From an uncultured Acetatifactor sp. (GTDB taxonomy: Bacteria; Bacillota; Clostridia; Lachnospirales; Lachnospiraceae), in assembly GCA_947625475.1 (NCBI GenBank), contig CANQOL010000008.1, positions 1 to 64,000 on the forward strand: DNA of 64,000 bases, given 5' to 3'. The notes under the pieces were generated by a model. It had not been told where the DNA came from, did not search any database, and worked only from the letters and a program-made list of their open reading frames with translations. Below, in pieces: positions 1 to 64,000 of the stretch (within the stretch, counting starts at the first letter, position 1; each line of letters starts with the position of its first letter). The translations under genes and the position numbers were made by a program.

Positions 1-95
1 TTCTTGTACCCTTTTTTACTGGTTTTTGGGTTATTTCTTTTTCAATTTACTCTTGACATATCACCAAATTGCTTTCAAATTGGCACACTCCGTTT

Positions 96-1445
96 TCATC
101 CGATTATCTTCCAGTATCCGGATTTATCGGAACCGATTCTTTCAATCAACCCTTTTTCTTTTAGTCTTTTTATTTGGACGGATACAAACTTCCTGCCAAC
201 ACCCAATTTGCTGGCCAAATCCTGATAGGTATAGGAAGGATCCCCAGTGAGCAGTTCGAGTATACGGCTTTCATTTACCGTCAAGTTTACAGTTCCATTT
301 ACAGTTCCATTTACAGTTCCATTTGGACCTCGAACAATGCGCTCATCTGGAGCTGTAAATTTAATCATAACAGTATTGCCGGTAATATCATATTCGGGTA
401 AAGGGACATGATCCGCTTTGCAGGCATCGCATATTTTTTCGATGCCACGTCCCCAGCTTTCAATGAAACCTGCCAGATAATAAACATGGGCAATATTGGG
501 ATTAAAAGGCTCGGAGGAATGCTTTCCCATAAGTCTTGCTGCAGACCAATTCTCGGGGAGATGCCCACAGTTAGCAATATAAAGTCTGTCATCATATACA
601 CTCACCTGAATTGGAATTCCACGCGCATAGTCCTTATGGCATAGAGCATTCAACAGAGCCTCGCGCAGAGCCTCATCCGGAACAAAATACCGCTCAATTC
701 GTTGAACGCCTTCATAGGTGATCTTTGCCTTCATGTATTTTAGATGGACAATTTCGATAATGCGATCAATCTGATCGAGCAGAGATCCATGGATCTCATC
801 CTGGTAACGCAAATCGGAGTCGCTTTCAAAGTATCCGATTTTGGTAAAGGCACCAAGCTGCCATGTTTCGGGATCCTCGGCAAAGAGAAGCATCGCCGCG
901 TTTGTCAGATATCCATTATTCATCAGATGCAGCTTCTTCATCAAGATATCTTTCGTCTCATCTAATGCACTTTTGTCAATTCGTCCTTTTTTAGCAGCCC
1001 ATTTTTTGAAACGCTTTATCACACCATCATCAACATCATCTAACGTAAAAGACGGAAGAGGGAGATTATCCCAGGTTGCCCCTTGCTTATGCAGCAAGAA
1101 ACTTTCAAGTTCCAATCCAACCAATCTTTGGTTAGTACTGCCGCTTCGATAATAGTATGTGCCTTTGTAGGAAATGGCAATCGGGTAAGATTGAACCGAG
1201 ATTTTAAGATATTCCTTTCCGCTGTCCTCTAATAGCCTTATAGGGACAATGATTCCCAGGGCATCTCTTATTTTATTTGGGAGATCTTCGAGGAGCTTGC
1301 GGGAGTTTTTAACTCCTACAATTTTCCCCTCATCATTCTTTCCGATATAAAGAGTACCACCTTGCGCGTTGGCAAAGCCGCAGATCCATGCAAGATATTC
1401 GTCCTTCCATATTTCTTTCCATTCTTCAGTCTGTAATTCAGGCAT
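96..1445 (-). CDS. AlbA_2 (Schlafen-type) ATP-binding transcriptional regulator
   Basis: A 449-residue protein that looks like a DNA-binding regulator. The N-terminus (about 8-120) matches the AlbA_2 fold, with the FANAQGGTLYIGKNDEG signature. Residues about 255-350 look like the GHKL-type ATPase half seen in this family (REALLNALCHKDY, then SWGRGIEKI). The last 55 residues form a winged helix. It overlaps the end of the upstream small HTH gene by 8 bases, so the two are probably translated together. Before the winged helix an NGTV motif is repeated three times, encoded by a perfect 12-bp tandem repeat. The family is common in Firmicute accessory regions. The regulated target cannot be read from the sequence. 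Confidence 0.85.
   Translation of the reverse strand: MPELQTEEWKEIWKDEYLAWICGFANAQGGTLYIGKNDEGKIVGVKNSRKLLEDLPNKIRDALGIIVPIRLLEDSGKEYLKISVQSYPIAISYKGTYYYRSGSTNQRLVGLELESFLLHKQGATWDNLPLPSFTLDDVDDGVIKRFKKWAAKKGRIDKSALDETKDILMKKLHLMNNGYLTNAAMLLFAEDPETWQLGAFTKIGYFESDSDLRYQDEIHGSLLDQIDRIIEIVHLKYMKAKITYEGVQRIERYFVPDEALREALLNALCHKDYARGIPIQVSVYDDRLYIANCGHLPENWSAARLMGKHSSEPFNPNIAHVYYLAGFIESWGRGIEKICDACKADHVPLPEYDITGNTVMIKFTAPDERIVRGPNGTVNGTVNGTVNLTVNESRILELLTGDPSYTYQDLASKLGVGRKFVSVQIKRLKEKGLIERIGSDKSGYWKIIG
289..324. repeat. 12-bp tandem repeat, three perfect copies, in frame
   Basis: Three exact copies of acagttccattt lie inside the AlbA_2 gene and encode the NGTV repeats of the linker before its winged helix. 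The unit is a multiple of three, so slippage would change linker length without breaking the frame. Confidence 0.9.
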
Positions 1446-1644
1446 CAGTCTGTCCCTCTTTTCGCTTTATATATTTCCCGCTTTTGATACGGGCGTCAGA
1501 TGGCTTTTGCGCATTGTCGGGAATAATCCATGTTGCGCCGGCTTTCTGCGCACCTTCAATTCTGCCGTTATTGCACAATGTAATGATGCGCCGTCTTGAA
1601 AGATTCCAGCGGTCTGCTGCCTCCTGAGCTGAAATGTATTTCAT
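1438..1644 (-). CDS. Small helix-turn-helix (excisionase-like) DNA-binding protein
   Basis: A 68-residue protein starting MKYISAQEAADRWNLS, the usual form of MerR/excisionase-type helix-turn-helix domains (AADRWNLSRRRI, then a wing with GATWIIP). The ATG at 1644 was chosen because an AAAGGAG site lies just upstream of it; a longer open frame to 1752 begins with TTG and has no such site. Its 3' end overlaps the start of the AlbA_2 gene, so the two form a minus-strand pair. The AlbA_2 partner suggests a two-part regulator. Direct targets are unknown. Confidence 0.8.
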   Translation of the reverse strand: MKYISAQEAADRWNLSRRRIITLCNNGRIEGAQKAGATWIIPDNAQKPSDARIKSGKYIKRKEGQTDA

Positions 1645-1850
1645 CTTGCAAGGCTCCTTTCTGAACTCCCTTTTATTATATTCATGATTTGGAACAATAT
1701 CAAGAGGCTTGAAAGAAAAATTCCAAATCCTACAAATTCTTCTTTCAAACAAGTTGAAGCTGTTCTTTCATTGTCAGAGATTGCATTTGTTTAGTTGAAG
1801 GCAGGGGATATTTTTGATATACTCAAAGAAAAAACGACGTTCAGGGAGAT

Positions 1851-2411
1851 ATGGAAATGGTCTATTATGATAAAAATGGAATTGTGATCCGGGATTTGCA
1901 GCAGAGCGACGCCCAAATCATTACGGATGAAGAAATCGCGCAGGGCTGGGATGCGACAGTAGACAAATACGAAAAGCGGCTGAAACATCAGGCCGAGGGC
2001 AAAGCGGTCGCATTGGCTGCCGAGTGGAATGGCAGCATTGCCGGATATGTCAACGTCTATCCCGATGCCAAGTGTGGCGCGTACGCAGATCGGGGCTATG
2101 CGGAGATTGTTGACTTCGGCGTTCTGGAGAAATACAGGTGCAGAGGAATCGGCAGCAAGCTCATGGATATTGCGGAACAGATCGCATTCTCTTATTCGGA
2201 CGTGGTATACCTCGGAGTGGGCCTGCACAGCGGATATGGAAGCGCCCAGAGAATGTATGTCAAGCGGGGATACATTCCGGACGGGAGCGGCGTCTGGTAT
2301 AAAGACCAGATCTGTGAGCCGTATTGTGATTGCTGTAATGACGATGATCTTGTATTGTATTTATCGAAACATAAAAGTGAATCTGTATTTTCAGGCAGTG
2401 AATCAGAGTGA
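1851..2411 (+). CDS. GNAT-family N-acetyltransferase
   Basis: A 186-residue protein with the acetyl-CoA binding signature of the GNAT fold: YRCRGIGSKLM at about 95-105 follows a beta strand (AEIVDFGVLEKY). The later strand VVYLGVGLHSGYGSAQRMYVKRGY is the usual motif B. Expected to transfer an acetyl group from acetyl-CoA to an amine; the acceptor cannot be told. CDCCNDDD near the C-terminus is cysteine-rich for this family. A GGGAG site precedes the ATG. The following DinB-like gene is on the same strand 58 bases downstream. Confidence 0.85.
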   Translation: MEMVYYDKNGIVIRDLQQSDAQIITDEEIAQGWDATVDKYEKRLKHQAEGKAVALAAEWNGSIAGYVNVYPDAKCGAYADRGYAEIVDFGVLEKYRCRGIGSKLMDIAEQIAFSYSDVVYLGVGLHSGYGSAQRMYVKRGYIPDGSGVWYKDQICEPYCDCCNDDDLVLYLSKHKSESVFSGSESE

Positions 2412-2469
2412 AAATCACAGCCGGCAAAGGCAGGTTATAAAAATAAACCGGCTTGAGAGGGAATGGAAT

Positions 2470-3126
2470 ATGAACAGGGAATGGTCTGAACTTAATAAGG
2501 CAATGCAGGCTCAAATAAAAAAGAAAGATACTTATAAGACGGGTATTGATACTTTGCTTAGTCTGCGGAGCCGGTTAATGCAGACCTTAGTATCTTTCAA
2601 AGAGGAATTATGCAGAGAAGATTTTAACGCGATACCTTTCATAAACGCTGACGGTTATCACAGTAAGACGATTGCTTATTCGATTTGGCATGTCTTCCGC
2701 ATTGAAGATATTGTTGCGCATACGGTGATCAAGGGAGAGGAACAAGTATTTTTTGCAGGCAATTACAAGGAGCGTATCCATTCCCCCATCATTACAACGG
2801 GAAATGAACTAGTGAAGCAGCAGATTGCAGACTTTTCAAAACAGCTTAATCTCGAAGAATTGTATTCCTATGTTTTTGAAGTATGTGAAAGCACCGGGAA
2901 AATGCTGGAACGGTTATCTTACGATGAATTGAAAAGGAAAATACCGGAAGAAAGAAAAGGATACTTAAAATCGTTAAATGTAGTAAACGACAGTGAAAAA
3001 GCAATTTGGCTGATTGATTATTGGTGTAATAAAGATATTCGAGGGCTCATTCAAATGCCGTTTTCAAGACATTGGATTATGCACACGGAAGCCTGTCTGC
3101 GTATAAAGAGTAAGATACATTCATAG
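2470..3126 (+). CDS. DinB-like helical-bundle protein
   Basis: A 218-residue, mostly alpha-helical protein. The pattern of an N-terminal helix, YHSKTIAYSIWHVFRIEDIVAH, and the late motif PFSRHWIMHTEACLRI resembles the DinB/YfiT four-helix superfamily, in which three histidines bind a metal; H2-type positions are visible in the SIWHVFRIED and SRHWIMH motifs. DinB-like enzymes often act in thiol-dependent transfer reactions, but no substrate can be assigned. The open frame continues upstream to 2029, but that part runs inside the acetyltransferase gene, so the ATG after the GAGAGGG site at 2470 was taken as the start. A terminator hairpin follows at once. Confidence 0.7.
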   Translation: MNREWSELNKAMQAQIKKKDTYKTGIDTLLSLRSRLMQTLVSFKEELCREDFNAIPFINADGYHSKTIAYSIWHVFRIEDIVAHTVIKGEEQVFFAGNYKERIHSPIITTGNELVKQQIADFSKQLNLEELYSYVFEVCESTGKMLERLSYDELKRKIPEERKGYLKSLNVVNDSEKAIWLIDYWCNKDIRGLIQMPFSRHWIMHTEACLRIKSKIHS

Positions 3127-3130
3127 AGAA

Positions 3131-3170
3131 ACAGCAAAACGGCCGTGAAAACGCGGCCATTTTGCTGTTT
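3131..3170 (+). terminator. Intrinsic terminator after the DinB-like gene
   Basis: A 15-bp stem with one mismatch (acagcaaaacggccg paired with cggccattttgctgt), starting five bases after the stop codon and ending in a short T run. Confidence 0.75.
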
Positions 3171-3233
3171 CAAGTGCTCCGGCGGTCAAAGCCGGTGCGG
3201 GCAGCCTGCCGATTGGTATGTGTGAAGAGGCAC

Positions 3234-3848
3234 TCAGAGAGAAAAGGCACACTCCCATGTGCCGTTGATTTGGAGCGGCTGATCTGCTTTTGCCGCGCCG
3301 ACAAAGGCAGTGATCACAATTTTATACTCACCGCTTCCAATATTATCTGAGGGAATTGTGATGATTGACTTTCCGCCGGCCAGTTCAAACAGTTCTGTTT
3401 TTTCCCCTTCAACAATAACTGTTCCGGACATATCGACTATTTTGTAGCTTTCAATTCCCAGAGTTTGTATCTCACTATAAGGGGCAGCGGCGGGATCAAC
3501 TACCACAGCGCAAACGGTAATCCCATTTTGATCAGCAGAAACGGTTATCTCGATTTCGTCAGAGGCTTGCTCGTACTGAGTGCCCACTACAGCTCCGTTC
3601 CAGTTAGTAATGTCCTTGAAAAATCCAAAACGGCCTGACGCCGCTGCCGTTATTCCCGCAAGGCACAGGCAAAGTGCTGCCGCCACGGCCGCAGGCTTCT
3701 TAAGCCATCTGTCAGCTATGTTGTGATTCATTGTATTTTCCTCCGTTTCATGTAAGATCTTCCCTTCGCAGTTCCTAATAATACGCGCTCTCATTTCATC
3801 CGGCATTTCAATTCCCTTTACTGAGTTTTTCAATCTCTCATAATCCAT
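3234..3848 (-). CDS. Single-pass membrane protein, probable anti-sigma partner
   Basis: A 204-residue protein. The first 45 residues are charged and cytoplasmic in character (MPDEMRARIIRNCEGK), followed by one membrane helix (about 53-69, AAVAAALCLCLAGITAAAS) and a beta-rich outer domain of about 130 residues. The gene begins directly after the stop codon of the ECF sigma factor (TAA then ATG), an arrangement typical of a sigma factor and its membrane-bound controller. The N-terminal MPDEMRARI helix would be the sigma-binding part, by analogy. No zinc-finger anti-sigma motif (HxxxCxxC) is visible, so the anti-sigma role is inferred from position and topology. Confidence 0.65.
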   Translation of the reverse strand: MDYERLKNSVKGIEMPDEMRARIIRNCEGKILHETEENTMNHNIADRWLKKPAAVAAALCLCLAGITAAASGRFGFFKDITNWNGAVVGTQYEQASDEIEITVSADQNGITVCAVVVDPAAAPYSEIQTLGIESYKIVDMSGTVIVEGEKTELFELAGGKSIITIPSDNIGSGEYKIVITAFVGAAKADQPLQINGTWECAFSL

Positions 3849-4337
3849 TTACAGATACTCCTTTCGATATTTTTCTCCCAGCAGTTTGCGGCCTTTTTGT
3901 AATCGCATTTTTACTGCTGACGGGGTTCTTTGAATGATTCGTGCAATATCCTCGATGCGGTATTCTTCAACATAGTAGAGGACAAGGACAAGACGAAACT
4001 TTTCCGGCAGGGACATGAGAGCTTCCAATATACCGCTGTCATGGGGATCGGATGATAATCCCTGCAGATATTCAAGATTGATTTGCGGATGCCGAAGTCT
4101 AAACCGCAGCATATCCCGGCATTGGTTCCTGGCTGTTGTGATAAGCCATGCTTTCTCATGTTCGGAGTCTTCAAATGCCGGAGCCTTTTGCATATATTTG
4201 ATAATAGTTTCCTGAACGGCATCTTCCGCGTCTGCTTCGTTCCCTAATATGACATAGCATGTTCTGAACAGCATATTGCCGTAAATCCGGACAACGGTTT
4301 GAACGTCATCAGCCGGCCGTACTGATGAATGATTCAT
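3849..4337 (-). CDS. ECF-type RNA polymerase sigma factor
   Basis: A 162-residue sigma-70 family protein of the extracytoplasmic-function class. Region 2 is at about 10-75 (YVILGNEADAEDAVQETIIKYMQK is the region 2.2/2.3 pattern). Region 4 is at about 108-155, with LPEKFRLVLVLYYVEEYRIEDIARII leading to the HTH and SAVKMRLQKGRKLL. The length is usual for the family. AAAGGAGG precedes the ATG at 4337. It is directly followed by the membrane protein gene, its probable controller. It probably reads its own promoter, but I could not identify an ECF-type promoter with confidence. Confidence 0.9.
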   Translation of the reverse strand: MNHSSVRPADDVQTVVRIYGNMLFRTCYVILGNEADAEDAVQETIIKYMQKAPAFEDSEHEKAWLITTARNQCRDMLRFRLRHPQINLEYLQGLSSDPHDSGILEALMSLPEKFRLVLVLYYVEEYRIEDIARIIQRTPSAVKMRLQKGRKLLGEKYRKEYL

Positions 4338-4412
4338 TTTTACATCCTCCTTTCACCTATAACACGCCTGCGAGTTCCATATGGTCAATTTTTTAATGGA
4401 TCGGTCTCAAAA

Positions 4413-4464
4413 ATTATTGACAAACAATAATTCCGCGCTATAATGATTATTGTAAAACAATAAT
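4413..4464 (+). promoter_or_regulatory. Sigma-A promoter with two palindromic operators
   Basis: TTGACA (4417-4422) and TATAAT (4439-4444) are spaced by 16 bp. The palindrome ATTATTG-N5-CAATAAT occurs twice, at 4413-4431 over the -35 box and at 4446-4464 just after the -10 box, with centres 33 bp apart (about three helical turns). This is the layout of an operator pair for a dimeric repressor, most simply the XRE protein encoded in the same operon (5443-5670). Confidence 0.85.
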
Positions 4465-4482
4465 TTTCAAGAGGAAGGCTGC

Positions 4483-5430
4483 ATGATGAAAAAAATAACC
4501 TTACTTATTGCCTGCCTTGGCACAGGGATATTTACAGCTGCGCTGGCTGTCCTGACCAGGCATTTCCCGAATCTTTTTTCTTCGATAATGACGTTCCCCT
4601 TTGAGCAGATAGGCTGCGGACTTGGCGTCCTGTCAAAAACAGGATCCCTTGGAAATGGGGCCGCCGTGGCCGCCTGGATTGGAATATCTGCGATTCCGAT
4701 CATAATTGCCCTTCGATACAAGAGAAGCAAAGAGACCTTGTGGGAGCGAGTGTCATTATATGTTTTGTCCGCCGCCGTCCTCTTGGCGCTTTATGGCATG
4801 GTAAATCCGCAGCTCTTTCACGCTGTGCCCTTCGATAATGCTCTCGAATTTTTAAAGCTGATAAAGACGATTCTCGGCGCCGGTGTCTGGGCGGTTGTCG
4901 TCCTGTATCTAGCCCTGCGTCTCATTCGGCTGTTTCGGCAGGGAAATAAGGAGCAGCTTCTAAAGTATATGCAAAACATTCTGTACATCCTGTGCATCCT
5001 CTTTACAGGAGCAGCGGCCATTTCCATTATAAATGGGGGAATTGCACTTATGGACGCGGCACAGGCACCTGCGGATGCCGGCTTCGGAGTTTTTCATCTG
5101 ATTGCGGAGCTTGCCCCTTATGTATTTGATAATATCATAATCCTGCGTCTGACGGATCTGCTTGGCATCGCCAGAGATAAAAAACAGGAGGGGATTGCGG
5201 AATCAGCCGGGCGGGTGAGCCGTATTTGCTGCCTGGCACTGGGGATCACGACAGCACTGACCGCGGGTTCCAACCTGGTTCAGATTGCTCTGATGCGGCA
5301 CCTGTCAAATATTTCTGTCACGGTGAATATCCCTGTCATCAGTATCGCGTTTACGGTAATGGTCCTGCTGTTTTCACGGCTCCTGATCGAAAACAAGGTA
5401 CTCCATGATGACAACGATCTGTTCATATAA
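4483..5430 (+). CDS. Multi-pass membrane protein (DUF2975-like), paired with an XRE regulator
   Basis: A 315-residue integral membrane protein with about seven to eight hydrophobic segments (for example at 5-24, 61-77, 90-107, 126-144, 163-190, 250-270, 280-300). The C-terminal half, with a short loop before LLGIARDKKQEGI, recalls DUF2975 proteins, which regularly sit directly before a small YozG-like XRE regulator, as here. It is about twice the usual DUF2975 length, so the family call is tentative. First gene of an operon of three with the XRE regulator and a secreted or anchored protein, under the twin-operator promoter. Function unknown. Confidence 0.7.
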   Translation: MMKKITLLIACLGTGIFTAALAVLTRHFPNLFSSIMTFPFEQIGCGLGVLSKTGSLGNGAAVAAWIGISAIPIIIALRYKRSKETLWERVSLYVLSAAVLLALYGMVNPQLFHAVPFDNALEFLKLIKTILGAGVWAVVVLYLALRLIRLFRQGNKEQLLKYMQNILYILCILFTGAAAISIINGGIALMDAAQAPADAGFGVFHLIAELAPYVFDNIIILRLTDLLGIARDKKQEGIAESAGRVSRICCLALGITTALTAGSNLVQIALMRHLSNISVTVNIPVISIAFTVMVLLFSRLLIENKVLHDDNDLFI

Positions 5431-5442
5431 GCGGGGTGGCGT

Positions 5443-5670
5443 ATGGCGATTAAAGTTCATTTGGAAGAAATCCTCAAGGAACGCAATATGACTTCCAAGG
5501 AGTTATGCGGGCTGATTGGAATTACAGAAGCAAATCTTTCTATCCTTCGCAGCGGGAAGGCAAAGGGTGTCCGATTCGGCACAGTCAATAAAATATGCTA
5601 TTACCTGCAATGTGAGGTGGGGGATATTCTCAAATTCGATGGCAATCTGGAGGGAAATGATGAAAACTAA
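5443..5670 (+). CDS. XRE-family (YozG-like) transcriptional regulator
   Basis: A 75-residue Cro/CI-type helix-turn-helix protein: KERNMTSKELCGLIGITEANLSILRSGKAK is the HTH, followed by the conserved NKICYYLQCEVGDILKF end of the YozG-like family. It is short and single-domain, so it should bind DNA as a dimer. It probably represses the operon promoter through the two ATTATTG-N5-CAATAAT palindromes at 4413-4464. Its end overlaps the start of the next gene by 14 bases, implying translational coupling. Confidence 0.9.
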   Translation: MAIKVHLEEILKERNMTSKELCGLIGITEANLSILRSGKAKGVRFGTVNKICYYLQCEVGDILKFDGNLEGNDEN

Positions 5671-6628
5671 GAATATAATGATCACCGTCTGCTGCGTAAT
5701 CCTCTCTGCTTTTCTTCTTGGGGCAGCGGGCATCCTAAAAATGACAAATGAAACTCCGCAGGAGAGCTCTGGATCCGACCGCCTGATCGGCGTTTTGATC
5801 ACACGCGAGTATCTTGATTTGTTTGACGCCGACCGGTTCCTCAGTGATAATGTCAGCCGTCTCGCTGCCGGAGGAAAAGTCAGCGAATCGGAAAGTGCGA
5901 AATATCAGGGAAGACTTTATGCCAGCCCTGTCGAGACAGTTCATACCGACGAGGAAACAGGGGAAATTCTGAAAAGCATAGAATATGTTTTCAGCGGCGT
6001 TGACGGCATCCGCTTGTTCGCCCCATACATCCGGGATGAATCGGGCTCCTATCAGAGTGCGTATGTAGATGAAGGGATAACAGATGGCAAAATAAATTTC
6101 CAATCGACGGATGAGGGAGAAAATGTATCTCTGAAAGGGACCATTTTTGTCGCACCAGACAGCAATTCAGGCCAATTTTATTTTAATCCCGTCTACCAGA
6201 CAGCAGACGGCGAGGTTTATGCTGTCAGCGGTTCCGGAGTATTTGGGACCGATGAGGGCCCTGCGGGAGCCTCCTGGAGTACAAAAATCTCGGGGACCCA
6301 GGAAACAGCGTCTGGAGATACCATTACATCTTCCGGCACGGAGGTGGAGGTGACGGTCTGCTTTATGGATGAGCCGGCAAAGATCGCGCTTCTGCAGTTT
6401 AACGGTAAAAACGAGTTGCTGGACAGGACAGAGTATCGTCCCGGCATGCTGCCGGAACACATCGATGCCCTTGCGGATACTCAGTACATGATTATGGAAA
6501 CTTCCACCTCCGAGGGCCAGAACCGGACATTATTCCAAAGGGAGGACGATTTCCTATATGCTTTTTACTGCCGCAGTGACGGAATCTGTGTAAAACAGGA
6601 AAGCGGGATCGGTTGGAATGGAAGATAA
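5657..6628 (+). CDS. Secreted or membrane-anchored protein of unknown function
   Basis: A 323-residue protein. Residues 1-30 form a signal peptide or signal anchor (MMKTKNIMITVCCVILSAFLLGAAGIL). The rest is extracellular in character, acidic and beta-rich, without cysteine pairs or a catalytic motif I can recognise. Two ATG codons in a row (5657 and 5660) follow a GGAGGG site; either could be the start. The open frame runs back to 5516, but that part lies inside the XRE gene in another frame. Operon position links it to the membrane protein and XRE regulator upstream. Confidence 0.7.
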   Translation: MMKTKNIMITVCCVILSAFLLGAAGILKMTNETPQESSGSDRLIGVLITREYLDLFDADRFLSDNVSRLAAGGKVSESESAKYQGRLYASPVETVHTDEETGEILKSIEYVFSGVDGIRLFAPYIRDESGSYQSAYVDEGITDGKINFQSTDEGENVSLKGTIFVAPDSNSGQFYFNPVYQTADGEVYAVSGSGVFGTDEGPAGASWSTKISGTQETASGDTITSSGTEVEVTVCFMDEPAKIALLQFNGKNELLDRTEYRPGMLPEHIDALADTQYMIMETSTSEGQNRTLFQREDDFLYAFYCRSDGICVKQESGIGWNGR

Positions 6629-6807
6629 ATATTAAAGAATCGCTCTGCCAAAATGAACGAGCCACAGCTTTTCCTATATTCGTGTTGCTCATATTTTGAA
6701 AAGGTGTTATACTTCTCCTTGTTCAGAGAAGTTCATGCTTCTTGGCAGATCGGTTTTGCGGAGAAGTTTTGTACTATCATAGAATAATGAGTGGGGGTAA
6801 CAATTGT

Positions 6808-7521
6808 ATGAAAAGAGCAGCCATTCTGCTTGTCATTCTTATGGGCATGGCTGGGCTGTCAGCTTGTGCAGCCGATAACCTGAATATCTCTGACGCATCA
6901 GCCCCAGACAGACCGGGAAAAATGTATGAGGATGTCGCAGTTGAAGATTTCGGGCAGATTAAGATAAGCGGAAGTGCCTTGTCTGTTGTGATCCAGCGCA
7001 GCAAAAGCAATAATCTGGAATTTTATAACGGAGATTTGAATCCGACTCATACATATACTGTTCGCTGTGATAAGGATGGAGAAACTCTCAACATTGAACT
7101 TGTGATGGGGAATCCGGAAAATGACAATGATGTTCTCGGATCCCCTATGATTTGCATACCGCAAAAAGAGTTTGATAAAATTGAAATAGCCGGTGATTTC
7201 AGACAAATTTCTTTGGATGCTGTTCATTCAGACGTGCTGATTCATGCAAAAAACGATCCGCATGTAAATCTTAATTTAGAGGCTGACCATTTGAATCATA
7301 ATATTACATTGGACGGTTCAAAATCAGATATTTTCAGGAGCGTTTCGGTTTATTTTGATAGATTTCCTGACAATATAAAGATGGATCTAAACATAATCGA
7401 GGGCGGAATAATCAATGATCCGGATGACATACTGAAAAAGGAAGGCCTTGAAGCCGGTTCCGGGGAACTGGTTATAAGTGTAAATGATGCGCAAGAAGTA
7501 AACATTTATAGGCAAGAATAA
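6808..7521 (+). CDS. Lipoprotein with DUF4097-like beta-rich domain
   Basis: A 237-residue lipoprotein: signal peptide MKRAAILLVILMGMAGLSAC with the lipobox LSAC, so the mature protein starts at Cys20 and is anchored to the outer face of the membrane. The remainder is built from short alternating strands (FGQIKISGSALSVVIQ, FDKIEIAGDFRQISLDA), a pattern like the right-handed beta-helix of DUF4097/DUF2807 proteins. Start chosen at 6808 because GGGGGT lies about 10 bases upstream. Role unknown. A terminator follows closely. Confidence 0.75.
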   Translation: MKRAAILLVILMGMAGLSACAADNLNISDASAPDRPGKMYEDVAVEDFGQIKISGSALSVVIQRSKSNNLEFYNGDLNPTHTYTVRCDKDGETLNIELVMGNPENDNDVLGSPMICIPQKEFDKIEIAGDFRQISLDAVHSDVLIHAKNDPHVNLNLEADHLNHNITLDGSKSDIFRSVSVYFDRFPDNIKMDLNIIEGGIINDPDDILKKEGLEAGSGELVISVNDAQEVNIYRQE

Positions 7522-7529
7522 AATTCTCG

Positions 7530-7566
7530 CAGGGTGACTGATGCTATTCGGTCACCCTGTCTTTTA
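7530..7566 (+). terminator. Intrinsic terminator after the lipoprotein gene
   Basis: Perfect 9-bp stem cagggtgac / gtcaccctg with a 12-base loop and the tail tcttttag, eight bases after the stop codon. The 249 bases from here to the methyltransferase gene hold no coding region I can support, only a TATAAT-like box at 7712-7717 without a clear -35. Confidence 0.8.
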
Positions 7567-7815
7567 GCTGCAGGCAAGAGTTTGGCATGTGCGAAGAAAC
7601 GCTCTGTCAAAACAAATTGTCAGAGCAGGTTTCTGTTCATAATTCGTCGAAATCAATAGGCTGGCAAAATATTTCTATGAGCTGCTCCCAATATTGTATT
7701 GCAATTCGTCATATAATGCGACATAATCAGAAGCAGAGGGGCGGGGCTTATGATCAGTGCAAAGCTCAATTGTAACGGCCCGTACTCAGCCGGAAATGAT
7801 AATGGAGACATTGAC

Positions 7816-8574
7816 ATGCAGAAGCTATACGACAGAGCGGATATCTATGACCTGATTGAAAGTCCCGAGCGCTTTGAGGTGAACAAAAAGCATTGGGAGA
7901 TTGTTTTTGCGGGAAAGCATATTGATACCTTGCTCGATGTCAGCATCGGCACCGGAAACGTAACCTTACCCCTGGCCAGCCTGGGCGTGCGGCTCTTTGG
8001 CTCTGACCTGAGCGAAGCGATGCTGGATCGGTGCGGCAAAAAGGCTGCGGCGGCAGGCGTCGATATGGATTTGAGACAGAGTGACTTCAGAGAGGTCGCG
8101 AAGGCTTGGCCGGGAAAGCAGTTTGACTGTGTGGCCAGTACCGGAAACAGTCTGGCCTATGTGCCCAATGCGGATGTTGCCAGGGCGCTTGCACAGATGG
8201 ATATGCTTGTCAAACCAAACGGTTACCTGTATTTTGACACGCGGAATTGGGATTATATTTTGCGCGGACGGCCACGGTTTTACCTCTATAACCCTATGCA
8301 CAAAGACGGTGTCAGGATTAACCTCATGCAAGTATGGGACTACAATACGGACGGGAGCATGACCTTCAACCTGCTCTACACATTCGAAAGGGAGGAACGC
8401 ATCTTTCAAAAGGAGCAATTTGAAGAGCATTATTTCCCGGTCTCCCGAAGGTTCCTCATGGACACCTTGTCTGCCTTAGGTTATCAGAAGATTGATATTC
8501 TTCCGTATCCCGCCATGATGGATGCCAGGGATCCGGAAACAATGCCTTGGTACGGTATCCTTGCGCAAAAATAG
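7816..8574 (+). CDS. Class I SAM-dependent methyltransferase
   Basis: A 252-residue Rossmann-fold methyltransferase. Motif I is LLDVSIGTGNVTLPLA (about 39-54), the acidic end of strand 2 is LFGSDLSEAML, and FDCVASTGNSLAYV is the motif IV region. MQKLYDRADIYDLIES at the N-terminus is usual for clostridial members annotated as glycine/sarcosine-like methyltransferases. It should use S-adenosylmethionine; the acceptor is unknown. The ATG at 7816 follows GGAGAC at good spacing and matches family length; an in-frame ATG at 7750 would add 22 residues. Base composition is between the AT-rich left flank and the GC-rich genes that follow. Confidence 0.85.
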   Translation: MQKLYDRADIYDLIESPERFEVNKKHWEIVFAGKHIDTLLDVSIGTGNVTLPLASLGVRLFGSDLSEAMLDRCGKKAAAAGVDMDLRQSDFREVAKAWPGKQFDCVASTGNSLAYVPNADVARALAQMDMLVKPNGYLYFDTRNWDYILRGRPRFYLYNPMHKDGVRINLMQVWDYNTDGSMTFNLLYTFEREERIFQKEQFEEHYFPVSRRFLMDTLSALGYQKIDILPYPAMMDARDPETMPWYGILAQK

Positions 8575-8637
8575 CAGTTCTTTCATTACATAGATTTTAT
8601 ATAGGGAAAACCATGCGGACAGGAGGGAAGGGTCAGG

Positions 8638-9606
8638 ATGGAACAGAAGAAATTTCGCTGGGCGTTTATCGGATGCGGGGGCATTGCGGTCACGGTGGCC
8701 CGGGAGCTGGAGCAGTCCGGCGGCCATGAGATTGCGGCAGTGTGGAACCGGACGGCAGGCAGAGCCGAAGAGTTTGCCCGGCAGTTCGGGGGCCGGGTGT
8801 GTGAGACGCCCCAGGAGGCGGTATCCCTGCCCTCAGTGGAGGGGGTCTATATCGCCGTCACTGCGGACAGACACGCAGAGTACATGGAGCTGTGTATCCG
8901 CTGTCACAAGCCGGTGCTCTGCGAGAAGCCCTTCACGGTGAACGCCGGGGAGGCTGAGAGGATTTTTGCCCTGGCCCGGCGGGAGGGCGTCTATGTGTCC
9001 GAGGCCATGTGGACCTGGCACAATGAGGCGGCCTGCCGGGTGCGGGAGTGGCTGCGGCAGGGGCGGATCGGTCAGGTCACAGGGGCCAGGGGCGTGTACG
9101 CCTATGAGATGGCCCGTCCCGGCTGTAATCCCCGGCTGATCCTGCCGGAGATGATCGGCGGGGCCCTGATGGACATCGGTGTGTACGGGGTGCGGTACGC
9201 CTATGAGCTCTTCGGCATGCCCCGGCGGATTTTGTGCCGGGGGGAGCTTTTGGGGGCCGTGGACGGAGAAGAGAGGATCACCATGGAATACCCGGAGCTG
9301 TCCGTGGAGCTGGATATATCCATGAAGGAGCACCGGGGGGAGGTCTTCGAGATCACAGGCACCCGGGGCAGCATCCGCGTGCCCATGTTCCACATGGCAA
9401 AGAGCGCGTCTCTCACGGGGCCGGAGCCGGAGGAATTTTCCCAGGAGGTGCTTTTGTACGCCAGAGAGTTTGACCGGACGGCCCGGGAAATCCGTGAGGG
9501 CCTGACCCAGAGCAGGATACTGCCGCCGGAGGGGACTCTTGCGGTGATGGAGCTGATGGATGAGTGCCGCCGCCAGATGGGAGTGGTTTACCCCGGGGAG
9601 GGCTGA
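8638..9606 (+). CDS. Gfo/Idh/MocA-family oxidoreductase
   Basis: A 322-residue NAD(P)-dependent oxidoreductase. The dinucleotide fold begins with FIGCGGIAVTVARELEQS (about 10-27), the family Glu-Lys-Pro motif is at 96-98 (LCEKPFTVN), and the substrate half contains GGALMDIGVYGVRYAYELFG. Family members oxidise or reduce sugars, inositols or dihydrodiols; the substrate here is not clear. The gene is notably GC-rich compared with the region to its left, marking the transition into core sequence. GGAGGGAAGG precedes the ATG. It seems to be a single-gene unit. Confidence 0.9.
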   Translation: MEQKKFRWAFIGCGGIAVTVARELEQSGGHEIAAVWNRTAGRAEEFARQFGGRVCETPQEAVSLPSVEGVYIAVTADRHAEYMELCIRCHKPVLCEKPFTVNAGEAERIFALARREGVYVSEAMWTWHNEAACRVREWLRQGRIGQVTGARGVYAYEMARPGCNPRLILPEMIGGALMDIGVYGVRYAYELFGMPRRILCRGELLGAVDGEERITMEYPELSVELDISMKEHRGEVFEITGTRGSIRVPMFHMAKSASLTGPEPEEFSQEVLLYAREFDRTAREIREGLTQSRILPPEGTLAVMELMDECRRQMGVVYPGEG

Positions 9607-9648
9607 TGCAAAAAAAACAGGAAATTTTTTTTCAAACAGCTGGACCTT

Positions 9649-9677
9649 TTGAGAAGAAACCTCCGTCTTTATTTATA
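9649..9677 (+). promoter_or_regulatory. Probable promoter of the CAP lipoprotein gene
   Basis: TTGAGA (9649-9654), 17 bp, TTTATA (9672-9677), placed about 60 bases before the ATG in an AT-rich patch between two GC-rich genes. Confidence 0.5.
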
Positions 9678-9735
9678 GAAGTAGGAAATTGGCGACGGAA
9701 TTATATAAAATCAGCGATGAGAAAGGAGCTTTAAA

Positions 9736-10305
9736 ATGAAAAAGAGATTAACAGCAATCTTATTGACAGCAGTCATGGGGCTTTCCCTTGCAGCCTGCGG
9801 CGGCAAGACGGCCACCAACATGACCGCAACCTCCCGTGACCGCAACAGCGGCGACGGCACCGTTTACATTGCGGATCAGGAGCTTCCCCTGGCCGGCTCC
9901 ATCAAGAGCGACAGCATGACTCCCGAGGAAGCCGCAAGAGCGGATGAGCTTCGCGCCATGGCGAAGGAGGCTCTGGATCTGACCAACGCCAGGAGAGCGG
10001 AGAGAGGACTTCCCGCTCTGGTATGGAGCGATGAGATCGAGCGCTGCGCACTGATCCGTGCTTCCGAAGAGGTGACTCTCTTCTCCCATCAGAGACCTGA
10101 CGGCTCCGATTGGTGGACCGTGAACAGCGACCTGCTCTACGGCGAGAACCTGGCAATGGGCTATACGGATGCAGCCAGCACCGTTCAGGCCTGGGTGAAT
10201 TCCCCTGCTCATGCAGAGAATCTGTTCGGCGACTTCTTAAGCTGCGGCATCGCCATCTATGAGGCGGGCGGCGTGCTGTACGTAGCACAGGAGTTTGGAT
10301 ATTGA
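9736..10305 (+). CDS. CAP-domain (SCP-like) lipoprotein
   Basis: A 189-residue surface lipoprotein. Signal peptide MKKRLTAILLTAVMGLSLAAC with lipobox LAAC; the following 40 residues are a polar linker. The CAP domain is at about 75-189: LDLTNARRAERGLPALVWS, CALIRASEEVTLFSHQRPDG, YGENLAMGY, AQAWVNSPAHAENLF-type motif and GGVLYVAQEFGY. His and Glu of the SHQRPDG and GENLA motifs form the usual CAP cavity. Bacterial CAP proteins are found in cell-wall and sporulation contexts; the specific role is not known. Flanked by its own promoter and terminator. Confidence 0.9.
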   Translation: MKKRLTAILLTAVMGLSLAACGGKTATNMTATSRDRNSGDGTVYIADQELPLAGSIKSDSMTPEEAARADELRAMAKEALDLTNARRAERGLPALVWSDEIERCALIRASEEVTLFSHQRPDGSDWWTVNSDLLYGENLAMGYTDAASTVQAWVNSPAHAENLFGDFLSCGIAIYEAGGVLYVAQEFGY

Positions 10306-10340
10306 TCGGAAGATCTGATATCGATACTTAGATAAGACAA

Positions 10341-10370
10341 GAAAAGGGTTCCCTGACGGGAGCCCTTTTT
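10341..10370 (+). terminator. Intrinsic terminator after the CAP gene
   Basis: Stem gggttccc / gggagccc (one G-T pair) with a TGAC loop, flanked by AAAA before and TTTTT after, so it may work in both directions. Confidence 0.85.
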
Positions 10371-10425
10371 CAGCTCAGGGAGCCTTTCACCCGCCAAATG
10401 ATCCGGACGGGAATTTTTTTGGGAA

Positions 10426-10454
10426 TTGTCAAAATTCTGAGTATGCTTTATAAT
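10426..10454 (+). promoter_or_regulatory. Sigma-A promoter of the hybrid kinase operon
   Basis: TTGTCA (10426-10431), exactly 17 bp, TATAAT (10449-10454), about 48 bases before the kinase ATG. Confidence 0.8.
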
Positions 10455-10501
10455 AAAAAGCAGATGAGAAACCAAACATTGTTTCCAAAGGGATATTTCA
10501 G

Positions 10502-12424
10502 ATGAAAGATATCAGAGAACTAGAGCAAAGCTGGAATCATGTGGATATGCCGGTACTGGTCCTGACACCTGCGGAGGCCGGCGCAGCCGGCCAGCAAAAG
10601 ACAGGAGGGGCAGGCTATGTCCCTGTCTATGAGAATGACGCCGCCAGGGCCCTGTGCCCCGGGGGGACCCTGTGGGATATGCTGGAACAGGGGCTTCGGG
10701 AGACCATCGCGGCAGGAGCCAGAGAGCTGCCTCCCTTCAATATCCTGGGGGGGAGGGCCTACTCCGCCCTGACCTTTGACTGGGAGGGCTGGCGGGTCTG
10801 CATGTTCCACGATGTGAACAGCTATTATGAGGAAAACCAGCGGGTGATCAATGAGGCCGTGATGGCCAACCGGGCCAAGACCAGCTTCCTGTCAGAGATG
10901 TCCCATGATATCCGCACGCCTATGGGGGCGATCATGGGCATGACGGACATTGCCCTGAAGCAGAAGGATATTCCCGAGAGGGTGAGCGAGTGCCTGGGGA
11001 AGATCAAGGTGGCCTCCGTGCATATGATGTCCCTGCTTAACGAGGTGCTGGATATGTCCCGGATCGAGAGCGGCCGGATCCTGCTCCAGAAGGAGGATGT
11101 GGATATCGCGGAAATTCTCCATGAGATCCTGGTGGTGGCCAGGCCCCAGGCTGACAGCGGGAAGCTGCAGTTTCAGCTGGAGATCGGCCGGATGGACAGG
11201 GAGAGGATCCTGGCGGACGGGGTCCGCTTAAAGCAGATCTGTCTGAACCTGCTGTCCAACGCCATCAAGTTTACCCCCGTGGGAGGGAAGGTGAGCCTTT
11301 CTCTGGAGATCCGGTCTCTGAAGAAGCCGGGCAGAGTGCTGCTGATGATGCGGGTGCAGGACACGGGCATCGGTATGAGCCCGGAATTTCTGAATAAGGT
11401 GTTTGTCCCCTTTGAGAGGGAACAGAAGTCCTCGGTCAACAAGATCCAGGGGACCGGCCTTGGCATGGCCATCACCAAGAATCTGGTGGATCTGATGGAG
11501 GGCAGCATTACGGTGGAGAGCCGGCTGGGAGAGGGAAGCTGCTTCCATGTGGAGATCCCCTTTGAGGCGGCGGAGGAAAACGAGACCGTCTACAGCCAGG
11601 CCCTGTCCGGACGGAGGGTGATGCTGCTGGACGAGAATGAAAAGCAGGCGGACCAGGTGCGGAAAATGCTGGGGAACCTGCATATGGAGATGGACTGGGC
11701 CCCCAGCGCGGAGGCGGCGGTGGATCTGCTCAACGATACCGTTTTTACGGGCAGGGAATACTTTGCCCTTCTGACGGTGGACAGGCTCTCCGAGGACGAG
11801 GTTTTGCTGTTTCTGCCCCAGGTGCGCCAGAGGATGGGGGCGGATTTCCCCATTCTGCTGCTTTCCGGCGGCGACTGGAGCCAGACGGAGTACATGTACA
11901 CCCGGGCGGGAGTGGACGCCTTCCTGCCGCTGCCCCTGTTCCACAGCAGGCTGGCGGCGGGGCTGTATGCCTTTACCCAGGAGGGAAAAAACCGCCGGCA
12001 GCAGGAAGAGAATGGGACGCAGTGGAACTTCCAGGGCAGGAGGATCCTGCTGGTGGAGGACAATGAGATCAACCGGGAGATTGCCCAGGAGCTGCTGGGC
12101 ATGGCCAATCTGGAGATTGAGTGCCGGGAGGACGGCGCCCAGGCCCTGGAGAGATTCCGGGAAATGCCCCCCGGCTACTACGATATGATTCTCATGGATA
12201 TTCAGATGCCGGTGATGAACGGGCTGGACGCCACGCGGGCCATCCGGGCCCTGGAGAGGGAGGACGCCCGCAGGATCCCTATTGTGGCCATGACGGCCAA
12301 CGCCTTTGTGGAGGATGTGAAAAATTCTCTGGATGCGGGCATGAACGCCCATATTTCCAAACCCCTGGATATGAATCAGGTGTATTCTACCATTGAGCTG
12401 TTTTTGGGGAGGAGTGAGGCATGA
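10502..12424 (+). CDS. Soluble hybrid sensor histidine kinase / response regulator
   Basis: A 640-residue signalling protein without a membrane segment. Residues 1-115 are a small N-terminal input domain. The dimerisation/phosphoacceptor box is FLSEMSHDIRTPMGAIMGMT with His135. The ATPase domain (about 230-360) has LLSNAIKFTPVGGKVSLS, DTGIGMS and GTGLGMAITKNLVDLMEGSI. A degenerate receiver follows (about 375-495), then a true receiver at about 513-640 with LLVEDNEINREIA, phosphoacceptor Asp566 in MILMDIQMPVMNG and Lys in HISKPLD. It phosphorylates itself and passes phosphate to its own receiver. Its stop overlaps the ATG of the HD-domain gene, so the two are probably co-produced partners. Confidence 0.95.
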   Translation: MKDIRELEQSWNHVDMPVLVLTPAEAGAAGQQKTGGAGYVPVYENDAARALCPGGTLWDMLEQGLRETIAAGARELPPFNILGGRAYSALTFDWEGWRVCMFHDVNSYYEENQRVINEAVMANRAKTSFLSEMSHDIRTPMGAIMGMTDIALKQKDIPERVSECLGKIKVASVHMMSLLNEVLDMSRIESGRILLQKEDVDIAEILHEILVVARPQADSGKLQFQLEIGRMDRERILADGVRLKQICLNLLSNAIKFTPVGGKVSLSLEIRSLKKPGRVLLMMRVQDTGIGMSPEFLNKVFVPFEREQKSSVNKIQGTGLGMAITKNLVDLMEGSITVESRLGEGSCFHVEIPFEAAEENETVYSQALSGRRVMLLDENEKQADQVRKMLGNLHMEMDWAPSAEAAVDLLNDTVFTGREYFALLTVDRLSEDEVLLFLPQVRQRMGADFPILLLSGGDWSQTEYMYTRAGVDAFLPLPLFHSRLAAGLYAFTQEGKNRRQQEENGTQWNFQGRRILLVEDNEINREIAQELLGMANLEIECREDGAQALERFREMPPGYYDMILMDIQMPVMNGLDATRAIRALEREDARRIPIVAMTANAFVEDVKNSLDAGMNAHISKPLDMNQVYSTIELFLGRSEA

Positions 12425-14283
12425 GGCCCTATCAGGAGACCTACATTAAAAACATCACAAGAGTGATGGAACTGAATACGCCCGACGCCCAGATCCCCAG
12501 GGATGCCTCGGTTTTCTGGAGGGAGCGGGAGAAAAAGCGGGAAGAGATCGGGCGCCTGATGGAAGAGAATACGGCGCTGCTGCGCAGAGAGCTGATGCCG
12601 GTGCTGGACGATATCCTTTCCTTTCCCCGGCAGGAGATCGACGAGCTGGAGACCTTCGCCCTGGCGCTGATGCCCCTGCCCCGGCAGCTGGATGTGATGC
12701 TCAACTACACCATCCACAGTGCCCTGGTGGCCTACGCCAGACATTGGAACGACCGGGATATGCTGATCCGGGAGCTGTATCAAACGGGTATGGCCCTGTT
12801 TTATTTTCAGTCCATGATCGATATGGCGGAGGGGGACCGCTACAATTGGAGAATGCGCATGCTCTTCGGGGAGGCGGCCTCCTATATCAAGGTGTACGAT
12901 GAAATTGAGGATCCCCAGATCCGGGGCTATATCCACCGGTCCATGGCCAACCTGGCCCTGGGCCACGCGGACAGCTCTGATCCGGAGAGCGGCAGGCGGA
13001 AAATGGAGACGCTCCGCCGGTCCTTTCAGATCCTCACGGATCCGGTCTTTCGGGAAAAGACGCCCTCTCTGCCCTGGGATGTGTACCTTTACAAGAGCCA
13101 TCAGGAGAGAACCACGGGCATGACGCTTCTGCGGGCGGGTGTGACGGACCAGAGAATCCTGCAGGAGGTTATGGAGTCGGCAGAGTATGTGTGGCGCAGA
13201 CAGCTTGAGGCGAGCCGAAGGAAGGGAACGCAGCCTTCCATCCGCTGGCATGTGGTGTATGAGACGGCACAGTACCACTGCGGGGTCACAACCTTGGGGT
13301 ATCTGCTGCGAAAGATGGAAGAGCTGTATCTGGAGCGGGACGTGTCCGATTTTTCCGACGAGGGGATTTACACCAATATTTTCCTGCCGGCCCTCTATGC
13401 CAACTATCTTGCCAAGGACGAGTCCTACAAGATCCGGAAAAAGGAAGTGATGGGGCATATGTACCGCATGATGATGCGCTATGTGTCCTCCATCCCGGGC
13501 AGCCGGGTGAGTATGACCATGATCCGGAACCTGATGGATACCTTCCACACCTTTATTGAGTACCCGGACGGGATCAGCCAGAAGGAGTTCCTGATCCGGC
13601 TGGTGGTGAGCCGCAACCCGGAGATGTTCGTGGCCTTCCAGATGGCCGCCTCCCTGGCGAGGATGCTGATGGAGCGCGTACTGGATAAGAGCCCGGAGCT
13701 GATGCTGGGCGTGCGGGGCTATAAGACCCTGGGGGAGCTTGCGGCGGCCAGGGAGGAGCTGTGCGGCTATGCCTATGAGTGCGGCATGTTCCACGATGTG
13801 GGGCTTTTAAACTTTTTCGGGCTGATCGGCCAGTCCGGCCGGGCGTGGCTGAAGGAGGAGAAGGACGTATATAAGTCCCATGTGAAGATCGGGTATGCGA
13901 TTCTCTCCCGCTGTGAATCCACCCGGCCCTACGCGGCTTCGGCTCTGGGCCATCACCGCTACTACGACGGACAGGGGGGATATCCCAGGGAGTATGACAG
14001 GACCCGGCAGCCGGATCAGCCGGTGATCGACCTGGTGAGCGTGGTCCACTACTTAAACCAGCTGGTGGAGTCGCCCGTCAACTATTCCCGCAGGCCTCTG
14101 CCCCTTTCCGAGGCCCTGGAGCAGGTGAAGAGCCAGGCGGGCACCCGGCTTTCCCCGCAGATGACGGAGCTTTTGTGCGATATGGAGCCCCAGCTGAGGG
14201 AGTATTACGAGAGGGGCAAAAAGGAAGCCTACCGGGAAGCCCTTCGGTATCTGAAGGGGGAGGAAGACTTGACAAACGCCTGA
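12421..14283 (+). CDS. HD-GYP-like domain protein, likely effector of the hybrid kinase
   Basis: A 620-residue cytoplasmic protein. The C-terminal third (about 430-590) is an HD phosphohydrolase: FHDVG with His458-Asp459, SHVKIGYAILSR, then GHHRYYDGQGGYP with His511-His512, close to the HHExxDGxGYP signature of HD-GYP cyclic-di-GMP phosphodiesterases but with Arg in place of Glu and an extra Gly. The first 430 residues are mainly helical and match nothing I recognise. The gene starts within the stop codon of the kinase gene (ATGA), a strong coupling signal. It may hydrolyse a cyclic dinucleotide; activity needs testing because the signature is altered. Confidence 0.75.
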   Translation: MRPYQETYIKNITRVMELNTPDAQIPRDASVFWREREKKREEIGRLMEENTALLRRELMPVLDDILSFPRQEIDELETFALALMPLPRQLDVMLNYTIHSALVAYARHWNDRDMLIRELYQTGMALFYFQSMIDMAEGDRYNWRMRMLFGEAASYIKVYDEIEDPQIRGYIHRSMANLALGHADSSDPESGRRKMETLRRSFQILTDPVFREKTPSLPWDVYLYKSHQERTTGMTLLRAGVTDQRILQEVMESAEYVWRRQLEASRRKGTQPSIRWHVVYETAQYHCGVTTLGYLLRKMEELYLERDVSDFSDEGIYTNIFLPALYANYLAKDESYKIRKKEVMGHMYRMMMRYVSSIPGSRVSMTMIRNLMDTFHTFIEYPDGISQKEFLIRLVVSRNPEMFVAFQMAASLARMLMERVLDKSPELMLGVRGYKTLGELAAAREELCGYAYECGMFHDVGLLNFFGLIGQSGRAWLKEEKDVYKSHVKIGYAILSRCESTRPYAASALGHHRYYDGQGGYPREYDRTRQPDQPVIDLVSVVHYLNQLVESPVNYSRRPLPLSEALEQVKSQAGTRLSPQMTELLCDMEPQLREYYERGKKEAYREALRYLKGEEDLTNA

Positions 14284-14297
14284 AAAAGGCGTATCCT
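14269..14297 (+). promoter_or_regulatory. Probable promoter of the aldolase gene
   Basis: TTGACA (14269-14274), 17 bp, TATCCT (14292-14297), lying across the end of the HD-domain gene. It gives a leader of about 65 bases before the aldolase ATG. Confidence 0.6.
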
Positions 14298-14370
14298 TAC
14301 TTGGCATGGATAATTTATCGGTTTAAAGCGTTAAATTGCCGGAGAGAATAAGCAGATAGGAGAAATCAGT

Positions 14371-15354
14371 ATGAGTCGCAGCAGACAGGGAAGCCTGGTA
14401 TCCTTCAGACCGGATATCAAGGTTGTGGATTGTACCATGAGAGACGGAGGTCTGGTCAACAATTTCCAGTTCACGGAGGATTTTGTGCGGGATCTGTATC
14501 AGGCCAATATCCGGGCCGGAGTGGATTATATGGAGTTTGGCTATAAGGCATCCAAGGAGATCTTTGACCCGAAGAAGTTTGGCAAGTGGAAGTTTTGTGA
14601 CGAGAAGGATATCAGAGCCGTTGTGGGAGACAATAAGTCCGGGATGAAGATCTCGGTGATGGCGGATGTGGGCAGGACGGATTTCCGCAAGGATATCCTG
14701 AATAAGAAGGACAGCGTGGTGGATCTGGTGCGGGTGGCCACCTACATCAACACCATCCCGGCGGCCATAGAGATGCTGGAGGACGCCAAGGCGAAGGGGT
14801 ATGAGACCACGGTGAATATTATGGCGGTCTCCAAGGTGAACGAGGGGGATCTGGAGGGCGGCCTGGAGCTTCTGGCCCAGAGCAGCGTGGATGTGATTTA
14901 CCTGGTGGACAGCTTTGGGGCCTTCTACCCGGAGCAGATCGAGAGACTCTGCGATCTGTACCTGAACATCGGCGTAAAGTATCAGAAAAAGATCGGCGTC
15001 CACGCCCACAACAATCAGCAGCTGGCTTTTGCCAACACCATCGAGGCGCTCTCCATGGGGGCAAGCTACTTGGACGCCACCGTCAGCGGCATGGGCCGGG
15101 GAGCGGGGAACTGCTACATGGAACTGCTCTTGAGCTTCCTGCGCAACCCCAAGTACAACAAGGCCGCCGTCATGGACTTTGTGGAGAAGCATATGCTGAA
15201 GCTGAAGGCGGAGGGCGTGGTATGGGGGTACGATATCCCCTATCTGCTGACAGGGATTCTGAATTCTCATCCATCCTCGGCCATTCAGTTTATCAAGGAC
15301 GGCAGAACGGATTACTCCGTCTTCTATCAGGAGCTCATGGACAATACCCTGTAG
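14371..15354 (+). CDS. HMGL-like (DRE-TIM) aldolase-domain protein
   Basis: A 327-residue TIM-barrel enzyme of the HMG-CoA lyase / 4-hydroxy-2-oxovalerate aldolase superfamily. The metal-binding first strand is KVVDCTMRDGGLVNNFQF, the later motif is YLVDSFGAFYPEQIERL, and the metal-ligand histidines lie in IGVHAHNNQQLAFANT, followed by LDATVSGMGRGAGNCYMELL. These residues support divalent-metal-dependent carbon-carbon bond cleavage or formation on a 2-keto acid. The substrate is unclear; lone genes of this type are common in Clostridia and are often annotated only as aldolase catalytic domain proteins. A long hairpin follows, and the next genes encode a motor pair. Confidence 0.85.
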   Translation: MSRSRQGSLVSFRPDIKVVDCTMRDGGLVNNFQFTEDFVRDLYQANIRAGVDYMEFGYKASKEIFDPKKFGKWKFCDEKDIRAVVGDNKSGMKISVMADVGRTDFRKDILNKKDSVVDLVRVATYINTIPAAIEMLEDAKAKGYETTVNIMAVSKVNEGDLEGGLELLAQSSVDVIYLVDSFGAFYPEQIERLCDLYLNIGVKYQKKIGVHAHNNQQLAFANTIEALSMGASYLDATVSGMGRGAGNCYMELLLSFLRNPKYNKAAVMDFVEKHMLKLKAEGVVWGYDIPYLLTGILNSHPSSAIQFIKDGRTDYSVFYQELMDNTL

Positions 15355-15406
15355 GCCCGGGCCTGCGAAGGGATATTGGCCGAGAGGCTCCCAGGGCGAA
15401 CAAGAT

Positions 15407-15449
15407 CAGGCTCCCGCGGACAGAGGCAAGACCTCTGGGCGGGAGCCTG
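15407..15449 (+). terminator. Strong two-part hairpin after the aldolase gene
   Basis: Outer stem of caggctcccgc (15407-15417) with its near-complement (15439-15449) and an inner stem cagagg / cctctg. No T tract follows, so it could be a factor-assisted terminator or RNA-stabilising hairpin. The 240-base gap up to the motor genes holds no coding region; a weak TTGTGA / TAGATT promoter with 18-bp spacing may lie at about 15515-15545. Confidence 0.55.
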
Positions 15450-15594
15450 CGGTGAAGTAAGGGGAAATCTGAGCGGCGATTTCTAAAGATTTGTTTAAGA
15501 TTTAGTGCTTCCGCTTGTGAGAGGGCGGCGGGGTATGGTAGATTAGAGATAGAGACGGCGAGGGGTTATCCGGGCTCGCAAAAGGGAGGGTGAA

Positions 15595-16743
15595 ATGAAA
15601 AACAAGCTGTTTTATTTTCTGTATCTCTTATATTTCGTGATGGTCTTCCTGATCCTGTACATCAACGGGGTGTTCACAGGCCGGGTGGATTCCATGAGCA
15701 ACCTGGTGATCAATCTGGTGTTCCTTCTGGTGATCGGCATCCTGTTTTTGATCTCCGGCGTCAGCTTTATCCGGCTGAACCGCTGCACGGACGCTCTGGT
15801 GAGCGTGACGGACGCCATTTACAAGGAGTACGACAGCGGCAGCCGCAATCTCTGGGAGATCTACCGGGTGAAAAAGAAGGTCTTCGACAATGAGGTGCTG
15901 GACGAGGCGTTTTATCTCTATCAGAAGAGGATGCAGGGATATCAGACCAAGAGGGGACTGACGGGGACCTGCAGTCTGGAGGAATATATCAACGAAGAGC
16001 TCCTGGACCGGATCAGCCTCTCCTACTTCAATGCGGCCATCTCCGGCACGATGACAGGTCTTGGCATCCTGGGAACCTTTGTGGGCCTTTCCATCGGCCT
16101 CGGATCCTTTTCCGGCGACGATATCTATACGATCTCGGACAATGTGGGGCCTCTGCTGGGGGGCATGAAGGTCGCCTTCCACACCTCCGTGTACGGCATT
16201 TTCTTCTCCATGGTGTTCAACTTTGTCTACCGCAGCATTATGTCCGACGCCTACGATAAGCTGGGGGATTTTCTGGACTGCTACCGGGAGTGCGTGGAGC
16301 CCGTGGCGGCGGGAGGCGACGACAGCGCCAAGGTGATGCTGATTTATCAGGCCAATATGGCTAACTCCCTGAAGAATATGACGGAGCTGCTGAAGGGCCA
16401 GGCCCTGGAGCAGTCCGAGGCTCTGCAGAGGGTGGTGGACCGCTTCACGGACCAGCTCTCTCAGACCATGGGGGCCGATTTTGAGAAGCTGGGGCGCACG
16501 CTGCAGAAGGCGGTGAGCTCCCAGGAACTCTACGCCAAGAACTATCAGATCCTGTCGGATACCACCAAGGATCTTTTGAGCGCCAACCTGACCATGCAGC
16601 GGACCCTGGAGGAACTGATGGGGCGCCAGGAGGCTCTGTCCAAGGAGCTGAAGGCCCAGGAGGCCCGGATTTCCCAGACCTGCGATACCATCAACGAGGA
16701 GGTCAGCAATCAGCTCTACAACCTGGTGCAGATGAAGAGCTGA
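15595..16743 (+). CDS. MotA/TolQ/ExbB-type proton channel subunit (ZorA-like)
   Basis: A 382-residue membrane protein. Two membrane helices lie near the N-terminus (about 5-24 and 34-56). The channel core is at about 145-220, with ISGTMTGLGILGTFVGLSIG followed by GGMKVAFHTSVYGIFFSMVF, the two conserved helices of MotA/TolQ/ExbB proteins. The last 130 residues form a long coiled-coil tail (LKGQALEQSEALQRVVDRF; LTMQRTLEELMGRQEALSKE), as in ZorA. With the OmpA-like partner immediately downstream it should form a five-plus-two ion-driven motor in the membrane. It lacks the flagellar cytoplasmic loop of MotA. GGGAGGG precedes the ATG. Confidence 0.85.
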   Translation: MKNKLFYFLYLLYFVMVFLILYINGVFTGRVDSMSNLVINLVFLLVIGILFLISGVSFIRLNRCTDALVSVTDAIYKEYDSGSRNLWEIYRVKKKVFDNEVLDEAFYLYQKRMQGYQTKRGLTGTCSLEEYINEELLDRISLSYFNAAISGTMTGLGILGTFVGLSIGLGSFSGDDIYTISDNVGPLLGGMKVAFHTSVYGIFFSMVFNFVYRSIMSDAYDKLGDFLDCYRECVEPVAAGGDDSAKVMLIYQANMANSLKNMTELLKGQALEQSEALQRVVDRFTDQLSQTMGADFEKLGRTLQKAVSSQELYAKNYQILSDTTKDLLSANLTMQRTLEELMGRQEALSKELKAQEARISQTCDTINEEVSNQLYNLVQMKS

Positions 16744-16780
16744 GAGCAGGGAGAGGGAAACGGGGAAAGGAGAGGGTGAT

Positions 16781-17725
16781 ATGGCGGGCAGAAAGAAGAG
16801 GGAGGCCTTTGAAGAGCACAGCTACTGGCAGTCCTATTCCGATATGATGGCGGCGCTGCTGCTGATTTTTATCCTGATCATCGCGATCACGCTGGCCATT
16901 TACAGACAGAAAACCACGGATCTGGAGCAGACACAGCGGGAACTGGACGCGGCTTCCCTGGAGCTGGAGAATGCCAGAATTGACCTGGAGAATTACCGGC
17001 TGGAGATCGAGGCGTCCAAGACGGAGCTGGAGGATTCCCTGGCAAAGCTCCAGGACGCCTACGCCCAGGCGGCCCTGACCCAGGAGGAACTGGCGGCGGC
17101 TTATCTGGAGATCGACAACGCCAGGGCGGAGCTGGCGGCCACCCGGGACGAGCTGGCGGACATTGTGGGGATCCGGACGGATATCATCGGGGAGCTCCAG
17201 AGCAGGTTCAACAACTCCGCCATGACGGTGGATCCGCAGAACGGTTCCATCACTTTTTCCTCGGATGTGCTCTTTGAGTACGGCAGCGCCACCCTCACGG
17301 AGTTAAGCCAGCAGACCCTGCGGGAGATCATTCCCATGTACCTGGGGGTGCTGCTGCAGGATTCCTATCGGGATTACATTGCGGAGATCATTATAGAGGG
17401 CCATACAGACACGGCGGGAAGCTATCAGACCAATATGGAGCTTTCCTCCAACAGAGCCCGGTCGGTGGCTAGGTTTTGTCTGGATCCCCGGAACGGGCTC
17501 AACGAGGCGGAGATTGCCCAGCTGGAAGAGGTGCTGACGGTGAACGGGCGCTCCTACAGCGATCCGGTGTACCAGGAGGGCTCCACGGAGATCAACATGG
17601 CCGGATCCCGGCGTGTGGAGATTAAGTTCCGGCTGAAGGAGGACGAGATGATACAGAGGATCTCGGAGATCCTGGCCCAGGAGGTGCCCGGGGAGACGGA
17701 TCAGGGAGCAGATCAGGCCCAGTAA
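16781..17725 (+). CDS. MotB/OmpA-type motor partner (ZorB-like)
   Basis: A 314-residue protein with one N-terminal membrane helix (about 23-43). The ion-carrying aspartate is Asp21 in SYWQSYSDMMAALLLIFIL, the exact place of the MotB/ZorB proton-binding residue. Residues 45-125 are a regular coiled coil of LxxA/ExxL repeats. The C-terminal OmpA-like peptidoglycan-binding domain (about 145-300) contains IIIEGHTDTAGSYQTNMELSSNRA. It should anchor the stator to the cell wall while the channel subunit conducts ions. It follows the MotA-like gene by 37 bases with an AGGAGAGGG site. Confidence 0.9.
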   Translation: MAGRKKREAFEEHSYWQSYSDMMAALLLIFILIIAITLAIYRQKTTDLEQTQRELDAASLELENARIDLENYRLEIEASKTELEDSLAKLQDAYAQAALTQEELAAAYLEIDNARAELAATRDELADIVGIRTDIIGELQSRFNNSAMTVDPQNGSITFSSDVLFEYGSATLTELSQQTLREIIPMYLGVLLQDSYRDYIAEIIIEGHTDTAGSYQTNMELSSNRARSVARFCLDPRNGLNEAEIAQLEEVLTVNGRSYSDPVYQEGSTEINMAGSRRVEIKFRLKEDEMIQRISEILAQEVPGETDQGADQAQ

Positions 17726-17746
17726 GCGGCGGAAGGGAGCAGAAGC

Positions 17747-17926
17747 ATGGAGGCTGCGCCCATCAATGCGCAGAGGTTCCCGCTGCAGACGCCCTGCAGG
17801 GCTACCGGGTCCTGCGCAGACTGCAAGTCGCCGGATACGATCTGCTGTCAGTTTTTGATCACGCGGTTTTCCAGGCATAAGGACCGGATTAAGGTGATTT
17901 TGGTGGATGAGAGCCTGGGGTTTTAG
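17747..17926 (+). pseudogene. C-terminal fragment of a LUD-domain (lactate utilisation) protein, 59 aa
   Basis: A 59-codon open frame. It matches the conserved end of clostridial LUD/DUF162 proteins: TPCRATGSCADCKSPDTICC followed by RIKVILVDESLGF. Full-length LUD proteins are roughly 200 residues or more, so about three quarters is missing. An AAGGGAGC site precedes the ATG and the frame is clean, so a short cysteine-rich protein (five Cys) could still be made. It begins 21 bases after the motor partner, which suggests the motor genes joined or replaced part of a LUD gene. No [4Fe-4S] partner gene is nearby. Confidence 0.75.
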
Positions 17927-17942
17927 TCAGTATGGAGGGATG

Positions 17943-17972
17943 GGCTGCCGCCGGGGAGGCGGCAGCCTTTTT
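17943..17972 (+). terminator. Intrinsic terminator of the motor operon
   Basis: Perfect 10-bp stem ggctgccgcc / ggcggcagcc with a gggga loop and TTTTT. It closes the GC-rich block; the sequence after it turns sharply AT-rich. Confidence 0.9.
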
Positions 17973-18055
17973 GCGGAAGATACATCTTAGAAAATTCCAA
18001 AATAAAATTTTATATGGAAATTTAAAAAATATTTTTCGAATATCAAATATAAAAG

Positions 18056-18084
18056 TTGAAATATGGATAAAATGGTGATATAGT
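18056..18084 (+). promoter_or_regulatory. Promoter of the RloAB pair
   Basis: TTGAAA (18056-18061), 17 bp, TATAGT (18079-18084) in an AT-rich stretch, 66 bases before the RloA-type ATG. Confidence 0.7.
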
Positions 18085-18150
18085 GAATGAGTAAGATGAA
18101 TAGGTAGGCGGATGGATCGTGAGCGCAATAGAAATGGGGGAGACGGTAAA

Positions 18151-19359
18151 ATGCTTTGTCAGTTTTCATTTCAGAATTTTATGTCCTATAGGGATGAAAC
18201 CACTTTTGATCTGCAGGCGGCGGCGATTCCAGAGTTTAAGGACAGCTTAATTACAAAAGAAAAATGCAGTGCCCTCTTGCCGGTCAGCGTGATATATGGA
18301 CCTAATGGCGGCGGAAAGACCAATCTGATCAGGGCCTTATCCTGTCTCATCACGACGGTGGTTAAACCGATCCATGACCTGGGAAGTACCAGAAGTCATA
18401 TCATTGTGCAGCAAAGGACTGCAGCAGAACCATTTTTGTTTGATGCCGTTTCCAGCAAAGAGCCTACAGAGTTTGAAATATTTTTCAGAACAGAGAAATA
18501 TGAGTATCGGTATTATCTGGCAGTATGGAAGGATGAAATATCTGCAGAAGCATTAGATCGAAAAATGATCGGCGGGAAAAAGCCGGCGCACATTTTTTAC
18601 CGGGACGGGGAAGAAATCACCCTGGGGAATATTTTGAACAAGGAAAATGTGAATACCAGGGTTAATGAGAGAATGCCTTATTTATCTTTCTTGGCTATCA
18701 ATTACAATATCCCTGTGATTGTGGAAGCCCAGGAATGGTTTGAGTCCTGCATTATACGCAATTATGGGAATCCGACAGTAGAAATGCGGATCATGATTTC
18801 GGATGATATCAAAACAAAGAACCAGATTTTACTGTTATTAAATGAAATGGGGATTGATGTAGAGGATTACAGGTTCGATGAGAAAGAAGAAAAATTATAT
18901 ACAGTACGGACAATCGAGGGCGAGAAGTATGAATTACCTTTCGACCATGAATCTGATGGCACCAAAAAGCTCATTGCGGCGCTTCCGGTTATTCTTGTGG
19001 CATTGCGGGAGGGCCGGCTTGTGATTATTGATGAGCTTGATGCAAAACTGCACCCAAAGCTTTTGAGATATGTGATATCTATGTTCAAAAATAAGAAAAT
19101 CAATCAATATGGGGCACAGCTTCTTTTTACATCCCATGATATGGCTACAATGAAAAATACCATATTCAGGAGGGATGAAATATGGTTTGCAGCGCTGAAT
19201 GAACGGCACAGCAGCCAGATTTATTCTCTCTATGAAATCCGGCGGGAGGATAACGAGAGAGTAAACAGCACAGCGGCATTTGATAAACAGTACCTGGAAG
19301 GAAGGTATGGGGCGGATCCATATTTGCAGAACATGCTGAGCGGGGGTGGATGGATTTGA
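18151..19359 (+). CDS. rloA: RloA-type AAA/ABC-like ATPase
   Basis: A 402-residue P-loop ATPase of the AAA_15/AAA_21 (SMC/OLD-like) group. Walker A is VIYGPNGGGKTNLIRAL (about 47-63), the Walker B region is GRLVIIDELDAKLHPKLLRY, and the switch histidine lies in LLFTSHDMATM. The N-terminus CQFSFQNFMSYRDETTFDL is the standard start of these proteins. The ATG at 18151 was chosen because GGGGGAGA lies about 7 bases upstream; an in-frame ATG at 18112 has no such site. It overlaps the RloB gene by 10 bases. Related pairs act in phage or foreign-DNA defence; here that is inference. Confidence 0.85.
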   Translation: MLCQFSFQNFMSYRDETTFDLQAAAIPEFKDSLITKEKCSALLPVSVIYGPNGGGKTNLIRALSCLITTVVKPIHDLGSTRSHIIVQQRTAAEPFLFDAVSSKEPTEFEIFFRTEKYEYRYYLAVWKDEISAEALDRKMIGGKKPAHIFYRDGEEITLGNILNKENVNTRVNERMPYLSFLAINYNIPVIVEAQEWFESCIIRNYGNPTVEMRIMISDDIKTKNQILLLLNEMGIDVEDYRFDEKEEKLYTVRTIEGEKYELPFDHESDGTKKLIAALPVILVALREGRLVIIDELDAKLHPKLLRYVISMFKNKKINQYGAQLLFTSHDMATMKNTIFRRDEIWFAALNERHSSQIYSLYEIRREDNERVNSTAAFDKQYLEGRYGADPYLQNMLSGGGWI

Positions 19360-20027
19360 GCTTGAAGCCACCTAAGAAGAGTGATTTAAATAAGTCCTGG
19401 ATGAAACAGAAGCCGGATCGGGTGATTAAAATACAGCCGGAGTACCATTTGATTGTGACGGAAGGAACGGATACAGAGCCTTCATACTTTGGAACAATTA
19501 AGGAAATTATCAATAGACAATATCCGCAAAAAATACAGTTAAATGTGTACGGCGGAGGCATGAATACAGTCAGTCTGTTTGACTTGGCTAAAACGCTTGC
19601 ACGGGAAAGTGCCAATATATACAGGCACGTTTGGGTAGTGTATGATACAGACGACTTTCCGGCAGAGCATGTAGACCATGTCCTGCAGTTATGTGAGGAA
19701 AACAGTACGGAAGAAACGCAGTTCCATGACATTTGGTCAAATCAGTGCATAGAATTATGGTTTTTATTGCATTTTTCTTTTATGCATGCGGATATTCACA
19801 GAACGGAATATTGGCCTAAGTGTTCGGAATGTTTAAAGAAACTTGGGGCAGGTGAGTATGAAAAGAATCGCAAAGACATGTATTGGATTTTGCGCCCGTA
19901 TATGGAGGCCGCCATTGAAAATGCGAAAAAGTTGGATGCTTTAAATGAGGGGAAAACAGCTTCTCAGGCGGCTCCGGGAACAAAGGTATATGAGCTGATA
20001 GAAAAGTTAAAACCGTATTTGGGGTAA
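19350..20027 (+). CDS. rloB: RloB-type protein with Toprim-like acidic residues
   Basis: A 225-residue RloB-family protein. LIVTEGTDTEPSYFGTI (about 32-48) has the glutamate placement of a Toprim first strand, and VWVVYDTDDFPAEHVDHV (about 93-110) supplies a DxD pair, so a metal-dependent nuclease is plausible. QCIELWFLLHF is the family's conserved middle motif. It overlaps the ATPase gene, as in known RloAB pairs, and the arrangement parallels two-gene ATPase plus Toprim defence systems such as PARIS. That parallel is inferred from gene order and motifs. The pair is AT-richer than its left flank, consistent with transfer. Confidence 0.85.
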   Translation: MDLSLKPPKKSDLNKSWMKQKPDRVIKIQPEYHLIVTEGTDTEPSYFGTIKEIINRQYPQKIQLNVYGGGMNTVSLFDLAKTLARESANIYRHVWVVYDTDDFPAEHVDHVLQLCEENSTEETQFHDIWSNQCIELWFLLHFSFMHADIHRTEYWPKCSECLKKLGAGEYEKNRKDMYWILRPYMEAAIENAKKLDALNEGKTASQAAPGTKVYELIEKLKPYLG

Positions 20028-20028
20028 G

Positions 20029-20352
20029 GTGTTTAACGAGCAGACAAAACAGCATGGAATGACGCAGAAAGCGGTTATGGAAACGATCCGAATCTGCAGG
20101 GACAGGAATGTACCGCGTGAATATCTGGCAGAGCGCGAAAAGGAGGTTGTGACGATTATGATGAGTTTATTTGATGAAGAACAAATTATGAAGTCATTTA
20201 TCAGAAGTGAAAGGCATGATGCAGACAGGGAAACGGCAGAGAGGTTGATTAAAAAGGGGAAAATGACTCTTGAAGATATTGCGGAATGTGTGCCATCCTT
20301 ATCAATGGAGGAATTGCGGGAACTGGAAGCGGAGGTTATGCAGATGGCGTAA
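20029..20352 (+). pseudogene. C-terminal remnant of an Rpn-type PD-(D/E)XK nuclease
   Basis: A 107-codon open frame starting GTG one base after the RloB stop. TKQHGMTQKAVMETIRICRD, EREKEVVTIMMSLFDEEQIM and GKMTLEDIAECVPSLSMEEL are the C-terminal pattern of Rpn / PD-(D/E)XK transposase-family proteins abundant in Lachnospiraceae, which are about 300 residues long. The nuclease half is absent. The junction with RloB suggests that the RloAB cassette landed in, or recombined with, such a gene. The start of another member of the family lies at 63680. Confidence 0.75.
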
Positions 20353-20376
20353 CGGAACTGTAAGTGGTAATGATGT

Positions 20377-20411
20377 CAGGGCGCGCAGAGGATTTCTGCG
20401 CGCCCTGCTTT
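20377..20411. terminator. Terminator hairpin between convergent genes
   Basis: Perfect 13-bp stem cagggcgcgcaga / tctgcgcgccctg with a five-base loop and a short T tail (ctttg). It lies between the end of the RloAB block and the convergent glycine-rich protein gene, so it can serve either strand. Confidence 0.8.
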
Positions 20412-20451
20412 GACGATAGGAGACTTTACACTCGGATTTTCTCCCAAAGTT

Positions 20452-21465
20452 TTAATAGGGGATCCGCATATTTTTCAAAAATTCTTCGACTCCGGCGGCT
20501 GTATTTGCAGATTCATCTGTCAAAAGTCCGTCGTCTGTCAGCAGCGGTGTGTCGAGAACCGATTTGACAGAAACGGCTGTGCTGGCGCAGGAGGCTACGG
20601 TCTTCCTGGAGGTATCAGAGTAAGCCCTGTAATCGTCCCCCTCGGTTTTTAAAATGTCCTCCATTTTATAGATAAGTGGGAGGAAATATGTGTCCAGCCG
20701 GGCCAGCAGGTTATAAAACATGTAGGTTCGCCGCCTGATGGTTTCGCACTGTAGAGAGGCAGTATGCAGCTGTGAGGCAATTTGAAGGGCCTCCGCTTTG
20801 TTGGTGCAGGCCTTCTCAAGATTTTTTTTGGCGGCATTGCCGGCGACAAGGCCCATGACCATAAGTGCGGGACCGGCGACAAGCCCGCCGAGTACTGCAG
20901 TGCCTCCCGCCATGCCGAGACCTCCCACTGCCAGTGAGCCGCCCCCGAAAAAGGCCAGGGTCGCATTGGCGGCGGCTGCACCGTGCAGAGCGGCTATGGC
21001 GGTACCTGTAGACGCGCATGCAAAGGCCTGGGCTGCCCCGTATGCCCCAAATGCAGCCAGCGCTCCTCCGGCAGTTCCGGCGACGGCGCCTCCTGCCAGG
21101 GAACCGGCAAAGTTTACCATCGTCTTCATTTCGGTAAATTCTTTTTCGTCCACATGCAGCCGGTGCAGTTCATCCAGACCTTCTGTTTCCCGAAAGTCTA
21201 CATTTTTGATTTTCGTGAATGTATCAAGGAATTGGGTCATGCTGGTATTCAGCACAAAAAGCTTTTCACTGCCCAAATGAGAGAGTGAATTACCGCACGC
21301 CAGTCTTTGCGCATTCAGCAGACATGTGGAATCCTCTACGATTTCGTTGGCATTTTTATTGAGATTACTTGCATTTACGGTATCGATTCCCGCCTTCACA
21401 GTCTTCCCGACACCAAATGCCCCTGTCGCTGCAGCGACACCGATAAACAATAAAGGTAATGGCAT
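20452..21465 (-). CDS. Glycine-zipper membrane protein of unknown function
   Basis: A 337-residue protein, the last gene of a four-gene minus-strand cassette. A hydrophobic N-terminus (LLFIGVAAATGAFGVGKTV) is followed by a soluble helical stretch, then a long Gly/Ala-rich region (about 120-205) with repeated GxxxG steps (SLAGGAVAGTAGGALAAFGA; GGGSLAVGGLGMAGGTAVLG; GPALMVMGLVAGNAA). This is the composition of pore-forming or membrane-inserting hairpins. The C-terminal 110 residues are helical and soluble. The ATG at 21465 follows AGGAGGGG directly. I know no named family; the pore idea is inference from composition. Confidence 0.75.
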   Translation of the reverse strand: MPLPLLFIGVAAATGAFGVGKTVKAGIDTVNASNLNKNANEIVEDSTCLLNAQRLACGNSLSHLGSEKLFVLNTSMTQFLDTFTKIKNVDFRETEGLDELHRLHVDEKEFTEMKTMVNFAGSLAGGAVAGTAGGALAAFGAYGAAQAFACASTGTAIAALHGAAAANATLAFFGGGSLAVGGLGMAGGTAVLGGLVAGPALMVMGLVAGNAAKKNLEKACTNKAEALQIASQLHTASLQCETIRRRTYMFYNLLARLDTYFLPLIYKMEDILKTEGDDYRAYSDTSRKTVASCASTAVSVKSVLDTPLLTDDGLLTDESANTAAGVEEFLKNMRIPY

Positions 21466-21482
21466 GTTTTTCCCCTCCTGTT

Positions 21483-22244
21483 TCAAAGTGAAATCAAATC
21501 CTTTACGCTCTCAAAAATTACATTTTTTCTGTCTGCAATTTCATTGACCATATTTTCAATGGTCAGATAAGGTCTGTCCGTCGTCTTGATCCAAGACAGC
21601 TCTTTCTCCAGATCTAACAATGTGAGAATACTGCTCTCCATCTCCAGGAAGATGGCTTTGTCGATGTTCAGTTTGCGGACGATGTATTTCAGGAGTCTTC
21701 TTTCAGATTCGTCATAGCTTTCGTCACTGTAGGCAACGGTCAGCAGATCCCAAACCAACAGTTTGGGAGTAATATAAGTATCCGCTGTCTGTACCGATGA
21801 TGAGAGGGCTTGTTCAACGCCGTCCTGAAGGACATCGTAAAAGTCCTCCGGGTCAATGATCTTCTCCATCTGTGTTTTGCATTCTTTGACAATCTGCTCC
21901 TTGTTTTTCCCGAACTCGGGGTCTAGTTCTGCTCCTATTGCATCAAACTTTTCTTCCTCGCTATGAAAAATTTCACCGTCTGCTGCCATCAGGTAGTAAA
22001 TAACTTTGATGGCGCTGCGTGTGGAGATTGCTTTGATCTCCAGCGGTTCAGTCGGGGGGACCTGCTCATCTTTGCCGGGTTTCTTTTTGAATATTTCCTT
22101 GACTTGGTCGGGAACCTTGACTTCCGGCGCCTTGATTTCCGGTATTTTTACGTTCTGTACCGATGTTTTGACAGAATCCATGGCTCCGTGCAGTGAGGCG
22201 AGTATGCTCTTGCCTTTTTCTTTGTCAGTTTCTTTTTTTACCAT
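21483..22244 (-). CDS. TerB-like domain protein
   Basis: A 253-residue protein. The N-terminal 65 residues are lysine- and proline-rich and probably unstructured (KIPEIKAPEVKVPDQVKEIF). Residues about 72-215 look like a TerB helical bundle with two copies of its acidic metal-binding pattern: YYLMAADGEIFHSEEEKFDA and TVAYSDESYDESERRLLKYI. TerB domains, first seen with tellurite resistance, recur in stress and defence modules, often near proteases or membrane proteins. It sits 13 bases after the M48 protease gene with a GGGAGG site, and 17 bases before the glycine-rich gene. Its role is probably to link the two, by inference. Confidence 0.75.
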   Translation of the reverse strand: MVKKETDKEKGKSILASLHGAMDSVKTSVQNVKIPEIKAPEVKVPDQVKEIFKKKPGKDEQVPPTEPLEIKAISTRSAIKVIYYLMAADGEIFHSEEEKFDAIGAELDPEFGKNKEQIVKECKTQMEKIIDPEDFYDVLQDGVEQALSSSVQTADTYITPKLLVWDLLTVAYSDESYDESERRLLKYIVRKLNIDKAIFLEMESSILTLLDLEKELSWIKTTDRPYLTIENMVNEIADRKNVIFESVKDLISL

Positions 22245-22257
22245 TTTTGTCCTCCCA

Positions 22258-24594
22258 TCATAGCGTCAGCGGAACATCTGATTCCATCAGCGCATCAAAT
22301 TCTTTTTGATTGGTAAACTGCGGCTCGCGCCCCAATACTTTCTGAATGACCACGTTCCCGTGGATGACAAGATTGGAATCTCCGGTTTCTATTCCCTGCT
22401 GTATGTAGTCAAAGCCCGTCATAAATTCCGAGATGTCCTCCGCAAGGTAATTGGATACCCTTTCTTCGAGCTTTGCTTTGAAGTCTTGAAGCTGTGCCAA
22501 AAACAGCGAGGCTTTTGTTTCGGAGAGAAGCATTTTCTCACGGATGAGCTGCGTTTCCTTCTTTTCGACGGAGACTTCCTTTATAATGGCTATGGCGGCT
22601 CTGCCAGCGCCAACATAATTAAATCTTGTGACAAACCTTCCGGAGAACAGCACCCAATTTCCGCCGGATTCAATGGCGGCGTGGATGGCTGCATCGGCAG
22701 TGTCGGCAACCGTGAACGTCATGGAGGAAATGGTGATCATCCGCTCTACAGTTCGATTTCGGAAAGGCAGAATCATATTTCCATTCAGTTTCACAACATC
22801 CTGCGGGCTGTCCGAGCCGGCACTGGCGAGCTCGGCGGCAAGACGGCGGATGAAATAAAAGGTTCTGACAATGCACTCATTGACCACCACAGGAATTGTC
22901 TGACGGCCTATATGGTGCGCCAGGCCCAGTTCCGTTCGCAGATCGAACTTGTGAGGGATCAGTTTATTGTCTGCATCCCGTTCCCCCAGCAGGGTACCAT
23001 TGAACAGTTTGGAGATATTCACGGAGAATTCTTTATATCCCCTGTCGTCCAGCTTCTGAAACAGAGGCGTGGCGGATAATTCCTTCAGCAGGGAAACCAG
23101 CGGACCGGGCAGCCCGGTCCCGGGTCGGTTCTTCATGGCGGAGCTGTACGAGCCGGCCATGTCGCTTGCCATGTGGAACGCCCAGTTTACGGTGCCGAAC
23201 ATGATCTTTTCCGGAAAGTTCTTTCCAATCAGTGATAGCCCGTCTTTGTTTAACTCAACTGCCTGAAACGCACCGGTTACGTCTGTTCCATAAACCTTTC
23301 CTGTAAACTGCGTCAGAATAGAGCATGCAAGACCTACCGGCGTCGGATGGTGGGAGAAATCACGGAGATGGTGCTGGAGCCCGCCGCCGAATTGAGCAGT
23401 CGCTTTATCTGCAGCGAGGGGGGAATGATCCTCCAGATGCTTTATTGCACCGGCAAGCGTATTCCCCTCATAGCCTTGTATCTTTGCCATCTTCAGCACA
23501 AAGGCATTTGCCTTGTCGCTGCCCCACTGATCGGCTTCTTCCAGATTGAATTCGCCTGCAAAAAGGCTGTCGATTATGCCAGAGAGAATTCCGCTGCCCA
23601 CAGCCACAGCATAATCGTACTTATCTGCATGGCTGACACAGCGTTCTAGTTCGGAATCAATCCTTTGAAGCGCCTGGTTAACCGTGTCAAGATCAGGCTC
23701 GTCCTGCACCTTCTCTGCGGAAAAAGTCAGCTTGGCGGAGATAACTTCTTTCTCGGAGCAGCGCTCATCCTCCGCCCGTTTCTCCTGAACCGTGTAGGTA
23801 CCGTCTATAATTCCTTGATATTGTGCCGACTTTGACCATTCGTAACACTCGCAGGCACGTGTAGCCAGTCGCGGGTGACTTTCTCCCTGCACCAGCATCT
23901 GTTCGATGTATTTGTTTGATGTGGAATCATTGACGAATGTTTTGAGGTCCATGGCCTGCTTTAGGAATTCGCCGCGGTCAATGTTTTTGCCGTAGCCATG
24001 CAGCCGCAGCAGGACATCTACCATTTTCTCCGCAGTTCTGTCGCAAAGAACTGCAGCGCGGTCGGCCGAGAACTCGCTGCACCTGTCCCAAAACAGCAGA
24101 GCTCTCTCAAGCGTGGGCGTCAGATATCTCCGAATTGCCGGAATATGGGCCAGAGGACTGTTGTTTATACCGTTGTACAGCTGGATGGCAATGGAATGGT
24201 AGAGAGAATGCTTACAGGCAATGTGTCCGCACTCATGCGCCAGGATGCTTGAAATTAAATCCGGGGACATCTCATTTACCAGTCTGGAGGTCAAAATGAT
24301 GCAGGGGTGGACGCTTCCGTAGGTCCACGCATTGGCGTACTTGTCTTTTATATAATACAGTTCTGGCACGTCAATTCCAAGAAGATCGCAGATCGGCGGA
24401 AGCCGTCTGTATATCTCGGGCATTTGTTTATCGCTCAGGCGGATTGCGGACGAAAGGTAAGTGTATTTGAAAGATTTTTCGTCGTAATTGGCATGATAAG
24501 CTTCCAAAAGTTTTATGAATTTTGGAAATGTGTTCAAAGCAGCCGCAGCCTTTCTGTCCAGGTCGTGCATATAAAGCTCAGAAGAATATGACAT
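22258..24594 (-). CDS. Large M48-family metallopeptidase
   Basis: A 778-residue protein. The zinc site is HECGH (His120, Glu121, His124), with the third ligand Glu174 in CSEFSADRAAVL, the Ste24/HtpX-type ExxxD arrangement. Unlike HtpX there are no clear membrane helices around the motif, so it is probably soluble and cytoplasmic. The M48 unit covers about 1-270. The rest (about 270-778) is unassigned; a late stretch (TFTVADTADAAIHAAIESGG, WVLFSGRFVTRFNYV) might be a PH-like beta domain, and a helical C-terminus follows. The gene lies between an XRE regulator and a TerB-like gene on one minus-strand unit. Substrate unknown. Confidence 0.85.
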   Translation of the reverse strand: MSYSSELYMHDLDRKAAAALNTFPKFIKLLEAYHANYDEKSFKYTYLSSAIRLSDKQMPEIYRRLPPICDLLGIDVPELYYIKDKYANAWTYGSVHPCIILTSRLVNEMSPDLISSILAHECGHIACKHSLYHSIAIQLYNGINNSPLAHIPAIRRYLTPTLERALLFWDRCSEFSADRAAVLCDRTAEKMVDVLLRLHGYGKNIDRGEFLKQAMDLKTFVNDSTSNKYIEQMLVQGESHPRLATRACECYEWSKSAQYQGIIDGTYTVQEKRAEDERCSEKEVISAKLTFSAEKVQDEPDLDTVNQALQRIDSELERCVSHADKYDYAVAVGSGILSGIIDSLFAGEFNLEEADQWGSDKANAFVLKMAKIQGYEGNTLAGAIKHLEDHSPLAADKATAQFGGGLQHHLRDFSHHPTPVGLACSILTQFTGKVYGTDVTGAFQAVELNKDGLSLIGKNFPEKIMFGTVNWAFHMASDMAGSYSSAMKNRPGTGLPGPLVSLLKELSATPLFQKLDDRGYKEFSVNISKLFNGTLLGERDADNKLIPHKFDLRTELGLAHHIGRQTIPVVVNECIVRTFYFIRRLAAELASAGSDSPQDVVKLNGNMILPFRNRTVERMITISSMTFTVADTADAAIHAAIESGGNWVLFSGRFVTRFNYVGAGRAAIAIIKEVSVEKKETQLIREKMLLSETKASLFLAQLQDFKAKLEERVSNYLAEDISEFMTGFDYIQQGIETGDSNLVIHGNVVIQKVLGREPQFTNQKEFDALMESDVPLTL

Positions 24595-24614
24595 GGTATC
24601 ACCTGCCTATAATT

Positions 24615-24842
24615 TTATTTTTTGCGGGGAGCAGTCTCTGGGTCTGAAACAAATTCGACAATATCGTCAAGCTTGCAGTCAAGAGTAGTGCAAAGCTTTT
24701 CCAGTACATGGACCTTGACATCTTCATTCCGCCCGAGCTTAGCCATTGCATTGGTAGTAATCCCGGCAAGATGGGTCAACTCCGTCTTGCTGATGCTTTT
24801 GTCAATCATCAGTTTCCAAAGTTTATTGTAACTGACTGCCAT
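24615..24842 (-). CDS. XRE-family (YozG-like) regulator of the M48 cassette
   Basis: A 75-residue helix-turn-helix protein: WKLMIDKSISKTELTHLAGITTNAMAKLGR, then the family end VLEKLCTTLDCKLDDIVEF. First gene of the minus-strand cassette, 20 bases before the protease gene, with GGAGGT before its ATG. Two overlapping palindromes at its promoter (24922-24945) are good candidates for its own operator. It is a paralogue in type, not a copy, of the regulator at 5443. Confidence 0.9.
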   Translation of the reverse strand: MAVSYNKLWKLMIDKSISKTELTHLAGITTNAMAKLGRNEDVKVHVLEKLCTTLDCKLDDIVEFVSDPETAPRKK

Positions 24843-24895
24843 ACCGTGACCTCCTGTTCAGATTGTCGGATGGGTGTACTGTGCTTCCTGTGGAC

Positions 24896-24945
24896 ATTGT
24901 ATCATGGATAAATCTAAAATGCAAGAAATTCTTGAAAAATTCAAG
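24896..24945 (-). promoter_or_regulatory. Promoter and palindromic operators of the M48 cassette
   Basis: On the minus strand TTGCAT (24924-24919), 17 bp, TACAAT (24901-24896). Two perfect palindromes begin at the -35 box: CAAGAAATTCTTG (24922-24934) and CTTGAA-N3-TTCAAG (24931-24945). This suits repression by the XRE protein encoded first in the operon. The rest of the 310-base gap to the ABC permease holds only the nested palindrome at 25011-25147. Confidence 0.75.
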
Positions 24946-25010
24946 ATATATTGTGGAAGGGTAAAAGGACAGATATATCAGAAATGGTTTGGAGGCAAGG
25001 TCGAAGGGGC

Positions 25011-25147
25011 GCCCGGGGCAGCGGGGATATGTCTTGGCGGCGCGCTCTCGCTCCGTAAAAAACGCAGCCTCACTAAGCTCGAAAGAACCTCGCTAAGTGA
25101 GGGCGTTTTTTAAGGGCCTGCCAAGACATATCCCCGCTGCCCCGGGC
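25011..25147. repeat. 28-bp perfect inverted repeat enclosing a bidirectional terminator
   Basis: A perfect 28-bp sequence at 25011-25038 returns inverted at 25120-25147 (core gcggggatatgtcttggc). Between the arms lies a second, imperfect hairpin (25056-25112) with A6 on one side and T6 on the other (taaaaaacgc ... gcgtttttta), which should terminate transcription on both strands. It ends five bases before the stop codon of the minus-strand ABC permease. The long outer arms are not needed for termination and are more like the ends of a small mobile element or a protein-binding palindrome. Confidence 0.85.
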
Positions 25148-25152
25148 CCGGT

Positions 25153-27198
25153 TTATTCCCCGTCTATGATGCGGCGGCTGCCGAGGTAGGTGGCGGCAAA
25201 GTACGCGGTGTAGATGACCGTCAGGGTGACGGCGGTGATGCACAGGGAGGCCAGGATGTCCTTTGCCTGGTAGAAGCTCATGATTTTGTAGGCGTACTGG
25301 ATGCCGAAGATGCTGTGGATCAGGGCGAGGGCCAGGGGCATGGCGAAGAAAATGCCCATCTGGGCCAGCAGGGCCCGGTGCTGCATACGTTTATCCGCTC
25401 CGATTTTGTCCAGGATCCGGAAGCGCTCCCGGTTGTCGGCGCTCTCGGAGAGCTCCCGCAGGGCCAGGAGAGCGGCTCCCGCGATGAAGAAGACCACTCC
25501 CAGATAGATGGCCACGAAGGTCACGATGGCGGAGAGACCTACGGAGGATTCATAGAGGGTGATTTTGGTCATCCCGTCTATGGGGACGGGAAGGCGGGAT
25601 TCCTCCAGGGAGAGGATCTGATCCTCCACCGCCTGCTTTTCCTCCGGGGCAGTGCCCGTGTAGTCCGCCGCCAGGTAGGAGCCCGCCCGGGAGAGGGAGC
25701 GCCCCAGCTCCTTTTGAATCACCTGGTCGGGAAGGACAAAGAAGCCCGTGTTGGAGGAAGAGTTGCTCATCATCAGCAGGCCGGGCTGGCAGGCGTCCCT
25801 GGCGGGGGTCAGCAGGCTCTCCCCCAGATGCAGGGGAACGCCGGCCTGGAGGGCCAGGTTCAGGATGCTGCAGGTGCCCTCATGGGTGCACAGAACCAGA
25901 TATTGATCCGGGCCCGTCTCATAGACGGGCTGCCCGTAGAAGGCGGCCAGGCGGTTGTAGTCGGAGAGGGAGACGATCTCCTGGGGGAGGTCCCACAAAA
26001 GGGAGGCGGGGCCTTTGGAGACGGCCTGCTCCCACAGGCCCCCCAGAGAGCTGCGCAGGGTGAGCTCCGGGCAGGTATAGACGGGGATTTCCACCCATTG
26101 GGCCAGCAGAGAGGTGTCAAAGCCGGCCTGCGCCAGGGCCTCGCGGACGGTCAGCTCACCCCCTGACAGACCCTCCTTTTCCCCGGCGGAAGAGAGATCC
26201 ATGTACAGGCTGATATCCCGGGGGCAGTTTGTGCGCAGTTCCCCCCGCAGGGAATTGTTCATGGCAAAGCCTGTGGAGAGCATTTCCACGGTCACAAAGA
26301 ACAGCAGGCACACCAGGGTCATGGAGAGGACGAAGGTCTGAATGCTGCTGTTGACCTGGCGCAGGATAAAGGAGTTCAGGCCCCGCAGGTAAAAGCCCTT
26401 CCAGGCCCTCAGAAGGTTGAGAAGAAAGCCCGCCATGGACCAGAACAGCAGGTAGGTGCCCAGGCACCCCAGAAAGATCACCCGGAGGCTCCCGGACCTG
26501 TCAAGCTGCAGGGCCCCCGCGGTAACCCTGTAATAGCACCGGCCCAGGATCAGGCAGGCGGCCAAAAAGACCAGCACGGCGAAGAGAGAGCTGCGCAGGC
26601 GTCTGACCTCCGTCCGGCGGGAAGCCTGGAGCAGGTCGATGAGCCTGCAGCGGGACACGGACAGGGCGTTGAACAGGATCACCACCAGGAACATGACTCC
26701 GAAATACAGAACCGTCTTCAGGGCCGCGCCGGAGGAAAAGGTAAAGGTGTAGGCGCTCATGTCCGCCTCAAACATCCGGGAGACCAGCCGGGACATGAAC
26801 TGGGAGGCGAAAACGCCGATCAGCAGCCCCAGGCTTAAGGAGGCCAGGCCGATCACCAGGGTCTCCCCCACAAGAAGGCGGGAGATGTGGCGCCGGCCCA
26901 TTCCCAGGGTCATATAAATGGCGAATTCCTTTTTCCGCCGCCGGATCAGGAAGCGGTTGGCGTACACGATGAGAAAGCCCAGGATGCAGGCCACCAGCAC
27001 GGAGACGCCGGAGAGCATGGCCACCATCAGCTTAAGGATATCCCGGGTGTTCTGGGAGATGCGCAGCATGGCCTGCTGGGAATCCAGGGCGCTGAACACG
27101 TAGAAGATGGCCACTCCCAGGATCAGGGTCAGGAAATAAACGGCGTAGTCCCGAAAGCTCTTGCGGACGTTCCGAAGGGAGAGACTAAACAACCTCAT
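25153..27198 (-). CDS. BceB-type FtsX-like ABC transporter permease
   Basis: A 681-residue permease with the topology of peptide-resistance transporters: one N-terminal helix (FRDYAVYFLTLILGVAIFYV), three helices to about residue 200, further helices at about 210-330, a large external domain (about 330-560), and helices at the C-terminus. MRLFSLSLRNVRKSFRDYAVYFLTL is the family start, and GGGAGGTGAG precedes the chosen ATG. The gene overlaps the ATPase gene by 14 bases. BceAB pairs free lipid II-cycle intermediates from antimicrobial peptides and usually work with a BceRS two-component system, but none is encoded in this window. Confidence 0.85.
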   Translation of the reverse strand: MRLFSLSLRNVRKSFRDYAVYFLTLILGVAIFYVFSALDSQQAMLRISQNTRDILKLMVAMLSGVSVLVACILGFLIVYANRFLIRRRKKEFAIYMTLGMGRRHISRLLVGETLVIGLASLSLGLLIGVFASQFMSRLVSRMFEADMSAYTFTFSSGAALKTVLYFGVMFLVVILFNALSVSRCRLIDLLQASRRTEVRRLRSSLFAVLVFLAACLILGRCYYRVTAGALQLDRSGSLRVIFLGCLGTYLLFWSMAGFLLNLLRAWKGFYLRGLNSFILRQVNSSIQTFVLSMTLVCLLFFVTVEMLSTGFAMNNSLRGELRTNCPRDISLYMDLSSAGEKEGLSGGELTVREALAQAGFDTSLLAQWVEIPVYTCPELTLRSSLGGLWEQAVSKGPASLLWDLPQEIVSLSDYNRLAAFYGQPVYETGPDQYLVLCTHEGTCSILNLALQAGVPLHLGESLLTPARDACQPGLLMMSNSSSNTGFFVLPDQVIQKELGRSLSRAGSYLAADYTGTAPEEKQAVEDQILSLEESRLPVPIDGMTKITLYESSVGLSAIVTFVAIYLGVVFFIAGAALLALRELSESADNRERFRILDKIGADKRMQHRALLAQMGIFFAMPLALALIHSIFGIQYAYKIMSFYQAKDILASLCITAVTLTVIYTAYFAATYLGSRRIIDGE

Positions 27199-27964
27199 TG
27201 AGCTCACCTCCCAGCAGAGATACGACGTCGATGATCCGGGCAAAAAATTCCCGGCGGGTCTCCCGGCCCCGCTGCAGCTCCGTAAAAAGGCTGCCGTCCT
27301 TGATAAAGAGGATGCGGGAGGCGTAGCTGGCGGTAAAGGCGTCGTGGGTCACCATCAGGATAGTGGCATTCAGTTCCCGGTTCAGGGAGGTGAGACGCTC
27401 CAGCAGCAGGCGGGCGGACTTGGAGTCCAAGGCCCCGGTGGGTTCGTCGGCCAGGACCAGCTTGGGATTTGTGATCATAGCCCGGGCGCAGGCCACCCGC
27501 TGCTTCTGGCCGCCGGAGAGCTGGTAGGGATATTTGGACAGGGCGTCCCGGATGCCCAGCTTTTCCGCCATTGCCTCCACCTGCTCCGGAATGCGGGAGA
27601 TTTTTTTGCGCTGGATGGTGAGGGCCAGGGCGATGTTCTCCCCGGCGGTCATCGTGTCCAGCAGATTGAAATCCTGAAAGATAAAGCCCAGATCCTCCCG
27701 GCGGAAGCGGTTCAGGGCGCTGCCCTTCAGGTCGGTAATCTGGCTGCCGTCCACCAGGATGGAGCCGCCGGTGACCTTGTCGATGGTGGAGATGCAGTTG
27801 AGCAGGGTGGTTTTGCCGCTGCCGCTGGCGCCCATGATGCCTACGAATTCTCCCTTTTGAACCTGAAAGGAGATGCCCCGCAGGGCATGGGTGAGGGTGG
27901 ATTTGGAGCCGTAAAATTTGTCTACGCCGCGCAGCTCCAGGATAGGGGTCTGTGTAACAGCCAT
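27185..27964 (-). CDS. BceA-type ABC transporter ATP-binding protein
   Basis: A 259-residue ATPase: Walker A GIMGASGSGKTTLLNCIST, Q-loop GFIFQDFNLLDTMTAGEN, signature YQLSGGQKQRVACARAM, Walker B LVLADEPTGALDSKSA, and the H-loop MVTHDAFTASYASR. This matches the MacB/BceA group that powers FtsX-like permeases at the cytoplasmic face. Translationally coupled with the permease. A possible response-regulator site lies upstream at 28067-28095. Confidence 0.92.
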   Translation of the reverse strand: MAVTQTPILELRGVDKFYGSKSTLTHALRGISFQVQKGEFVGIMGASGSGKTTLLNCISTIDKVTGGSILVDGSQITDLKGSALNRFRREDLGFIFQDFNLLDTMTAGENIALALTIQRKKISRIPEQVEAMAEKLGIRDALSKYPYQLSGGQKQRVACARAMITNPKLVLADEPTGALDSKSARLLLERLTSLNRELNATILMVTHDAFTASYASRILFIKDGSLFTELQRGRETRREFFARIIDVVSLLGGELNEVV

Positions 27965-28066
27965 AGGAATCGTTCCTCCTTTTTGAATGCCTGGTTATTT
28001 GGCCGGCAGGCCGCCGGCACTTTTCCTATATTGTCCAACTCCCGCCGCCCGGGCGCCATAGATTCG

Positions 28067-28095
28067 GCTTACAATCTGCTTACGGTTTTGTAAGG
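28067..28095 (-). promoter_or_regulatory. Possible response-regulator site upstream of the ABC transporter
   Basis: CTTACAATCTG is followed at once by CTTACGGTTTT, a direct repeat with 11-bp period, and then GTAAG, which also closes a longer inverted repeat with the first CTTAC. OmpR-type regulators of bce operons bind such half-sites. It is about 105 bases upstream of the BceA ATG. The 284-base gap contains no coding region. Confidence 0.35.
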
Positions 28096-28182
28096 CCCGG
28101 GACAGGCAGCGGGGACGGCATCTGGATTCGGCCCGAGGCAGGCAGCCGGAATAGGCGTTTTGGGCAGCTCCCGGATCAGGGC

Positions 28183-28210
28183 TTGCATTTGCGGCCGGGC
28201 GGGGTATAAT
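28183..28210 (+). promoter_or_regulatory. Promoter of the PlsY / GTPase-NYN unit
   Basis: TTGCAT (28183-28188), 16 bp, TATAAT (28205-28210), about 38 bases before the PlsY-type ATG. Confidence 0.75.
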
Positions 28211-28248
28211 GGAGATAAAGAGTTTGATACACGGGGGGAGGAAACGCA

Positions 28249-28860
28249 ATGTACAGAGCGGCGGTATACGGGATCCTGGGATATCTCTCGGGAAGCATAT
28301 TGTACGCGAACGTGTTTGGAGGACTGTTTGGGAAAAGGGACCGGCTGGAGCAGAGCGCGGACAAAAACCCGGGGACGGCGAACGCCTTCCTCTACTGCGG
28401 GTTTTGGTGCGGGCTTTTGACTTTGCTGTGCGATCTTTTGAAGGGCTTTCTGCCGGTGTTTTTGTATCTGCGGACGGCCCCTCTTCAGAGAAACTGGTGG
28501 CTGGCTCCGGTGCTGGCCGGGCCGGTGATCGGCCACTGTTTCCCGGTCTTTTACCGGTTTCAGGGGGGAAAGGGGATCGCGGTGACCTTTGGGTGCCTGC
28601 TGGGACTTCTGCCCTATCGGGCGCCGGCGGCCTTCCTGGCGGCCATGTTCGTGTTTTTCTCCCTGGGGCTGCGGGTCACACCCCACTATTACCGCACTCT
28701 GGTCTCTTATCTGACCGCCCTGGCGGTCATGTGGGCCGGGGGCGTGTATCCGGCTGTCCGCATGGGATTTATGTGTATCACAGGGGTGGTGTGCCTGCGG
28801 CTGCATCTGAGCAGGGAGGAAAAAAAGAAGCCTCAGATCCGGCTGCTGTGGATGCACTAG
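28249..28860 (+). CDS. plsY: Glycerol-3-phosphate acyltransferase, PlsY family
   Basis: A 203-residue membrane enzyme with about five hydrophobic segments. The three PlsY motifs are visible: LGYLSGSILYANVF near the N-terminus, DKNPGTANAFLYCG (about 40-53, usual form GSGNxGATN), and IGHCFPVFYRFQGGKGIAVTFG (about 95-116) with the GGKGIA phosphate loop. It would move the acyl group from acyl-phosphate to glycerol-3-phosphate at the cytoplasmic face, the first step of phospholipid synthesis. Motif 2 is slightly unusual (NPGTANA rather than NIGATN), so it may be a divergent paralogue. Next gene 33 bases downstream, same strand. Confidence 0.85.
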   Translation: MYRAAVYGILGYLSGSILYANVFGGLFGKRDRLEQSADKNPGTANAFLYCGFWCGLLTLLCDLLKGFLPVFLYLRTAPLQRNWWLAPVLAGPVIGHCFPVFYRFQGGKGIAVTFGCLLGLLPYRAPAAFLAAMFVFFSLGLRVTPHYYRTLVSYLTALAVMWAGGVYPAVRMGFMCITGVVCLRLHLSREEKKKPQIRLLWMH

Positions 28861-28893
28861 GCGGGCCCGCAGATTGTATCAAAGGGAGAAGAG

Positions 28894-31569
28894 ATGAGCA
28901 GACAGGCGCAAAGGCTGGCGGTTGGGATCCTGGCCCATGTGGACGCGGGAAAGACCACCCTGGCGGAGAGCATTTTATACACCACGGGGGCCATCCGGCG
29001 GCTGGGCAGAGTGGATCACGGGGACGCCTTTTTGGACAATTATGAGCTGGAAAAGGCCCGGGGGATCACCATCTTCTCCAAGCAGGCCCAGGTGGAGCTG
29101 CCCCTGCCGGGAAAAGGGGGGAGCCGTCCCATTACGCTCTTGGATACCCCGGGGCATGTGGATTTTTCCGCGGAGACGGAGAGGACCCTGCAGATCCTGG
29201 ACGCGGCTGTCCTGGTGATCGGAGGGACGGACGGGATACAGGGACATGTGCGGACCCTGTGGAAGCTGCTGGAGCGCTACGGCGTGCCGGTCTTTTTGTT
29301 TGTAAACAAAATGGATCAGCCCGGTGCGGATCGGGAGGCGCTGATGGCCCGGCTGAAGGGGGAGCTGGAGGAAAACTGCGTGGATTTCTCCCGGGATCTC
29401 GCGGGGGAGAAGGCCCAGGAAGAGCTGGCCATGTGCTCGGAGGATTTGATGGAGCAGTACCTGGAGAGGGGGGCGGTGGAGGCGGCTTCCCTTCGGGAGG
29501 CAGTCCGCAGCCGCAGGCTCTTCCCCTGCTTTTTCGGCTCCGCCCTGAAGCTGACGGGAGTGGAGGAATTCCTGGAGGGACTGGGAGGGCTTCTGTGGGA
29601 AAAAACCTATCCGGAGGAGTTCGGGGCCAGAGTCTACAAGATTGCCCGGGATGAGAGCGGCACCCGGCTCACCTACCTGAAGGTGACGGGCGGGGTCCTG
29701 CGGGTGAAAATGCAGATCGGGGAGCACAAGGCGGATCAGATCCGGATCTATTCCGGGGCGGGCTACCGCCTGGCGGATGAGGCTGGGGCGGGATGTGTCT
29801 GCGCGGTCACCGGGCTGGAGGACACCTTCAGCGGCCAGGGGCTTGGCTGGGAGGGGGAAGGGAAGGCCCCCGTCCTGGCCCCGGTGATGAGCTATCAGGT
29901 GCTGCTGCCACAGGGCTGCGATGTGCACCGGATGCTCCGGGATCTGCGGCGGCTGGAGGAAGAGATCCCGGAGCTCCACATCCTGTGGCGGGAGGGCCGG
30001 GAGGGAGAGCCCGGGGAGATCCACGCCACGGTTATGGGGGAGGTCCAGGTGGAGATCCTCCGGAGCCTGATCCGGGAGCGCTTCGGGGTGGAGGCGGATT
30101 TCGGCAGGGGAAGCATTCTCTATCGGGAGACGATTCTGGAGCCGGCGGTGGGGATCGGGCACTTTGAGCCCCTGCGCCACTATGCGGAGGTACACCTCCT
30201 GCTGGAGCCCGGGGAGCCGGGCAGCGGACTGGTCTTTGATTCGGCCTGCAGCCTGGACGACCTGGACCGGAACTGGCAGAGGCTGATCCTGACCCATCTG
30301 GAGGAAAAGAGGCACCTTGGGGTGCTCACGGGGTCGGAGATCACGGATATGAAGATTACCCTGGCGGCAGGCCGGGCCCACCTAAAGCACACGGAGGGCG
30401 GGGATTTCCGCCAGGCCACTTACCGGGCGGTGCGCCAGGGGCTGAAAAAGGCCCGCTGCCGGCTGCTGGAGCCGGTGTATGAGTTTGCCCTGGAGGTGCC
30501 GGCGGAGAACCTGGGCCGGGCCATGCAGGATGTGCAGAGGATGAGCGGCAGCTTCCGGCCGCCGCAGACGGGCGGGGAGATGTGCCTTCTGACGGGGAGC
30601 GTCCCCGTCTCCGAGTTCGGAGGTTACCAGAGGGAGGTCAACGCCTACACCAGGGGCCGGGGGAAGCTATCCTGCCGGCTGCGGGGCTATGAGCCCTGCC
30701 ATAACGAGGCGGAGGTGATCGCCGCCATAGGGTACGACAGCGAGGCAGATTTAGAGAACCCGGCCGGCTCCGTGTTCTGCGCCCACGGGGCGGGCTTTCC
30801 GGTGAGCTGGGATCAGGTGGACAGGTACGCCCACATCGGCAGGGACCGGTATCAGGCCCTGCTCCCGCCCTCCCTGGCCGGCGGGCAGCAGGAGCAGCAG
30901 GGGAAAACCGCTCCCGGCATGGCCCCGGGCAGCAGGGAGAGAGGCATCAGCCAGGAGGAAATCGATGAGATTTTCCGGCAGAGCTACCGGATGGCTCCCC
31001 GGGATAAAAACCCCTGGAACAGGCCGGAGAAGAGGCCCGCATCCCCGCCGCCCCGGGAGCCGGAGTACCGGCCGCAGAAGAGCGCACCCCAGGAGGAATA
31101 CCTGCTGGTGGACGGCTACAATATTATTTACGCCTGGGAGGAACTGCGGGAGCTTTCCCTCTCCAACGTGGAGGGAGCCCGCACCAGGCTGATGGATCTG
31201 CTGTGCGATTATCAGGGCTGTACAGGCAGGACCGTCATCGTGGTCTTTGACGCCTACAAGGTGAAGGGGAATCCCGGGAGCGTCCAGACCTACCACAACA
31301 TCCACGTGGTGTACACCCGGGAGGCGGAGACGGCGGATCAGTACATCGAGAAGACGGTCCACCGGATCGGCAGGAAGTACCGGGTGACGGTGGCCACCTC
31401 GGACGCCCTGGAGCAGCTGATTATCTGGGGACAGGGGGCGGTGCGCCTCTCCGCCCGGGAGCTTTACCGGGAGATGGAGCAGAAAAGGGACGAGTACCGG
31501 GAACGGTATCGGGATCAGGGCCCGGGGGAGAGATATTTCCCCTTTCAGGATCTGGAGAGCTGGTCATAG
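28894..31569 (+). CDS. TetM/EF-G-like GTPase fused to a YacP/Rae1-type NYN nuclease
   Basis: An 891-residue two-part protein. Residues 1-660 form a translational GTPase of the ribosomal-protection (TetM-like) type: P-loop ILAHVDAGKTTLAES (14-21), ARGITIFSKQA, DTPGHVDF, VNKMDQPGADRE, then EF-G domains II-V. After a proline- and arginine-rich linker (about 670-735), residues about 736-870 form a NYN-type PIN domain of the YacP/Rae1 family: LLVDGYNIIYAWEELRELSL, IVVFDAYKVKGNPGS, EAETADQYIEKTVHRIG and VTVATSDALEQLIIWGQGA, with the acidic residues of the nuclease site. Rae1 of Bacillus cuts mRNA in the ribosomal A site, where TetM-type factors bind. A terminator overlaps the stop codon. Confidence 0.85.
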   Translation: MSRQAQRLAVGILAHVDAGKTTLAESILYTTGAIRRLGRVDHGDAFLDNYELEKARGITIFSKQAQVELPLPGKGGSRPITLLDTPGHVDFSAETERTLQILDAAVLVIGGTDGIQGHVRTLWKLLERYGVPVFLFVNKMDQPGADREALMARLKGELEENCVDFSRDLAGEKAQEELAMCSEDLMEQYLERGAVEAASLREAVRSRRLFPCFFGSALKLTGVEEFLEGLGGLLWEKTYPEEFGARVYKIARDESGTRLTYLKVTGGVLRVKMQIGEHKADQIRIYSGAGYRLADEAGAGCVCAVTGLEDTFSGQGLGWEGEGKAPVLAPVMSYQVLLPQGCDVHRMLRDLRRLEEEIPELHILWREGREGEPGEIHATVMGEVQVEILRSLIRERFGVEADFGRGSILYRETILEPAVGIGHFEPLRHYAEVHLLLEPGEPGSGLVFDSACSLDDLDRNWQRLILTHLEEKRHLGVLTGSEITDMKITLAAGRAHLKHTEGGDFRQATYRAVRQGLKKARCRLLEPVYEFALEVPAENLGRAMQDVQRMSGSFRPPQTGGEMCLLTGSVPVSEFGGYQREVNAYTRGRGKLSCRLRGYEPCHNEAEVIAAIGYDSEADLENPAGSVFCAHGAGFPVSWDQVDRYAHIGRDRYQALLPPSLAGGQQEQQGKTAPGMAPGSRERGISQEEIDEIFRQSYRMAPRDKNPWNRPEKRPASPPPREPEYRPQKSAPQEEYLLVDGYNIIYAWEELRELSLSNVEGARTRLMDLLCDYQGCTGRTVIVVFDAYKVKGNPGSVQTYHNIHVVYTREAETADQYIEKTVHRIGRKYRVTVATSDALEQLIIWGQGAVRLSARELYREMEQKRDEYRERYRDQGPGERYFPFQDLESWS

Positions 31570-31597
31570 GAAAAACCTATGGCCAGCTACTTTTTTT
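31558..31597 (+). terminator. Intrinsic terminator overlapping the stop codon of the fusion gene
   Basis: A 13-bp stem (agctggtcatagg / cctatggccagct, one G-T pair) with an AAAAA loop and seven T residues. The stop codon TAG is inside the stem. Confidence 0.93.
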
Positions 31598-31602
31598 GTG
31601 TA

Positions 31603-31632
31603 TTGGACAGAAAAAGAGGGCGGTGATAAGAT
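31603..31632 (+). promoter_or_regulatory. Probable promoter of the MetY-type gene
   Basis: TTGGAC (31603-31608), 18 bp, TAAGAT (31627-31632). The 76-base leader shows a short ggaggcctcc palindrome but no SAM-riboswitch or T-box features. Confidence 0.5.
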
Positions 31633-31708
31633 ACCCTTAAAGCAGGGGAGCGGTCATCCGACTAGGAGGCCTCCCTGAAAGAGAAGACGAAAAAGAAGGG
31701 AGATTATC

Positions 31709-33013
31709 ATGAAAAAGACATACGGGGAAAGAGATTTAAAGTTTGAGACTCTGCAGCTCCATGTGGGACAGGAAAAGCCGGATCCGGTCACGGACGCCAG
31801 GGCGGTGCCCATCTATCAGACCTCATCCTACGTGTTCCGAAACTGCGAACACGCGGCGGCCCGGTTCGGGCTCTCCGACGCGGGCAATATCTACGGGAGA
31901 CTCACCAATCCCACCGAGGACGTGTTTGAACAGAGGATCGCGGCCCTGGAGGGAGGCGTGGCGGCTCTGGCGGTAGCCTCCGGGGCGGCGGCCATCACCT
32001 ACACCTTCGAGAACCTGGCCCAGAGCGGAGACCATATCGTGTCCGCCAAGAATATCTACGGCGGCACCTACAACCTGCTGGCCCACACCCTGCCGCAGTA
32101 CGGGATCAGCGCCACCTTTGTGGATCCCTCCGATGAGAAGGAGGTGGAGGGCGCCATCCGGGAGAACACCAAGGCCCTCTTTATCGAGACCCTGGGCAAT
32201 CCCAACTCCGATGTGGTGGATATCGAGAAGCTGGCGGCCATCGCCCACGCCCACAAAATCCCTCTGGTGATTGACAACACCTTCGCCACCCCCTATCTGG
32301 TGCGGCCCATCGAGTACGGGGCGGACATTGTGGTCCACTCCGCCACTAAATTCATCGGCGGCCACGGCACCACCATCGGCGGCGTGATTGTGGACAGCGG
32401 CAAATTTGACTGGGAGGCCAGCGGCAAGTTCCCCTCCCTGACGGAGCCCAACCCCAGCTACCACGGCATCAGCTTCACCAAGGCGGTGGGAGCGGCGGCC
32501 TTTGTGACCAAGATCCGCGCCATTTTGCTGCGTGATACGGGCGCCACCCTGTCTCCTTTCCACGCTTTCTTCTTCCTGCAGGGGCTGGAGACCCTCTCTT
32601 TGAGAGTGGAGAGACATGTGGAGAACGCCCTGAAGGTGGTGGAGTACCTGAACGCCCATCCCCAGGTGGAAAAGGTGAATCATCCCGCCGTATCCAAGGA
32701 TCCTGTGCAGCAGGCCCTCTACCGGAAATATTTCCCCAAGGGGGGCGGCTCTATCTTTACCTTTGAAATCAAGGGGGATGCCCAGAAGGCGAAGGACTTT
32801 ATAGACAACCTGGAGCTGTTCTCGCTCCTGGCAAATGTGGCGGACGTGAAATCCCTGGTGATCCATCCCGCCTCCACCACCCACTCCCAGCTGAATGAGG
32901 CGGAGCTGGCGGATCAGGGGATCAAGCCCAACACCATCCGCCTGTCCATCGGCACGGAGCATATCGACGATATCCTGGAGGATCTGGAGGAAGCGTTCCG
33001 GGCGGTGCAGTAA
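31709..33013 (+). CDS. metY: O-acetylhomoserine sulfhydrylase (MetY-type)
   Basis: A 434-residue PLP enzyme of the Cys/Met metabolism group. KFETLQLHVGQEKPDPVTDARAVPIYQTSSYVF is the typical start. SGAAAITYTFENLAQSGDHIVSAKNIYGG binds the cofactor phosphate, and the Schiff-base lysine is in VVHSATKFIGGHGTTIGGVI. The length and the NPSYHGISFTKAVG insert fit MetY rather than the shorter MetB/MetC. It should make homocysteine or methionine precursors from O-acetylhomoserine and sulfide in the cytoplasm. AAGGGAG precedes the ATG. It is a single-gene unit, physically apart from the homoserine dehydrogenase gene at 45694. Confidence 0.92.
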   Translation: MKKTYGERDLKFETLQLHVGQEKPDPVTDARAVPIYQTSSYVFRNCEHAAARFGLSDAGNIYGRLTNPTEDVFEQRIAALEGGVAALAVASGAAAITYTFENLAQSGDHIVSAKNIYGGTYNLLAHTLPQYGISATFVDPSDEKEVEGAIRENTKALFIETLGNPNSDVVDIEKLAAIAHAHKIPLVIDNTFATPYLVRPIEYGADIVVHSATKFIGGHGTTIGGVIVDSGKFDWEASGKFPSLTEPNPSYHGISFTKAVGAAAFVTKIRAILLRDTGATLSPFHAFFFLQGLETLSLRVERHVENALKVVEYLNAHPQVEKVNHPAVSKDPVQQALYRKYFPKGGGSIFTFEIKGDAQKAKDFIDNLELFSLLANVADVKSLVIHPASTTHSQLNEAELADQGIKPNTIRLSIGTEHIDDILEDLEEAFRAVQ

Positions 33014-33028
33014 GCAAGCCGGGGCCGG

Positions 33029-33117
33029 GTCTGGGCAGAGGCCGACGGCTGAGACAGTGCCGGACCCCGGCGTCTGGGCAGAGGCCGGCTGCGGCTGAGA
33101 CAGTGCCGGGCCCCGGC
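33029..33117. repeat. GC-rich tandem repeat, about 43-46 bp x 2
   Basis: Copy one at 33029-33071 and copy two at 33072-33117 share gtctgggcagaggccg, ggctgagacagtgccgg and ccccggc. It fills the gap between the convergent MetY-type and DUF1836 genes. Confidence 0.85.
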
Positions 33118-33126
33118 ATAAGAGGG

Positions 33127-33639
33127 TTACTGGCCGTGGAGTTTTTCAAAGCAGGCGTCCAGATAGACCTTGTGAGCCACGGTGATGATGGCGGCGCGCA
33201 GCAGCAGCTTTTCATCGGTGTGCTCTTCCCCCACCCGGTCGGGGGCGGCCTTCAGACCGAACACATAACAGATCAGGTTCTCCAGCTCCCGGCAGAAATA
33301 GTCGTAAGCCCGCTGGCTGGTATAGGTGGCCTTCTGCAGCCGGATCAGGAGCCGGATGTCCTCCATGGACAGTACGGTCTTGGCCACGGCGATAAAGAGC
33401 AGATAGGCCACCTGATCCCTGCTGTACTGTTTCTTGACCGGATTGTCCACCAGCCCCTTTTTTACATAGTTGCTCACCATGGAGCCGGTGATGGAAATGC
33501 TCCCCAGAGGCTCCAGGCTTCGGGAAATATACTGGACGGTCTGCTCCAGGTAGAGCCCCACGTCCGGGATCTGTTCATATCTGGGAAGCCGGAAGCCCTG
33601 CACTCTGCCGGCCATTTCCTCCTTTGTCCTTGTGTCCAT
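33127..33639 (-). CDS. DUF1836 protein with MerR-like helix-turn-helix
   Basis: A 170-residue DUF1836 family protein. FRLPRYEQIPDVGLYLEQTVQYI is the family opening, GSMVSNYVKKGLVDNPVKKQYSRDQVAYLL is the MerR-like recognition part, and LSMEDIRLLIRLQ leads into the C-terminal helices. Such proteins are probable transcription regulators, with targets unknown. The ATG at 33639 begins MDTRTKEEMAG, the expected family length; the open frame continues to 34023 only through non-coding sequence and the plus-strand DegV promoter. A consensus promoter lies 50 bases upstream. Confidence 0.85.
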   Translation of the reverse strand: MDTRTKEEMAGRVQGFRLPRYEQIPDVGLYLEQTVQYISRSLEPLGSISITGSMVSNYVKKGLVDNPVKKQYSRDQVAYLLFIAVAKTVLSMEDIRLLIRLQKATYTSQRAYDYFCRELENLICYVFGLKAAPDRVGEEHTDEKLLLRAAIITVAHKVYLDACFEKLHGQ

Positions 33640-33688
33640 AAGCGGCGGTCTGCTCCTTCCCGTAGAGATTGGTTTGGTGAATGAGCCT

Positions 33689-33717
33689 ATTTTACACCTC
33701 TTTTCCCTCTCCGTCAA
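33689..33717 (-). promoter_or_regulatory. Promoter of the DUF1836 gene
   Basis: Minus-strand TTGACG (33717-33712), 17 bp, TAAAAT (33694-33689). It lies in the 434-base gap between DUF1836 and DegV, which also holds the terminator at 33853-33885 and the DegV promoter but no coding region. Confidence 0.8.
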
Positions 33718-33852
33718 AGGGCAGATGCGCGACTGGCCCGAAATGAGGCGGACGGATCTGTTCCGGGTTGAAGTGATTCCGGACGGCGGCCCGGAGGGCG
33801 GAAAGGAGTCGTAGATCCTAAGGTCTGCCTGAAAATATAGAAAAAGAAGAGA

Positions 33853-33885
33853 AGCCCGGGAGGCGGAATGCCTGCCGGGCTTTTG
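33853..33885 (+). terminator. Hairpin with T tail between divergent genes
   Basis: Stem agcccgg / ccgggct, extended inside by aggc / gcct, followed by TTTT. It lies between two divergent promoters, so it may insulate them or end a short transcript. Confidence 0.65.
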
Positions 33886-33946
33886 GCGGTTCCCGGAGGG
33901 AAATCCGAAAAAGGGAACTGCCGGGAAATCCGTAAAAAAATGCGCC

Positions 33947-33975
33947 TTGACATAGAAGACATATGGATGTAATAT
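33947..33975 (+). promoter_or_regulatory. Promoter of the DegV-family gene
   Basis: TTGACA (33947-33952), 17 bp, TAATAT (33970-33975). The leader to the ATG is about 90 bases and AT-rich, with the palindrome-like tatactatatg just after the -10 box. Confidence 0.75.
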
Positions 33976-34073
33976 ACTATATGAAAGGTTTTTCAAAAAC
34001 CGATGAAAGAGTTCTCCGGACACTGTATGAGAGATATGCAGACGGGATGCCGTTTCAGGGAAAGGATCAAATT

Positions 34074-34910
34074 ATGAGCATAAAGATCGTATCGGATTCC
34101 TCATCCAACCTTTACGGGCTGGAGGGGGTCGACTATACCTGCGCCCCCTTAAAGATCATCACCGCCCGGAAGGAGTATGTGGACACTCCCGCTCTGGACG
34201 TGGCCTCCATGGTGGATGAGATGAGCCGGACAAAGGGGCCTTCCTCCACCTCCTGCCCAAATGTGCACGACTGGCTGGAGGCATACGGGGATGCGAAGGA
34301 GGTATTTGCGGTTACCATCACCAGCCAGCTCTCCGGCAGCTATCACTCGGCGGTGCAGGCGGCGGAGTACGAGGAAAAGGAGGTCCGCGGCAGGGTGTGT
34401 GTGATCGACTCTCTCTCCGCCGGGCCGGAGATGGCCCTCCTTTTGGAAAAGCTGCGGGAGCTGGTCCGGGCGTCCCTTAGCTTTGAGAGCATCCGGGAGG
34501 CCGTTTTGGCCTACCGTCAGCACACCCATCTGCTTTTTTCCCTTCAGTCCTTAAACAATCTGGCTCAGAACGGCCGGGTGAGCCCCGCGGTGGCCAGGCT
34601 GGCCGGTGTGCTGGGGATCCGTATGATCGGCCAGGCCAGCCAGGAGGGTACCCTGCAGCCGCTGCACAAGTGCCGGGGGGAGAAAAAGACCCTGGAGCTG
34701 ATCTTTAGCGAGATGAAAAAGAACGGCTTTGCCGGGGGAAGGGTCAGGATCGCCCACTGCCTGAACCCGGAGAGCGCCGGCGCCCTGAGGCAGCTGGTGC
34801 TGGGGGAGTATCCGGGCAGCCGTGTCTGCGTGGAGCCCTGTACAGGCCTTTGCAGCTATTACGCCGAGAAGGGCGGCCTGATGATCGGCTACGAGGACGC
34901 AGGGGCCTGA
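34074..34910 (+). CDS. DegV-family fatty-acid-binding protein
   Basis: A 278-residue DegV protein. The start MSIKIVSDSSSNLYGLEGVD carries the first lipid-head binding motif (SDSSSN), TSCPNVHDWLEAYGDAKEVFAVTITSQLSGSYHSA the second, and VCVIDSLSAGPEMALLLEKL the third. DegV proteins (FakB-type) present fatty acids to the FakA kinase; no kinase gene is in this window. The ATG at 34074 follows CAGGGAAAGGA and matches the family N-terminus; the open frame extends back to 33963 over the promoter. The 3' end is duplicated in the tandem repeat that follows. Confidence 0.88.
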   Translation: MSIKIVSDSSSNLYGLEGVDYTCAPLKIITARKEYVDTPALDVASMVDEMSRTKGPSSTSCPNVHDWLEAYGDAKEVFAVTITSQLSGSYHSAVQAAEYEEKEVRGRVCVIDSLSAGPEMALLLEKLRELVRASLSFESIREAVLAYRQHTHLLFSLQSLNNLAQNGRVSPAVARLAGVLGIRMIGQASQEGTLQPLHKCRGEKKTLELIFSEMKKNGFAGGRVRIAHCLNPESAGALRQLVLGEYPGSRVCVEPCTGLCSYYAEKGGLMIGYEDAGA

Positions 34911-34966
34911 TGACCGTCTGTGGGGACGACGGGGCCTGAACCGTCTGTGGGGACGCCGGGGCCTGA
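34896..34966. repeat. 27-bp tandem repeat seeded from the end of the DegV gene
   Basis: Two copies of ccgtctgtggggacg plus cggggcctga (34914-34939 and 34941-34966) follow a partial copy that is the last 15 bases of the DegV gene itself (34896-34910). Confidence 0.85.
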
Positions 34967-35087
34967 AAAACGCCTGCCGGCAAAAACCTCCGAAGTTTTC
35001 TCCGGAGGAATCTCGGGAAATACTTGAAAGGAGCCGCTCCGCGCTATAAAATGGTAGATGACCAAAGACGGAGGAGGTTCCTTTTTT

Positions 35088-35573
35088 ATGCGCTCTCGCG
35101 ACAAAATTCTGACAGCCTGCCTGGTGCTGTACCTGATGGCGCTGTTTCGCGTCACTGTGTTCCGGAGCGGGTTTTCCCCGGAGCACTTCCTGGAGACCGG
35201 CATCTTGAATCTGATCCCGCTGCGATATTATTTTATTATGCTCCGGAACGGAGACTGGTGGCCCAGCCTTTATCTGCTGGGGGGAAATATTGCCTGGTTT
35301 GTGCCCCTGGGCATGTATATGGGGGCGATGGGCCTGGCCGGCCGGAGGAATGTGCTGGCCGGGGCTGCGGGCCTTGGGATTTCCCTTGTCATAGAGAGCC
35401 TGCAGTTTGTTTTCGGCACCGGTTACGCGGATCTGGACGATCTGCTGCTGAACACTCTGGGAGCCTGGCTGGGAGCGTTTCTGGAACAGTACCTGGAAAA
35501 GCGCCTGAGGAACCGGAGGGGGAATCCCGGCAAAACAGGGGAGAAGGGAGAGGCCGGGAGAAGGGATAACTGA
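35088..35573 (+). CDS. VanZ-family membrane protein
   Basis: A 161-residue protein with about four membrane helices and the VanZ pattern: LYLMALFRVTVFRSGF, NLIPLRYYFIML, NIAWFVPLGMYMGA, SLVIESLQFVFGTGYADLDDLLLNTLGAWLG. The Glu and Asp residues of IESLQFVFGTGYADLDD are the family's conserved positions. VanZ gives low-level teicoplanin resistance in enterococci, but most family members have no proven role. ATG at 35088 chosen after GGAGGAGG; a possible ATG at 35058 lacks a site. It ends in TGATG overlap with the next gene. A TTGAAA / TATAAA promoter with short spacing may lie at 35024-35050. Confidence 0.85.
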   Translation: MRSRDKILTACLVLYLMALFRVTVFRSGFSPEHFLETGILNLIPLRYYFIMLRNGDWWPSLYLLGGNIAWFVPLGMYMGAMGLAGRRNVLAGAAGLGISLVIESLQFVFGTGYADLDDLLLNTLGAWLGAFLEQYLEKRLRNRRGNPGKTGEKGEAGRRDN

Positions 35574-36961
35574 TGAAGAGGATTTTGTATAGAATCTGTA
35601 TGGGGCTTTTGCTGCTGCCGGCGGGGGCCGGATATCTGCTGGTGAAGATGGGAATGCCCGCCTGGATGCTCTGGGTGTGGGGAGGGCTGTTCCTGGCGGT
35701 GAATCTGGTCCCGTCCCTGGGAAACCGCAGGCTCATGACAGCCAGGCTCAGGGTTTTGGCGGACGGCTGCGAGCTGCTGCGGATCTTCCGCCTGACCACG
35801 GCCCTGGGGGTGGTCTACACGCTGGCGGGTTATCTGGGATTTTTTGATCTGGCGGGCGTGAGAGCCCTCCTGGCGGGCATTGGCCTTGGCGGAGTGCCCG
35901 GGCTTAAGGGGGCGCCCTGGATGTGGCTCATCCATACGCTGGTGCTGACTCTGGTACAGGCGGCGGTGTTCTGGAATGGGATGATCCGGCTGTATCTGAC
36001 CAGCCTGCAGCTGGGCATCCGCTGGAGGGTGTACGGGGCCTTGTGCGGATGGATCCCCATTCTGAATCTGGTGGTGCTGCACTGGCTGATTCAGATTTCC
36101 TGGCAGGAGGTCTGTCAGGAAAACGAAAAGCTCCTGGAGGACGCCGGCCGGGCCGGGGAGAAGCTGTGCGCTGCCAAATATCCTATCCTGCTGGTGCACG
36201 GGGTGTTTTTTCGGGATTACCGGTATGTCAATTACTGGGGCAGGATCCCGGGCGCTCTGACCCGCAACGGCGCCAGAATTTATTACGGGGAGCATCAGTC
36301 CGCCGCCTCCGTGCCGGACAGCGCCGCGGAGCTGACGGCCCGCATCCGGCAGATTGTGGAGCAGACCGGCTGCGGCAAGGTCAATCTCATCGCCCATTCC
36401 AAGGGAGGCCTGGACTGCCGCTATGCCGTCTCCCGTCTGGGAGCCGCGCCCTATGTGGCGTCCCTGACCTGCGTGAACACGCCCCACAGAGGCTGTGAGT
36501 TCGCGGATTTCCTGCTCTCCAGGATCCCACAGGAGCAGAAGGACCTGGTGGCCAGGGCCTACAATGCCGCCCTGAGAAAGCTGGGAGATCCGAACCCGGA
36601 TTTTCTGGCGGCGGTGGAGGATCTGACCGCCGAGGCATGCCGGAGGCGCAACGATGAGACGCCGGATGTCCCGGGAGTGTTTTATCAGAGTGTGGGCTCT
36701 AAGCTGAACAGGCCCTCCGGCGGACGTTTCCCCCTAAATTTTACCTATCAGCTGGTGCGCCTCTTCGACGGGCCCAACGACGGCCTGGTGGGAGAGAAGT
36801 CCTTTCCCTGGGGAGAGAGGTATCAGTTTCTCACTGCGGAGGGAAGGCGGGGGATTTCCCACGGGGATATGATCGATCTGAACCGGGAGAATTTCAAGGG
36901 CTTCGACGTGCGGGAGTTCTATGTGGAGCTTGTGTCGGACTTAAAGCGGAGAGGCTTTTAA
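35573..36961 (+). CDS. Membrane-anchored alpha/beta hydrolase (lipase-like)
   Basis: A 462-residue protein. The first 180 residues carry about five membrane helices (LLLLPAGAGYLLV, MLWVWGGLFLAVNLV, VVYTLAGYLGFFDL, LIHTLVLTLVQAAVFW). The hydrolase domain begins at KYPILLVHGVFFRD with the oxyanion-hole HG motif; the nucleophile elbow is NLIAHSKGGLDCRYA, with Ser in AHSKGG; FDGPNDGLV holds a probable acid residue and GISHGDMID the probable catalytic His. This resembles bacterial triacylglycerol lipases fused to a membrane anchor. Start codon overlaps the VanZ stop, so the two are co-expressed. Substrate not known. Confidence 0.82.
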   Translation: MKRILYRICMGLLLLPAGAGYLLVKMGMPAWMLWVWGGLFLAVNLVPSLGNRRLMTARLRVLADGCELLRIFRLTTALGVVYTLAGYLGFFDLAGVRALLAGIGLGGVPGLKGAPWMWLIHTLVLTLVQAAVFWNGMIRLYLTSLQLGIRWRVYGALCGWIPILNLVVLHWLIQISWQEVCQENEKLLEDAGRAGEKLCAAKYPILLVHGVFFRDYRYVNYWGRIPGALTRNGARIYYGEHQSAASVPDSAAELTARIRQIVEQTGCGKVNLIAHSKGGLDCRYAVSRLGAAPYVASLTCVNTPHRGCEFADFLLSRIPQEQKDLVARAYNAALRKLGDPNPDFLAAVEDLTAEACRRRNDETPDVPGVFYQSVGSKLNRPSGGRFPLNFTYQLVRLFDGPNDGLVGEKSFPWGERYQFLTAEGRRGISHGDMIDLNRENFKGFDVREFYVELVSDLKRRGF

Positions 36962-37114
36962 GAGATTTTTATGGGACATATAACATGGTATTCTTAACCT
37001 GTCAGCCGGGAGCAGGCGGCCGGCAGGCGTTCCGCCGTCCTCCCAGGGACGGGGGCTTCCGCCTGAAAACAGGAAGAGGACGGCAGCGCAAAGCGCTCCG
37101 GAATGGAGGATACC

Positions 37115-37543
37115 ATGGAGAGAAGAAATGTAAAAGTGTCAAAAAGGAACCCCGGGAGAGACGGCGCAGGGATGCGGGGGGCGGTTTTTTTAGCGCTCAC
37201 CCTGCTGTGTGTGGCGCTGACCGTGTTTTTTACGGGGCTGACCGCCTTTGGCAGGTCCCGGACGCCCCGGCGGGAGGATGTATATTTTCAGCAGTGGGAA
37301 AGAGAATATAAGTCGGAGATCAGCTCTTTCCTGGAGGGGCAGGGCTACCGCAACAGCGGGATCTCTCTGCTGTACTGTGAGGAAATCTCCCAGGAGGGGA
37401 CAATCCGGGAATACACGGTCTGGATCTCCCACAAAAAGCTGCTGAGTCTTGAGGCACAGGAGAGGGAGAAGCTCTTTGGGCAGATCGCCCGGATGGCGTC
37501 TTTGGAGGAAAACTGTCGGCTGGATGTGCGCCTGCTGGTGTAG
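37115..37543 (+). CDS. Small single-pass membrane protein, unknown
   Basis: A 142-residue protein. A basic start (ERRNVKVSKRNPGRDG) precedes one membrane helix (about 21-43, AVFLALTLLCVALTVFFTGL), and the remaining 95 residues are extracellular in orientation and charged. ATG at 37115 follows a TGGAGGA site. I do not recognise a family. It ends just as the promoter of the DUF1653 gene begins. Confidence 0.65.
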   Translation: MERRNVKVSKRNPGRDGAGMRGAVFLALTLLCVALTVFFTGLTAFGRSRTPRREDVYFQQWEREYKSEISSFLEGQGYRNSGISLLYCEEISQEGTIREYTVWISHKKLLSLEAQEREKLFGQIARMASLEENCRLDVRLLV

Positions 37544-37569
37544 ACAAGATTTTGGAAAAGGGGTATAAT
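37541..37569 (+). promoter_or_regulatory. Promoter of the DUF1653 / SfsA-MutY unit
   Basis: TAGACA (37541-37546), 17 bp, TATAAT (37564-37569), overlapping the stop codon of the preceding gene. Confidence 0.75.
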
Positions 37570-37613
37570 AGACAGTGGCCGGAAGGCAGCAAGGGGAAGG
37601 GAGTGCAGGCTCT

Positions 37614-38300
37614 ATGACGTTTATTCCAAAGGCTCATGAGATATACAGACATTTTAAGGGAGACCTGTATCAGGTCCTGGCGGTGGCCCAGCACTCGGAG
37701 ACAGGAGAAGAGCTGGTGATCTATCAGGCCATGTACGGAGACTTCCGGATATACGCCAGGCCGCTGGAAATGTTTATCAGTCCGGTGGACCGTGAAAAGT
37801 ATCCCCAGGCGGATCAGGAGTTCCGCTTTCAGCTCCAGGGCCCGGAGGCGTCCCGGCAGAGGGCGGAGTCCCGCTCGGAGGGTAAAGACGGATCCCCTTC
37901 AGCGCCCGGGGGAGAGTCCTTCCCGGAGGGCAAAAGCGGGGTTCCCTCAGCGCCCCGGGGAGAGTCCCTCCCGGAGGGCAAAGACGGATCTCCCTCGGCG
38001 CCCCCGGCAAGTGCGGGAGGGCCGGCCGGGGAGAAGGAGACATCCGGAGACGCGGAGCCGGCAGGGGACGCGGAGCCTGCCATAGATCCCATGGTGCTGG
38101 AGTTCTTGGATGCGGATACCCATGAAGAGCGGCTGAATATCCTCACGGGACTGCATCACCGCATCACCGACGGGATGATAACCACTATGGCCATCGCCTG
38201 CGATGTGGAGGTGCCCCAGGGGGATCTGGAGGAACGTTACGAGGAATTAAAAAACTGCCTGGTGACGCTGGACCGGTTTGAGATACAGAGACCCTTTTAG
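37614..38300 (+). CDS. DUF1653 protein with repeat-expanded linker
   Basis: A 228-residue protein. Residues 1-70 are a DUF1653 domain: AHEIYRHFKGDLYQVLAVAQ, YQAMYGDFRIYARPLEMF. Residues about 85-150 are low-complexity, made of a 16-residue unit rich in Gly, Ser, Pro and Glu repeated 2.7 times at both protein and DNA level. The C-terminal part (about 155-228: FLDADTHEERLNILTGLHHRITDGMITTMAI) is a second conserved unit. DUF1653 function is unknown. It precedes SfsA-MutY by 17 bases. Confidence 0.82.
   Translation: MTFIPKAHEIYRHFKGDLYQVLAVAQHSETGEELVIYQAMYGDFRIYARPLEMFISPVDREKYPQADQEFRFQLQGPEASRQRAESRSEGKDGSPSAPGGESFPEGKSGVPSAPRGESLPEGKDGSPSAPPASAGGPAGEKETSGDAEPAGDAEPAIDPMVLEFLDADTHEERLNILTGLHHRITDGMITTMAIACDVEVPQGDLEERYEELKNCLVTLDRFEIQRPF
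37876..38005. repeat. 48-bp in-frame tandem repeat, 2.7 copies
   Basis: Units at 37876-37923, 37924-37971 and 37972-38005 (partial), each beginning cggagggyaaar and ending gagagtccytcc. They code for the low-complexity linker of the DUF1653 protein; 48 is a multiple of three, so copy-number change keeps the frame. Confidence 0.88.
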
Positions 38301-38317
38301 GGAGGGGACGGGAGAGC

Positions 38318-40099
38318 ATGTTCTATCAAAATGTGGTGAAGGGCAGCTTTTTGAGCCGCCCGAACCGGTTTATCGCCCAGGTGCAGGTGGGGGAGAGCAC
38401 GGAGACAGTGCATGTGAAGAACACCGGCAGATGCCGGGAGCTTCTGGTTCCCGGCGCCACTGTGTATCTGTGCGGAAGCCGGAGCCCGCACAGAAAGACG
38501 GCCTTTGATCTGATTGCGGTGGAGAAGGGAGACATCCTCATCAACATCGATTCCCAGGCGCCCAACCGGGCGGTACAGGAATGGCTTGAGCAGGGCGGGT
38601 TTATTCCCGGCCTGACTTTTGTGCGCCCGGAGGCGAAATATGGCGGTTCCCGCTTTGACTTTTACATGGAGACGGACCGTGACAAAATATACATGGAGGT
38701 GAAGGGCGTCACCCTGGAGGAAAACGGGATCCTGCGTTTCCCCGACGCGCCCTCGGAGAGGGCGGTAAAGCACATGGAGGAACTGATCCGGGCCGTGGGA
38801 GAGGGCTTTTCCTGTTATGTGCTCTTTGTGATCCAGATGAAGGGGGCCCGGTGCTTTGCCCCCAACCGGGACACCCATCCCCGGTTCGCGGAGGCCCTGC
38901 AGAGGGCGGCCGCCGCGGGAGTGCATGTGCTGGCCTACGACTGTCTGGTCTCACCGGATCGGATGGAGCTGGCGGACCCGGTGCCGGTGGAGCTTTGCCC
39001 GGATCCGTTGACCGAAATGGTAAATCCCCTGCTCGCCTGGTACCGGTCCGGTCACAGGCCCCTGCCCTGGAGAGAGGCGCCCACCCCCTATCGGGTGTGG
39101 GTTTCGGAGATTATGCTCCAGCAGACCCGGGTGGAGGCGGTAAAGCCCTATTACAGGCGGTTCATGGAGGCCCTGCCGGACATAGAGAGCCTGGCGGAGG
39201 TTCCGGAGCAGACCCTCTTAAAGCTCTGGGAGGGCCTGGGCTACTACAGCAGAGCCCGCAACCTGCAGGCCGCCGCCCGTCAGATCATGGAGGAATTCGG
39301 GGGAGAGATGCCCTCGTCCTACGGGGAGCTTTTGACCCTGAAGGGGATCGGAAGCTACACGGCGGGGGCTATTGCCTCCATCGCCTTTGGCCGGAGGGTG
39401 CCGGCGGTGGACGGCAATGTGCTGAGGGTGGTCTCCCGCCTCAGGGCGGATCCGGACTTTATCTCGGACCCCAAAGTGAAAAAGAGGGTGGAGGGGGAGC
39501 TGGAGGAGATCATGCCCCGGGACTGCCCCGGGGACTTTAATCAGGCTATGATGGAGCTGGGGGCTGTGGTCTGCATCCCTTCGGGGCGGCCCCGCTGCGG
39601 AGAGTGCCCGCTCTCCCGCTGCTGCAGGGCCCACGCCCGCGGCTGCGAGTCTGACTACCCCAGAAAGGCCCCCCGGAAGGGCCGCACCGTGGAGGAAAAG
39701 ACGGTGCTGGTGATCCGGGACGGGAACCGGGCGGCCCTGCGGCGGCGTCCCCCCCGCGGGCTTCTGGCGGGCATGTATGAATTCCCCTCTCTCCCCGGGC
39801 TGTGCACTGTCCGGGAGGTGAAGGAATATCTGGAGGAAAACGGCCTGAGGCCGCTGCGCATCCAGCCCCTTCCCGAGAGCAGGCATATCTTCACCCACCG
39901 GGAGTGGCATATGTGCGGCTACCTGGTGAGAGTGGATGAGCTTTCCCCCCGGATTCCCAGAGGGGAGAGCGCCTCCTGGCTCTTTGTGGAGCCCCGGCAG
40001 GCCCAGAAGGACTTCCCGCTCCCCTCCGCCCTGGCGGCCTACGCGCCCTATCTGAGCATCCGCCTGGGAAAAGAAAATTTTGACATCAAACAACAATAA
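38318..40099 (+). CDS. SfsA nuclease-like domain fused to MutY adenine DNA glycosylase
   Basis: A 593-residue fusion. Residues 1-230 are SfsA: RPNRFIAQVQVG, VHVKNTGRCRELLVPGA, SRFDFYMETDRDKIYMEVKG (nuclease acidic residues) and FPDAPSERAVKHMEEL. Residues about 235-593 are MutY: LPWREAPTPYRVWVSEIMLQQTRV with the catalytic Glu, LKGIGSYTAGAIASIAFGRRVPAVDGNVLR (HhH-GPD with Asp), a CxxC-rich iron-sulfur site (RPRCGECPLSRCC), and a Nudix-like C-terminal domain. MutY removes A opposite 8-oxoG; SfsA-type proteins bind or cut nucleic acid. One continuous frame with no internal start signal at the joint, so the fusion looks real. Confidence 0.92.
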   Translation: MFYQNVVKGSFLSRPNRFIAQVQVGESTETVHVKNTGRCRELLVPGATVYLCGSRSPHRKTAFDLIAVEKGDILINIDSQAPNRAVQEWLEQGGFIPGLTFVRPEAKYGGSRFDFYMETDRDKIYMEVKGVTLEENGILRFPDAPSERAVKHMEELIRAVGEGFSCYVLFVIQMKGARCFAPNRDTHPRFAEALQRAAAAGVHVLAYDCLVSPDRMELADPVPVELCPDPLTEMVNPLLAWYRSGHRPLPWREAPTPYRVWVSEIMLQQTRVEAVKPYYRRFMEALPDIESLAEVPEQTLLKLWEGLGYYSRARNLQAAARQIMEEFGGEMPSSYGELLTLKGIGSYTAGAIASIAFGRRVPAVDGNVLRVVSRLRADPDFISDPKVKKRVEGELEEIMPRDCPGDFNQAMMELGAVVCIPSGRPRCGECPLSRCCRAHARGCESDYPRKAPRKGRTVEEKTVLVIRDGNRAALRRRPPRGLLAGMYEFPSLPGLCTVREVKEYLEENGLRPLRIQPLPESRHIFTHREWHMCGYLVRVDELSPRIPRGESASWLFVEPRQAQKDFPLPSALAAYAPYLSIRLGKENFDIKQQ

Positions 40100-40110
40100 A
40101 GGAGAATCCC

Positions 40111-41139
40111 ATGAAACTGCTGACCTTTGCCGTTCCCTGTTATAATTCGGCGGCATATATGAGAAAGTGTATCGAATCTCTTCTGCCCGGGGGAGAGGAT
40201 ATCGAGATCCTGATTATAGACGACGGTTCCACCCGGGATGAGACGCCGGAGATCGCGGACGAGTACGCCGCCAGCTATCCCACTATTGTCCGGGCCATCC
40301 ATCAGACCAACGGCGGCCACGGCAGCGCGGTCAACACCGGCATTGCCAACGCCAGCGGCCTGTACTTCAAGGTGGTGGACAGCGACGACTGGGTGAAGGA
40401 GGAGGCCTATCAGAAGGTGCTGGAGACCCTGCGCTCTCTGGTGGGAGGGGCCGTCACCCTGGACATGCTGATCAGCAACTTCGTCTATGAGAAGGAGGGG
40501 GAGAAGCGCCGCAAGGTCATGCACTACCGGCGCATCCTGCCCCAGGAGAGGCTCTTTACCTGGGAGGACTGCCATCATTTCCTGAAGGGGCATTACATTC
40601 TGATGCACTCGGTGATCTTCCGCACCAGGCTGCTTCGGGACTGCGGCCTGCATCTGCCGGAGCACACCTTCTATGTGGACAATCTCTATGTGTTTGAGCC
40701 TCTGCCCTACGTGAGGAACCTCTACTACCTGGATGTGAATTTTTACCGCTACTACATCGGGCGGGAGGATCAGTCCGTCAACGAGAGCGTCATGATCTCC
40801 CGCATCGACCAGCAGCTTTTGGTCAACCGGCTGATGATCGATTATTTTACGGAGCACGCCGCCGAGATCCGAAAGTCCGGCAGGCTTTATCAGTATATGC
40901 GCAATTACCTGGAGATCATCATGACGGTTTCCTCCGTGCTGCTGATACGGTCCGACACCCCGGAAAATCTGGAGAAAAAGAAGGATCTGTGGGAGTATCT
41001 GAAGAGCAGGGACAAGCTGCTGTATTACAGGATGCGCAACGGGATTATGGGCAGCACCATGAACCTGCCGGGAAGGGGCGGCCGCCGGATTTCCGTGGAC
41101 GCCTATCAGATCTGCCGCAGGATTTTTAAATTTAACTGA
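40111..41139 (+). CDS. Family 2 glycosyltransferase
   Basis: A 342-residue GT-A fold enzyme: LTFAVPCYNSAAYMRKCIES opens the nucleotide-sugar fold, IEILIIDDGSTRDET carries the first acidic pair and GLYFKVVDSDDWV has the metal-binding DxD (SDD). It adds a sugar from a nucleotide donor, at the cytoplasmic side; the acceptor is unknown. The C-terminal 100 residues are helical. Twelve bases from the SfsA-MutY stop with an AAAGGAGA site. A terminator follows. Confidence 0.88.
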   Translation: MKLLTFAVPCYNSAAYMRKCIESLLPGGEDIEILIIDDGSTRDETPEIADEYAASYPTIVRAIHQTNGGHGSAVNTGIANASGLYFKVVDSDDWVKEEAYQKVLETLRSLVGGAVTLDMLISNFVYEKEGEKRRKVMHYRRILPQERLFTWEDCHHFLKGHYILMHSVIFRTRLLRDCGLHLPEHTFYVDNLYVFEPLPYVRNLYYLDVNFYRYYIGREDQSVNESVMISRIDQQLLVNRLMIDYFTEHAAEIRKSGRLYQYMRNYLEIIMTVSSVLLIRSDTPENLEKKKDLWEYLKSRDKLLYYRMRNGIMGSTMNLPGRGGRRISVDAYQICRRIFKFN

Positions 41140-41153
41140 GCATGGCAGCGCAG

Positions 41154-41200
41154 AAACGCCGCCCCCTGGCCGCGAGGCTTAGGGACGGCGTTTTTCTTTT
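41154..41200. terminator. Terminator between convergent genes
   Basis: aaacgccg (41154-41161) pairs with cggcgttt (41186-41193), followed by TTTTTCTTTT. It ends the glycosyltransferase unit; the PAP2 gene arrives from the other strand. Confidence 0.8.
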
Positions 41201-41257
41201 GGAAAATGAGGCCCGGCTCCGCAGGGGAGGCAGGGGCCCCTGGGCCGGAGGGGAGGA

Positions 41258-41944
41258 TCACCCCACCTGGGGCCTGGAATCCTTGTTCGGGTGGATAAAG
41301 CGCCGGAAGGCGTCCGCCGTATCTCTGTGGTACACCAGCGCATACATCACGCCCGCCATCAGGAAGGCGGTGAGCACGTCGAAGACGGAGTGCTGCTTGA
41401 TGAACATGGTGGACAGGATGATGGAGAGGCTCAGCAGCAGGGAGCCGGCCCTGAGTCCTCTGCGGCCTGCCAGCTTCTCGCACCGGGTTACCGCGATGTG
41501 GGCTCCCAGGGAATTGTAAACGTGGATGCTGGGACAGAGGTTTGTGGCCGTGTCCGTCCGCCACAGGGCTGCCACCATATGGGTGAAAATATTGTCCCGG
41601 GGCATGGTGTGGGGCCTCAGGAAATGGCCGTTGGGCCACACCGTCGACACGATCAGGAACACGGTCATGCCGGTAAACAGGAAGATGCAGAGCCTGAAAT
41701 ATTCCTTTTTGTCCTTAAAAAACAGATAGATCACTACCGCGCTTACGTAGACAAACCAGAGAAAATAGGGGACGACAAAGACCTCCACAAAGGGAATGTA
41801 GTCGTCGATCCGCATGTGGATCACATGATAGTGGGCGGTCACCGTCTGTTCCAGATAACAGAACCAGGTCAGGTAGATGACGCCGTATATCAAAAGCGGA
41901 ACGATGTGCTTGTAGGCCGCCCACCGGCCCTTCAATTTTTCCAT
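41258..41944 (-). CDS. PAP2-family phosphatase
   Basis: A 228-residue membrane protein with about six helices. The phosphatase signatures are CPSIHVYNSLGAHIAVTR (usual PSGH variant with Ile) and KQHSVFDVLTAFLMAGVMYA with the catalytic His and Asp; a KxxxxxxRP-type motif 1 is not obvious. It probably removes phosphate from a lipid or polyprenyl substrate outside the membrane. Two starts are possible: ATG at 41944 after TGGAG, used here, and GTG at 42007 after AGGAG, which would add an Arg-rich 21 residues encoded by the structured leader. Neighbour on the same strand is a diacylglycerol-kinase-like gene. Confidence 0.82.
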   Translation of the reverse strand: MEKLKGRWAAYKHIVPLLIYGVIYLTWFCYLEQTVTAHYHVIHMRIDDYIPFVEVFVVPYFLWFVYVSAVVIYLFFKDKKEYFRLCIFLFTGMTVFLIVSTVWPNGHFLRPHTMPRDNIFTHMVAALWRTDTATNLCPSIHVYNSLGAHIAVTRCEKLAGRRGLRAGSLLLSLSIILSTMFIKQHSVFDVLTAFLMAGVMYALVYHRDTADAFRRFIHPNKDSRPQVG

Positions 41945-41950
41945 AACAAT

Positions 41951-42051
41951 CTCCATTCCGGAGCGCTTTTCGCGACGGGGCGATGAGAATTTGTGACGCT
42001 CCGGCACAAATTCTCCTGTGAAAAATCAGCACATCCGTGTGATTTTTCACA
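41951..42051 (-). promoter_or_regulatory. Structured 5' leader of the PAP2 gene with possible pseudoknot
   Basis: On the minus-strand transcript two hairpins occur: a 12-bp stem (tgtgaaaaatca / tgatttttcaca, 42017-42051) and an 11-bp stem (gagaatttgtg / cacaaattctc, 41985-42015). The loop of the second reads ccggagcg in the transcript (42004-41997), and its exact complement cgctccgg lies at 41965-41958, four bases before the GGAG of the gene. This would form an H-type pseudoknot next to the ribosome binding site. Confidence 0.6.
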
Positions 42052-42068
42052 CCGTCACCTCAAAAGCC

Positions 42069-42096
42069 AGTATAGACTTTTTACGCTGTTTTGCAA
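42069..42096 (-). promoter_or_regulatory. Promoter of the PAP2 gene
   Basis: Minus-strand TTGCAA (42096-42091), 16 bp, TATACT (42074-42069), so the transcript carries the whole structured leader. Confidence 0.75.
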
Positions 42097-42169
42097 TACT
42101 CTTTTGCAAATTTTAATGAATCTTAAGGAAAAATTTTGATTTGCGGGCGGCCGGGAGGCGGCGCGTCTC

Positions 42170-43081
42170 CTAGACGATCATCCGGAGCTTCCCCTGCAGA
42201 CACTCCACCGTACATTCGCGGAACGCCCCCGGCACCTCCCCGTCCGTGTGTACCCAGAGGGGACTCGACGTCATAATATGCAGTTTCCGGGCCCGGTATG
42301 CGCGGATCCCGTGAAAGAGATAGTGTTTTCCGAAATAGGCCGTGGGGAGCGCGGCCAGGATCAGCCACTTGGGCAGATTTTCCACCAGGCACAGATCCAG
42401 CAGGCCGTCCGAGCAGTCCGCCCTGGGGCAGAACTGGAATCCGCCTCCCTCGTATCGGTGTATCATGGCCGCCAGGAAAAGAATATTGGGGATCTTCACG
42501 GTCTCATGCCCGTCCAGAGTGAGGCGGCAGGAGACAGTCCCGGCGCCCAAGAGCTGTTTCAGGGCAATCCCCAGGTACACCAGCTTTCCCAGGCCGATGC
42601 GGTTCAGCTTTTTTTTGAGGCCGGACCGGTTGCTTTCCTCGCAGACCGCCGCGTCAAAGCCGGCCCCGCAGCTGACGGCGAAACGCCGTCTGTTTCCGTC
42701 CGGAAAGGTTATCTCCCCGATATCCAAAGAGAGGGTCCGTCCGCCCGAGAGGATCCTCTCCAGGGCTTTGGCGGGATTTTTGGAGATATGGATATCCCTT
42801 GCCAGATCGTTGCTGGATCCGGCGGGTATGTAGCCCACGGACAGATCCTCCAGGTGCTCCGCCCCCTGCAGGAACTCGTTTAAGGTGCCGTCGCCTCCCA
42901 GCAGGATCACGTTCCGTTTTCCCGTCAGATCCCTGGCCAGACGGCTCACGTCCCCCGCCTGCCGCGAAAAATGCACCCTGTAGGAGAGCCCTCTCCCGTC
43001 CAGGGCGGGCTTAACCGTCTGCTCCCAGAGCTTTTTCCCCCTTCCCGACTGAGAGGAAGGATTTACAATGATATCGTACAT
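42170..43081 (-). CDS. Diacylglycerol-kinase-family lipid kinase
   Basis: A 303-residue lipid kinase of the DgkB/YegS/BmrU group. The nucleotide motif is VILLGGDGTLNEFLQG, followed by LSVGYIPAGSSNDLARDI; the C-terminal domain contains FAVSCGAGFDAAVC and LDLCLVENLPKWLILAALP. MYDIIVNPSSQSGRGKKLWE is the standard start. It phosphorylates a lipid such as diacylglycerol at the inner membrane face. Its own consensus promoter is back-to-back with that of glyA. With PAP2 and PlsY in the window it fits phospholipid turnover, though the genes are separate units. Confidence 0.92.
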   Translation of the reverse strand: MYDIIVNPSSQSGRGKKLWEQTVKPALDGRGLSYRVHFSRQAGDVSRLARDLTGKRNVILLGGDGTLNEFLQGAEHLEDLSVGYIPAGSSNDLARDIHISKNPAKALERILSGGRTLSLDIGEITFPDGNRRRFAVSCGAGFDAAVCEESNRSGLKKKLNRIGLGKLVYLGIALKQLLGAGTVSCRLTLDGHETVKIPNILFLAAMIHRYEGGGFQFCPRADCSDGLLDLCLVENLPKWLILAALPTAYFGKHYLFHGIRAYRARKLHIMTSSPLWVHTDGEVPGAFRECTVECLQGKLRMIV

Positions 43082-43113
43082 AGATACCTCCCTTTTATCC
43101 CGCTTTGGCCTTC

Positions 43114-43142
43114 ATTATAACATATGATAACTTTTTCTTCAA
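43114..43142 (-). promoter_or_regulatory. Promoter of the lipid kinase gene
   Basis: Minus-strand TTGAAG (43142-43137), 17 bp, TATAAT (43119-43114), 33 bases before the ATG. Confidence 0.82.
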
Positions 43143-43170
43143 TCCGGACCCGAATTTCAGCATTCCGCCG

Positions 43171-43199
43171 TTGCAATCCGGCGTTTCTGTTGATATAAT
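43171..43199 (+). promoter_or_regulatory. Promoter of glyA
   Basis: TTGCAA (43171-43176), 17 bp, TATAAT (43194-43199). It faces away from the lipid kinase promoter; the two -35 boxes are 28 bases apart. The leader to glyA is about 65 bases, with no purine-riboswitch or glycine-riboswitch motif that I can see. Confidence 0.85.
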
Positions 43200-43272
43200 G
43201 AGCGGAGGGCAGAGATTGCAGCCTGCGCGGGCCGCGGCCCTGTGATGTGAGATTATGCCAGGAGGAAGAGCT

Positions 43273-44511
43273 ATGTATTCATTGGAGGAAGTAAGAAAGA
43301 CAGATCCCGAGATTGCCCAGGCTATCGTGGACGAACAGGAGCGGCAGAACAGCCACATCGAGCTGATCGCCTCCGAAAACTGGGTGAGCAAGGCGGTCAT
43401 GGCAGCCATGGGGAGCCCTCTGACCAACAAGTACGCGGAAGGGTATCCGGGCAAGAGATACTACGGCGGGTGCGACTGTGTGGATGTGGTGGAGAACCTT
43501 GCCATCGAGCGGGCGAAGGAGCTCTTCGGCTGTGAGTACGCCAACGTGCAGCCTCATTCGGGGGCCCAGGCCAACATGGCGGTGCAGTTCGCCGTCTGTG
43601 AGCCCGGGGACACCATCATGGGGATGAACCTGGACCACGGCGGACATCTGACCCACGGCAGCCCGGTGAATATGTCCGGACGGTATTTTCATATTGTGCC
43701 CTACGGGGTAAACGACGAGGGCTTTATCGACTATGACAGGCTTCGGGAGCTCGCCCTGGAGGCGAAGCCCAAGATGATCATTGCGGGAGCCTCCGCCTAC
43801 GCAAGAACCATTGATTTTGCGGCCTTCCGCCGGGTGGCGGACGAGGTGGGCGCCGTGCTGATGGTGGATATGGCCCACATTGCGGGCCTGGTGGCGGCGG
43901 GCCTGCATCCCAGCCCCATCCCCTACGCGGACGTGGTGACCACCACCACCCACAAGACCCTGCGGGGCCCCAGGGGCGGACTGATTTTGAGCAGCCAGGA
44001 GTCGGCCAAGCGGTTTAACTTCAACAAGGCCATCTTCCCCGGCATCCAGGGAGGCCCTCTGATGCACGTGATCGCGGCCAAGGCCGTGTGCTTCAAGGAG
44101 GCGCTGAGCGACGAGTTCAAGACCTATCAAAAGGCCATCATAGACAATGCCCAGGCTCTCTGCAGGGGACTGCTTGCAAGGGATATCCGGATTGTCTCCG
44201 GCGGGACGGACAACCACCTGATGCTGGTGGATCTGACCAACTATGGGCTCACCGGCAAGGCGGTGGAAAAGCTCCTGGATGCGGCCCATATCACCTGCAA
44301 CAAGAACACGATCCCCAACGATCCCCAGTCTCCTTTTGTGACCAGCGGCATCCGTCTGGGAACCCCCGCCGTCACCTCCAGAGGTATGAACACGGAGGAT
44401 ATGGACCGGATCGCGGAGGCCATCGCCATGGTGATCAAGGGAGGGGAAGAGAAGGTTCCCCAGGCCAGGGCGATTGTGCAGAGCCTGACGGATAAGTACC
44501 CGCTGATCTGA
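43273..44511 (+). CDS. glyA: Serine hydroxymethyltransferase
   Basis: A 412-residue PLP enzyme interconverting serine and glycine with tetrahydrofolate. [19 protein letters not shown] is the family start. [23 protein letters not shown] and [15 protein letters not shown] follow, and the Schiff-base lysine lies in [17 protein letters not shown]. The ATG at 43273 has AGGAGGA upstream at good spacing; an in-frame ATG at 43255 is part of the leader. It supplies one-carbon units used by ThyA at 61607. Length is standard. Confidence 0.97.
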
Positions 44512-44529
44512 GGAAAGGGAGATAGATAG

Positions 44530-45663
44530 ATGAAGAAAACTGTCATACGGACCGTGGGGCTTTTGTGTGCCGGGGCGCTGCTGATGAGCGGCTGCTCCAT
44601 GCCGGGGGGAGGCGGCCCGCAGCAGGAGAGCTCCCCGCAGCCCGGCGCTGAGGAAAGCTCCGGGAGCGAGGAAAGCCCCGGGAGCGAGGCGGGCGCCGGG
44701 GAGGAAACCCCCAGCCCGGCCCCCCAGGAGAAGGAAGAGAATCAGTATTTCCTGGATCCGGACACCGGGGAGCCCTACGACGAGGCCGCCATGGATCTGA
44801 TCAAGTACAATATTTATGTGGATCTGAACAACTGCATCGTGGATGTGATGGAGGATGTGGACTATTACTACAGCGCGGTGGACTTTGCGGAAGAGTTCGC
44901 CATGCTGGAGGATGCGGGCCTGGACTACGGCTATGAGATCCGCAGCATCAGCACCGACCCCATATACTACGCCGAAAAGGTCACGGGCCTAAAGCCCGAG
45001 TACGAGGAACTGGATGCTCTGACGGAGCAGATCCTGGAGTCCATGAGACCTCTGGTGGGAGCCTTCAATGACATTCAGGATCTGGCGGACGGGGGTTATA
45101 CCGGAAAGAGTCTCTCGGACAGCGCCGGCGAGAAGGCCAGGGAGTATCATCAGGTGGTCTGGCAGTACGCGGAGGAATTTTATACGCTGGCCTACAGCTA
45201 CATGGATGCGATGGGGAGGCTGGCGGACGCGCGGATCCAGGAGGAGGAGGCCCAGATGCTGGCGGAGGGCAGGGTCATCACCTACAATGCCAGCCACATT
45301 ATCACCCTGGCCAGGAGCATGCTGGATATGGCGCAGGAGCAGGGAGTGAGCGATGAGAACCTGACCGAGCTGGACCTGACCGGGATAGAGCCCCTTTTTG
45401 AGGAACTGACGGCCGCCATAGATGCCTTCGAGGAGGGGATTAAGGATGACGCCCAGGTGGAGAAGGAGGGGATTTCCTCCCTTATCATCACCTACAGCCT
45501 GCGCCTGGATTACCTGAAGTCCGGCTTTGAAGCCATGATCAGGCAGGTAAAGAGCGGAGAGCCTCTGGAGGACCCTTCTGCGGGCGATCTGGGGTCTCTG
45601 TCCAATATCTATGAAAAACTGTCCTACTGTGTGGATTCCTATAATTCCCTTTTTGTGGGCTGA
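44530..45663 (+). CDS. Lipoprotein, DUF3829-like
   Basis: A 377-residue lipoprotein: signal peptide with lipobox LLMSGC (Cys at about 22), then a 50-residue Glu/Ser/Pro/Gly-rich linker, then an all-helical domain (about 80-375) with long amphipathic helices (KYNIYVDLNNCIVDVMEDVDYYYSAVDFAEEF), as in DUF3829 proteins. Anchored on the outer face; role unknown. It follows glyA by 18 bases and precedes hom by 30, so it may be co-transcribed with these biosynthetic genes. Confidence 0.75.
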   Translation: MKKTVIRTVGLLCAGALLMSGCSMPGGGGPQQESSPQPGAEESSGSEESPGSEAGAGEETPSPAPQEKEENQYFLDPDTGEPYDEAAMDLIKYNIYVDLNNCIVDVMEDVDYYYSAVDFAEEFAMLEDAGLDYGYEIRSISTDPIYYAEKVTGLKPEYEELDALTEQILESMRPLVGAFNDIQDLADGGYTGKSLSDSAGEKAREYHQVVWQYAEEFYTLAYSYMDAMGRLADARIQEEEAQMLAEGRVITYNASHIITLARSMLDMAQEQGVSDENLTELDLTGIEPLFEELTAAIDAFEEGIKDDAQVEKEGISSLIITYSLRLDYLKSGFEAMIRQVKSGEPLEDPSAGDLGSLSNIYEKLSYCVDSYNSLFVG

Positions 45664-45693
45664 ACGATAAGAGGATAGAAACGGAGTGAGCAT

Positions 45694-46902
45694 ATGATTC
45701 AGATAGCGGTGATGGGCTACGGCACCGTGGGAAGCGGTGTGGTGGAGGTAATCGAAAAAAACAAAGAGATGGTCAACAAAAAGTCCGCCCAGGAGCTGAA
45801 TGTGAAGTACATTCTGGACCTGCGGGAGTTTCCGGGAGACCCCTATGAGGACAAGGTCATCCACGATGTGAACCGGATCATGGAGGACGATGAGGTGACT
45901 GTGGTCTGCGAGACCATGGGAGGCTTAAAGCCCGCCTATGAGTTTACAAAGATGGCTCTGACCAGGGGAAAGAGCGTGTGCACCTCCAACAAGGAGCTGG
46001 TGGCGGCCTATGGGCCGGAGCTGCTGGAGCTGGCCAGGGAGCACAGCTGCAATTACCTGTTCGAGGCGAGCGTGGGGGGAGGCATCCCCATCATCCGGCC
46101 CCTGAACTACTCCCTGACGGCGGAGAAGATCGAGGCCGTCACCGGTATTTTGAACGGGACCACCAACTACATCCTCTCCAAGATGGAGACGGAGGGGGCC
46201 GATTTTGACAGTGTGCTCCGCAAAGCCCAGGAGAAGGGCTACGCCGAGAGGAACCCGGAGGCGGACGTGGAGGGATACGACGCCTGCCGCAAGATCGCCA
46301 TCCTTTCCTCCCTGATGCTGGGGAAGCATGTGGATTACAGAAAAATTTACACGGAGGGGATCACGAAGATCACCGGGGACGACTTCGTCTATGCGAAGGC
46401 CATGGGAAAGACCATAAAGCTCCTGGCCCTCAGCAAGGAGACGCCCCAGGGGGCCATCGCCATGGTGAGCCCCTTCCTGATCGATCTGACCAACCCTCTG
46501 CACATGGTAAACGGGGTGTTCAACGCGGTGTGCGTGAGGGGCAATATGCTGGGAGACTCCATGTACTACGGCCGGGGGGCGGGCAAGCTGCCCACAGCCA
46601 GCGCGGTGGTTTCCGATGTGGTGGACTGCGCCAGGCACCAGGGAAAGACGGTGATGTGCTTCTGGGACCGGGAGGAAGCCGTCCTGGCGGATCCGGGCCA
46701 GGTGGAGCGCGCCTTCTTTGTGCGGGCGAAGGCTGACGGGCGGGAGCAGGTCTCCCGGGCCTTCCCGGGAGGGAGCTTTGTGGAGGCAGGGCGCACCCGG
46801 GACTGCGGGTATCTCACCCCGGTTATGAAGGAAAAGGATTTCGCGGAGAGGTACGCCGCCCTGGGGGATGCGGCCCTGGGCAGAATCCGCGTGGAAGGAT
46901 AA
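45694..46902 (+). CDS. hom: Homoserine dehydrogenase
   Basis: A 402-residue enzyme reducing aspartate semialdehyde to homoserine with NAD(P)H. The Rossmann start is IAVMGYGTVGSGVVEVIEKN. SVGGGIPIIRPLNYSLTAEKIEAVTGILNGTTNYIL is the catalytic signature, with the conserved ADVEGYDACRKIAILS motif after it. The C-terminal 80 residues look like an ACT-type regulatory domain, so feedback by threonine is likely. It is six bases upstream of a phosphoglycerate-mutase-like gene and then aspartate kinase, together most of the aspartate-to-threonine branch. Confidence 0.96.
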   Translation: MIQIAVMGYGTVGSGVVEVIEKNKEMVNKKSAQELNVKYILDLREFPGDPYEDKVIHDVNRIMEDDEVTVVCETMGGLKPAYEFTKMALTRGKSVCTSNKELVAAYGPELLELAREHSCNYLFEASVGGGIPIIRPLNYSLTAEKIEAVTGILNGTTNYILSKMETEGADFDSVLRKAQEKGYAERNPEADVEGYDACRKIAILSSLMLGKHVDYRKIYTEGITKITGDDFVYAKAMGKTIKLLALSKETPQGAIAMVSPFLIDLTNPLHMVNGVFNAVCVRGNMLGDSMYYGRGAGKLPTASAVVSDVVDCARHQGKTVMCFWDREEAVLADPGQVERAFFVRAKADGREQVSRAFPGGSFVEAGRTRDCGYLTPVMKEKDFAERYAALGDAALGRIRVEG

Positions 46903-46908
46903 CGGAGC

Positions 46909-48147
46909 ATGGAAAATCGGAAGGATATGAAATATATCGTGGTGCTGGGGGACGGCATGGCCGACGAGCCCATCCCTCAGCTGGGGGGCATGACCCCTCT
47001 GGCCTACGCCCACACGCCCAACCTGGACAGACTCAGCAGCCGCTCGGAGGTGGGCCTGGTCCACACCATACCGGAGGGCATGAAGCCCGGGTCCGACACG
47101 GCCAACCTCTCGGTGCTGGGATACGATCCCAGGAGGTACTACTCCGGGCGCTCTCCCCTGGAGGCGCTGAGCATCGGAGTGCCCATGAAGGATACGGATA
47201 TCGCCCTGCGGTGCAATATCGTGACCCTCTCGGACCAGGAGGGGATCCCCTTTGAAGAGAGAACCATCATAGACCACAGCTCATCGGAGATCAGCACCCA
47301 GGACTGTGCCGTGCTCCTTAAGCAGGTGGCAGACGAGCTGGCGGACGAGACCTATCAGTTCTATGTGGGCACCAGCTACCGCCACTGCCTGATCTGGAGC
47401 GGGGGAGAGGTGGTGGAGCTCACCGCCCCCCACGATGTGCTGGGACAGGTGATCGGCCCCTATCTTCCCAAGGATGAGAAGCTTCTGGCCATGATGAAGA
47501 GAAGCTATGAGCTTCTGGCCGCCCATCCCCTGAATCTGGAGAGAAAGAGGAAGGGCCTCAATCCCGCCAACTGCTGCTGGTTCTGGGGAGCCGGCACAAA
47601 GCCCATGCTGTCCTCCTTTCAGGAGAAGACCGGCAAGAAGGGCATGATGGTGTCCGCGGTGGATCTGCTCAAGGGCATCGCCGTGGGGGCCGGCATGGGC
47701 GTGGCCCTGGTGGAGGGCGCCAACGGCGGCTTAAACACCAACTATGAGGGGAAAGCGGAGGCTGCCGTGAAGGCCGTGACAGAGGACGGATACGACTTCG
47801 CCTACATCCATGTGGAGGCCCCTGACGAGATGGGGCACCAGGGAAGCGTGGAGCGCAAGGTCCAGGCCATCGAATACCTGGATCAGAGGATCGTGGGCCC
47901 TGTGACGCGCCGGCTGGAGCAGGCGGGGGTAAACTACCGTCTGCTGGTGCTGCCGGATCATCCCACCCCCATACGGGTGAGGACACACACCTCCGACAGC
48001 GTGCCCTATCTGCTCTACGACAGCACGAAGCCCCTGGAGCATTCGGGGGGCTACAGCGAGGACGCAGCCAGGCGGGGAGGCATCTTGATCCCTGAGGGCT
48101 GTCTGCTGATGGACCGCTTTTTACAGATAGAGAAGAGCACAATGTGA
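46909..48147 (+). CDS. ApgM-like alkaline-phosphatase-fold protein, proposed homoserine kinase
   Basis: A 412-residue member of the cofactor-independent phosphoglycerate mutase superfamily. YIVVLGDGMADEPIPQLGGMTPL has the first metal-binding Asp, PGSDTANLSVLGYDP the nucleophile Ser, and DEMGHQGSVERKVQAIEYLD plus VLPDHPTPIRVRTH the second metal site. This subgroup is described in family models as a proposed homoserine kinase where it lies beside threonine genes. Here it sits exactly between homoserine dehydrogenase and aspartate kinase, and no GHMP-type ThrB is in the window. A true glycolytic mutase role remains possible. ATG at 46909 follows AAGGA by nine bases; 46927 is the alternative. Confidence 0.85.
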   Translation: MENRKDMKYIVVLGDGMADEPIPQLGGMTPLAYAHTPNLDRLSSRSEVGLVHTIPEGMKPGSDTANLSVLGYDPRRYYSGRSPLEALSIGVPMKDTDIALRCNIVTLSDQEGIPFEERTIIDHSSSEISTQDCAVLLKQVADELADETYQFYVGTSYRHCLIWSGGEVVELTAPHDVLGQVIGPYLPKDEKLLAMMKRSYELLAAHPLNLERKRKGLNPANCCWFWGAGTKPMLSSFQEKTGKKGMMVSAVDLLKGIAVGAGMGVALVEGANGGLNTNYEGKAEAAVKAVTEDGYDFAYIHVEAPDEMGHQGSVERKVQAIEYLDQRIVGPVTRRLEQAGVNYRLLVLPDHPTPIRVRTHTSDSVPYLLYDSTKPLEHSGGYSEDAARRGGILIPEGCLLMDRFLQIEKSTM

Positions 48148-48176
48148 AAAACACAGGGATGCGCTGATTTTTCACA
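48143..48176. repeat. TGTGAAAAA...TTTTTCACA palindrome, second copy of an intergenic element
   Basis: tgtgaaaaa (48143-48151) and tttttcaca (48168-48176) flank a 16-base loop. The downstream sequence gctgatttttcacatgagaat closely resembles the one in the leader of the PAP2 gene (42017-42051, read on the minus strand). The stop codon of the preceding gene lies in the left arm; the aspartate kinase gene starts 31 bases after it. Confidence 0.7.
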
Positions 48177-48206
48177 TGAGAATATAGGCAGGAAATGGAG
48201 AAAGAT

Positions 48207-49526
48207 ATGAAAAAGGTGGTAAAGTTCGGCGGCAGCTCTCTGGCCAGCGCCGAGCAGTTTCGGAAGGTGGCGGAGATCATCCGCGCGGACGAAGAGAGAA
48301 AATTTGTGGTGCCCTCCGCCCCCGGCAAGCGTTTCTCCGGGGACAGCAAGGTGACGGATATGCTCTACGAGTGCTATGCACTGGCGGAGGCGGATCAGGA
48401 TTTCGAGCCGAAGCTGGAGCAGATCTGTGACCGTTACCGGGAGATCATAGAGGGCCTTGGGCTGGACCTTTCCCTGGAGGATGAGTTTGAGCAGATCCGG
48501 AAGAATTTCCGGGACAAGGCGGGGAGTAATTACGCGGCCTCCCGGGGAGAATATTTAAACGGGATCATTATGGCCGGTTATCTGGGCTTTGCGTTTGTGG
48601 ACGCGGCCCAGGTCATCTTTTTTGACGAGAAGGGAGAGTTCGACGCGGACAAAACCAATCGGGTGATGTCCCGGCGCCTGGCAGAGTATGAGACGGCGGT
48701 GGTCCCCGGCTTCTACGGCTCTCTGCCGGACGGCTCCGTCAAGACCTTTTCCCGGGGGGGATCCGATATCACGGGCTCCATCGTGGCCAAGGCGGTCCAG
48801 GCAGATGTGTATGAGAATTGGACGGACGTGTCCGGATTTTTGATCGCGGATCCCAGGATCATCAAGAACCCGGAGTCCATCGAGACCATTACCTATCGGG
48901 AGCTGCGGGAGCTGGCCTACATGGGCGCCACCGTGCTTCATGAGGACGCCATCTTCCCGGTGCGCCAGCAGGGGATCCCCATCAACATCCGCAATACCAA
49001 CGCCCCTCAGGACAACGGCACCTGGATCGTGGGAAGCACCTGCCAGAAGTCCCGGTATGTGATCACCGGCATCGCCGGCAAAAAGGGCTTCTGCTCTGTG
49101 AATATCGAGAAGGATATGATGAACTCGGAGATCGGGTTTGGCCGGAAGGTGCTGCAGGCCTTTGAAGAAAACGGGATTTCCTTTGAGCACATGCCCTCCG
49201 GGATCGATACCCTGACCGTGTTTGTCCATCAGGACGAGTTCATGCCCAAGGAGCAGAAGGTGGTGGCGGGGATCCACCGTCTGGCCAATCCGGATACCAT
49301 CGAGATTGAGTCGGATCTGGCCCTGATCGCTGTGGTGGGGCGCGGGATGAAGTCCACCAGAGGAACGGCGGGACGGATCTTCTCGGCCCTGGCCCACAAT
49401 AATGTGAACGTGAAGATGATTGACCAGGGGTCGTCGGAGTTGAATATTATCATTGGGGTGACGAACAATGATTTTGAGACGGCGATCAAGGCGATTTACG
49501 ATATTTTTGTGGTTTCGCAGCTGTAG
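48207..49526 (+). CDS. Aspartate kinase
   Basis: A 439-residue enzyme phosphorylating aspartate, the first step toward lysine, threonine and methionine. MKKVVKFGGSSLASAEQFRK is the kinase start and VPSAPGKRFSGDSKVTDML the clostridial variant loop. FSRGGSDITGSIVAKAVQADVYENWTDVSGFL is the substrate signature. Two ACT-type domains at the C-terminus (about 290-439) give feedback control. The ATG at 48207 follows GGAGAAAG; ATG at 48195 is in frame but poorly placed. It completes a hom / kinase-like / ask run. Confidence 0.95.
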   Translation: MKKVVKFGGSSLASAEQFRKVAEIIRADEERKFVVPSAPGKRFSGDSKVTDMLYECYALAEADQDFEPKLEQICDRYREIIEGLGLDLSLEDEFEQIRKNFRDKAGSNYAASRGEYLNGIIMAGYLGFAFVDAAQVIFFDEKGEFDADKTNRVMSRRLAEYETAVVPGFYGSLPDGSVKTFSRGGSDITGSIVAKAVQADVYENWTDVSGFLIADPRIIKNPESIETITYRELRELAYMGATVLHEDAIFPVRQQGIPINIRNTNAPQDNGTWIVGSTCQKSRYVITGIAGKKGFCSVNIEKDMMNSEIGFGRKVLQAFEENGISFEHMPSGIDTLTVFVHQDEFMPKEQKVVAGIHRLANPDTIEIESDLALIAVVGRGMKSTRGTAGRIFSALAHNNVNVKMIDQGSSELNIIIGVTNNDFETAIKAIYDIFVVSQL

Positions 49527-49552
49527 GGGAGGCCTGCGGCAAAAAGGAGGCT

Positions 49553-49852
49553 GTGATGACGATCGAGAAGAGGAAGCAGGGAGGGGAGCTGGAAATCGCC
49601 CTGTCGGGGCGGCTGGATACTAACACGGCTCCCGGGCTGGAGGTGGAGCTGAGGCGCAGCATCAGCGGCGTTTCCACCCTTGTGCTGGATCTGGCCCAGC
49701 TGGAATATATTTCCTCCGCCGGGCTCAGAGTTCTGCTGGCGGCCCAGAAGGTGATGAACAAGCAGGGGACAATGATCGTCCGAAATGCCTGCAAAGATGT
49801 GATGGAGATTTTTGATATCACCGGGTTCTCGGATTTTTTGACCATAGAGTAG
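49553..49852 (+). CDS. STAS-domain anti-sigma factor antagonist-like protein
   Basis: A 99-residue STAS protein: LEIALSGRLDTNTAPGLEVEL, then STLVLDLAQLEYISSAGLRVLL, whose ISSAG carries the serine phosphorylated in SpoIIAA/RsbV-type proteins. No matching anti-sigma kinase is next to it. It lies 26 bases after aspartate kinase and 34 before the peptide-export genes. As the export locus encodes its own sigma factor, a regulatory role there is plausible. AAAGGAGG precedes the ATG. Confidence 0.88.
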   Translation: MMTIEKRKQGGELEIALSGRLDTNTAPGLEVELRRSISGVSTLVLDLAQLEYISSAGLRVLLAAQKVMNKQGTMIVRNACKDVMEIFDITGFSDFLTIE

Positions 49853-49886
49853 TTCTGGCCCCGGGCGGACCGGGCAGGAGGCAGAG

Positions 49887-50360
49887 ATGGGAGAGACAAT
49901 TTTTCGGGAAAAGAGCATGGAGAGGGTATCCTCGCCGGAACAGCTCAACGACTACATACGGGTGACGAATCCGGGAGTCTGGATCACGCTGGCGGCAGCC
50001 ATTGTGCTGCTGGCCGGATTCCTGATCTGGGGAGCCGCGGGCACGCTGGAGACCGGGGTGGATACGGTGGCTGTCTCGGACTCAGGGGGAGCTGTGTGCT
50101 ATGTCCGGGAGGCGGATATCTCCCGGATTGCCGAGGGGAGCACGGTGCGGATCGACGGCGGAGAGTACACGGTGGCGTCGGTTTCCCGGGAGCCCGCGGC
50201 GGTGGACGCCGGTTTCTCCGATTATGTGCTGCATGTGGGCGGGCTCACCGCGGGAGAGTGGGTGTATGCGGTGACCTTAAGCGGAGCGCTCCCGGAGGGG
50301 GTCTATGAGGCGTATGTGGTGACGGACAGCGTCTCCCCCATCACGTTCCTTTTGAATTGA
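49887..50360 (+). CDS. Short membrane-fusion (HlyD-like) protein of NHLP-type export
   Basis: A 157-residue protein with one membrane helix (about 31-52, VWITLAAAIVLLAGFLIWGA) and a short beta-rich outer part (TVAVSDSGGAVCYVREADIS, GSTVRIDGGEYTVASV). It resembles the lipoyl/beta-barrel part of NHLP-system secretion proteins but lacks the long coiled-coil hairpin needed to reach an outer channel, in keeping with a single-membrane cell. The next gene, the C39-peptidase exporter, begins nine bases after its stop codon. GGCAGGAGG precedes the ATG. Confidence 0.78.
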   Translation: MGETIFREKSMERVSSPEQLNDYIRVTNPGVWITLAAAIVLLAGFLIWGAAGTLETGVDTVAVSDSGGAVCYVREADISRIAEGSTVRIDGGEYTVASVSREPAAVDAGFSDYVLHVGGLTAGEWVYAVTLSGALPEGVYEAYVVTDSVSPITFLLN

Positions 50361-50368
50361 GGTGCGCT

Positions 50369-52558
50369 ATGGCGGAGATGAGACAGAAGAAACCGGTCCG
50401 GAGGGGCGTCGCCAGAGTCCCTGTTGTGATGCAGCTGGAGGCGCTGGAGTGCGGCGCCGCCTCCCTGACCATGATCCTGGCCTATTACGGCAAATGGGCG
50501 CCCCTGGAGCAGGTGCGGGCAGACTGCGGCGTATCCCGGGACGGCTCCAACGCGAAAAATATTCTGAGGGCGGCCCGCAGCTACGGCCTGGAGGCGAAGG
50601 GCTTCCGCTGTGAGCCCCAGTGGCTGAAAAAAAACGGGAGCTTCCCCTGCATCGTGCACTGGAACTTCAACCATTTTGTGGTCCTGTGCGGGTTCAAGGG
50701 GGAGAGGGCGGTGCTCAACGACCCGGCCAAGGGACATTACACCGTCTCCATGGAGCTGTTTGACCAGAGCTTTACGGGGATCTGCCTGATGTTCGAGCCC
50801 ACCGGGAATTTTAAGCCGGAGGGGAAGCAAAGGAGCGTCCTCTCCTTTGCCAGGAAACGCCTGGCCGGCGCCGGCTCGGCCGTCGCCTTTGTGGTTTTGA
50901 CCACGGTGGCCGCCTCCCTGATCGGCATCGTACAGCCGGCCTTTTCCCGATTCTTTTTGGACCGCCTGCTGACCGGGGAGAACCCGGAGTGGTTTTATCC
51001 CTTTCTGGGGGCCCTGGCCCTTTTGTCCGTGATACAGCTGGCTGTGGCCTTTGTGGAGGCCCGCGCTTCCCTTCGGATCGAGGGAAAGCTGGCCGCTCTG
51101 GGGGATACCACCTTTCTGTGGAAGGTGCTGCAGATGCCCATGGAGTTTTTCTCCCAGCGCATGGCGGGGGATATTCAGCAGCGCCAGACCACCAATGCCT
51201 CCATCGCCAGGGATCTGGTCAATACCTTTGCACCCCTGGTGCTGAACTCGGTGATGATGGTTTTCTATCTGGCGGTGATGATCCGCTACAGCTGGATCCT
51301 TACCCTTGTGGGCGTGGCCTCGATCCTGCTCAATCTGATTCTTTCCCGGATTATTTCCGCCAAGAGGGTCAATATCACCCGGGTGCAGATGCGGGACCAG
51401 GGCAAGCTGGCGGGAGCCACGGTGGCGGGCATCGAGATGATCGAGACCATCAAGGCCAGCGGCGCCGAGAACGGTTACTTTGAAAAGTGGGCGGGCTATC
51501 AGGCCAGTGTGAATACCCAGACGGTCCGGTATGAGAGGCTGAATGAGTATCTGGGCATCCTCCCCAATCTGATCTCCCGTCTGGCGGACATCACCGTGCT
51601 GGTGCTGGGAGTGAGCCTGGCGATGGAGGGCCGCTTTACGGCGGGTATGATCATGGCCTTTCAGGGCTTTCTGGCCGCCTTTGCCGAGCCCGCCATGACA
51701 CTGATCGAGGCCGGTCAGACCATTCAGGAGATGCGCACCCAGATGGAGCGGGTGGAGGATGTGATGGAATATCCCGCCGACCCGGGCCTTAGTGCCCAGG
51801 ACTGGGGCGGGGCAGCCCCGGATCAGGAGTATGACAAGCTCTCGGGGGCGGTGGAGATGAAAAATGTGACCTTCGGCTATTCCCGTCTGGATGAGCCGCT
51901 GATCGAGAACTTCAGCCTCTCCCTAAAGCCCGGCAGCCGGGTGGCCTTTGTGGGGAGCTCCGGCTGCGGAAAGTCCACCCTGTCCAAGCTGATCGCGGGA
52001 CTCTATCAGCCCTGGAGCGGGGAGATTTCCTTTGACGGCAGGCCCATAGGGGAGATTGACCGGAGCGTGTTTACAGGCTCTCTGGCTGTGGTCGACCAGG
52101 ACATCATCCTATTTGAGGACTCCATCCGGAACAATATCAAGATGTGGGACACCTCCATCGAGGATTTCGAGATGATCCTGGCCGCAAAGGACGCCCAGCT
52201 CCATGAGGATATCATGCAGAGGGTGGGCGGCTACGATTATGTGATCACAGAGGGGGGCAGGGATTTCTCGGGAGGACAGCGCCAGCGCATGGAGATTGCC
52301 CGGGTTCTGGCGCAGGAGCCCACCATTGTCATTTTGGACGAGGCCACCAGCGCTCTGGACGCCAAGACGGAGTATGACGTGGTACGGTCCATCAAGGACC
52401 GGGGGATCACCTGTATTGTTGTGGCCCATCGGCTCTCCACCATCCGGGACTGTGACGAGATCATCGTCTTAGATCACGGCAAGGTGGTGGGGCGCGGCAC
52501 CCATGAGGAACTGTATGCCAGGGGGGGCTTTTATACACAGCTGGTTTCCAACGAATAA
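50369..52558 (+). CDS. Peptidase-containing ABC exporter (C39, NHLP-type)
   Basis: A 729-residue bacteriocin-type exporter. The C39 cysteine peptidase (about 15-140) has Cys28 in QLEALECGAASLTMILAYYG, His102 in NFNHFVVLCGF and Asp118 in LNDPAKG, so the triad is complete. Six membrane helices follow (about 160-450), then the ATPase (about 490-729): FVGSSGCGKSTLSKLIAGLY, FSGGQRQRMEIARVL, VILDEATSALDAKTE. It should cleave leaders after a double glycine and export the core. Its likely substrates, three GG-leader peptides, are encoded 3 kb downstream. ATG at 50369 follows GAGGTG. Confidence 0.95.
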   Translation: MAEMRQKKPVRRGVARVPVVMQLEALECGAASLTMILAYYGKWAPLEQVRADCGVSRDGSNAKNILRAARSYGLEAKGFRCEPQWLKKNGSFPCIVHWNFNHFVVLCGFKGERAVLNDPAKGHYTVSMELFDQSFTGICLMFEPTGNFKPEGKQRSVLSFARKRLAGAGSAVAFVVLTTVAASLIGIVQPAFSRFFLDRLLTGENPEWFYPFLGALALLSVIQLAVAFVEARASLRIEGKLAALGDTTFLWKVLQMPMEFFSQRMAGDIQQRQTTNASIARDLVNTFAPLVLNSVMMVFYLAVMIRYSWILTLVGVASILLNLILSRIISAKRVNITRVQMRDQGKLAGATVAGIEMIETIKASGAENGYFEKWAGYQASVNTQTVRYERLNEYLGILPNLISRLADITVLVLGVSLAMEGRFTAGMIMAFQGFLAAFAEPAMTLIEAGQTIQEMRTQMERVEDVMEYPADPGLSAQDWGGAAPDQEYDKLSGAVEMKNVTFGYSRLDEPLIENFSLSLKPGSRVAFVGSSGCGKSTLSKLIAGLYQPWSGEISFDGRPIGEIDRSVFTGSLAVVDQDIILFEDSIRNNIKMWDTSIEDFEMILAAKDAQLHEDIMQRVGGYDYVITEGGRDFSGGQRQRMEIARVLAQEPTIVILDEATSALDAKTEYDVVRSIKDRGITCIVVAHRLSTIRDCDEIIVLDHGKVVGRGTHEELYARGGFYTQLVSNE

Positions 52559-52569
52559 GGAGATAGGGC

Positions 52570-54780
52570 ATGGGTTGGTTTGACGAACAGATCAGGCAGC
52601 GCAAGGAGCAGGACCAGAGCGTCTTTGAGGAGGCGTTTCTGGGGATTTCGGACGCTGTCACGGGATCCAGAATTTCAGTCGCCTTCGCGGACAGCCAGAG
52701 CCATATGCAGGACGCCCTGGACGAGATTCTTTCCTATTATCATATCAAGACCCGGGACATTCCCGAGACAGTCAAGGACAGGAACGAGCAGCTGGAGTAC
52801 CTTATGCGGCCCTACGGCATCATGCGCCGGGATGTTTTCCTGGAGAAGGGCTGGCACCGGGATGCCATCGGCCCCATGCTGGGGGTGAGAAAATCCGACG
52901 GCTCCGCCGTGGCGCTCATCCCTACCGGCCTGTCCGGCTATTCCTTTTGGGACGCACAGACCGGCAGACGGGTAAAGATCACCGGAAAAAACGGGGATCT
53001 CTTTGAGAGGGAGGCCATCGCCTTCTACAAGCCTCTGCCTCTGAAGCAGATCGGGGCCGGAGCACTGCTCCGGTACATTGCCGGGATCCTTTCCGCCGCC
53101 GACTATCTGCTGGCGGCCGGCGCGGCCCTGGCCGTGGCCCTGGTGGGCCTGCTGGCGCCAAAGCTGAACCAGGTGCTCTTGGGACCGGTTCTGGAGAGGG
53201 GAGAGAGGGGGCTTTTGTTGTCCACCGGGTTTTTCCTGGTGTGCATGACGGTATCCTCTCTGCTGTTTGACGCGGTGAAGGCCCTGATCATGGCCCGGAT
53301 CCGGACAAAGATAAGCATCACGGTGCAGGCCGCCGCGATGGCGCGGGTGCTCTCGTTCCCGGCCTCCTTTTTCAAGCAGTACAGCTCCGGGGAGCTCTCC
53401 GCCCGAATTCAGTACCTGAACAGCCTCTGCTCCCTGCTGGTGGAGGTGGTCCTCTCCAGCGGACTGACCGCCCTGTTCTCCCTTTTGTATGTCACGCAGA
53501 TTTTTGCCTTTGCCCCTGCCCTGGCGGTTCCGGCCCTGGCGGTCCTTCTGGCGACGGCGCTGTTTAGTGTGATCTGTGCCCTGGTGCAGATGCGGGTGTC
53601 CGAGAAGGAACTGTCCCTGGAGGCGAAGACGGAGGGCATGAGCTATGCCCTGATCGCGGGCATCCAGAAGATCAAGCTCTCCGGCTCCGAAAAGAGGGCC
53701 TTTGCCCGCTGGGGAAAGCTGTACGCCAAAAAGGCGAAGATCACCTATCACCCGCCCGGCATTCTCCGGTATCACAAGGCGTTTACCGCGCTGATCACCC
53801 TGACGGGGACCTTTGTCCTGTACGCGGCGGCGGTGGCAAATCAGGTGTCCGTGGCGGATTACTATGCCTTCCACGGGGCCTACAGCACGGTCAGCGGGGC
53901 TTTCCTGTCCCTGGCCGGCATGGCTCTGATCGCGGCCCATATCCGGCCGATCCTGGATATGGCAAAGCCTATTTTGGAGACCCTGCCGGAGGTGTCCGAG
54001 GGCAAGCAGGTGGTCACCCGGCTCTCCGGGGATATCGAGCTGAACAATGTGTCCTTCCGCTATCAGGAAAATATGCCCAATGTGGTGGATGATCTGTCCC
54101 TGAAGATCCGGCCCGGCCAGTATGTGGCCATTGTGGGGGCCACGGGCTGCGGCAAGTCCACGCTCATGCGGCTGATGCTGGGGTTTGAGACGCCCCAGAA
54201 GGGGGCGGTCTATTATGACGGCAAGGATCTGGCCGGCCTGGATTTAAAATCCCTGCGCCGCAGGATCGGCACCGTCATCCAGGACGGAAAGCTCTTTCAG
54301 GGGGATATTTTTTCCAATATCACGGTCTCTGCCCCCTGGCTCACCCTGGAGGACGCCTGGGAGGCGGCCCGGATGGCGGGCATGGATGAGGATATCCGGC
54401 GGATGCCTATGGGAATGAACACCGTGATCTCCGAGGGAGGCGGAGGCATATCCGGGGGACAGCGCCAGCGGCTGATGATCGCCAGAGCCGTGGCGCCCAA
54501 GCCAAAGATTTTGATGTTTGACGAGGCCACCAGCGCCCTGGACAATCTCACCCAGAGGACAGTTTCCCAGTCCTTAGACGGGCTCAAATGCACCCGGGTG
54601 GTCATCGCCCACCGGCTTTCCACCATCCGTCAGTGCGACAGGATCCTTTACCTGGAGAAGGGGAAGATTGTGGAGGACGGCACCTACGAGGAACTGATTG
54701 CCAAAAAGGGGAAGTTTGCCGATCTGGTGGCCAGGCAGCGCCTGGATGGGGAGAGCGGCGCCGGCCAGGCGGCGGGCTGA
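52570..54780 (+). CDS. NHLP-type ABC exporter, permease/ATPase without peptidase
   Basis: A 736-residue partner exporter. The first 150 residues form a non-catalytic N-terminal domain (no C39 Cys motif; YHIKTRDIPETVKDRNEQLEYLMRPYGIMRRDV), followed by six membrane helices (about 170-430) and an ATPase (about 480-720) with VGATGCGKSTLMRLML, ISGGQRQRLMIARAV and LMFDEATSALDNLTQ. NHLP loci encode such a pair, one with and one without peptidase, which may work as a heterodimer. Eleven bases after the first exporter; AAGGAGA precedes the ATG. Confidence 0.93.
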   Translation: MGWFDEQIRQRKEQDQSVFEEAFLGISDAVTGSRISVAFADSQSHMQDALDEILSYYHIKTRDIPETVKDRNEQLEYLMRPYGIMRRDVFLEKGWHRDAIGPMLGVRKSDGSAVALIPTGLSGYSFWDAQTGRRVKITGKNGDLFEREAIAFYKPLPLKQIGAGALLRYIAGILSAADYLLAAGAALAVALVGLLAPKLNQVLLGPVLERGERGLLLSTGFFLVCMTVSSLLFDAVKALIMARIRTKISITVQAAAMARVLSFPASFFKQYSSGELSARIQYLNSLCSLLVEVVLSSGLTALFSLLYVTQIFAFAPALAVPALAVLLATALFSVICALVQMRVSEKELSLEAKTEGMSYALIAGIQKIKLSGSEKRAFARWGKLYAKKAKITYHPPGILRYHKAFTALITLTGTFVLYAAAVANQVSVADYYAFHGAYSTVSGAFLSLAGMALIAAHIRPILDMAKPILETLPEVSEGKQVVTRLSGDIELNNVSFRYQENMPNVVDDLSLKIRPGQYVAIVGATGCGKSTLMRLMLGFETPQKGAVYYDGKDLAGLDLKSLRRRIGTVIQDGKLFQGDIFSNITVSAPWLTLEDAWEAARMAGMDEDIRRMPMGMNTVISEGGGGISGGQRQRLMIARAVAPKPKILMFDEATSALDNLTQRTVSQSLDGLKCTRVVIAHRLSTIRQCDRILYLEKGKIVEDGTYEELIAKKGKFADLVARQRLDGESGAGQAAG

Positions 54781-54927
54781 GGAAAAGGCCGCCGCTTGAA
54801 ATTTGGAGGGGGAGCCTAACAAAACCTTGGGTTTTGCGTAACAAGAGATAGAAAGCGGCAAAGGAGCGGGAGGCCCCGGGGGCGGGGGCCGGCCCGCAAA
54901 ATCGGAGGAAGGGAGGCGGAGACCTGC

Positions 54928-55125
54928 ATGGAGAGAGCGGAGCGTGTGCTGCGCACGCTGTTTGATTTTCAGCGCTTCGCGGGAGATGCCCGGCTGGAGA
55001 GGGTGATTTGTTCTGCCGGGGGGACGGACGGATGCATACCGCTGGAGGACAGTGAGCTGGAGGTAAATGCCGCCGGGGACGCGGACGACTGGCGGGCCAG
55101 GACGGGAGGAAAAAAGGAGCCATGA
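54928..55125 (+). CDS. Small protein of the export locus, leader-like C-terminus
   Basis: A 65-residue protein starting MERAERVLRTLFDFQRFAGD. LEDSELEVNAAG near its end resembles a double-glycine leader end (EL..AAG), like the ELAGAAGG of the three precursor peptides, but with a single G. GGAGGCGGAG lies before the ATG, and the stop codon overlaps the ATG of the sigma factor (ATGA). It may be a regulator, chaperone or unusual precursor. The 147-base gap before it holds no other gene. Confidence 0.65.
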   Translation: MERAERVLRTLFDFQRFAGDARLERVICSAGGTDGCIPLEDSELEVNAAGDADDWRARTGGKKEP

Positions 55126-55637
55126 GCAAAGCTGTCACTCCCGAGGAACTTTATGAAAATTACAGGGGAAAGGTGGAGCAGTATGTGGGCTCCCGGGTGT
55201 GGAACGAGAGCGACCGGGCGGATGTGGTCCATCAGATCTTCCTGAACGCCATCGCCGCCCTGGAGACCTTTGACCCCTCCCGCAGCAGGGTCGGGACCTG
55301 GCTGTACGCCATCACCCGGAACGCGGTGACGGATTATTACCGCAGACAGGCGAAGGATCCCATTCCCACGGAGTGGGAGGAGCTCTCCCTTTTGACCCGG
55401 ACAGAGGAAAAGGCGCTGACCCGGGAGAATCTGGAGGCCCTGGCGGCGGCCCTGGAGGAACTGCCGGAGCGGGAGCGCAGGATCGTGGTCTTTCGGTTTT
55501 ACCACGGCCTCTCCGCCCAGGAGACAGCCCGCAGGGTGGGAGTGAGCTACGCCAATGCCCGCTTCCTGCAGCACAGCGCCCTGAAAAAGCTGAGGCGCGC
55601 CCTGGAGAAAACAGGGCTGTTTGAAGAGTATCAATAG
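55122..55637 (+). CDS. Sigma-70-family (ECF-like) sigma factor of the peptide-export locus
   Basis: A 171-residue sigma factor. Region 2: YRGKVEQYVGSRVWNESDRADVVHQIFLNAI, then RVGTWLYAITRNAVTDYYRRQ (region 2.4). Region 4: LEELPERERRIVVFRFYHGLSAQETARRVGVSYANARFLQHSALKKL. Translationally coupled to the small protein before it. Because it lies between exporters and precursor peptides, it probably directs transcription of this locus. No anti-sigma gene adjoins; the STAS protein at the front of the operon is the only related regulator. Confidence 0.9.
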   Translation: MSKAVTPEELYENYRGKVEQYVGSRVWNESDRADVVHQIFLNAIAALETFDPSRSRVGTWLYAITRNAVTDYYRRQAKDPIPTEWEELSLLTRTEEKALTRENLEALAAALEELPERERRIVVFRFYHGLSAQETARRVGVSYANARFLQHSALKKLRRALEKTGLFEEYQ

Positions 55638-55692
55638 GCGGCGGCCGGCCCGGCGGCCGGAGATGAGAAAACAGTGGAAAGGAGACTGAGGC

Positions 55693-55869
55693 GTGAAAAA
55701 AGAAGAGAAAACGAAGGCAGAGCAGGACATGAAGGAGCTGACGGAGGATGAGCTGGCCGGGGCGGCCGGAGGAAGGGACGTATGTGATCATCTGGGGATT
55801 TCGAAAGAAAAGAGGCAGGAGCTCATTCAAGAAATCTTTGGGAGCGGCAGCGGGACGGACGCAATGTAA
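55693..55869 (+). CDS. Double-glycine-leader precursor peptide 1 (58 aa)
   Basis: A 58-residue peptide starting at GTG, with AAAGGAG eight bases upstream. The 27-residue leader reads MKKEEKTKAEQDMKELTEDE then LAGAAGG, ending in the GG expected for C39 cleavage. The predicted core is 31 residues, starts RDVCDHLGISKEKRQEL, ends SGSGTDAM and contains one Cys. The leader is nearly identical to that of peptides 2 and 3, while the core is unrelated. No modification enzyme is nearby. Confidence 0.88.
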   Translation: MKKEEKTKAEQDMKELTEDELAGAAGGRDVCDHLGISKEKRQELIQEIFGSGSGTDAM

Positions 55870-55930
55870 GATAAGAAGGGCAGACAGCCAGGATGATCTG
55901 GAGAGATAAAAAGAGAAAGGAGACTGTGGT

Positions 55931-56110
55931 ATGAAAAAGGAAGAGAAAACGAAGGCAGAACAGGACATGAAGGAGCTGACGGAGGAGGAACTGGCCGGAG
56001 CGGCGGGAGGGGGGAGAAAGAGCTATGTAGACCCCAGAAAACAGACGGAAGAAGAACGGTTGGAAGACTATAAAAAAAGTGAAGCTTTAACGAAGGCGGG
56101 ATGGACGTAA
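55931..56110 (+). CDS. Double-glycine-leader precursor peptide 2 (59 aa)
   Basis: A 59-residue peptide with the same leader (one Asp-to-Glu change, ELTEEELAGAAGG) and the same AAAGGAGACTG site at eight-base spacing. The predicted core is 32 residues, highly charged, without Cys: GRKSYVDPRKQTEEERLEDY, ending in KAGWT. The C-terminal Trp-Thr is shared with peptide 3. It starts 238 bases after peptide 1, in a tandem-duplicated block. Confidence 0.9.
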   Translation: MKKEEKTKAEQDMKELTEEELAGAAGGGRKSYVDPRKQTEEERLEDYKKSEALTKAGWT

Positions 56111-56170
56111 TATAGGAAGGCGGACAGCCCGGATGACCCGGAGGGATAAAAAGAGAAAGGAGACTGTGAC

Positions 56171-56338
56171 ATGAAAAAGGAAGAGAAAACGAAGGCAGAA
56201 CAGGACATGAAGGAGCTGACAGAGGATGAACTGGCCGGGGCAGCAGGAGGGAGCGGGACGGGACGCGTGAAATTTCTGCCACCCGACGAGATGGAAGAGC
56301 TGGATGAACACACTGTACGCGGCGGGGTATGGACGTAA
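56171..56338 (+). CDS. Double-glycine-leader precursor peptide 3 (55 aa)
   Basis: A 55-residue peptide, last of the three, beginning 240 bases after peptide 2. Leader identical in protein sequence to peptide 1 (ending ELAGAAGG). The predicted 28-residue core is SGTGRVKFLPPDEMEELDEH, ending in GGVWT. No Cys. The stop-codon region tggacgtaatata is the same as that of peptide 2. A terminator follows 25 bases later, closing the operon. Confidence 0.9.
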   Translation: MKKEEKTKAEQDMKELTEDELAGAAGGSGTGRVKFLPPDEMEELDEHTVRGGVWT

Positions 56339-56362
56339 TATAGCGAAGCATACAGAGCAGAC

Positions 56363-56392
56363 CGGGCGCGGGGCAAATGCTCCGCGCCCGCT
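56363..56392 (+). terminator. Terminator of the peptide-export operon
   Basis: Stem cgggcgcgg / ccgcgcccg with a ten-base loop, then cttt. The sequence turns AT-rich after it. The gap 56339-57014 contains this hairpin, the consensus promoter at 56505 and the candidate RNA gene; no coding region. Confidence 0.8.
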
Positions 56393-56504
56393 TTGTGTGT
56401 GCGGACAAATTTACAGAAAATAGTGGAATAATTGTCGAGAATTGTAAAAAATGGAAACATGATGTAAAAGATTGAAAAATTTATTGAAAATATTTAAAAA
56501 TGTG

Positions 56505-56533
56505 TTGACAACTGGTGGCGGAATGTGTATAAT
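56505..56533 (+). promoter_or_regulatory. Perfect consensus sigma-A promoter
   Basis: TTGACA (56505-56510), exactly 17 bp, TATAAT (56528-56533), with AT-rich sequence upstream that could act as an UP element. It is the only promoter in the window with both boxes and spacing ideal. Confidence 0.93.
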
Positions 56534-56539
56534 AAAGTC

Positions 56540-56847
56540 ACAAACAAGAAAGAGAGAGACATCTTCCATAAAAGGTACGAAAGAATAGAGTACTAAGGAT
56601 GCGGGGCAGGAAGCAGGTTACACTGCCGGCGCAGGTGTCACGGACACAGAAGAAAAAATAGCGGAATACGAAAGATCGGATCGTAACGTTATGGTACTCC
56701 TGTACGAAAGAAAAGTGGACGGGGCACAAAGGATGAAATGGAAGAAACAACTGAATAGGGATGCAATCTGATGGGAAAGGAGGCAGCGGACCGTTGGACA
56801 GCATAGTTTGAGAGGGCGTTTCGATAGATGTCGAAGCGCCCTCTTTC
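56540..56847 (+). ncRNA. Candidate non-coding RNA, about 308 nt, unknown class
   Basis: The transcript from the perfect promoter would start near 56540 and end at a 14-bp terminator stem (56811-56824 / 56831-56844, then TTTCG). Between them no open frame with a ribosome binding site is evident, but there are several small hairpins (gtgtc-acg-gacac; gtac-tcct-gtac; the taacgtta palindrome). It does not show the hallmark sequences of RNase P, tmRNA, SRP RNA or a riboswitch known to me. A leader for the GH3 gene at 57015 is less likely because of the terminator. Confidence 0.6.
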
Positions 56848-57014
56848 GTCAGCTGTTTCTTAATTTTTTTGAAAATATGCCGGGAATATGGAAATTATAT
56901 GAGGGATTGTGTTAAGATAAGAGGGATATTTGTTTGGAAAGCCCTTGGGGCGTGATTGCGGACAGATAGGCCGGGAGGCGCTGTCCGGGCCGGCATACCC
57001 GGCGGGGAGAGAGA

Positions 57015-58523
57015 ATGGAAAGAGAAGACAGGGAATGGGAGCGCAGGGAAGAGCGGAGAAGAAGGCGCAGGCGCAGCCAGCTGCTGGTGTATCTGGCCGC
57101 TCTGGCGCTGGCGGTATTGGTGATTTTGGGGGCCGTGGCCGGTGTGCGCTTTGCCATGGGACGCCTGGGGAACAGGGACGCCGGGCAGGGTCAGGGGGAA
57201 GGAGCCCCGGAGCAGACCCAGGAGAGCCAGGCCCAGCCGGAGTCCCAGGAGAGCCAGCCCGGGGAGGATCCGTCCGGGGAGGGCTCGGAGAGCACGGATC
57301 TGGACTGGCTGTTTTCCGGGGAGGAAAGCCTTGAGCGGCCGGAGGGGGAGCCCCAGGAGAGCCCGGAGCCGCCTGCGGAGGATCCTCTGGAGACACAGAT
57401 TGACGGACTTCTCCAGAGTATGACTTTGGAGGACAAGGTGGCGGGGCTGTTTATAGTGACGCCGGAGTCCGTTACGGGCGTGTCCAAGGCGGTGCAGGCG
57501 GGGGACGGCACCCGCAAGGCCCTGGAGAAGTATGCGGTAGGGGGGCTGGTTTATGAGGAAAAGAATATGCAGTCCCGGGAGCAGTTCGCGGAAATGCTGG
57601 AAAATACCCGGCAGATGAGCCGGTATCCTCTCTTTTTGAGCGTGGAGGAGGAGGGGGGGAGCTTCGCCCCCGTGGCGGCGGCCGGTCTGATGGAGGGAGC
57701 TCTGGGAGCCCGGCAGATCGGGGAATCGGGAGATCCCCAGGAGGCGTATCTGGCGGGCAGCGGGATCGGCGCCTATCTGAGACAGCTGGGGCTTGACCTG
57801 GATCTGGCCCCTGTGGCGGACCTGGCCAATGTGGAGGGCAGTATCATGGGGGAGAGGGCCTATGGCTCCGACCAGGCGGCTGTGGCCCCCTTTGTGCAGG
57901 AGATGGTCCGGGGGCTGAAGGAGCAGGGAGTGGAGGTGTGCCTGAAGCATTTCCCGGGCATCGGCAGCGCCACGGAGGATTTTAATGCGGGGCCGGTCTC
58001 CACGCAGCGCAGCTGGGAGGATTTCCACAGTCAGGAGCTGGCGGTATTCCAGGCGGGGATCGACGGGGGAGCCTCCATGGTGATGGTCTCCCACATCGGA
58101 GTGCCCAACCTGGCGGGGAACCAGGACAGCACGCCGGCCTGCATGTCGGAGGCGGTGGTGACGGATATCCTGCGGGGTGAGATGGGCTTCCAGGGTGTGA
58201 TCATCACGGACGCGCTGGATGTGCCCTCCGTCTCCCAGTATTACGGGAGCGGGCAGGCGGCGGTGCTCTCCCTGCGGGCGGGCTGCGATATGATTCTGCG
58301 GCCGGAAAACTTTGAAGAGGCGTTTCAGGGTGTGCTGGAGGCTGTGCAGGAGGGCACCATCTCCCAGGAGAGAATCAACGACTCCCTCCGGCGGATCTAC
58401 CGGCTGAAATACGGCAGCGGGTTGGAGACTTGGCAAGAATGGAAGCGGGTTGGAGATTTGGTAGGAATGGCGGCAGGCCGTTTGGCAGGAACGGCAGCGG
58501 CCGGAGATTTGACAAAATTATGA
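57015..58523 (+). CDS. Family 3 glycoside hydrolase (NagZ-like), membrane-anchored
   Basis: A 502-residue protein. A strongly basic start (REERRRRRRRSQ) and one membrane helix (about 24-45) anchor it; a Gln/Glu/Ser/Pro-rich linker runs to about 125. The GH3 domain follows: LFLSVEEEGGSFAPV, LDLDLAPVADL, VCLKHFPGIGSATED (the KHFPGxG His signature) and GFQGVIITDALDVPSV, whose Asp is the nucleophile. NagZ-type enzymes release N-acetylglucosamine from cell-wall fragments. A surface location is inferred from the anchor. GGGGAGAGAG precedes the ATG. Confidence 0.9.
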   Translation: MEREDREWERREERRRRRRRSQLLVYLAALALAVLVILGAVAGVRFAMGRLGNRDAGQGQGEGAPEQTQESQAQPESQESQPGEDPSGEGSESTDLDWLFSGEESLERPEGEPQESPEPPAEDPLETQIDGLLQSMTLEDKVAGLFIVTPESVTGVSKAVQAGDGTRKALEKYAVGGLVYEEKNMQSREQFAEMLENTRQMSRYPLFLSVEEEGGSFAPVAAAGLMEGALGARQIGESGDPQEAYLAGSGIGAYLRQLGLDLDLAPVADLANVEGSIMGERAYGSDQAAVAPFVQEMVRGLKEQGVEVCLKHFPGIGSATEDFNAGPVSTQRSWEDFHSQELAVFQAGIDGGASMVMVSHIGVPNLAGNQDSTPACMSEAVVTDILRGEMGFQGVIITDALDVPSVSQYYGSGQAAVLSLRAGCDMILRPENFEEAFQGVLEAVQEGTISQERINDSLRRIYRLKYGSGLETWQEWKRVGDLVGMAAGRLAGTAAAGDLTKL

Positions 58524-58568
58524 CATATATGTCGTTTATAAAATATGACAGGGAAGATGACACATAGT

Positions 58569-59834
58569 ATGACAAAAAATGTGACGGAAAATAAGGGTGG
58601 ACTGACAGGTGATCAGAGGGCAGGAAACCCGTATCAGTCCACAGTCTACGGGTGCTTTGCAGGGTACATTGTGCAGGCCATTGTCAACAATCTTGCGCCG
58701 CTTTTGTTCCTGACATTTCAGTCGGAATACCGGATTGGCCTGGAAAAGATCACTTTGCTGATCACTCTCAACTTTTGCACACAGCTGATTGTGGATCTTG
58801 TGTCGGTGAAATTTGTTGACCGGATTGGTTATCGGATCTCTCTGATCCTGGCCCATGGGTTCGCGGCTGCAGGTCTGGCGGGGCTTGCCTTTCTGCCGGA
58901 TCTGCTGGCGGATCCCTTTGCGGGGCTGGCAGTCTGCGCGGCGGTTTACGCGGTGGGGGGAGGCCTTCTGGAGGTGCTGGTCAGTCCGGTGGTAGAGGCA
59001 TGTCCCTCCGATAGAAAGGAGGCGGCCATGAGCCTGCTTCACTCCTTCTACTGCTGGGGACAGGTGGGGGTGGTGCTTATTTCCACCCTGTATTTTGCCC
59101 TGGCGGGGGTGGGGCGCTGGAGGGCGCTGGCCCTGATCTGGGCGCTGCTCCCTCTGGGAAACGGAATCCGTTTTTTCAGGCTGCCTCTGCCCCGGGAGCT
59201 GACGGCCCAGGAGAGTGGGATCAGCCTGAGGGAGCTTTTAGGAAGGAGGCTGCTTTGGATCCTGCTGCTGATGATGGCCTGCGCCGGGGCCTGTGAGCTG
59301 GGGATCAGCCAGTGGGCCTCCGCCTTTGCGGAGAGAGGTCTGGGAGTGAGCAAGACGGCGGGGGATCTGGCCGGCCCCATGCTGTTTGCGCTGCTGATGG
59401 GAAGCGCCAGGGCCTGGTACGGAAAGTGCGGTGCCGGGATCCGTCTGGAGAAGTTTATGGCTGTCTGCGGAGCGCTGTGCCTGATCAGCTACGGCCTGGC
59501 CGCCCTCTCCCCCTGGCCGGCGGTCTCCTTGGCCGGCTGCGGACTCTGCGGGCTTTCCGTGGGAATTTTATGGCCGGGCACCTTCAGCCTTGCGGCGGCC
59601 AGGCTTAAGGGCGGCGGAACCGCCCTGTTTGCCCTGCTGGCCCTGGCGGGGGATCTGGGCTGCACCGGGGGGCCCGCTCTGATAGGCCTGGTGTCCGACG
59701 CCTTGGGGGAGAACCTGAAGGGAGGCATCCTGGCGGGGACGATCTTCCCGGTCATCCTGCTGGCGGCCCTCTTTTTCTACCGCCGGGAGGGACGGCGGGC
59801 GTCCCTTGCGGGGGCCGGGCCGGATGGCATGTGA
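58569..59834 (+). CDS. MFS transporter
   Basis: A 421-residue permease with 12 predicted helices, including AGYIVQAIVNNLAPLLFLTF, NFCTQLIVDLVSVKFVDRIG (MFS motif A region) and GLAGLAFLPDLLADPFAG. It resembles FucP/YfkF-like sugar or drug transporters; substrate unknown. Three in-frame ATG codons lie at 58545, 58557 and 58569; the last has AGGGAAG upstream at 12 bases and is used here with doubt. The gene follows GH3 closely, so uptake of a sugar released by the hydrolase is conceivable. Its first 150 bases are AT-richer than the rest. Confidence 0.85.
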   Translation: MTKNVTENKGGLTGDQRAGNPYQSTVYGCFAGYIVQAIVNNLAPLLFLTFQSEYRIGLEKITLLITLNFCTQLIVDLVSVKFVDRIGYRISLILAHGFAAAGLAGLAFLPDLLADPFAGLAVCAAVYAVGGGLLEVLVSPVVEACPSDRKEAAMSLLHSFYCWGQVGVVLISTLYFALAGVGRWRALALIWALLPLGNGIRFFRLPLPRELTAQESGISLRELLGRRLLWILLLMMACAGACELGISQWASAFAERGLGVSKTAGDLAGPMLFALLMGSARAWYGKCGAGIRLEKFMAVCGALCLISYGLAALSPWPAVSLAGCGLCGLSVGILWPGTFSLAAARLKGGGTALFALLALAGDLGCTGGPALIGLVSDALGENLKGGILAGTIFPVILLAALFFYRREGRRASLAGAGPDGM

Positions 59835-59904
59835 GACGGAAGGCAACGGCAGGCATCTGCTGCGGCCTGCGCGAAACATGACATGCCTGTCGTGTGCCTG
59901 GCCC

Positions 59905-59933
59905 TTGAAAAGTGCCGGAAGAGAGGCTATACT
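59905..59933 (+). promoter_or_regulatory. Promoter of the beta-CASP / thyA / folA unit
   Basis: TTGAAA (59905-59910), 17 bp, TATACT (59928-59933), 64 bases before the ATG. Confidence 0.8.
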
Positions 59934-59996
59934 GGAAGATAAGAAGGCCGGAAACTGAATCTGAGCCTGAAATCTGAAAGGAATGGAGGAGAAGGG

Positions 59997-61592
59997 ATGA
60001 AGCTGACATTTATCGGGGCGGACCATGAGGTGACGGGAAGCTGTCACTATCTGGAGGCCGGAGACAAACATATGCTGGTGGACTACGGGATGGAGCAGGG
60101 GGTCAATGTGTTTGAGAACGCGCCCCTGCCGGTGCAGGAATCTCTGATCGACTATGTGTTCCTGACCCACGCCCATGTGGATCATTCGGGGCTGCTGCCC
60201 CTTCTCTACGCCAGAGGATTCCGGGGGCAGATCTTCGCCACGGACGCCACGGCGGATCTGTGCAGCATCATGCTTCGGGACTGTGCCCACATCCAGACCA
60301 TGGAGGCTGAGTGGAAGAACCGGAAGGCCAAGAGAGGCTCCGGAAGCAGGACGGAGCCCCTGTACACCATGGAGGATGCGGAGGGCTGTATCCGGCGCAT
60401 TGTCCCCTGTCATTACGGGGAGACGGTGGAGGTCTGCGAAAACGTGAAGATCCGCTTTACGGATATCGGCCACCTGCTGGGGAGCGCCAGCATCGAGGTG
60501 TGGCTGACGGAGGAAAACGTCACCAAGAAGCTGGTGTTTTCCGGGGATATCGGCAACAAGAACCAGCCCCTTCTGCGGGACCCGCAGCCTACACAGAGGG
60601 CGGACTATGTGATTATGGAATCCACCTACGGGGACCGGCTCCACACCAAGGAAAGGCCCGACTATGTGGGGGAACTGACAAAGGTGCTCCAGGAGACCTT
60701 TGACCGGGGAGGCAATGTGGTGATTCCCTCCTTTGCCGTAGGCCGTACCCAGGAGATGCTGTATTTCCTGCGCAAAATTAAGGTGGGGCGCCTGGTGAAG
60801 GGACATGAGGATTTCCCCGTGTATGTGGACAGCCCCATGGCCCTGGAGGCCACGGAGGTTTTTCAGGAGAACCGCAGAGAATGCTTTGACGAGGAAGCCA
60901 TGGAGTTTGTGCGGGAGGGGATCAATCCCATCGCCTTCGCGGGACTGCACCGGTCCATCACAAGCGACGAGTCCAAGGCCATCAACTTTGACGAAACCCC
61001 CAAGGTGATTCTCTCCGCCTCCGGCATGTGCGACGCGGGCAGGATCCGCCATCATTTAAAGCACAATCTCTGGCGTCCTGAGTGCACCGTTTTATTTGTG
61101 GGCTACCAGTCCGTGGGAACCCTGGGACGGACGCTTGCGGAGGGGACAGATGAGGTGAAGCTCTTTGGGGAGACCATCCAGGTGCGGGCCCAGATCCGGC
61201 AGCTGGCGGGGCTCAGCGGCCATGCGGACAAGGAGGGGCTCCTGGAGTGGCTCTCGGCCTTTTCCGAAAAGCCCCGGAAGGTGTTTGTGGTCCACGGGGA
61301 GGACGCGGTGTGCGAATCCTTTGTGGAGTGCCTGAAGACAGAACACCGCCAGAACGCCTGCGCTCCTTACAGCGGCAGCATCTTTGACCTGCGCAGCGGA
61401 AGGTTTGCCTTTGAGGCTCAGCCCGTGCAGGCGGTCAAGAAGGCCCAGGCCCCCAATACCGTGTACGCCAGACTTCTGGCGGCCGGCAGCAGGCTGATGG
61501 CCCTGATCCGAAAAAGCGAGCACGGGGCCAACAAGGATCTGGCGAAGCTGGCGGATCAGATCAATGCACTCTGCGACAAGGCGGAGAGCTAG
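59997..61592 (+). CDS. MBL-fold / beta-CASP RNA metallo-hydrolase
   Basis: A 531-residue metallo-beta-lactamase-fold protein of the CPSF/YpsJ-like type. The zinc motif is FLTHAHVDHSGLLPLL (His58, His60, Asp62, His63). DIGHLLGSASIEVW and VIMESTYGDRLH give further ligands, and the beta-CASP part has VVIPSFAVGRTQEMLYFL, PKVILSASGMCDAGRIRHH and QLAGLSGHADKEGLLEWL. Such proteins cut or trim RNA. The last 70 residues are an extra helical tail. It lies 14 bases before thyA and probably forms a transcription unit with it. Confidence 0.9.
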   Translation: MKLTFIGADHEVTGSCHYLEAGDKHMLVDYGMEQGVNVFENAPLPVQESLIDYVFLTHAHVDHSGLLPLLYARGFRGQIFATDATADLCSIMLRDCAHIQTMEAEWKNRKAKRGSGSRTEPLYTMEDAEGCIRRIVPCHYGETVEVCENVKIRFTDIGHLLGSASIEVWLTEENVTKKLVFSGDIGNKNQPLLRDPQPTQRADYVIMESTYGDRLHTKERPDYVGELTKVLQETFDRGGNVVIPSFAVGRTQEMLYFLRKIKVGRLVKGHEDFPVYVDSPMALEATEVFQENRRECFDEEAMEFVREGINPIAFAGLHRSITSDESKAINFDETPKVILSASGMCDAGRIRHHLKHNLWRPECTVLFVGYQSVGTLGRTLAEGTDEVKLFGETIQVRAQIRQLAGLSGHADKEGLLEWLSAFSEKPRKVFVVHGEDAVCESFVECLKTEHRQNACAPYSGSIFDLRSGRFAFEAQPVQAVKKAQAPNTVYARLLAAGSRLMALIRKSEHGANKDLAKLADQINALCDKAES

Positions 61593-61606
61593 GAAGGGAG
61601 AAGAAC

Positions 61607-62455
61607 ATGAGCGCGGCGGATCACATTTTTATTGATATGTGCAGGGATATTCTGGAAAACGGAACCGACACCCGGGGGGAGAAGGTGCGGCCCCACTGGC
61701 CGGACGGAGCCCCGGCCTACACCGTGAAAAAGTTCGGGGTGGTGAACCGCTACGACCTTTCCCGGGAGTTCCCCATTCTGACTCTCCGCAGGACCGCTTT
61801 GAAGAGCGCCACGGACGAGATGCTCTGGATCTGGCAGAAAAAGTCCAACAATATCCGGGATCTGCACAGCCATATCTGGGACGAGTGGGCGGATGAGAAC
61901 GGCTCCATCGGCAAGGCATACGGCTACCAGATGGGGGTCAAGCATCAGTACCGGGAGGGGATGATGGATCAGGTGGACCGGGTGATCTATGACCTGAAGC
62001 ACAATCCCTTCAGCCGCCGGATTTTGACCAACCTGTATGTGCACCAGGATCTCCATGAGATGCGGCTCTACCCCTGCGCCTACAGCGTTACCTTCAATGT
62101 GACCCAGAGGCCGGGGGAGGACCGTCTGACCCTGAACGCCATCTTAAACCAGCGCTCCCAGGACGTGCTGGCCGCCAACAACTGGAATGTGGTGCAGTAT
62201 GCGGTTCTGGTGCACATGCTGGCCCAGGTCTGCGATATGCGGGTTGGGGAGCTGGTCCATGTGATCGCGGACGCCCATATCTATGACAGACATATCCCCA
62301 TTATCCGGGAGCTGATCAGCCGGGAGCCCCATCCGGCCCCTGCCTTCTGGCTCAATCCGGAGATTCATGATTTTTATCAGTTTACCAGGGACGACGTGCG
62401 GGTGGAGGGGTACGTGACAGGGGAGCAGATTGAGGACATCCCCATTGCCATCTAA
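61607..62455 (+). CDS. thyA: Thymidylate synthase
   Basis: A 282-residue enzyme making dTMP from dUMP with methylene-tetrahydrofolate. The catalytic Cys157 is in RLYPCAYSVTFNVT, the folate/dUMP motifs are LNAILNQRSQDVLAANNWNV and HVIADAHIYDRHI, and LWIWQKKSNNIRDL is typical of the Firmicute form. The folate product is recycled by FolA, encoded 215 bases downstream after a tandem repeat. AGGAAGGGAG precedes the ATG. Confidence 0.95.
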   Translation: MSAADHIFIDMCRDILENGTDTRGEKVRPHWPDGAPAYTVKKFGVVNRYDLSREFPILTLRRTALKSATDEMLWIWQKKSNNIRDLHSHIWDEWADENGSIGKAYGYQMGVKHQYREGMMDQVDRVIYDLKHNPFSRRILTNLYVHQDLHEMRLYPCAYSVTFNVTQRPGEDRLTLNAILNQRSQDVLAANNWNVVQYAVLVHMLAQVCDMRVGELVHVIADAHIYDRHIPIIRELISREPHPAPAFWLNPEIHDFYQFTRDDVRVEGYVTGEQIEDIPIAI

Positions 62456-62480
62456 GCGGGGGCTCTGCCCGGCCGCGGGG

Positions 62481-62614
62481 AAGAACGGCTGCCCTGACTG
62501 CGGGAAAAGAGCGGTGGCCCTGCCCGGGGAAAAGCGGTGCTGCCCAGAAGAACGGCTGCCCTGACTGCGGGTAAAGAGCTGCTGCCCTGCTCGGGGAAAG
62601 GCGGCACTGTCCGG
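62481..62614. repeat. 67-bp GC-rich tandem repeat between thyA and folA
   Basis: Two copies (from 62481 and from 62548) both begin aagaacggctgccctgac, and a third partial start (aagaaggatg) follows. No open frame uses it. Confidence 0.88.
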
Positions 62615-62670
62615 AAGAAGGATGTCGGTCCCGGCCGCGGGAGAAGAAATGCCGGAAGGAGAGGAAGAGA

Positions 62671-63171
62671 ATGAATCTGATGGTGACGGCGGACAACAAC
62701 TGGGCCATCGGCAGCAAAAACCGCCTGCTGGTCCGAATTCCAAACGACCAAAAGCTGTTTCGCCAGGAGACGGAGGGCAGGGTGGTGGTCTACGGCAGAA
62801 GGGCCCTGGAGACCCTTCCCCAGGGGCTGCCCCTGCCGGGGCGGACCAACATCGTTTTGTCCTCCAATCCGGCCTTCAGGGTGAAGGACGCCCTGACGGT
62901 GCATTCTCTGGAGGCTCTCTTAGAGGAGCTGAAAAAATACCCGTCTGAGGAAGTCTATGTGGCGGGCGGCGAGAGCGTCTACCGGGCGCTTCTGCCCTAT
63001 TGCAGCGTGGTTCACGCCACCCGCATTGACCATGCCTACGAGGCGGACGCCTATTTCCCCGATCTGGACAAGGATCCGGGCTGGCAGATTACCGCCGAGG
63101 GGGATGAGCTCACATACTTTGATCTCCCCTACCGGTTTGTAAAGTACGAACGCTGCCCGGCTTCCCTGTGA
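62671..63171 (+). CDS. folA: Dihydrofolate reductase
   Basis: A 166-residue enzyme reducing dihydrofolate with NADPH. MNLMVTADNNWAIGSKNRLLV opens the fold, VVVYGRRALETLP is the NADPH site, VYVAGGESVYRALLPYC contains the conserved Gly-Gly, and DHAYEADAYFPDLD the C-terminal motif. It regenerates tetrahydrofolate used by ThyA. AAGGAGAGGA precedes the ATG. The repeat upstream probably separates it from thyA by expansion. Confidence 0.93.
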   Translation: MNLMVTADNNWAIGSKNRLLVRIPNDQKLFRQETEGRVVVYGRRALETLPQGLPLPGRTNIVLSSNPAFRVKDALTVHSLEALLEELKKYPSEEVYVAGGESVYRALLPYCSVVHATRIDHAYEADAYFPDLDKDPGWQITAEGDELTYFDLPYRFVKYERCPASL

Positions 63172-63201
63172 GTCAGTGCTGGGCGGAAAACCGATAAGCC
63201 A

Positions 63202-63233
63202 AAGGCTCGGAAGGATATCTTTCCGGGCTTTTG
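63202..63233 (+). terminator. Terminator after folA
   Basis: Stem aggctcggaa with a G-T-containing complement ttccgggct around a ggatatct loop, then TTTTG. Confidence 0.75.
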
Positions 63234-63362
63234 TTATGCCCTTTTTTGGGACAGATATTCCCCTTGCCGGATCGGCGGCCGAAGCGGACGCAGCGCAGAT
63301 CCGGCCGCTTGGGGAATGCAGGGTTGTCCCGGAAATGTTTCTCTAAAATCTGAAAGAATCCC

Positions 63363-63392
63363 TTGCAGTCAGTATCTCAGTTGTGATATAGT
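63363..63392 (+). promoter_or_regulatory. Probable promoter of the Rpn-type nuclease gene
   Basis: TTGCAG (63363-63368), 18 bp, TATAGT (63387-63392). It gives a leader of about 280 bases before the ATG at 63680, including the tandem repeat. The gap 63172-63679 otherwise holds no coding region I can support. Confidence 0.55.
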
Positions 63393-63545
63393 AAATTCAA
63401 GCAAAAGATTTCAATCTTCTCAGAGGCTCTGCCGTCAGCGGCGGAGAATCGAGATCTCACGATTCTGGGGATCTGTCCGGATCCCGTCTGTATTCGAACT
63501 CTTTGCTTATATCCCAAAACACATAAGCAGGGAGCTCGGCTTCCT

Positions 63546-63660
63546 GCAGACTACCGGGAGAGGCGGCGTATGTGTCTTTTCCGCAGACTGGCGGAGAGAT
63601 GGCGCCTGCGTCTTTCCCGCAGTCAACCGGAAGAGGTGCCGTGAGCGTCTTTCCGCAGAC
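63546..63660. repeat. Degenerate 36-37-bp tandem repeat, three copies
   Basis: Three units (about 63546-63582, 63583-63618, 63619-63654), each starting gcag(a/t)c and ending in a gtcttttcc / gtctttccc / gtctttcc run, lie in the leader of the nuclease gene and end 20 bases before its ATG. Confidence 0.75.
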
Positions 63661-63679
63661 CAAAGAAGGGCAGGAAGAA

Positions 63680-64000
63680 ATGGACAAGGCAGACAAGGTA
63701 CAAGGGACGCTGGAGACGCTGAGCAGTCTGCAGCTGACAGAGGACATGAAGGCGCTGGACGCCCAGAGCAAGAAACTTCTTCACAGCAGGGAGGTGCTGG
63801 CGATTATTCTCCAGGAGGTGGTGGAGGAATATCAGGGGTACAGCCGCCAGGAGATTATGGATTTTATCGAGATGGAGTCCTTAAGGGAAGGGCAGGAGGT
63901 GTCTCCTGACCGGGCCCGGGCCCAGATACAGGGAAGCGCCACGGAATTTACCCAGTTAAATGAGAGAGCCTCCCGTCTGGATGTGGCATTCCAGGCGTTG
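63680..64000 (+). CDS. N-terminal part of an Rpn-type PD-(D/E)XK nuclease (cut by window end)
   Basis: An open frame of 107 codons from ATG 63680 (after AGGAAGAA) to the edge. LQLTEDMKALDAQSKKLLHS, REVLAIILQEVVEEYQGYSR, QEIMDFIEMESL and NERASRLDVAFQAL are the N-terminal pattern of Rpn / PD-(D/E)XK transposase-family proteins in Lachnospiraceae. The catalytic DVE-type acidic motif would lie beyond the edge. The C-terminal remnant at 20029-20352 belongs to the same family. Rpn proteins promote RecA-independent recombination. Confidence 0.75.
   Translation, partial: MDKADKVQGTLETLSSLQLTEDMKALDAQSKKLLHSREVLAIILQEVVEEYQGYSRQEIMDFIEMESLREGQEVSPDRARAQIQGSATEFTQLNERASRLDVAFQAL

Follow-up and report, generated by a model that had tools for sequence, protein, structure and literature searches.

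The window studied here, a stretch of 64,000 nucleotides from an uncultured Acetatifactor sp., contains a run of genes in which two exporter subunits, a small protein of 65 residues (ORF65) and an ECF-type sigma factor are followed by three tandem genes for short peptides with a Gly-Gly (GG) leader. We consider it probable that this is an ECF-sigma-controlled export locus for unmodified GG-leader peptides, which would be cut and exported via an NHLM/PCAT transporter. A sequence-only reading of the same DNA had drawn attention to the peptide genes; it did not mention the exporter, the sigma factor or a promoter-like motif, which give the array the look of a functional export locus. Fixed-leader arrays with variable cores are already known (published in 2010), and what differs here is the short leader type and the putative control by sigma factor, motif and ORF65. 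As far as our literature search shows, little has been described about how such arrays are switched on, and in the open-licence literature, judged by titles and the beginnings of abstracts, we found no description of a sigma/ORF65/GG-peptide arrangement. The regulation of this locus is directly testable, since it provides a sigma factor together with a specific promoter-like sequence and a small protein as partner.

Export block and predicted cleavage of the peptides

The features of the locus are as follows.

49553–49852, + strand: STAS / anti-sigma-factor-antagonist-like protein, first gene of the export block (TIGR00377, 72 bits, cut-off 53; PF01740)
49887–50360, + strand: short HlyD-like protein, 157 aa (partial TIGR03794 match)
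50357–52558, + strand: ABC1, NHLM-type exporter with N-terminal C39 peptidase (TIGR03796, 934 bits, cut-off 853)
52570–54780, + strand: ABC2, second NHLM-type ABC exporter subunit, no C39 domain found (TIGR03797, 719 bits, cut-off 709; Pfam)
54817–54844, + strand: putative ECF-sigma promoter TAACAAAA-N12-CGTAWCAA (pattern match), preceding ORF65, sigma factor and peptides
54928–55125, + strand: ORF65, 65 residues, with FDFQRF motif and GG-leader-like end LEDSELEVNAAGD (alignments); overlaps the sigma start
55122–55637, + strand: ECF-type sigma factor (TIGR02937, 101 bits, cut-off 43; Sigma70 regions 2 and 4)
55693–55869, + strand: GG peptide 1, GTG start; leader 55693–55773, core RDVCDHLGISKEKRQELIQEIFGSGSGTDAM
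55931–56110, + strand: GG peptide 2; leader 55931–56011, core GRKSYVDPRKQTEEERLEDYKKSEALTKAGWT
56171–56338, + strand: GG peptide 3; leader 56171–56251, core SGTGRVKFLPPDEMEELDEHTVRGGVWT
56363–56390, + strand: terminator-like hairpin 3' of the last peptide gene (12 pairs, 11 of them G-C)

The operon order on the + strand is STAS, short HlyD-like protein, ABC1, ABC2, ORF65 and ECF sigma, and then the three peptides. ABC1 and ABC2 both score above the cut-offs of their exporter families, TIGR03796 and TIGR03797, as is characteristic of an NHLM/PCAT exporter. A full HlyD-type adaptor of family TIGR03794 was not found in the export block: residues 13–60 of the short HlyD-like protein match positions 1–48 of the 421 positions of this model, at 31 bits and far under the cut-off of 156. 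The same short protein has a counterpart in the related genome G012, with 69% identity in an alignment of 157 residues.

Residues 9–152 of ABC1, in its C39 domain, give a gap-free alignment at 244 bits with residues 4–147 of the crystallised peptidase LahT (6mpz). By the offset of this alignment, the LahT catalytic residues Cys27, His101 and Asp117 (PMC6363468) correspond to C32, H106 and D122 of ABC1, all of which are present. According to that paper, the last 13 leader residues suffice for LahT, positions -4, -7 and -12 are critical, very diverse cores are tolerated, and position -4 is usually Val, Leu or Ile, with Thr also functional. All three window leaders have L-12, E-8, L-7, A-4, G-2 and G-1. 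They share the GG, Leu-12 and Leu-7 of LahT substrates; Ala at -4 departs from the usual residues, which speaks against the assignment, and is not among the -4 changes reported in the relevant section (PMC6363468). Given the LahT-like C39 domain, its catalytic residues and the leader anchors, cleavage of peptides 1–3 after GG by ABC1 is expected. The domain would recognise the last 13 leader residues through Leu-12, Leu-7, the small residue at -4 and Gly-Gly, and the peptides would be exported unmodified as hydrophilic products of 28–32 residues.

The 5' flank of the export block encodes a DUF3829 protein, a homoserine dehydrogenase, a phosphoglycerate mutase and an amino-acid kinase with ACT domains, and the 3' flank of the peptides a glycoside hydrolase of family 3, an MFS protein, a beta-CASP protein, a thymidylate synthase and a dihydrofolate reductase. 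One of the nine flanking proteins tested together (63316–63906) gave no match.

Downstream of the peptide genes, a perfect TTGACA-17-TATAAT promoter (56505–56533) opens a stretch of about 300 nt (56500–56860) that ends in a hairpin seen by eye at about 56811–56847. DNA similar to parts of this stretch occurs in 49 of 138 genus genomes (own genome included), and an alignment of 18 relatives with the window shows conserved blocks. No Rfam match at gathering score was obtained in six relatives, and the window gave sub-threshold matches only. It is a candidate for an unnamed structured RNA.

Conserved leaders and diverging cores

The arrangement first read from the sequence was recovered in the window: three short ORFs of 58, 59 and 55 codons with start-to-start distances of 238 and 240 nt, AAAGGAGACTG upstream of each start, a single Cys in core 1, and Cys-free cores 2 and 3 that both have a Trp-Thr end. 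The claim of a common 27-residue leader likewise stands, with 26 of the 27 columns identical and D or E in the remaining one (consensus MKKEEKTKAEQDMKELTE[D/E]ELAGAAGG). All three frames are open and have good ribosome sites, and the intergenic spacers are 61 and 60 nt long. Peptides 1–3 pass no leader-family model cut-off. No further copies were found in the own genome (E up to 10), and the window peptides were confined to this one genome among the 138 genus genomes searched. Furthermore, the peptide DNA had no match among viral contigs, and known RNA families gave only two matches around the locus, both far under their gathering scores.

A repeat finder reported a 138-nt repeat family with three copies in the window, with 74% and 90% identity to its reference. 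The leader DNA is identical at 73, 73 and 76 of 81 nt in the three pairwise comparisons. The earlier claim of leaders conserved at the DNA level beside changed cores held for the leaders themselves, but the leader is not the only conserved block: the spacers preceding genes 2 and 3 are identical at 45 of 53 positions without gaps, and the stop-codon region of these two genes is also repeated (80% over 30 nt). The spacer upstream of gene 1 matches those of genes 2 and 3 at just 27/53 and 26/53 positions. Between the window copies, leader dN ranged from 0 to 0.016 and dS from 0.30 to 0.64, with dN/dS ≤0.055; for this reason the leaders look as if they are kept alike by purifying selection, and not just by a recent duplication.

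Within the window, the similarity between cores is not convincing, with no clear excess over shuffled sequence. The three core pairs gave p values of 0.42, 0.35 and 0.075 in local protein alignments, 0.21, 0.011 and 0.081 in global DNA alignments, and 0.089, 0.022 and 0.21 in local forward DNA alignments, where the low values of 0.011 and 0.022 both concern cores 1 and 3 and are uncorrected for 12 tests. Homology on the reverse strand was considered and rejected (p 0.083 to 0.47).

A protein database search with the three peptides returned ten proteins (P0001–P0010), of which P0002 and P0003 are identical to peptides 3 and 2, respectively, and P0001 differs from peptide 1 at the last residue. 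Their cores fall into three lineages, A (P0001, P0006), B (P0003, P0004, P0007, P0008, P0009) and C (P0002, P0005, P0010), each corresponding to one window gene. The single Cys of core 1 is not conserved, being missing in its nearest relative, P0006. Core identity is 17/33 in lineage A (one pair), 12/32 to 23/26 in lineage B (10 pairs) and 9/28 to 25/28 in lineage C (three pairs), while the leaders of these 14 same-lineage pairs are identical at 24 to 27 of 27 positions. The description of the cores as hypervariable and unrelated is half right: it fits the lack of convincing similarity within the window, but 'unrelated' is too strong given three lineages that match the window genes. Moreover, cores B and C may be distantly related, as the core of P0002 compared with those of P0007, P0008 and P0009 gave p values of 0.012, 0.008 and 0.004 (500 shuffles, uncorrected for 45 pairs).

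Over all 45 pairs of the ten peptides, the leaders have a mean identity of 0.94 and the cores one of 0.33; the comparison across strains is one of protein identity, and dN/dS was computed for the window leaders. These values agree with the proposal of duplication with a constrained leader and faster-changing cores; the rapid core diversification suggested at first reading may have taken place. A core as conserved as its leader, named beforehand as a sign against that proposal, occurs in the pair P0002/P0005 (core 25/28, leader 24/27), whereas the remaining 13 same-lineage pairs all have a core that is less conserved than the leader.

Decaying or inert duplicates, with no selected product and drifting cores, could account for cores that differ strongly between copies and for the absence of a homologue in the other 137 genus genomes searched. 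We regard such decay as highly improbable, since none of the three frames is interrupted and each has a good ribosome site, same-lineage database cores retain up to 25/28 residues, the exporter genes are intact, and the leader dN/dS is low.

Another possibility is that the peptides are class II (unmodified) bacteriocins that act alone or in combination. Class II bacteriocins and competence-type GG peptides (PCAT substrates) have a short GG leader and a C39 exporter, and the window peptides resemble them in both respects and in an apparently unmodified core. A GG leader with a C39 exporter is the usual bacteriocin arrangement, and the names of TIGR03796 and TIGR03797 refer to bacteriocin export. 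In addition, genome G473 (locus L054) has more hydrophobic cores at the same slot (GIIDTVKEWFGSLFGK, GRAVY 0.26; DIWDKLCEFFGGFF, GRAVY 0.42). The core of a class II bacteriocin, however, is cationic and amphiphilic or hydrophobic. In contrast, all ten window-type cores are hydrophilic (GRAVY -0.46 to -1.75), with a net charge of -3 to +2, and do not have this character. The spacers between the genes leave no room for immunity genes, and among + strand ORFs of at least 40 aa none falls between the peptide genes or begins within the 590 bases from the end of gene 3 to 56930; the search for immunity genes covered + strand ORFs of this size near the array, and shorter or unlinked genes are possible. 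No immunity or target gene was recognised near the array, nor was a receptor or histidine kinase seen beside the peptide genes, and an ECF sigma factor is present instead. We therefore think a bacteriocin set rather unlikely, and the toxin role suggested at first reading is not supported, given the hydrophilic cores and the lack of a recognised adjoining immunity gene. A signalling role, the other suggestion, is possible. In the export locus that we favour, the exported peptides would act extracellularly, as signals or receptor-directed effectors between close relatives more likely than as membrane-active bacteriocins.

Promoter-like motif and ORF65 at the sigma factor

The ECF sigma factor has sigma regions 2 and 4, and a conserved, specific motif, at which it may regulate itself, precedes the sigma operon. 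This motif was spotted by eye before ORF65 and before the peptide genes of relatives, and was tested afterwards; it was built from the sites in the window and in loci L001 and L031, and these three are hence not independent. In the 64 kb of the window it has one match at ≤3 mismatches to the 28-nt pattern (mean of shuffles 0.02), and allowing spacings of 11–13 added two weak sites with 3 mismatches elsewhere in the window. A trial with ten genomes found it in 3/3 carriers and 0/7 others. Among 397 family genomes the motif occurred in seven, namely all three with a known close sigma/ORF65 pair and 4 of the 394 others, where a close sigma factor without ORF65 could have escaped in the remainder, as sigma was searched in 299 family genomes and ORF65 in 397. 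Five sites together belong to G000 (the own genome), G012 and G473, and one each to four other genomes. A control with the reversed pattern gave two sites in total over the 397 genomes.

Locus L001 has three motif sites, each next upstream of a GG-peptide gene (4230, 8669, 15745), although the third lies about 570 bases ahead of its gene and its link is weak. L002 has one site, with 1 mismatch, upstream of its ORF65. In G012, the second site is followed by a gene whose product ends in a STAS domain, then by a radical SAM/SPASM gene and by three GG peptides whose cores are of the CxxC type; the first of these peptides scores above the Pfam Nif11 cut-off. This site is independent support for the motif and points to a putative second GG-peptide operon; the motif is thus a handle for finding further GG-peptide operons, with the one in G012 already found. 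The second site in the own genome (G000 C12:65519–65546; L104 5520–5547, - strand) lies about 40 nt upstream of the likely start of a gene that does not encode a GG peptide; its product has 804 residues and no Pfam match, and this site counts against our reading. Near more divergent sigma factors the motif did not turn up, as would be expected of a promoter that tracks the sigma type, but the predicted sigma–promoter link is thereby seen in one sigma clade only.

The sigma factor would be transcribed from the promoter at 54817 of its own operon and would thereby reinforce itself and the three peptide genes. Sigma and peptide genes would share one transcript, ending near 56363–56390. The hairpin at this position has a weak T run, and the region has 3 terminator-like sites against 2.8 expected.

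ORF65, which lies between the motif and the sigma gene, gave nothing in searches of NCBIfam and Pfam at E up to 0.1, and the tested members of its family match no Pfam or NCBIfam model either. The protein database contains 1843 relatives at E up to 0.001. No Pfam domain was found in the best 120 of these, and the ends of the same 120 read NAAG[D/E] in 109, a residue other than N followed by AAG[D/E] in eight, NAAG with another residue in one and NAAGG in two. An alignment search placed ORF65 at 12 positions in 11 of 397 family genomes and at 11 positions in 11 of 392 order genomes, with 19 distinct places. A sigma-like ORF is present in the same locus at 16 of these 19 places (in L059 at 30 bits only), a proportion biased upwards because some loci built the query and several were first obtained through the sigma factor; NHLM exporters above 250 bits are present at 12 of the 19. 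Fifteen of the 16 sigma-linked ORF65s end in AAG plus a residue other than G, and the one in L093 reads AAMGSG. A proper AGG occurs in G443 and G079, both without a sigma factor in the examined locus, as is G663, where ORF65 reads AAAGQ.

Proteins in L058 and L056 start with FDYQ[K/R]F as in ORF65 but have a real GG. On this comparison, ORF65 looks like a GG leader that has lost its former cutting site, where we infer the direction of change. The close members keep the spacing from Leu-7 to G-1. The idea that the exact C39 register is kept in all ORF65s was dropped, as L033, L035 and L059 have one extra residue. An AlphaFold model of ORF65 had a mean pLDDT of 59 and a pTM of 0.28, with a helix at residues 2–30 at low confidence.

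One speculative reading, which we hold to be doubtful, is that ORF65 is a retired GG leader turned regulator, coupling exporter load to sigma activity. With NAAG[D/E] in place of xAGG and the leader anchors kept, it might occupy the C39 site uncut, or be displaced by real cargo, and gut Clostridia would then have a sigma switch for secreted peptides that senses export. If true, the 1843 relatives of ORF65 would mark many such switches. ORF65 might instead jam the exporter, or be no more than another peptide, with cleavage after AG.

Small proteins of another type lie near other ECF sigma genes (L028 13463–13720, L057 7970–8164 and L038 8447, all on the - strand), with ADF near the start and a leader-like AAAG end. 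In L001 (1–15100), two NHLM exporter pairs have an ORF65–sigma pair between them, and an M16-type peptidase (4433–7471; PreP_C, Peptidase_M16) follows the first short GG-peptide gene.

Cargo in relatives and known systems

The sigma search returned three loci from a contig collection and hits in 11 of 299 family genomes. G012 (L031) is 80% identical to the window in ABC1, 73% in ABC2 and 62% in sigma. In G473 (L054), whose sigma factor is 61% identical, two peptides follow the sigma gene and both pass the Nif11 leader cut-off (TIGR03798). G012 has a single similar Nif11-like peptide, the frame of which is broken by nine consecutive G. In L001, sigma is followed by a short GG peptide. Five GG peptides with leaders of the Nif11-like type are found in L002, and the cores of four of these contain two CxxC pairs; two were tested, of which one exceeds the TIGR03798 cut-off and the other falls below it, and a third L002 peptide matched zinc-ribbon models below their cut-offs only. 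The one cargo peptide tested in L033 also passes TIGR03798. This comparison shows closely related sigma/ORF65/exporter sets with different predicted cargo families at the same slot across species, where the constancy of the machinery is that of L001, L031 and L054, the last showing only the ABC2 end. No exporter was found within the 16 kb examined of L002.

G353 (L029), which belongs to the same genus, carries five short-leader ORFs of the GG type downstream of ABC2, with CxxC pairs in three of them, and shows no sigma or ORF65 in the stretch examined. ABC1 matches of more than 600 bits were found in three others among 61 genus genomes.

Haft et al. 2010 (PMC2887384) described Nif11/NHLP systems with conserved leaders, hypervariable cores after GG, many precursors per genome and exporters of families TIGR03794, TIGR03796 and TIGR03797. 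The window locus resembles them in exporter families, conserved leader, variable core after GG and several precursors. It differs in its 27-residue leaders, which fall outside both leader models, and in the lack of a recognised modification enzyme nearby. It also differs in having an ECF sigma factor, ORF65 and a promoter-like motif; the terms 'sigma factor' and 'anti-sigma' are absent from the main text of that paper. PMC6363468 describes a LahA1–9/LahT cluster with nine precursors in Lachnospiraceae C6A11. The window shares with it a very similar C39 domain (244 bits over 144 residues), conserved GG leaders with the same anchor positions, and many cores behind conserved leaders. In contrast, LahA has Nif11-type leaders in a lanthipeptide operon, whereas the window has short leaders and nearly Cys-free cores.

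An alternative is that the peptides are precursors of RiPPs and that their modifying enzyme is encoded at another site, as in Nif11/NHLP systems, with which they share the exporter families (PMC2887384). Radical SAM proteins lie beside Nif11-like peptides in L030 and L033, relatives with related exporters, the second G012 motif site precedes a radical SAM/Nif11-type operon, and the own genome encodes one SPASM protein, located on another contig. Peptides 1 and 2 match a plantaricin C lantibiotic model at 13.3 and 15.4 bits (cut-off 29), and peptide 2 matches Pfam Mersacidin at 13.7 bits (cut-off 27.6), but these sub-cut-off matches rest on the leader and its GG. Against modification, cores 2 and 3 have no Cys and the Cys of core 1 is missing in its nearest relative, the genome has no LanC-like or YcaO protein, none of the flanking genes tested was recognised as encoding a modification enzyme, and the Nif11 (TIGR03798) and NHLP (TIGR03793) leader models gave no match at E up to 0.1. 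A lanthipeptide assignment fails on the lack of a LanC-type enzyme in the genome, the Cys-free cores 2 and 3 and the low lantibiotic scores. An unlinked enzyme could modify the cores; we judge RiPP precursors quite improbable and prefer the export of unmodified peptides.

Several further observations were made in the relatives. The run of nine G in L031 (about 8023–8031, - strand) could be a phase-variable tract or an assembly error; the G473 counterpart (L054 1813–2040) is intact. Tandem GG peptides, most with paired core CxxC and resembling miniature zinc ribbons, occur at L002 8541–10400, L029 5700–7691 and L105 6446–7498, and zinc-ribbon models matched peptides of this type below the cut-off only. 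A radical SAM protein adjoins the tandem peptides in L105. Finally, a GG-leader ORF in L029 (7287–7601, - strand) has a Cro/C1-type HTH as its core (HTH_26, 39.9 bits, cut-off 22), and a DNA-binding core of this kind would be an odd cargo for an exporter.
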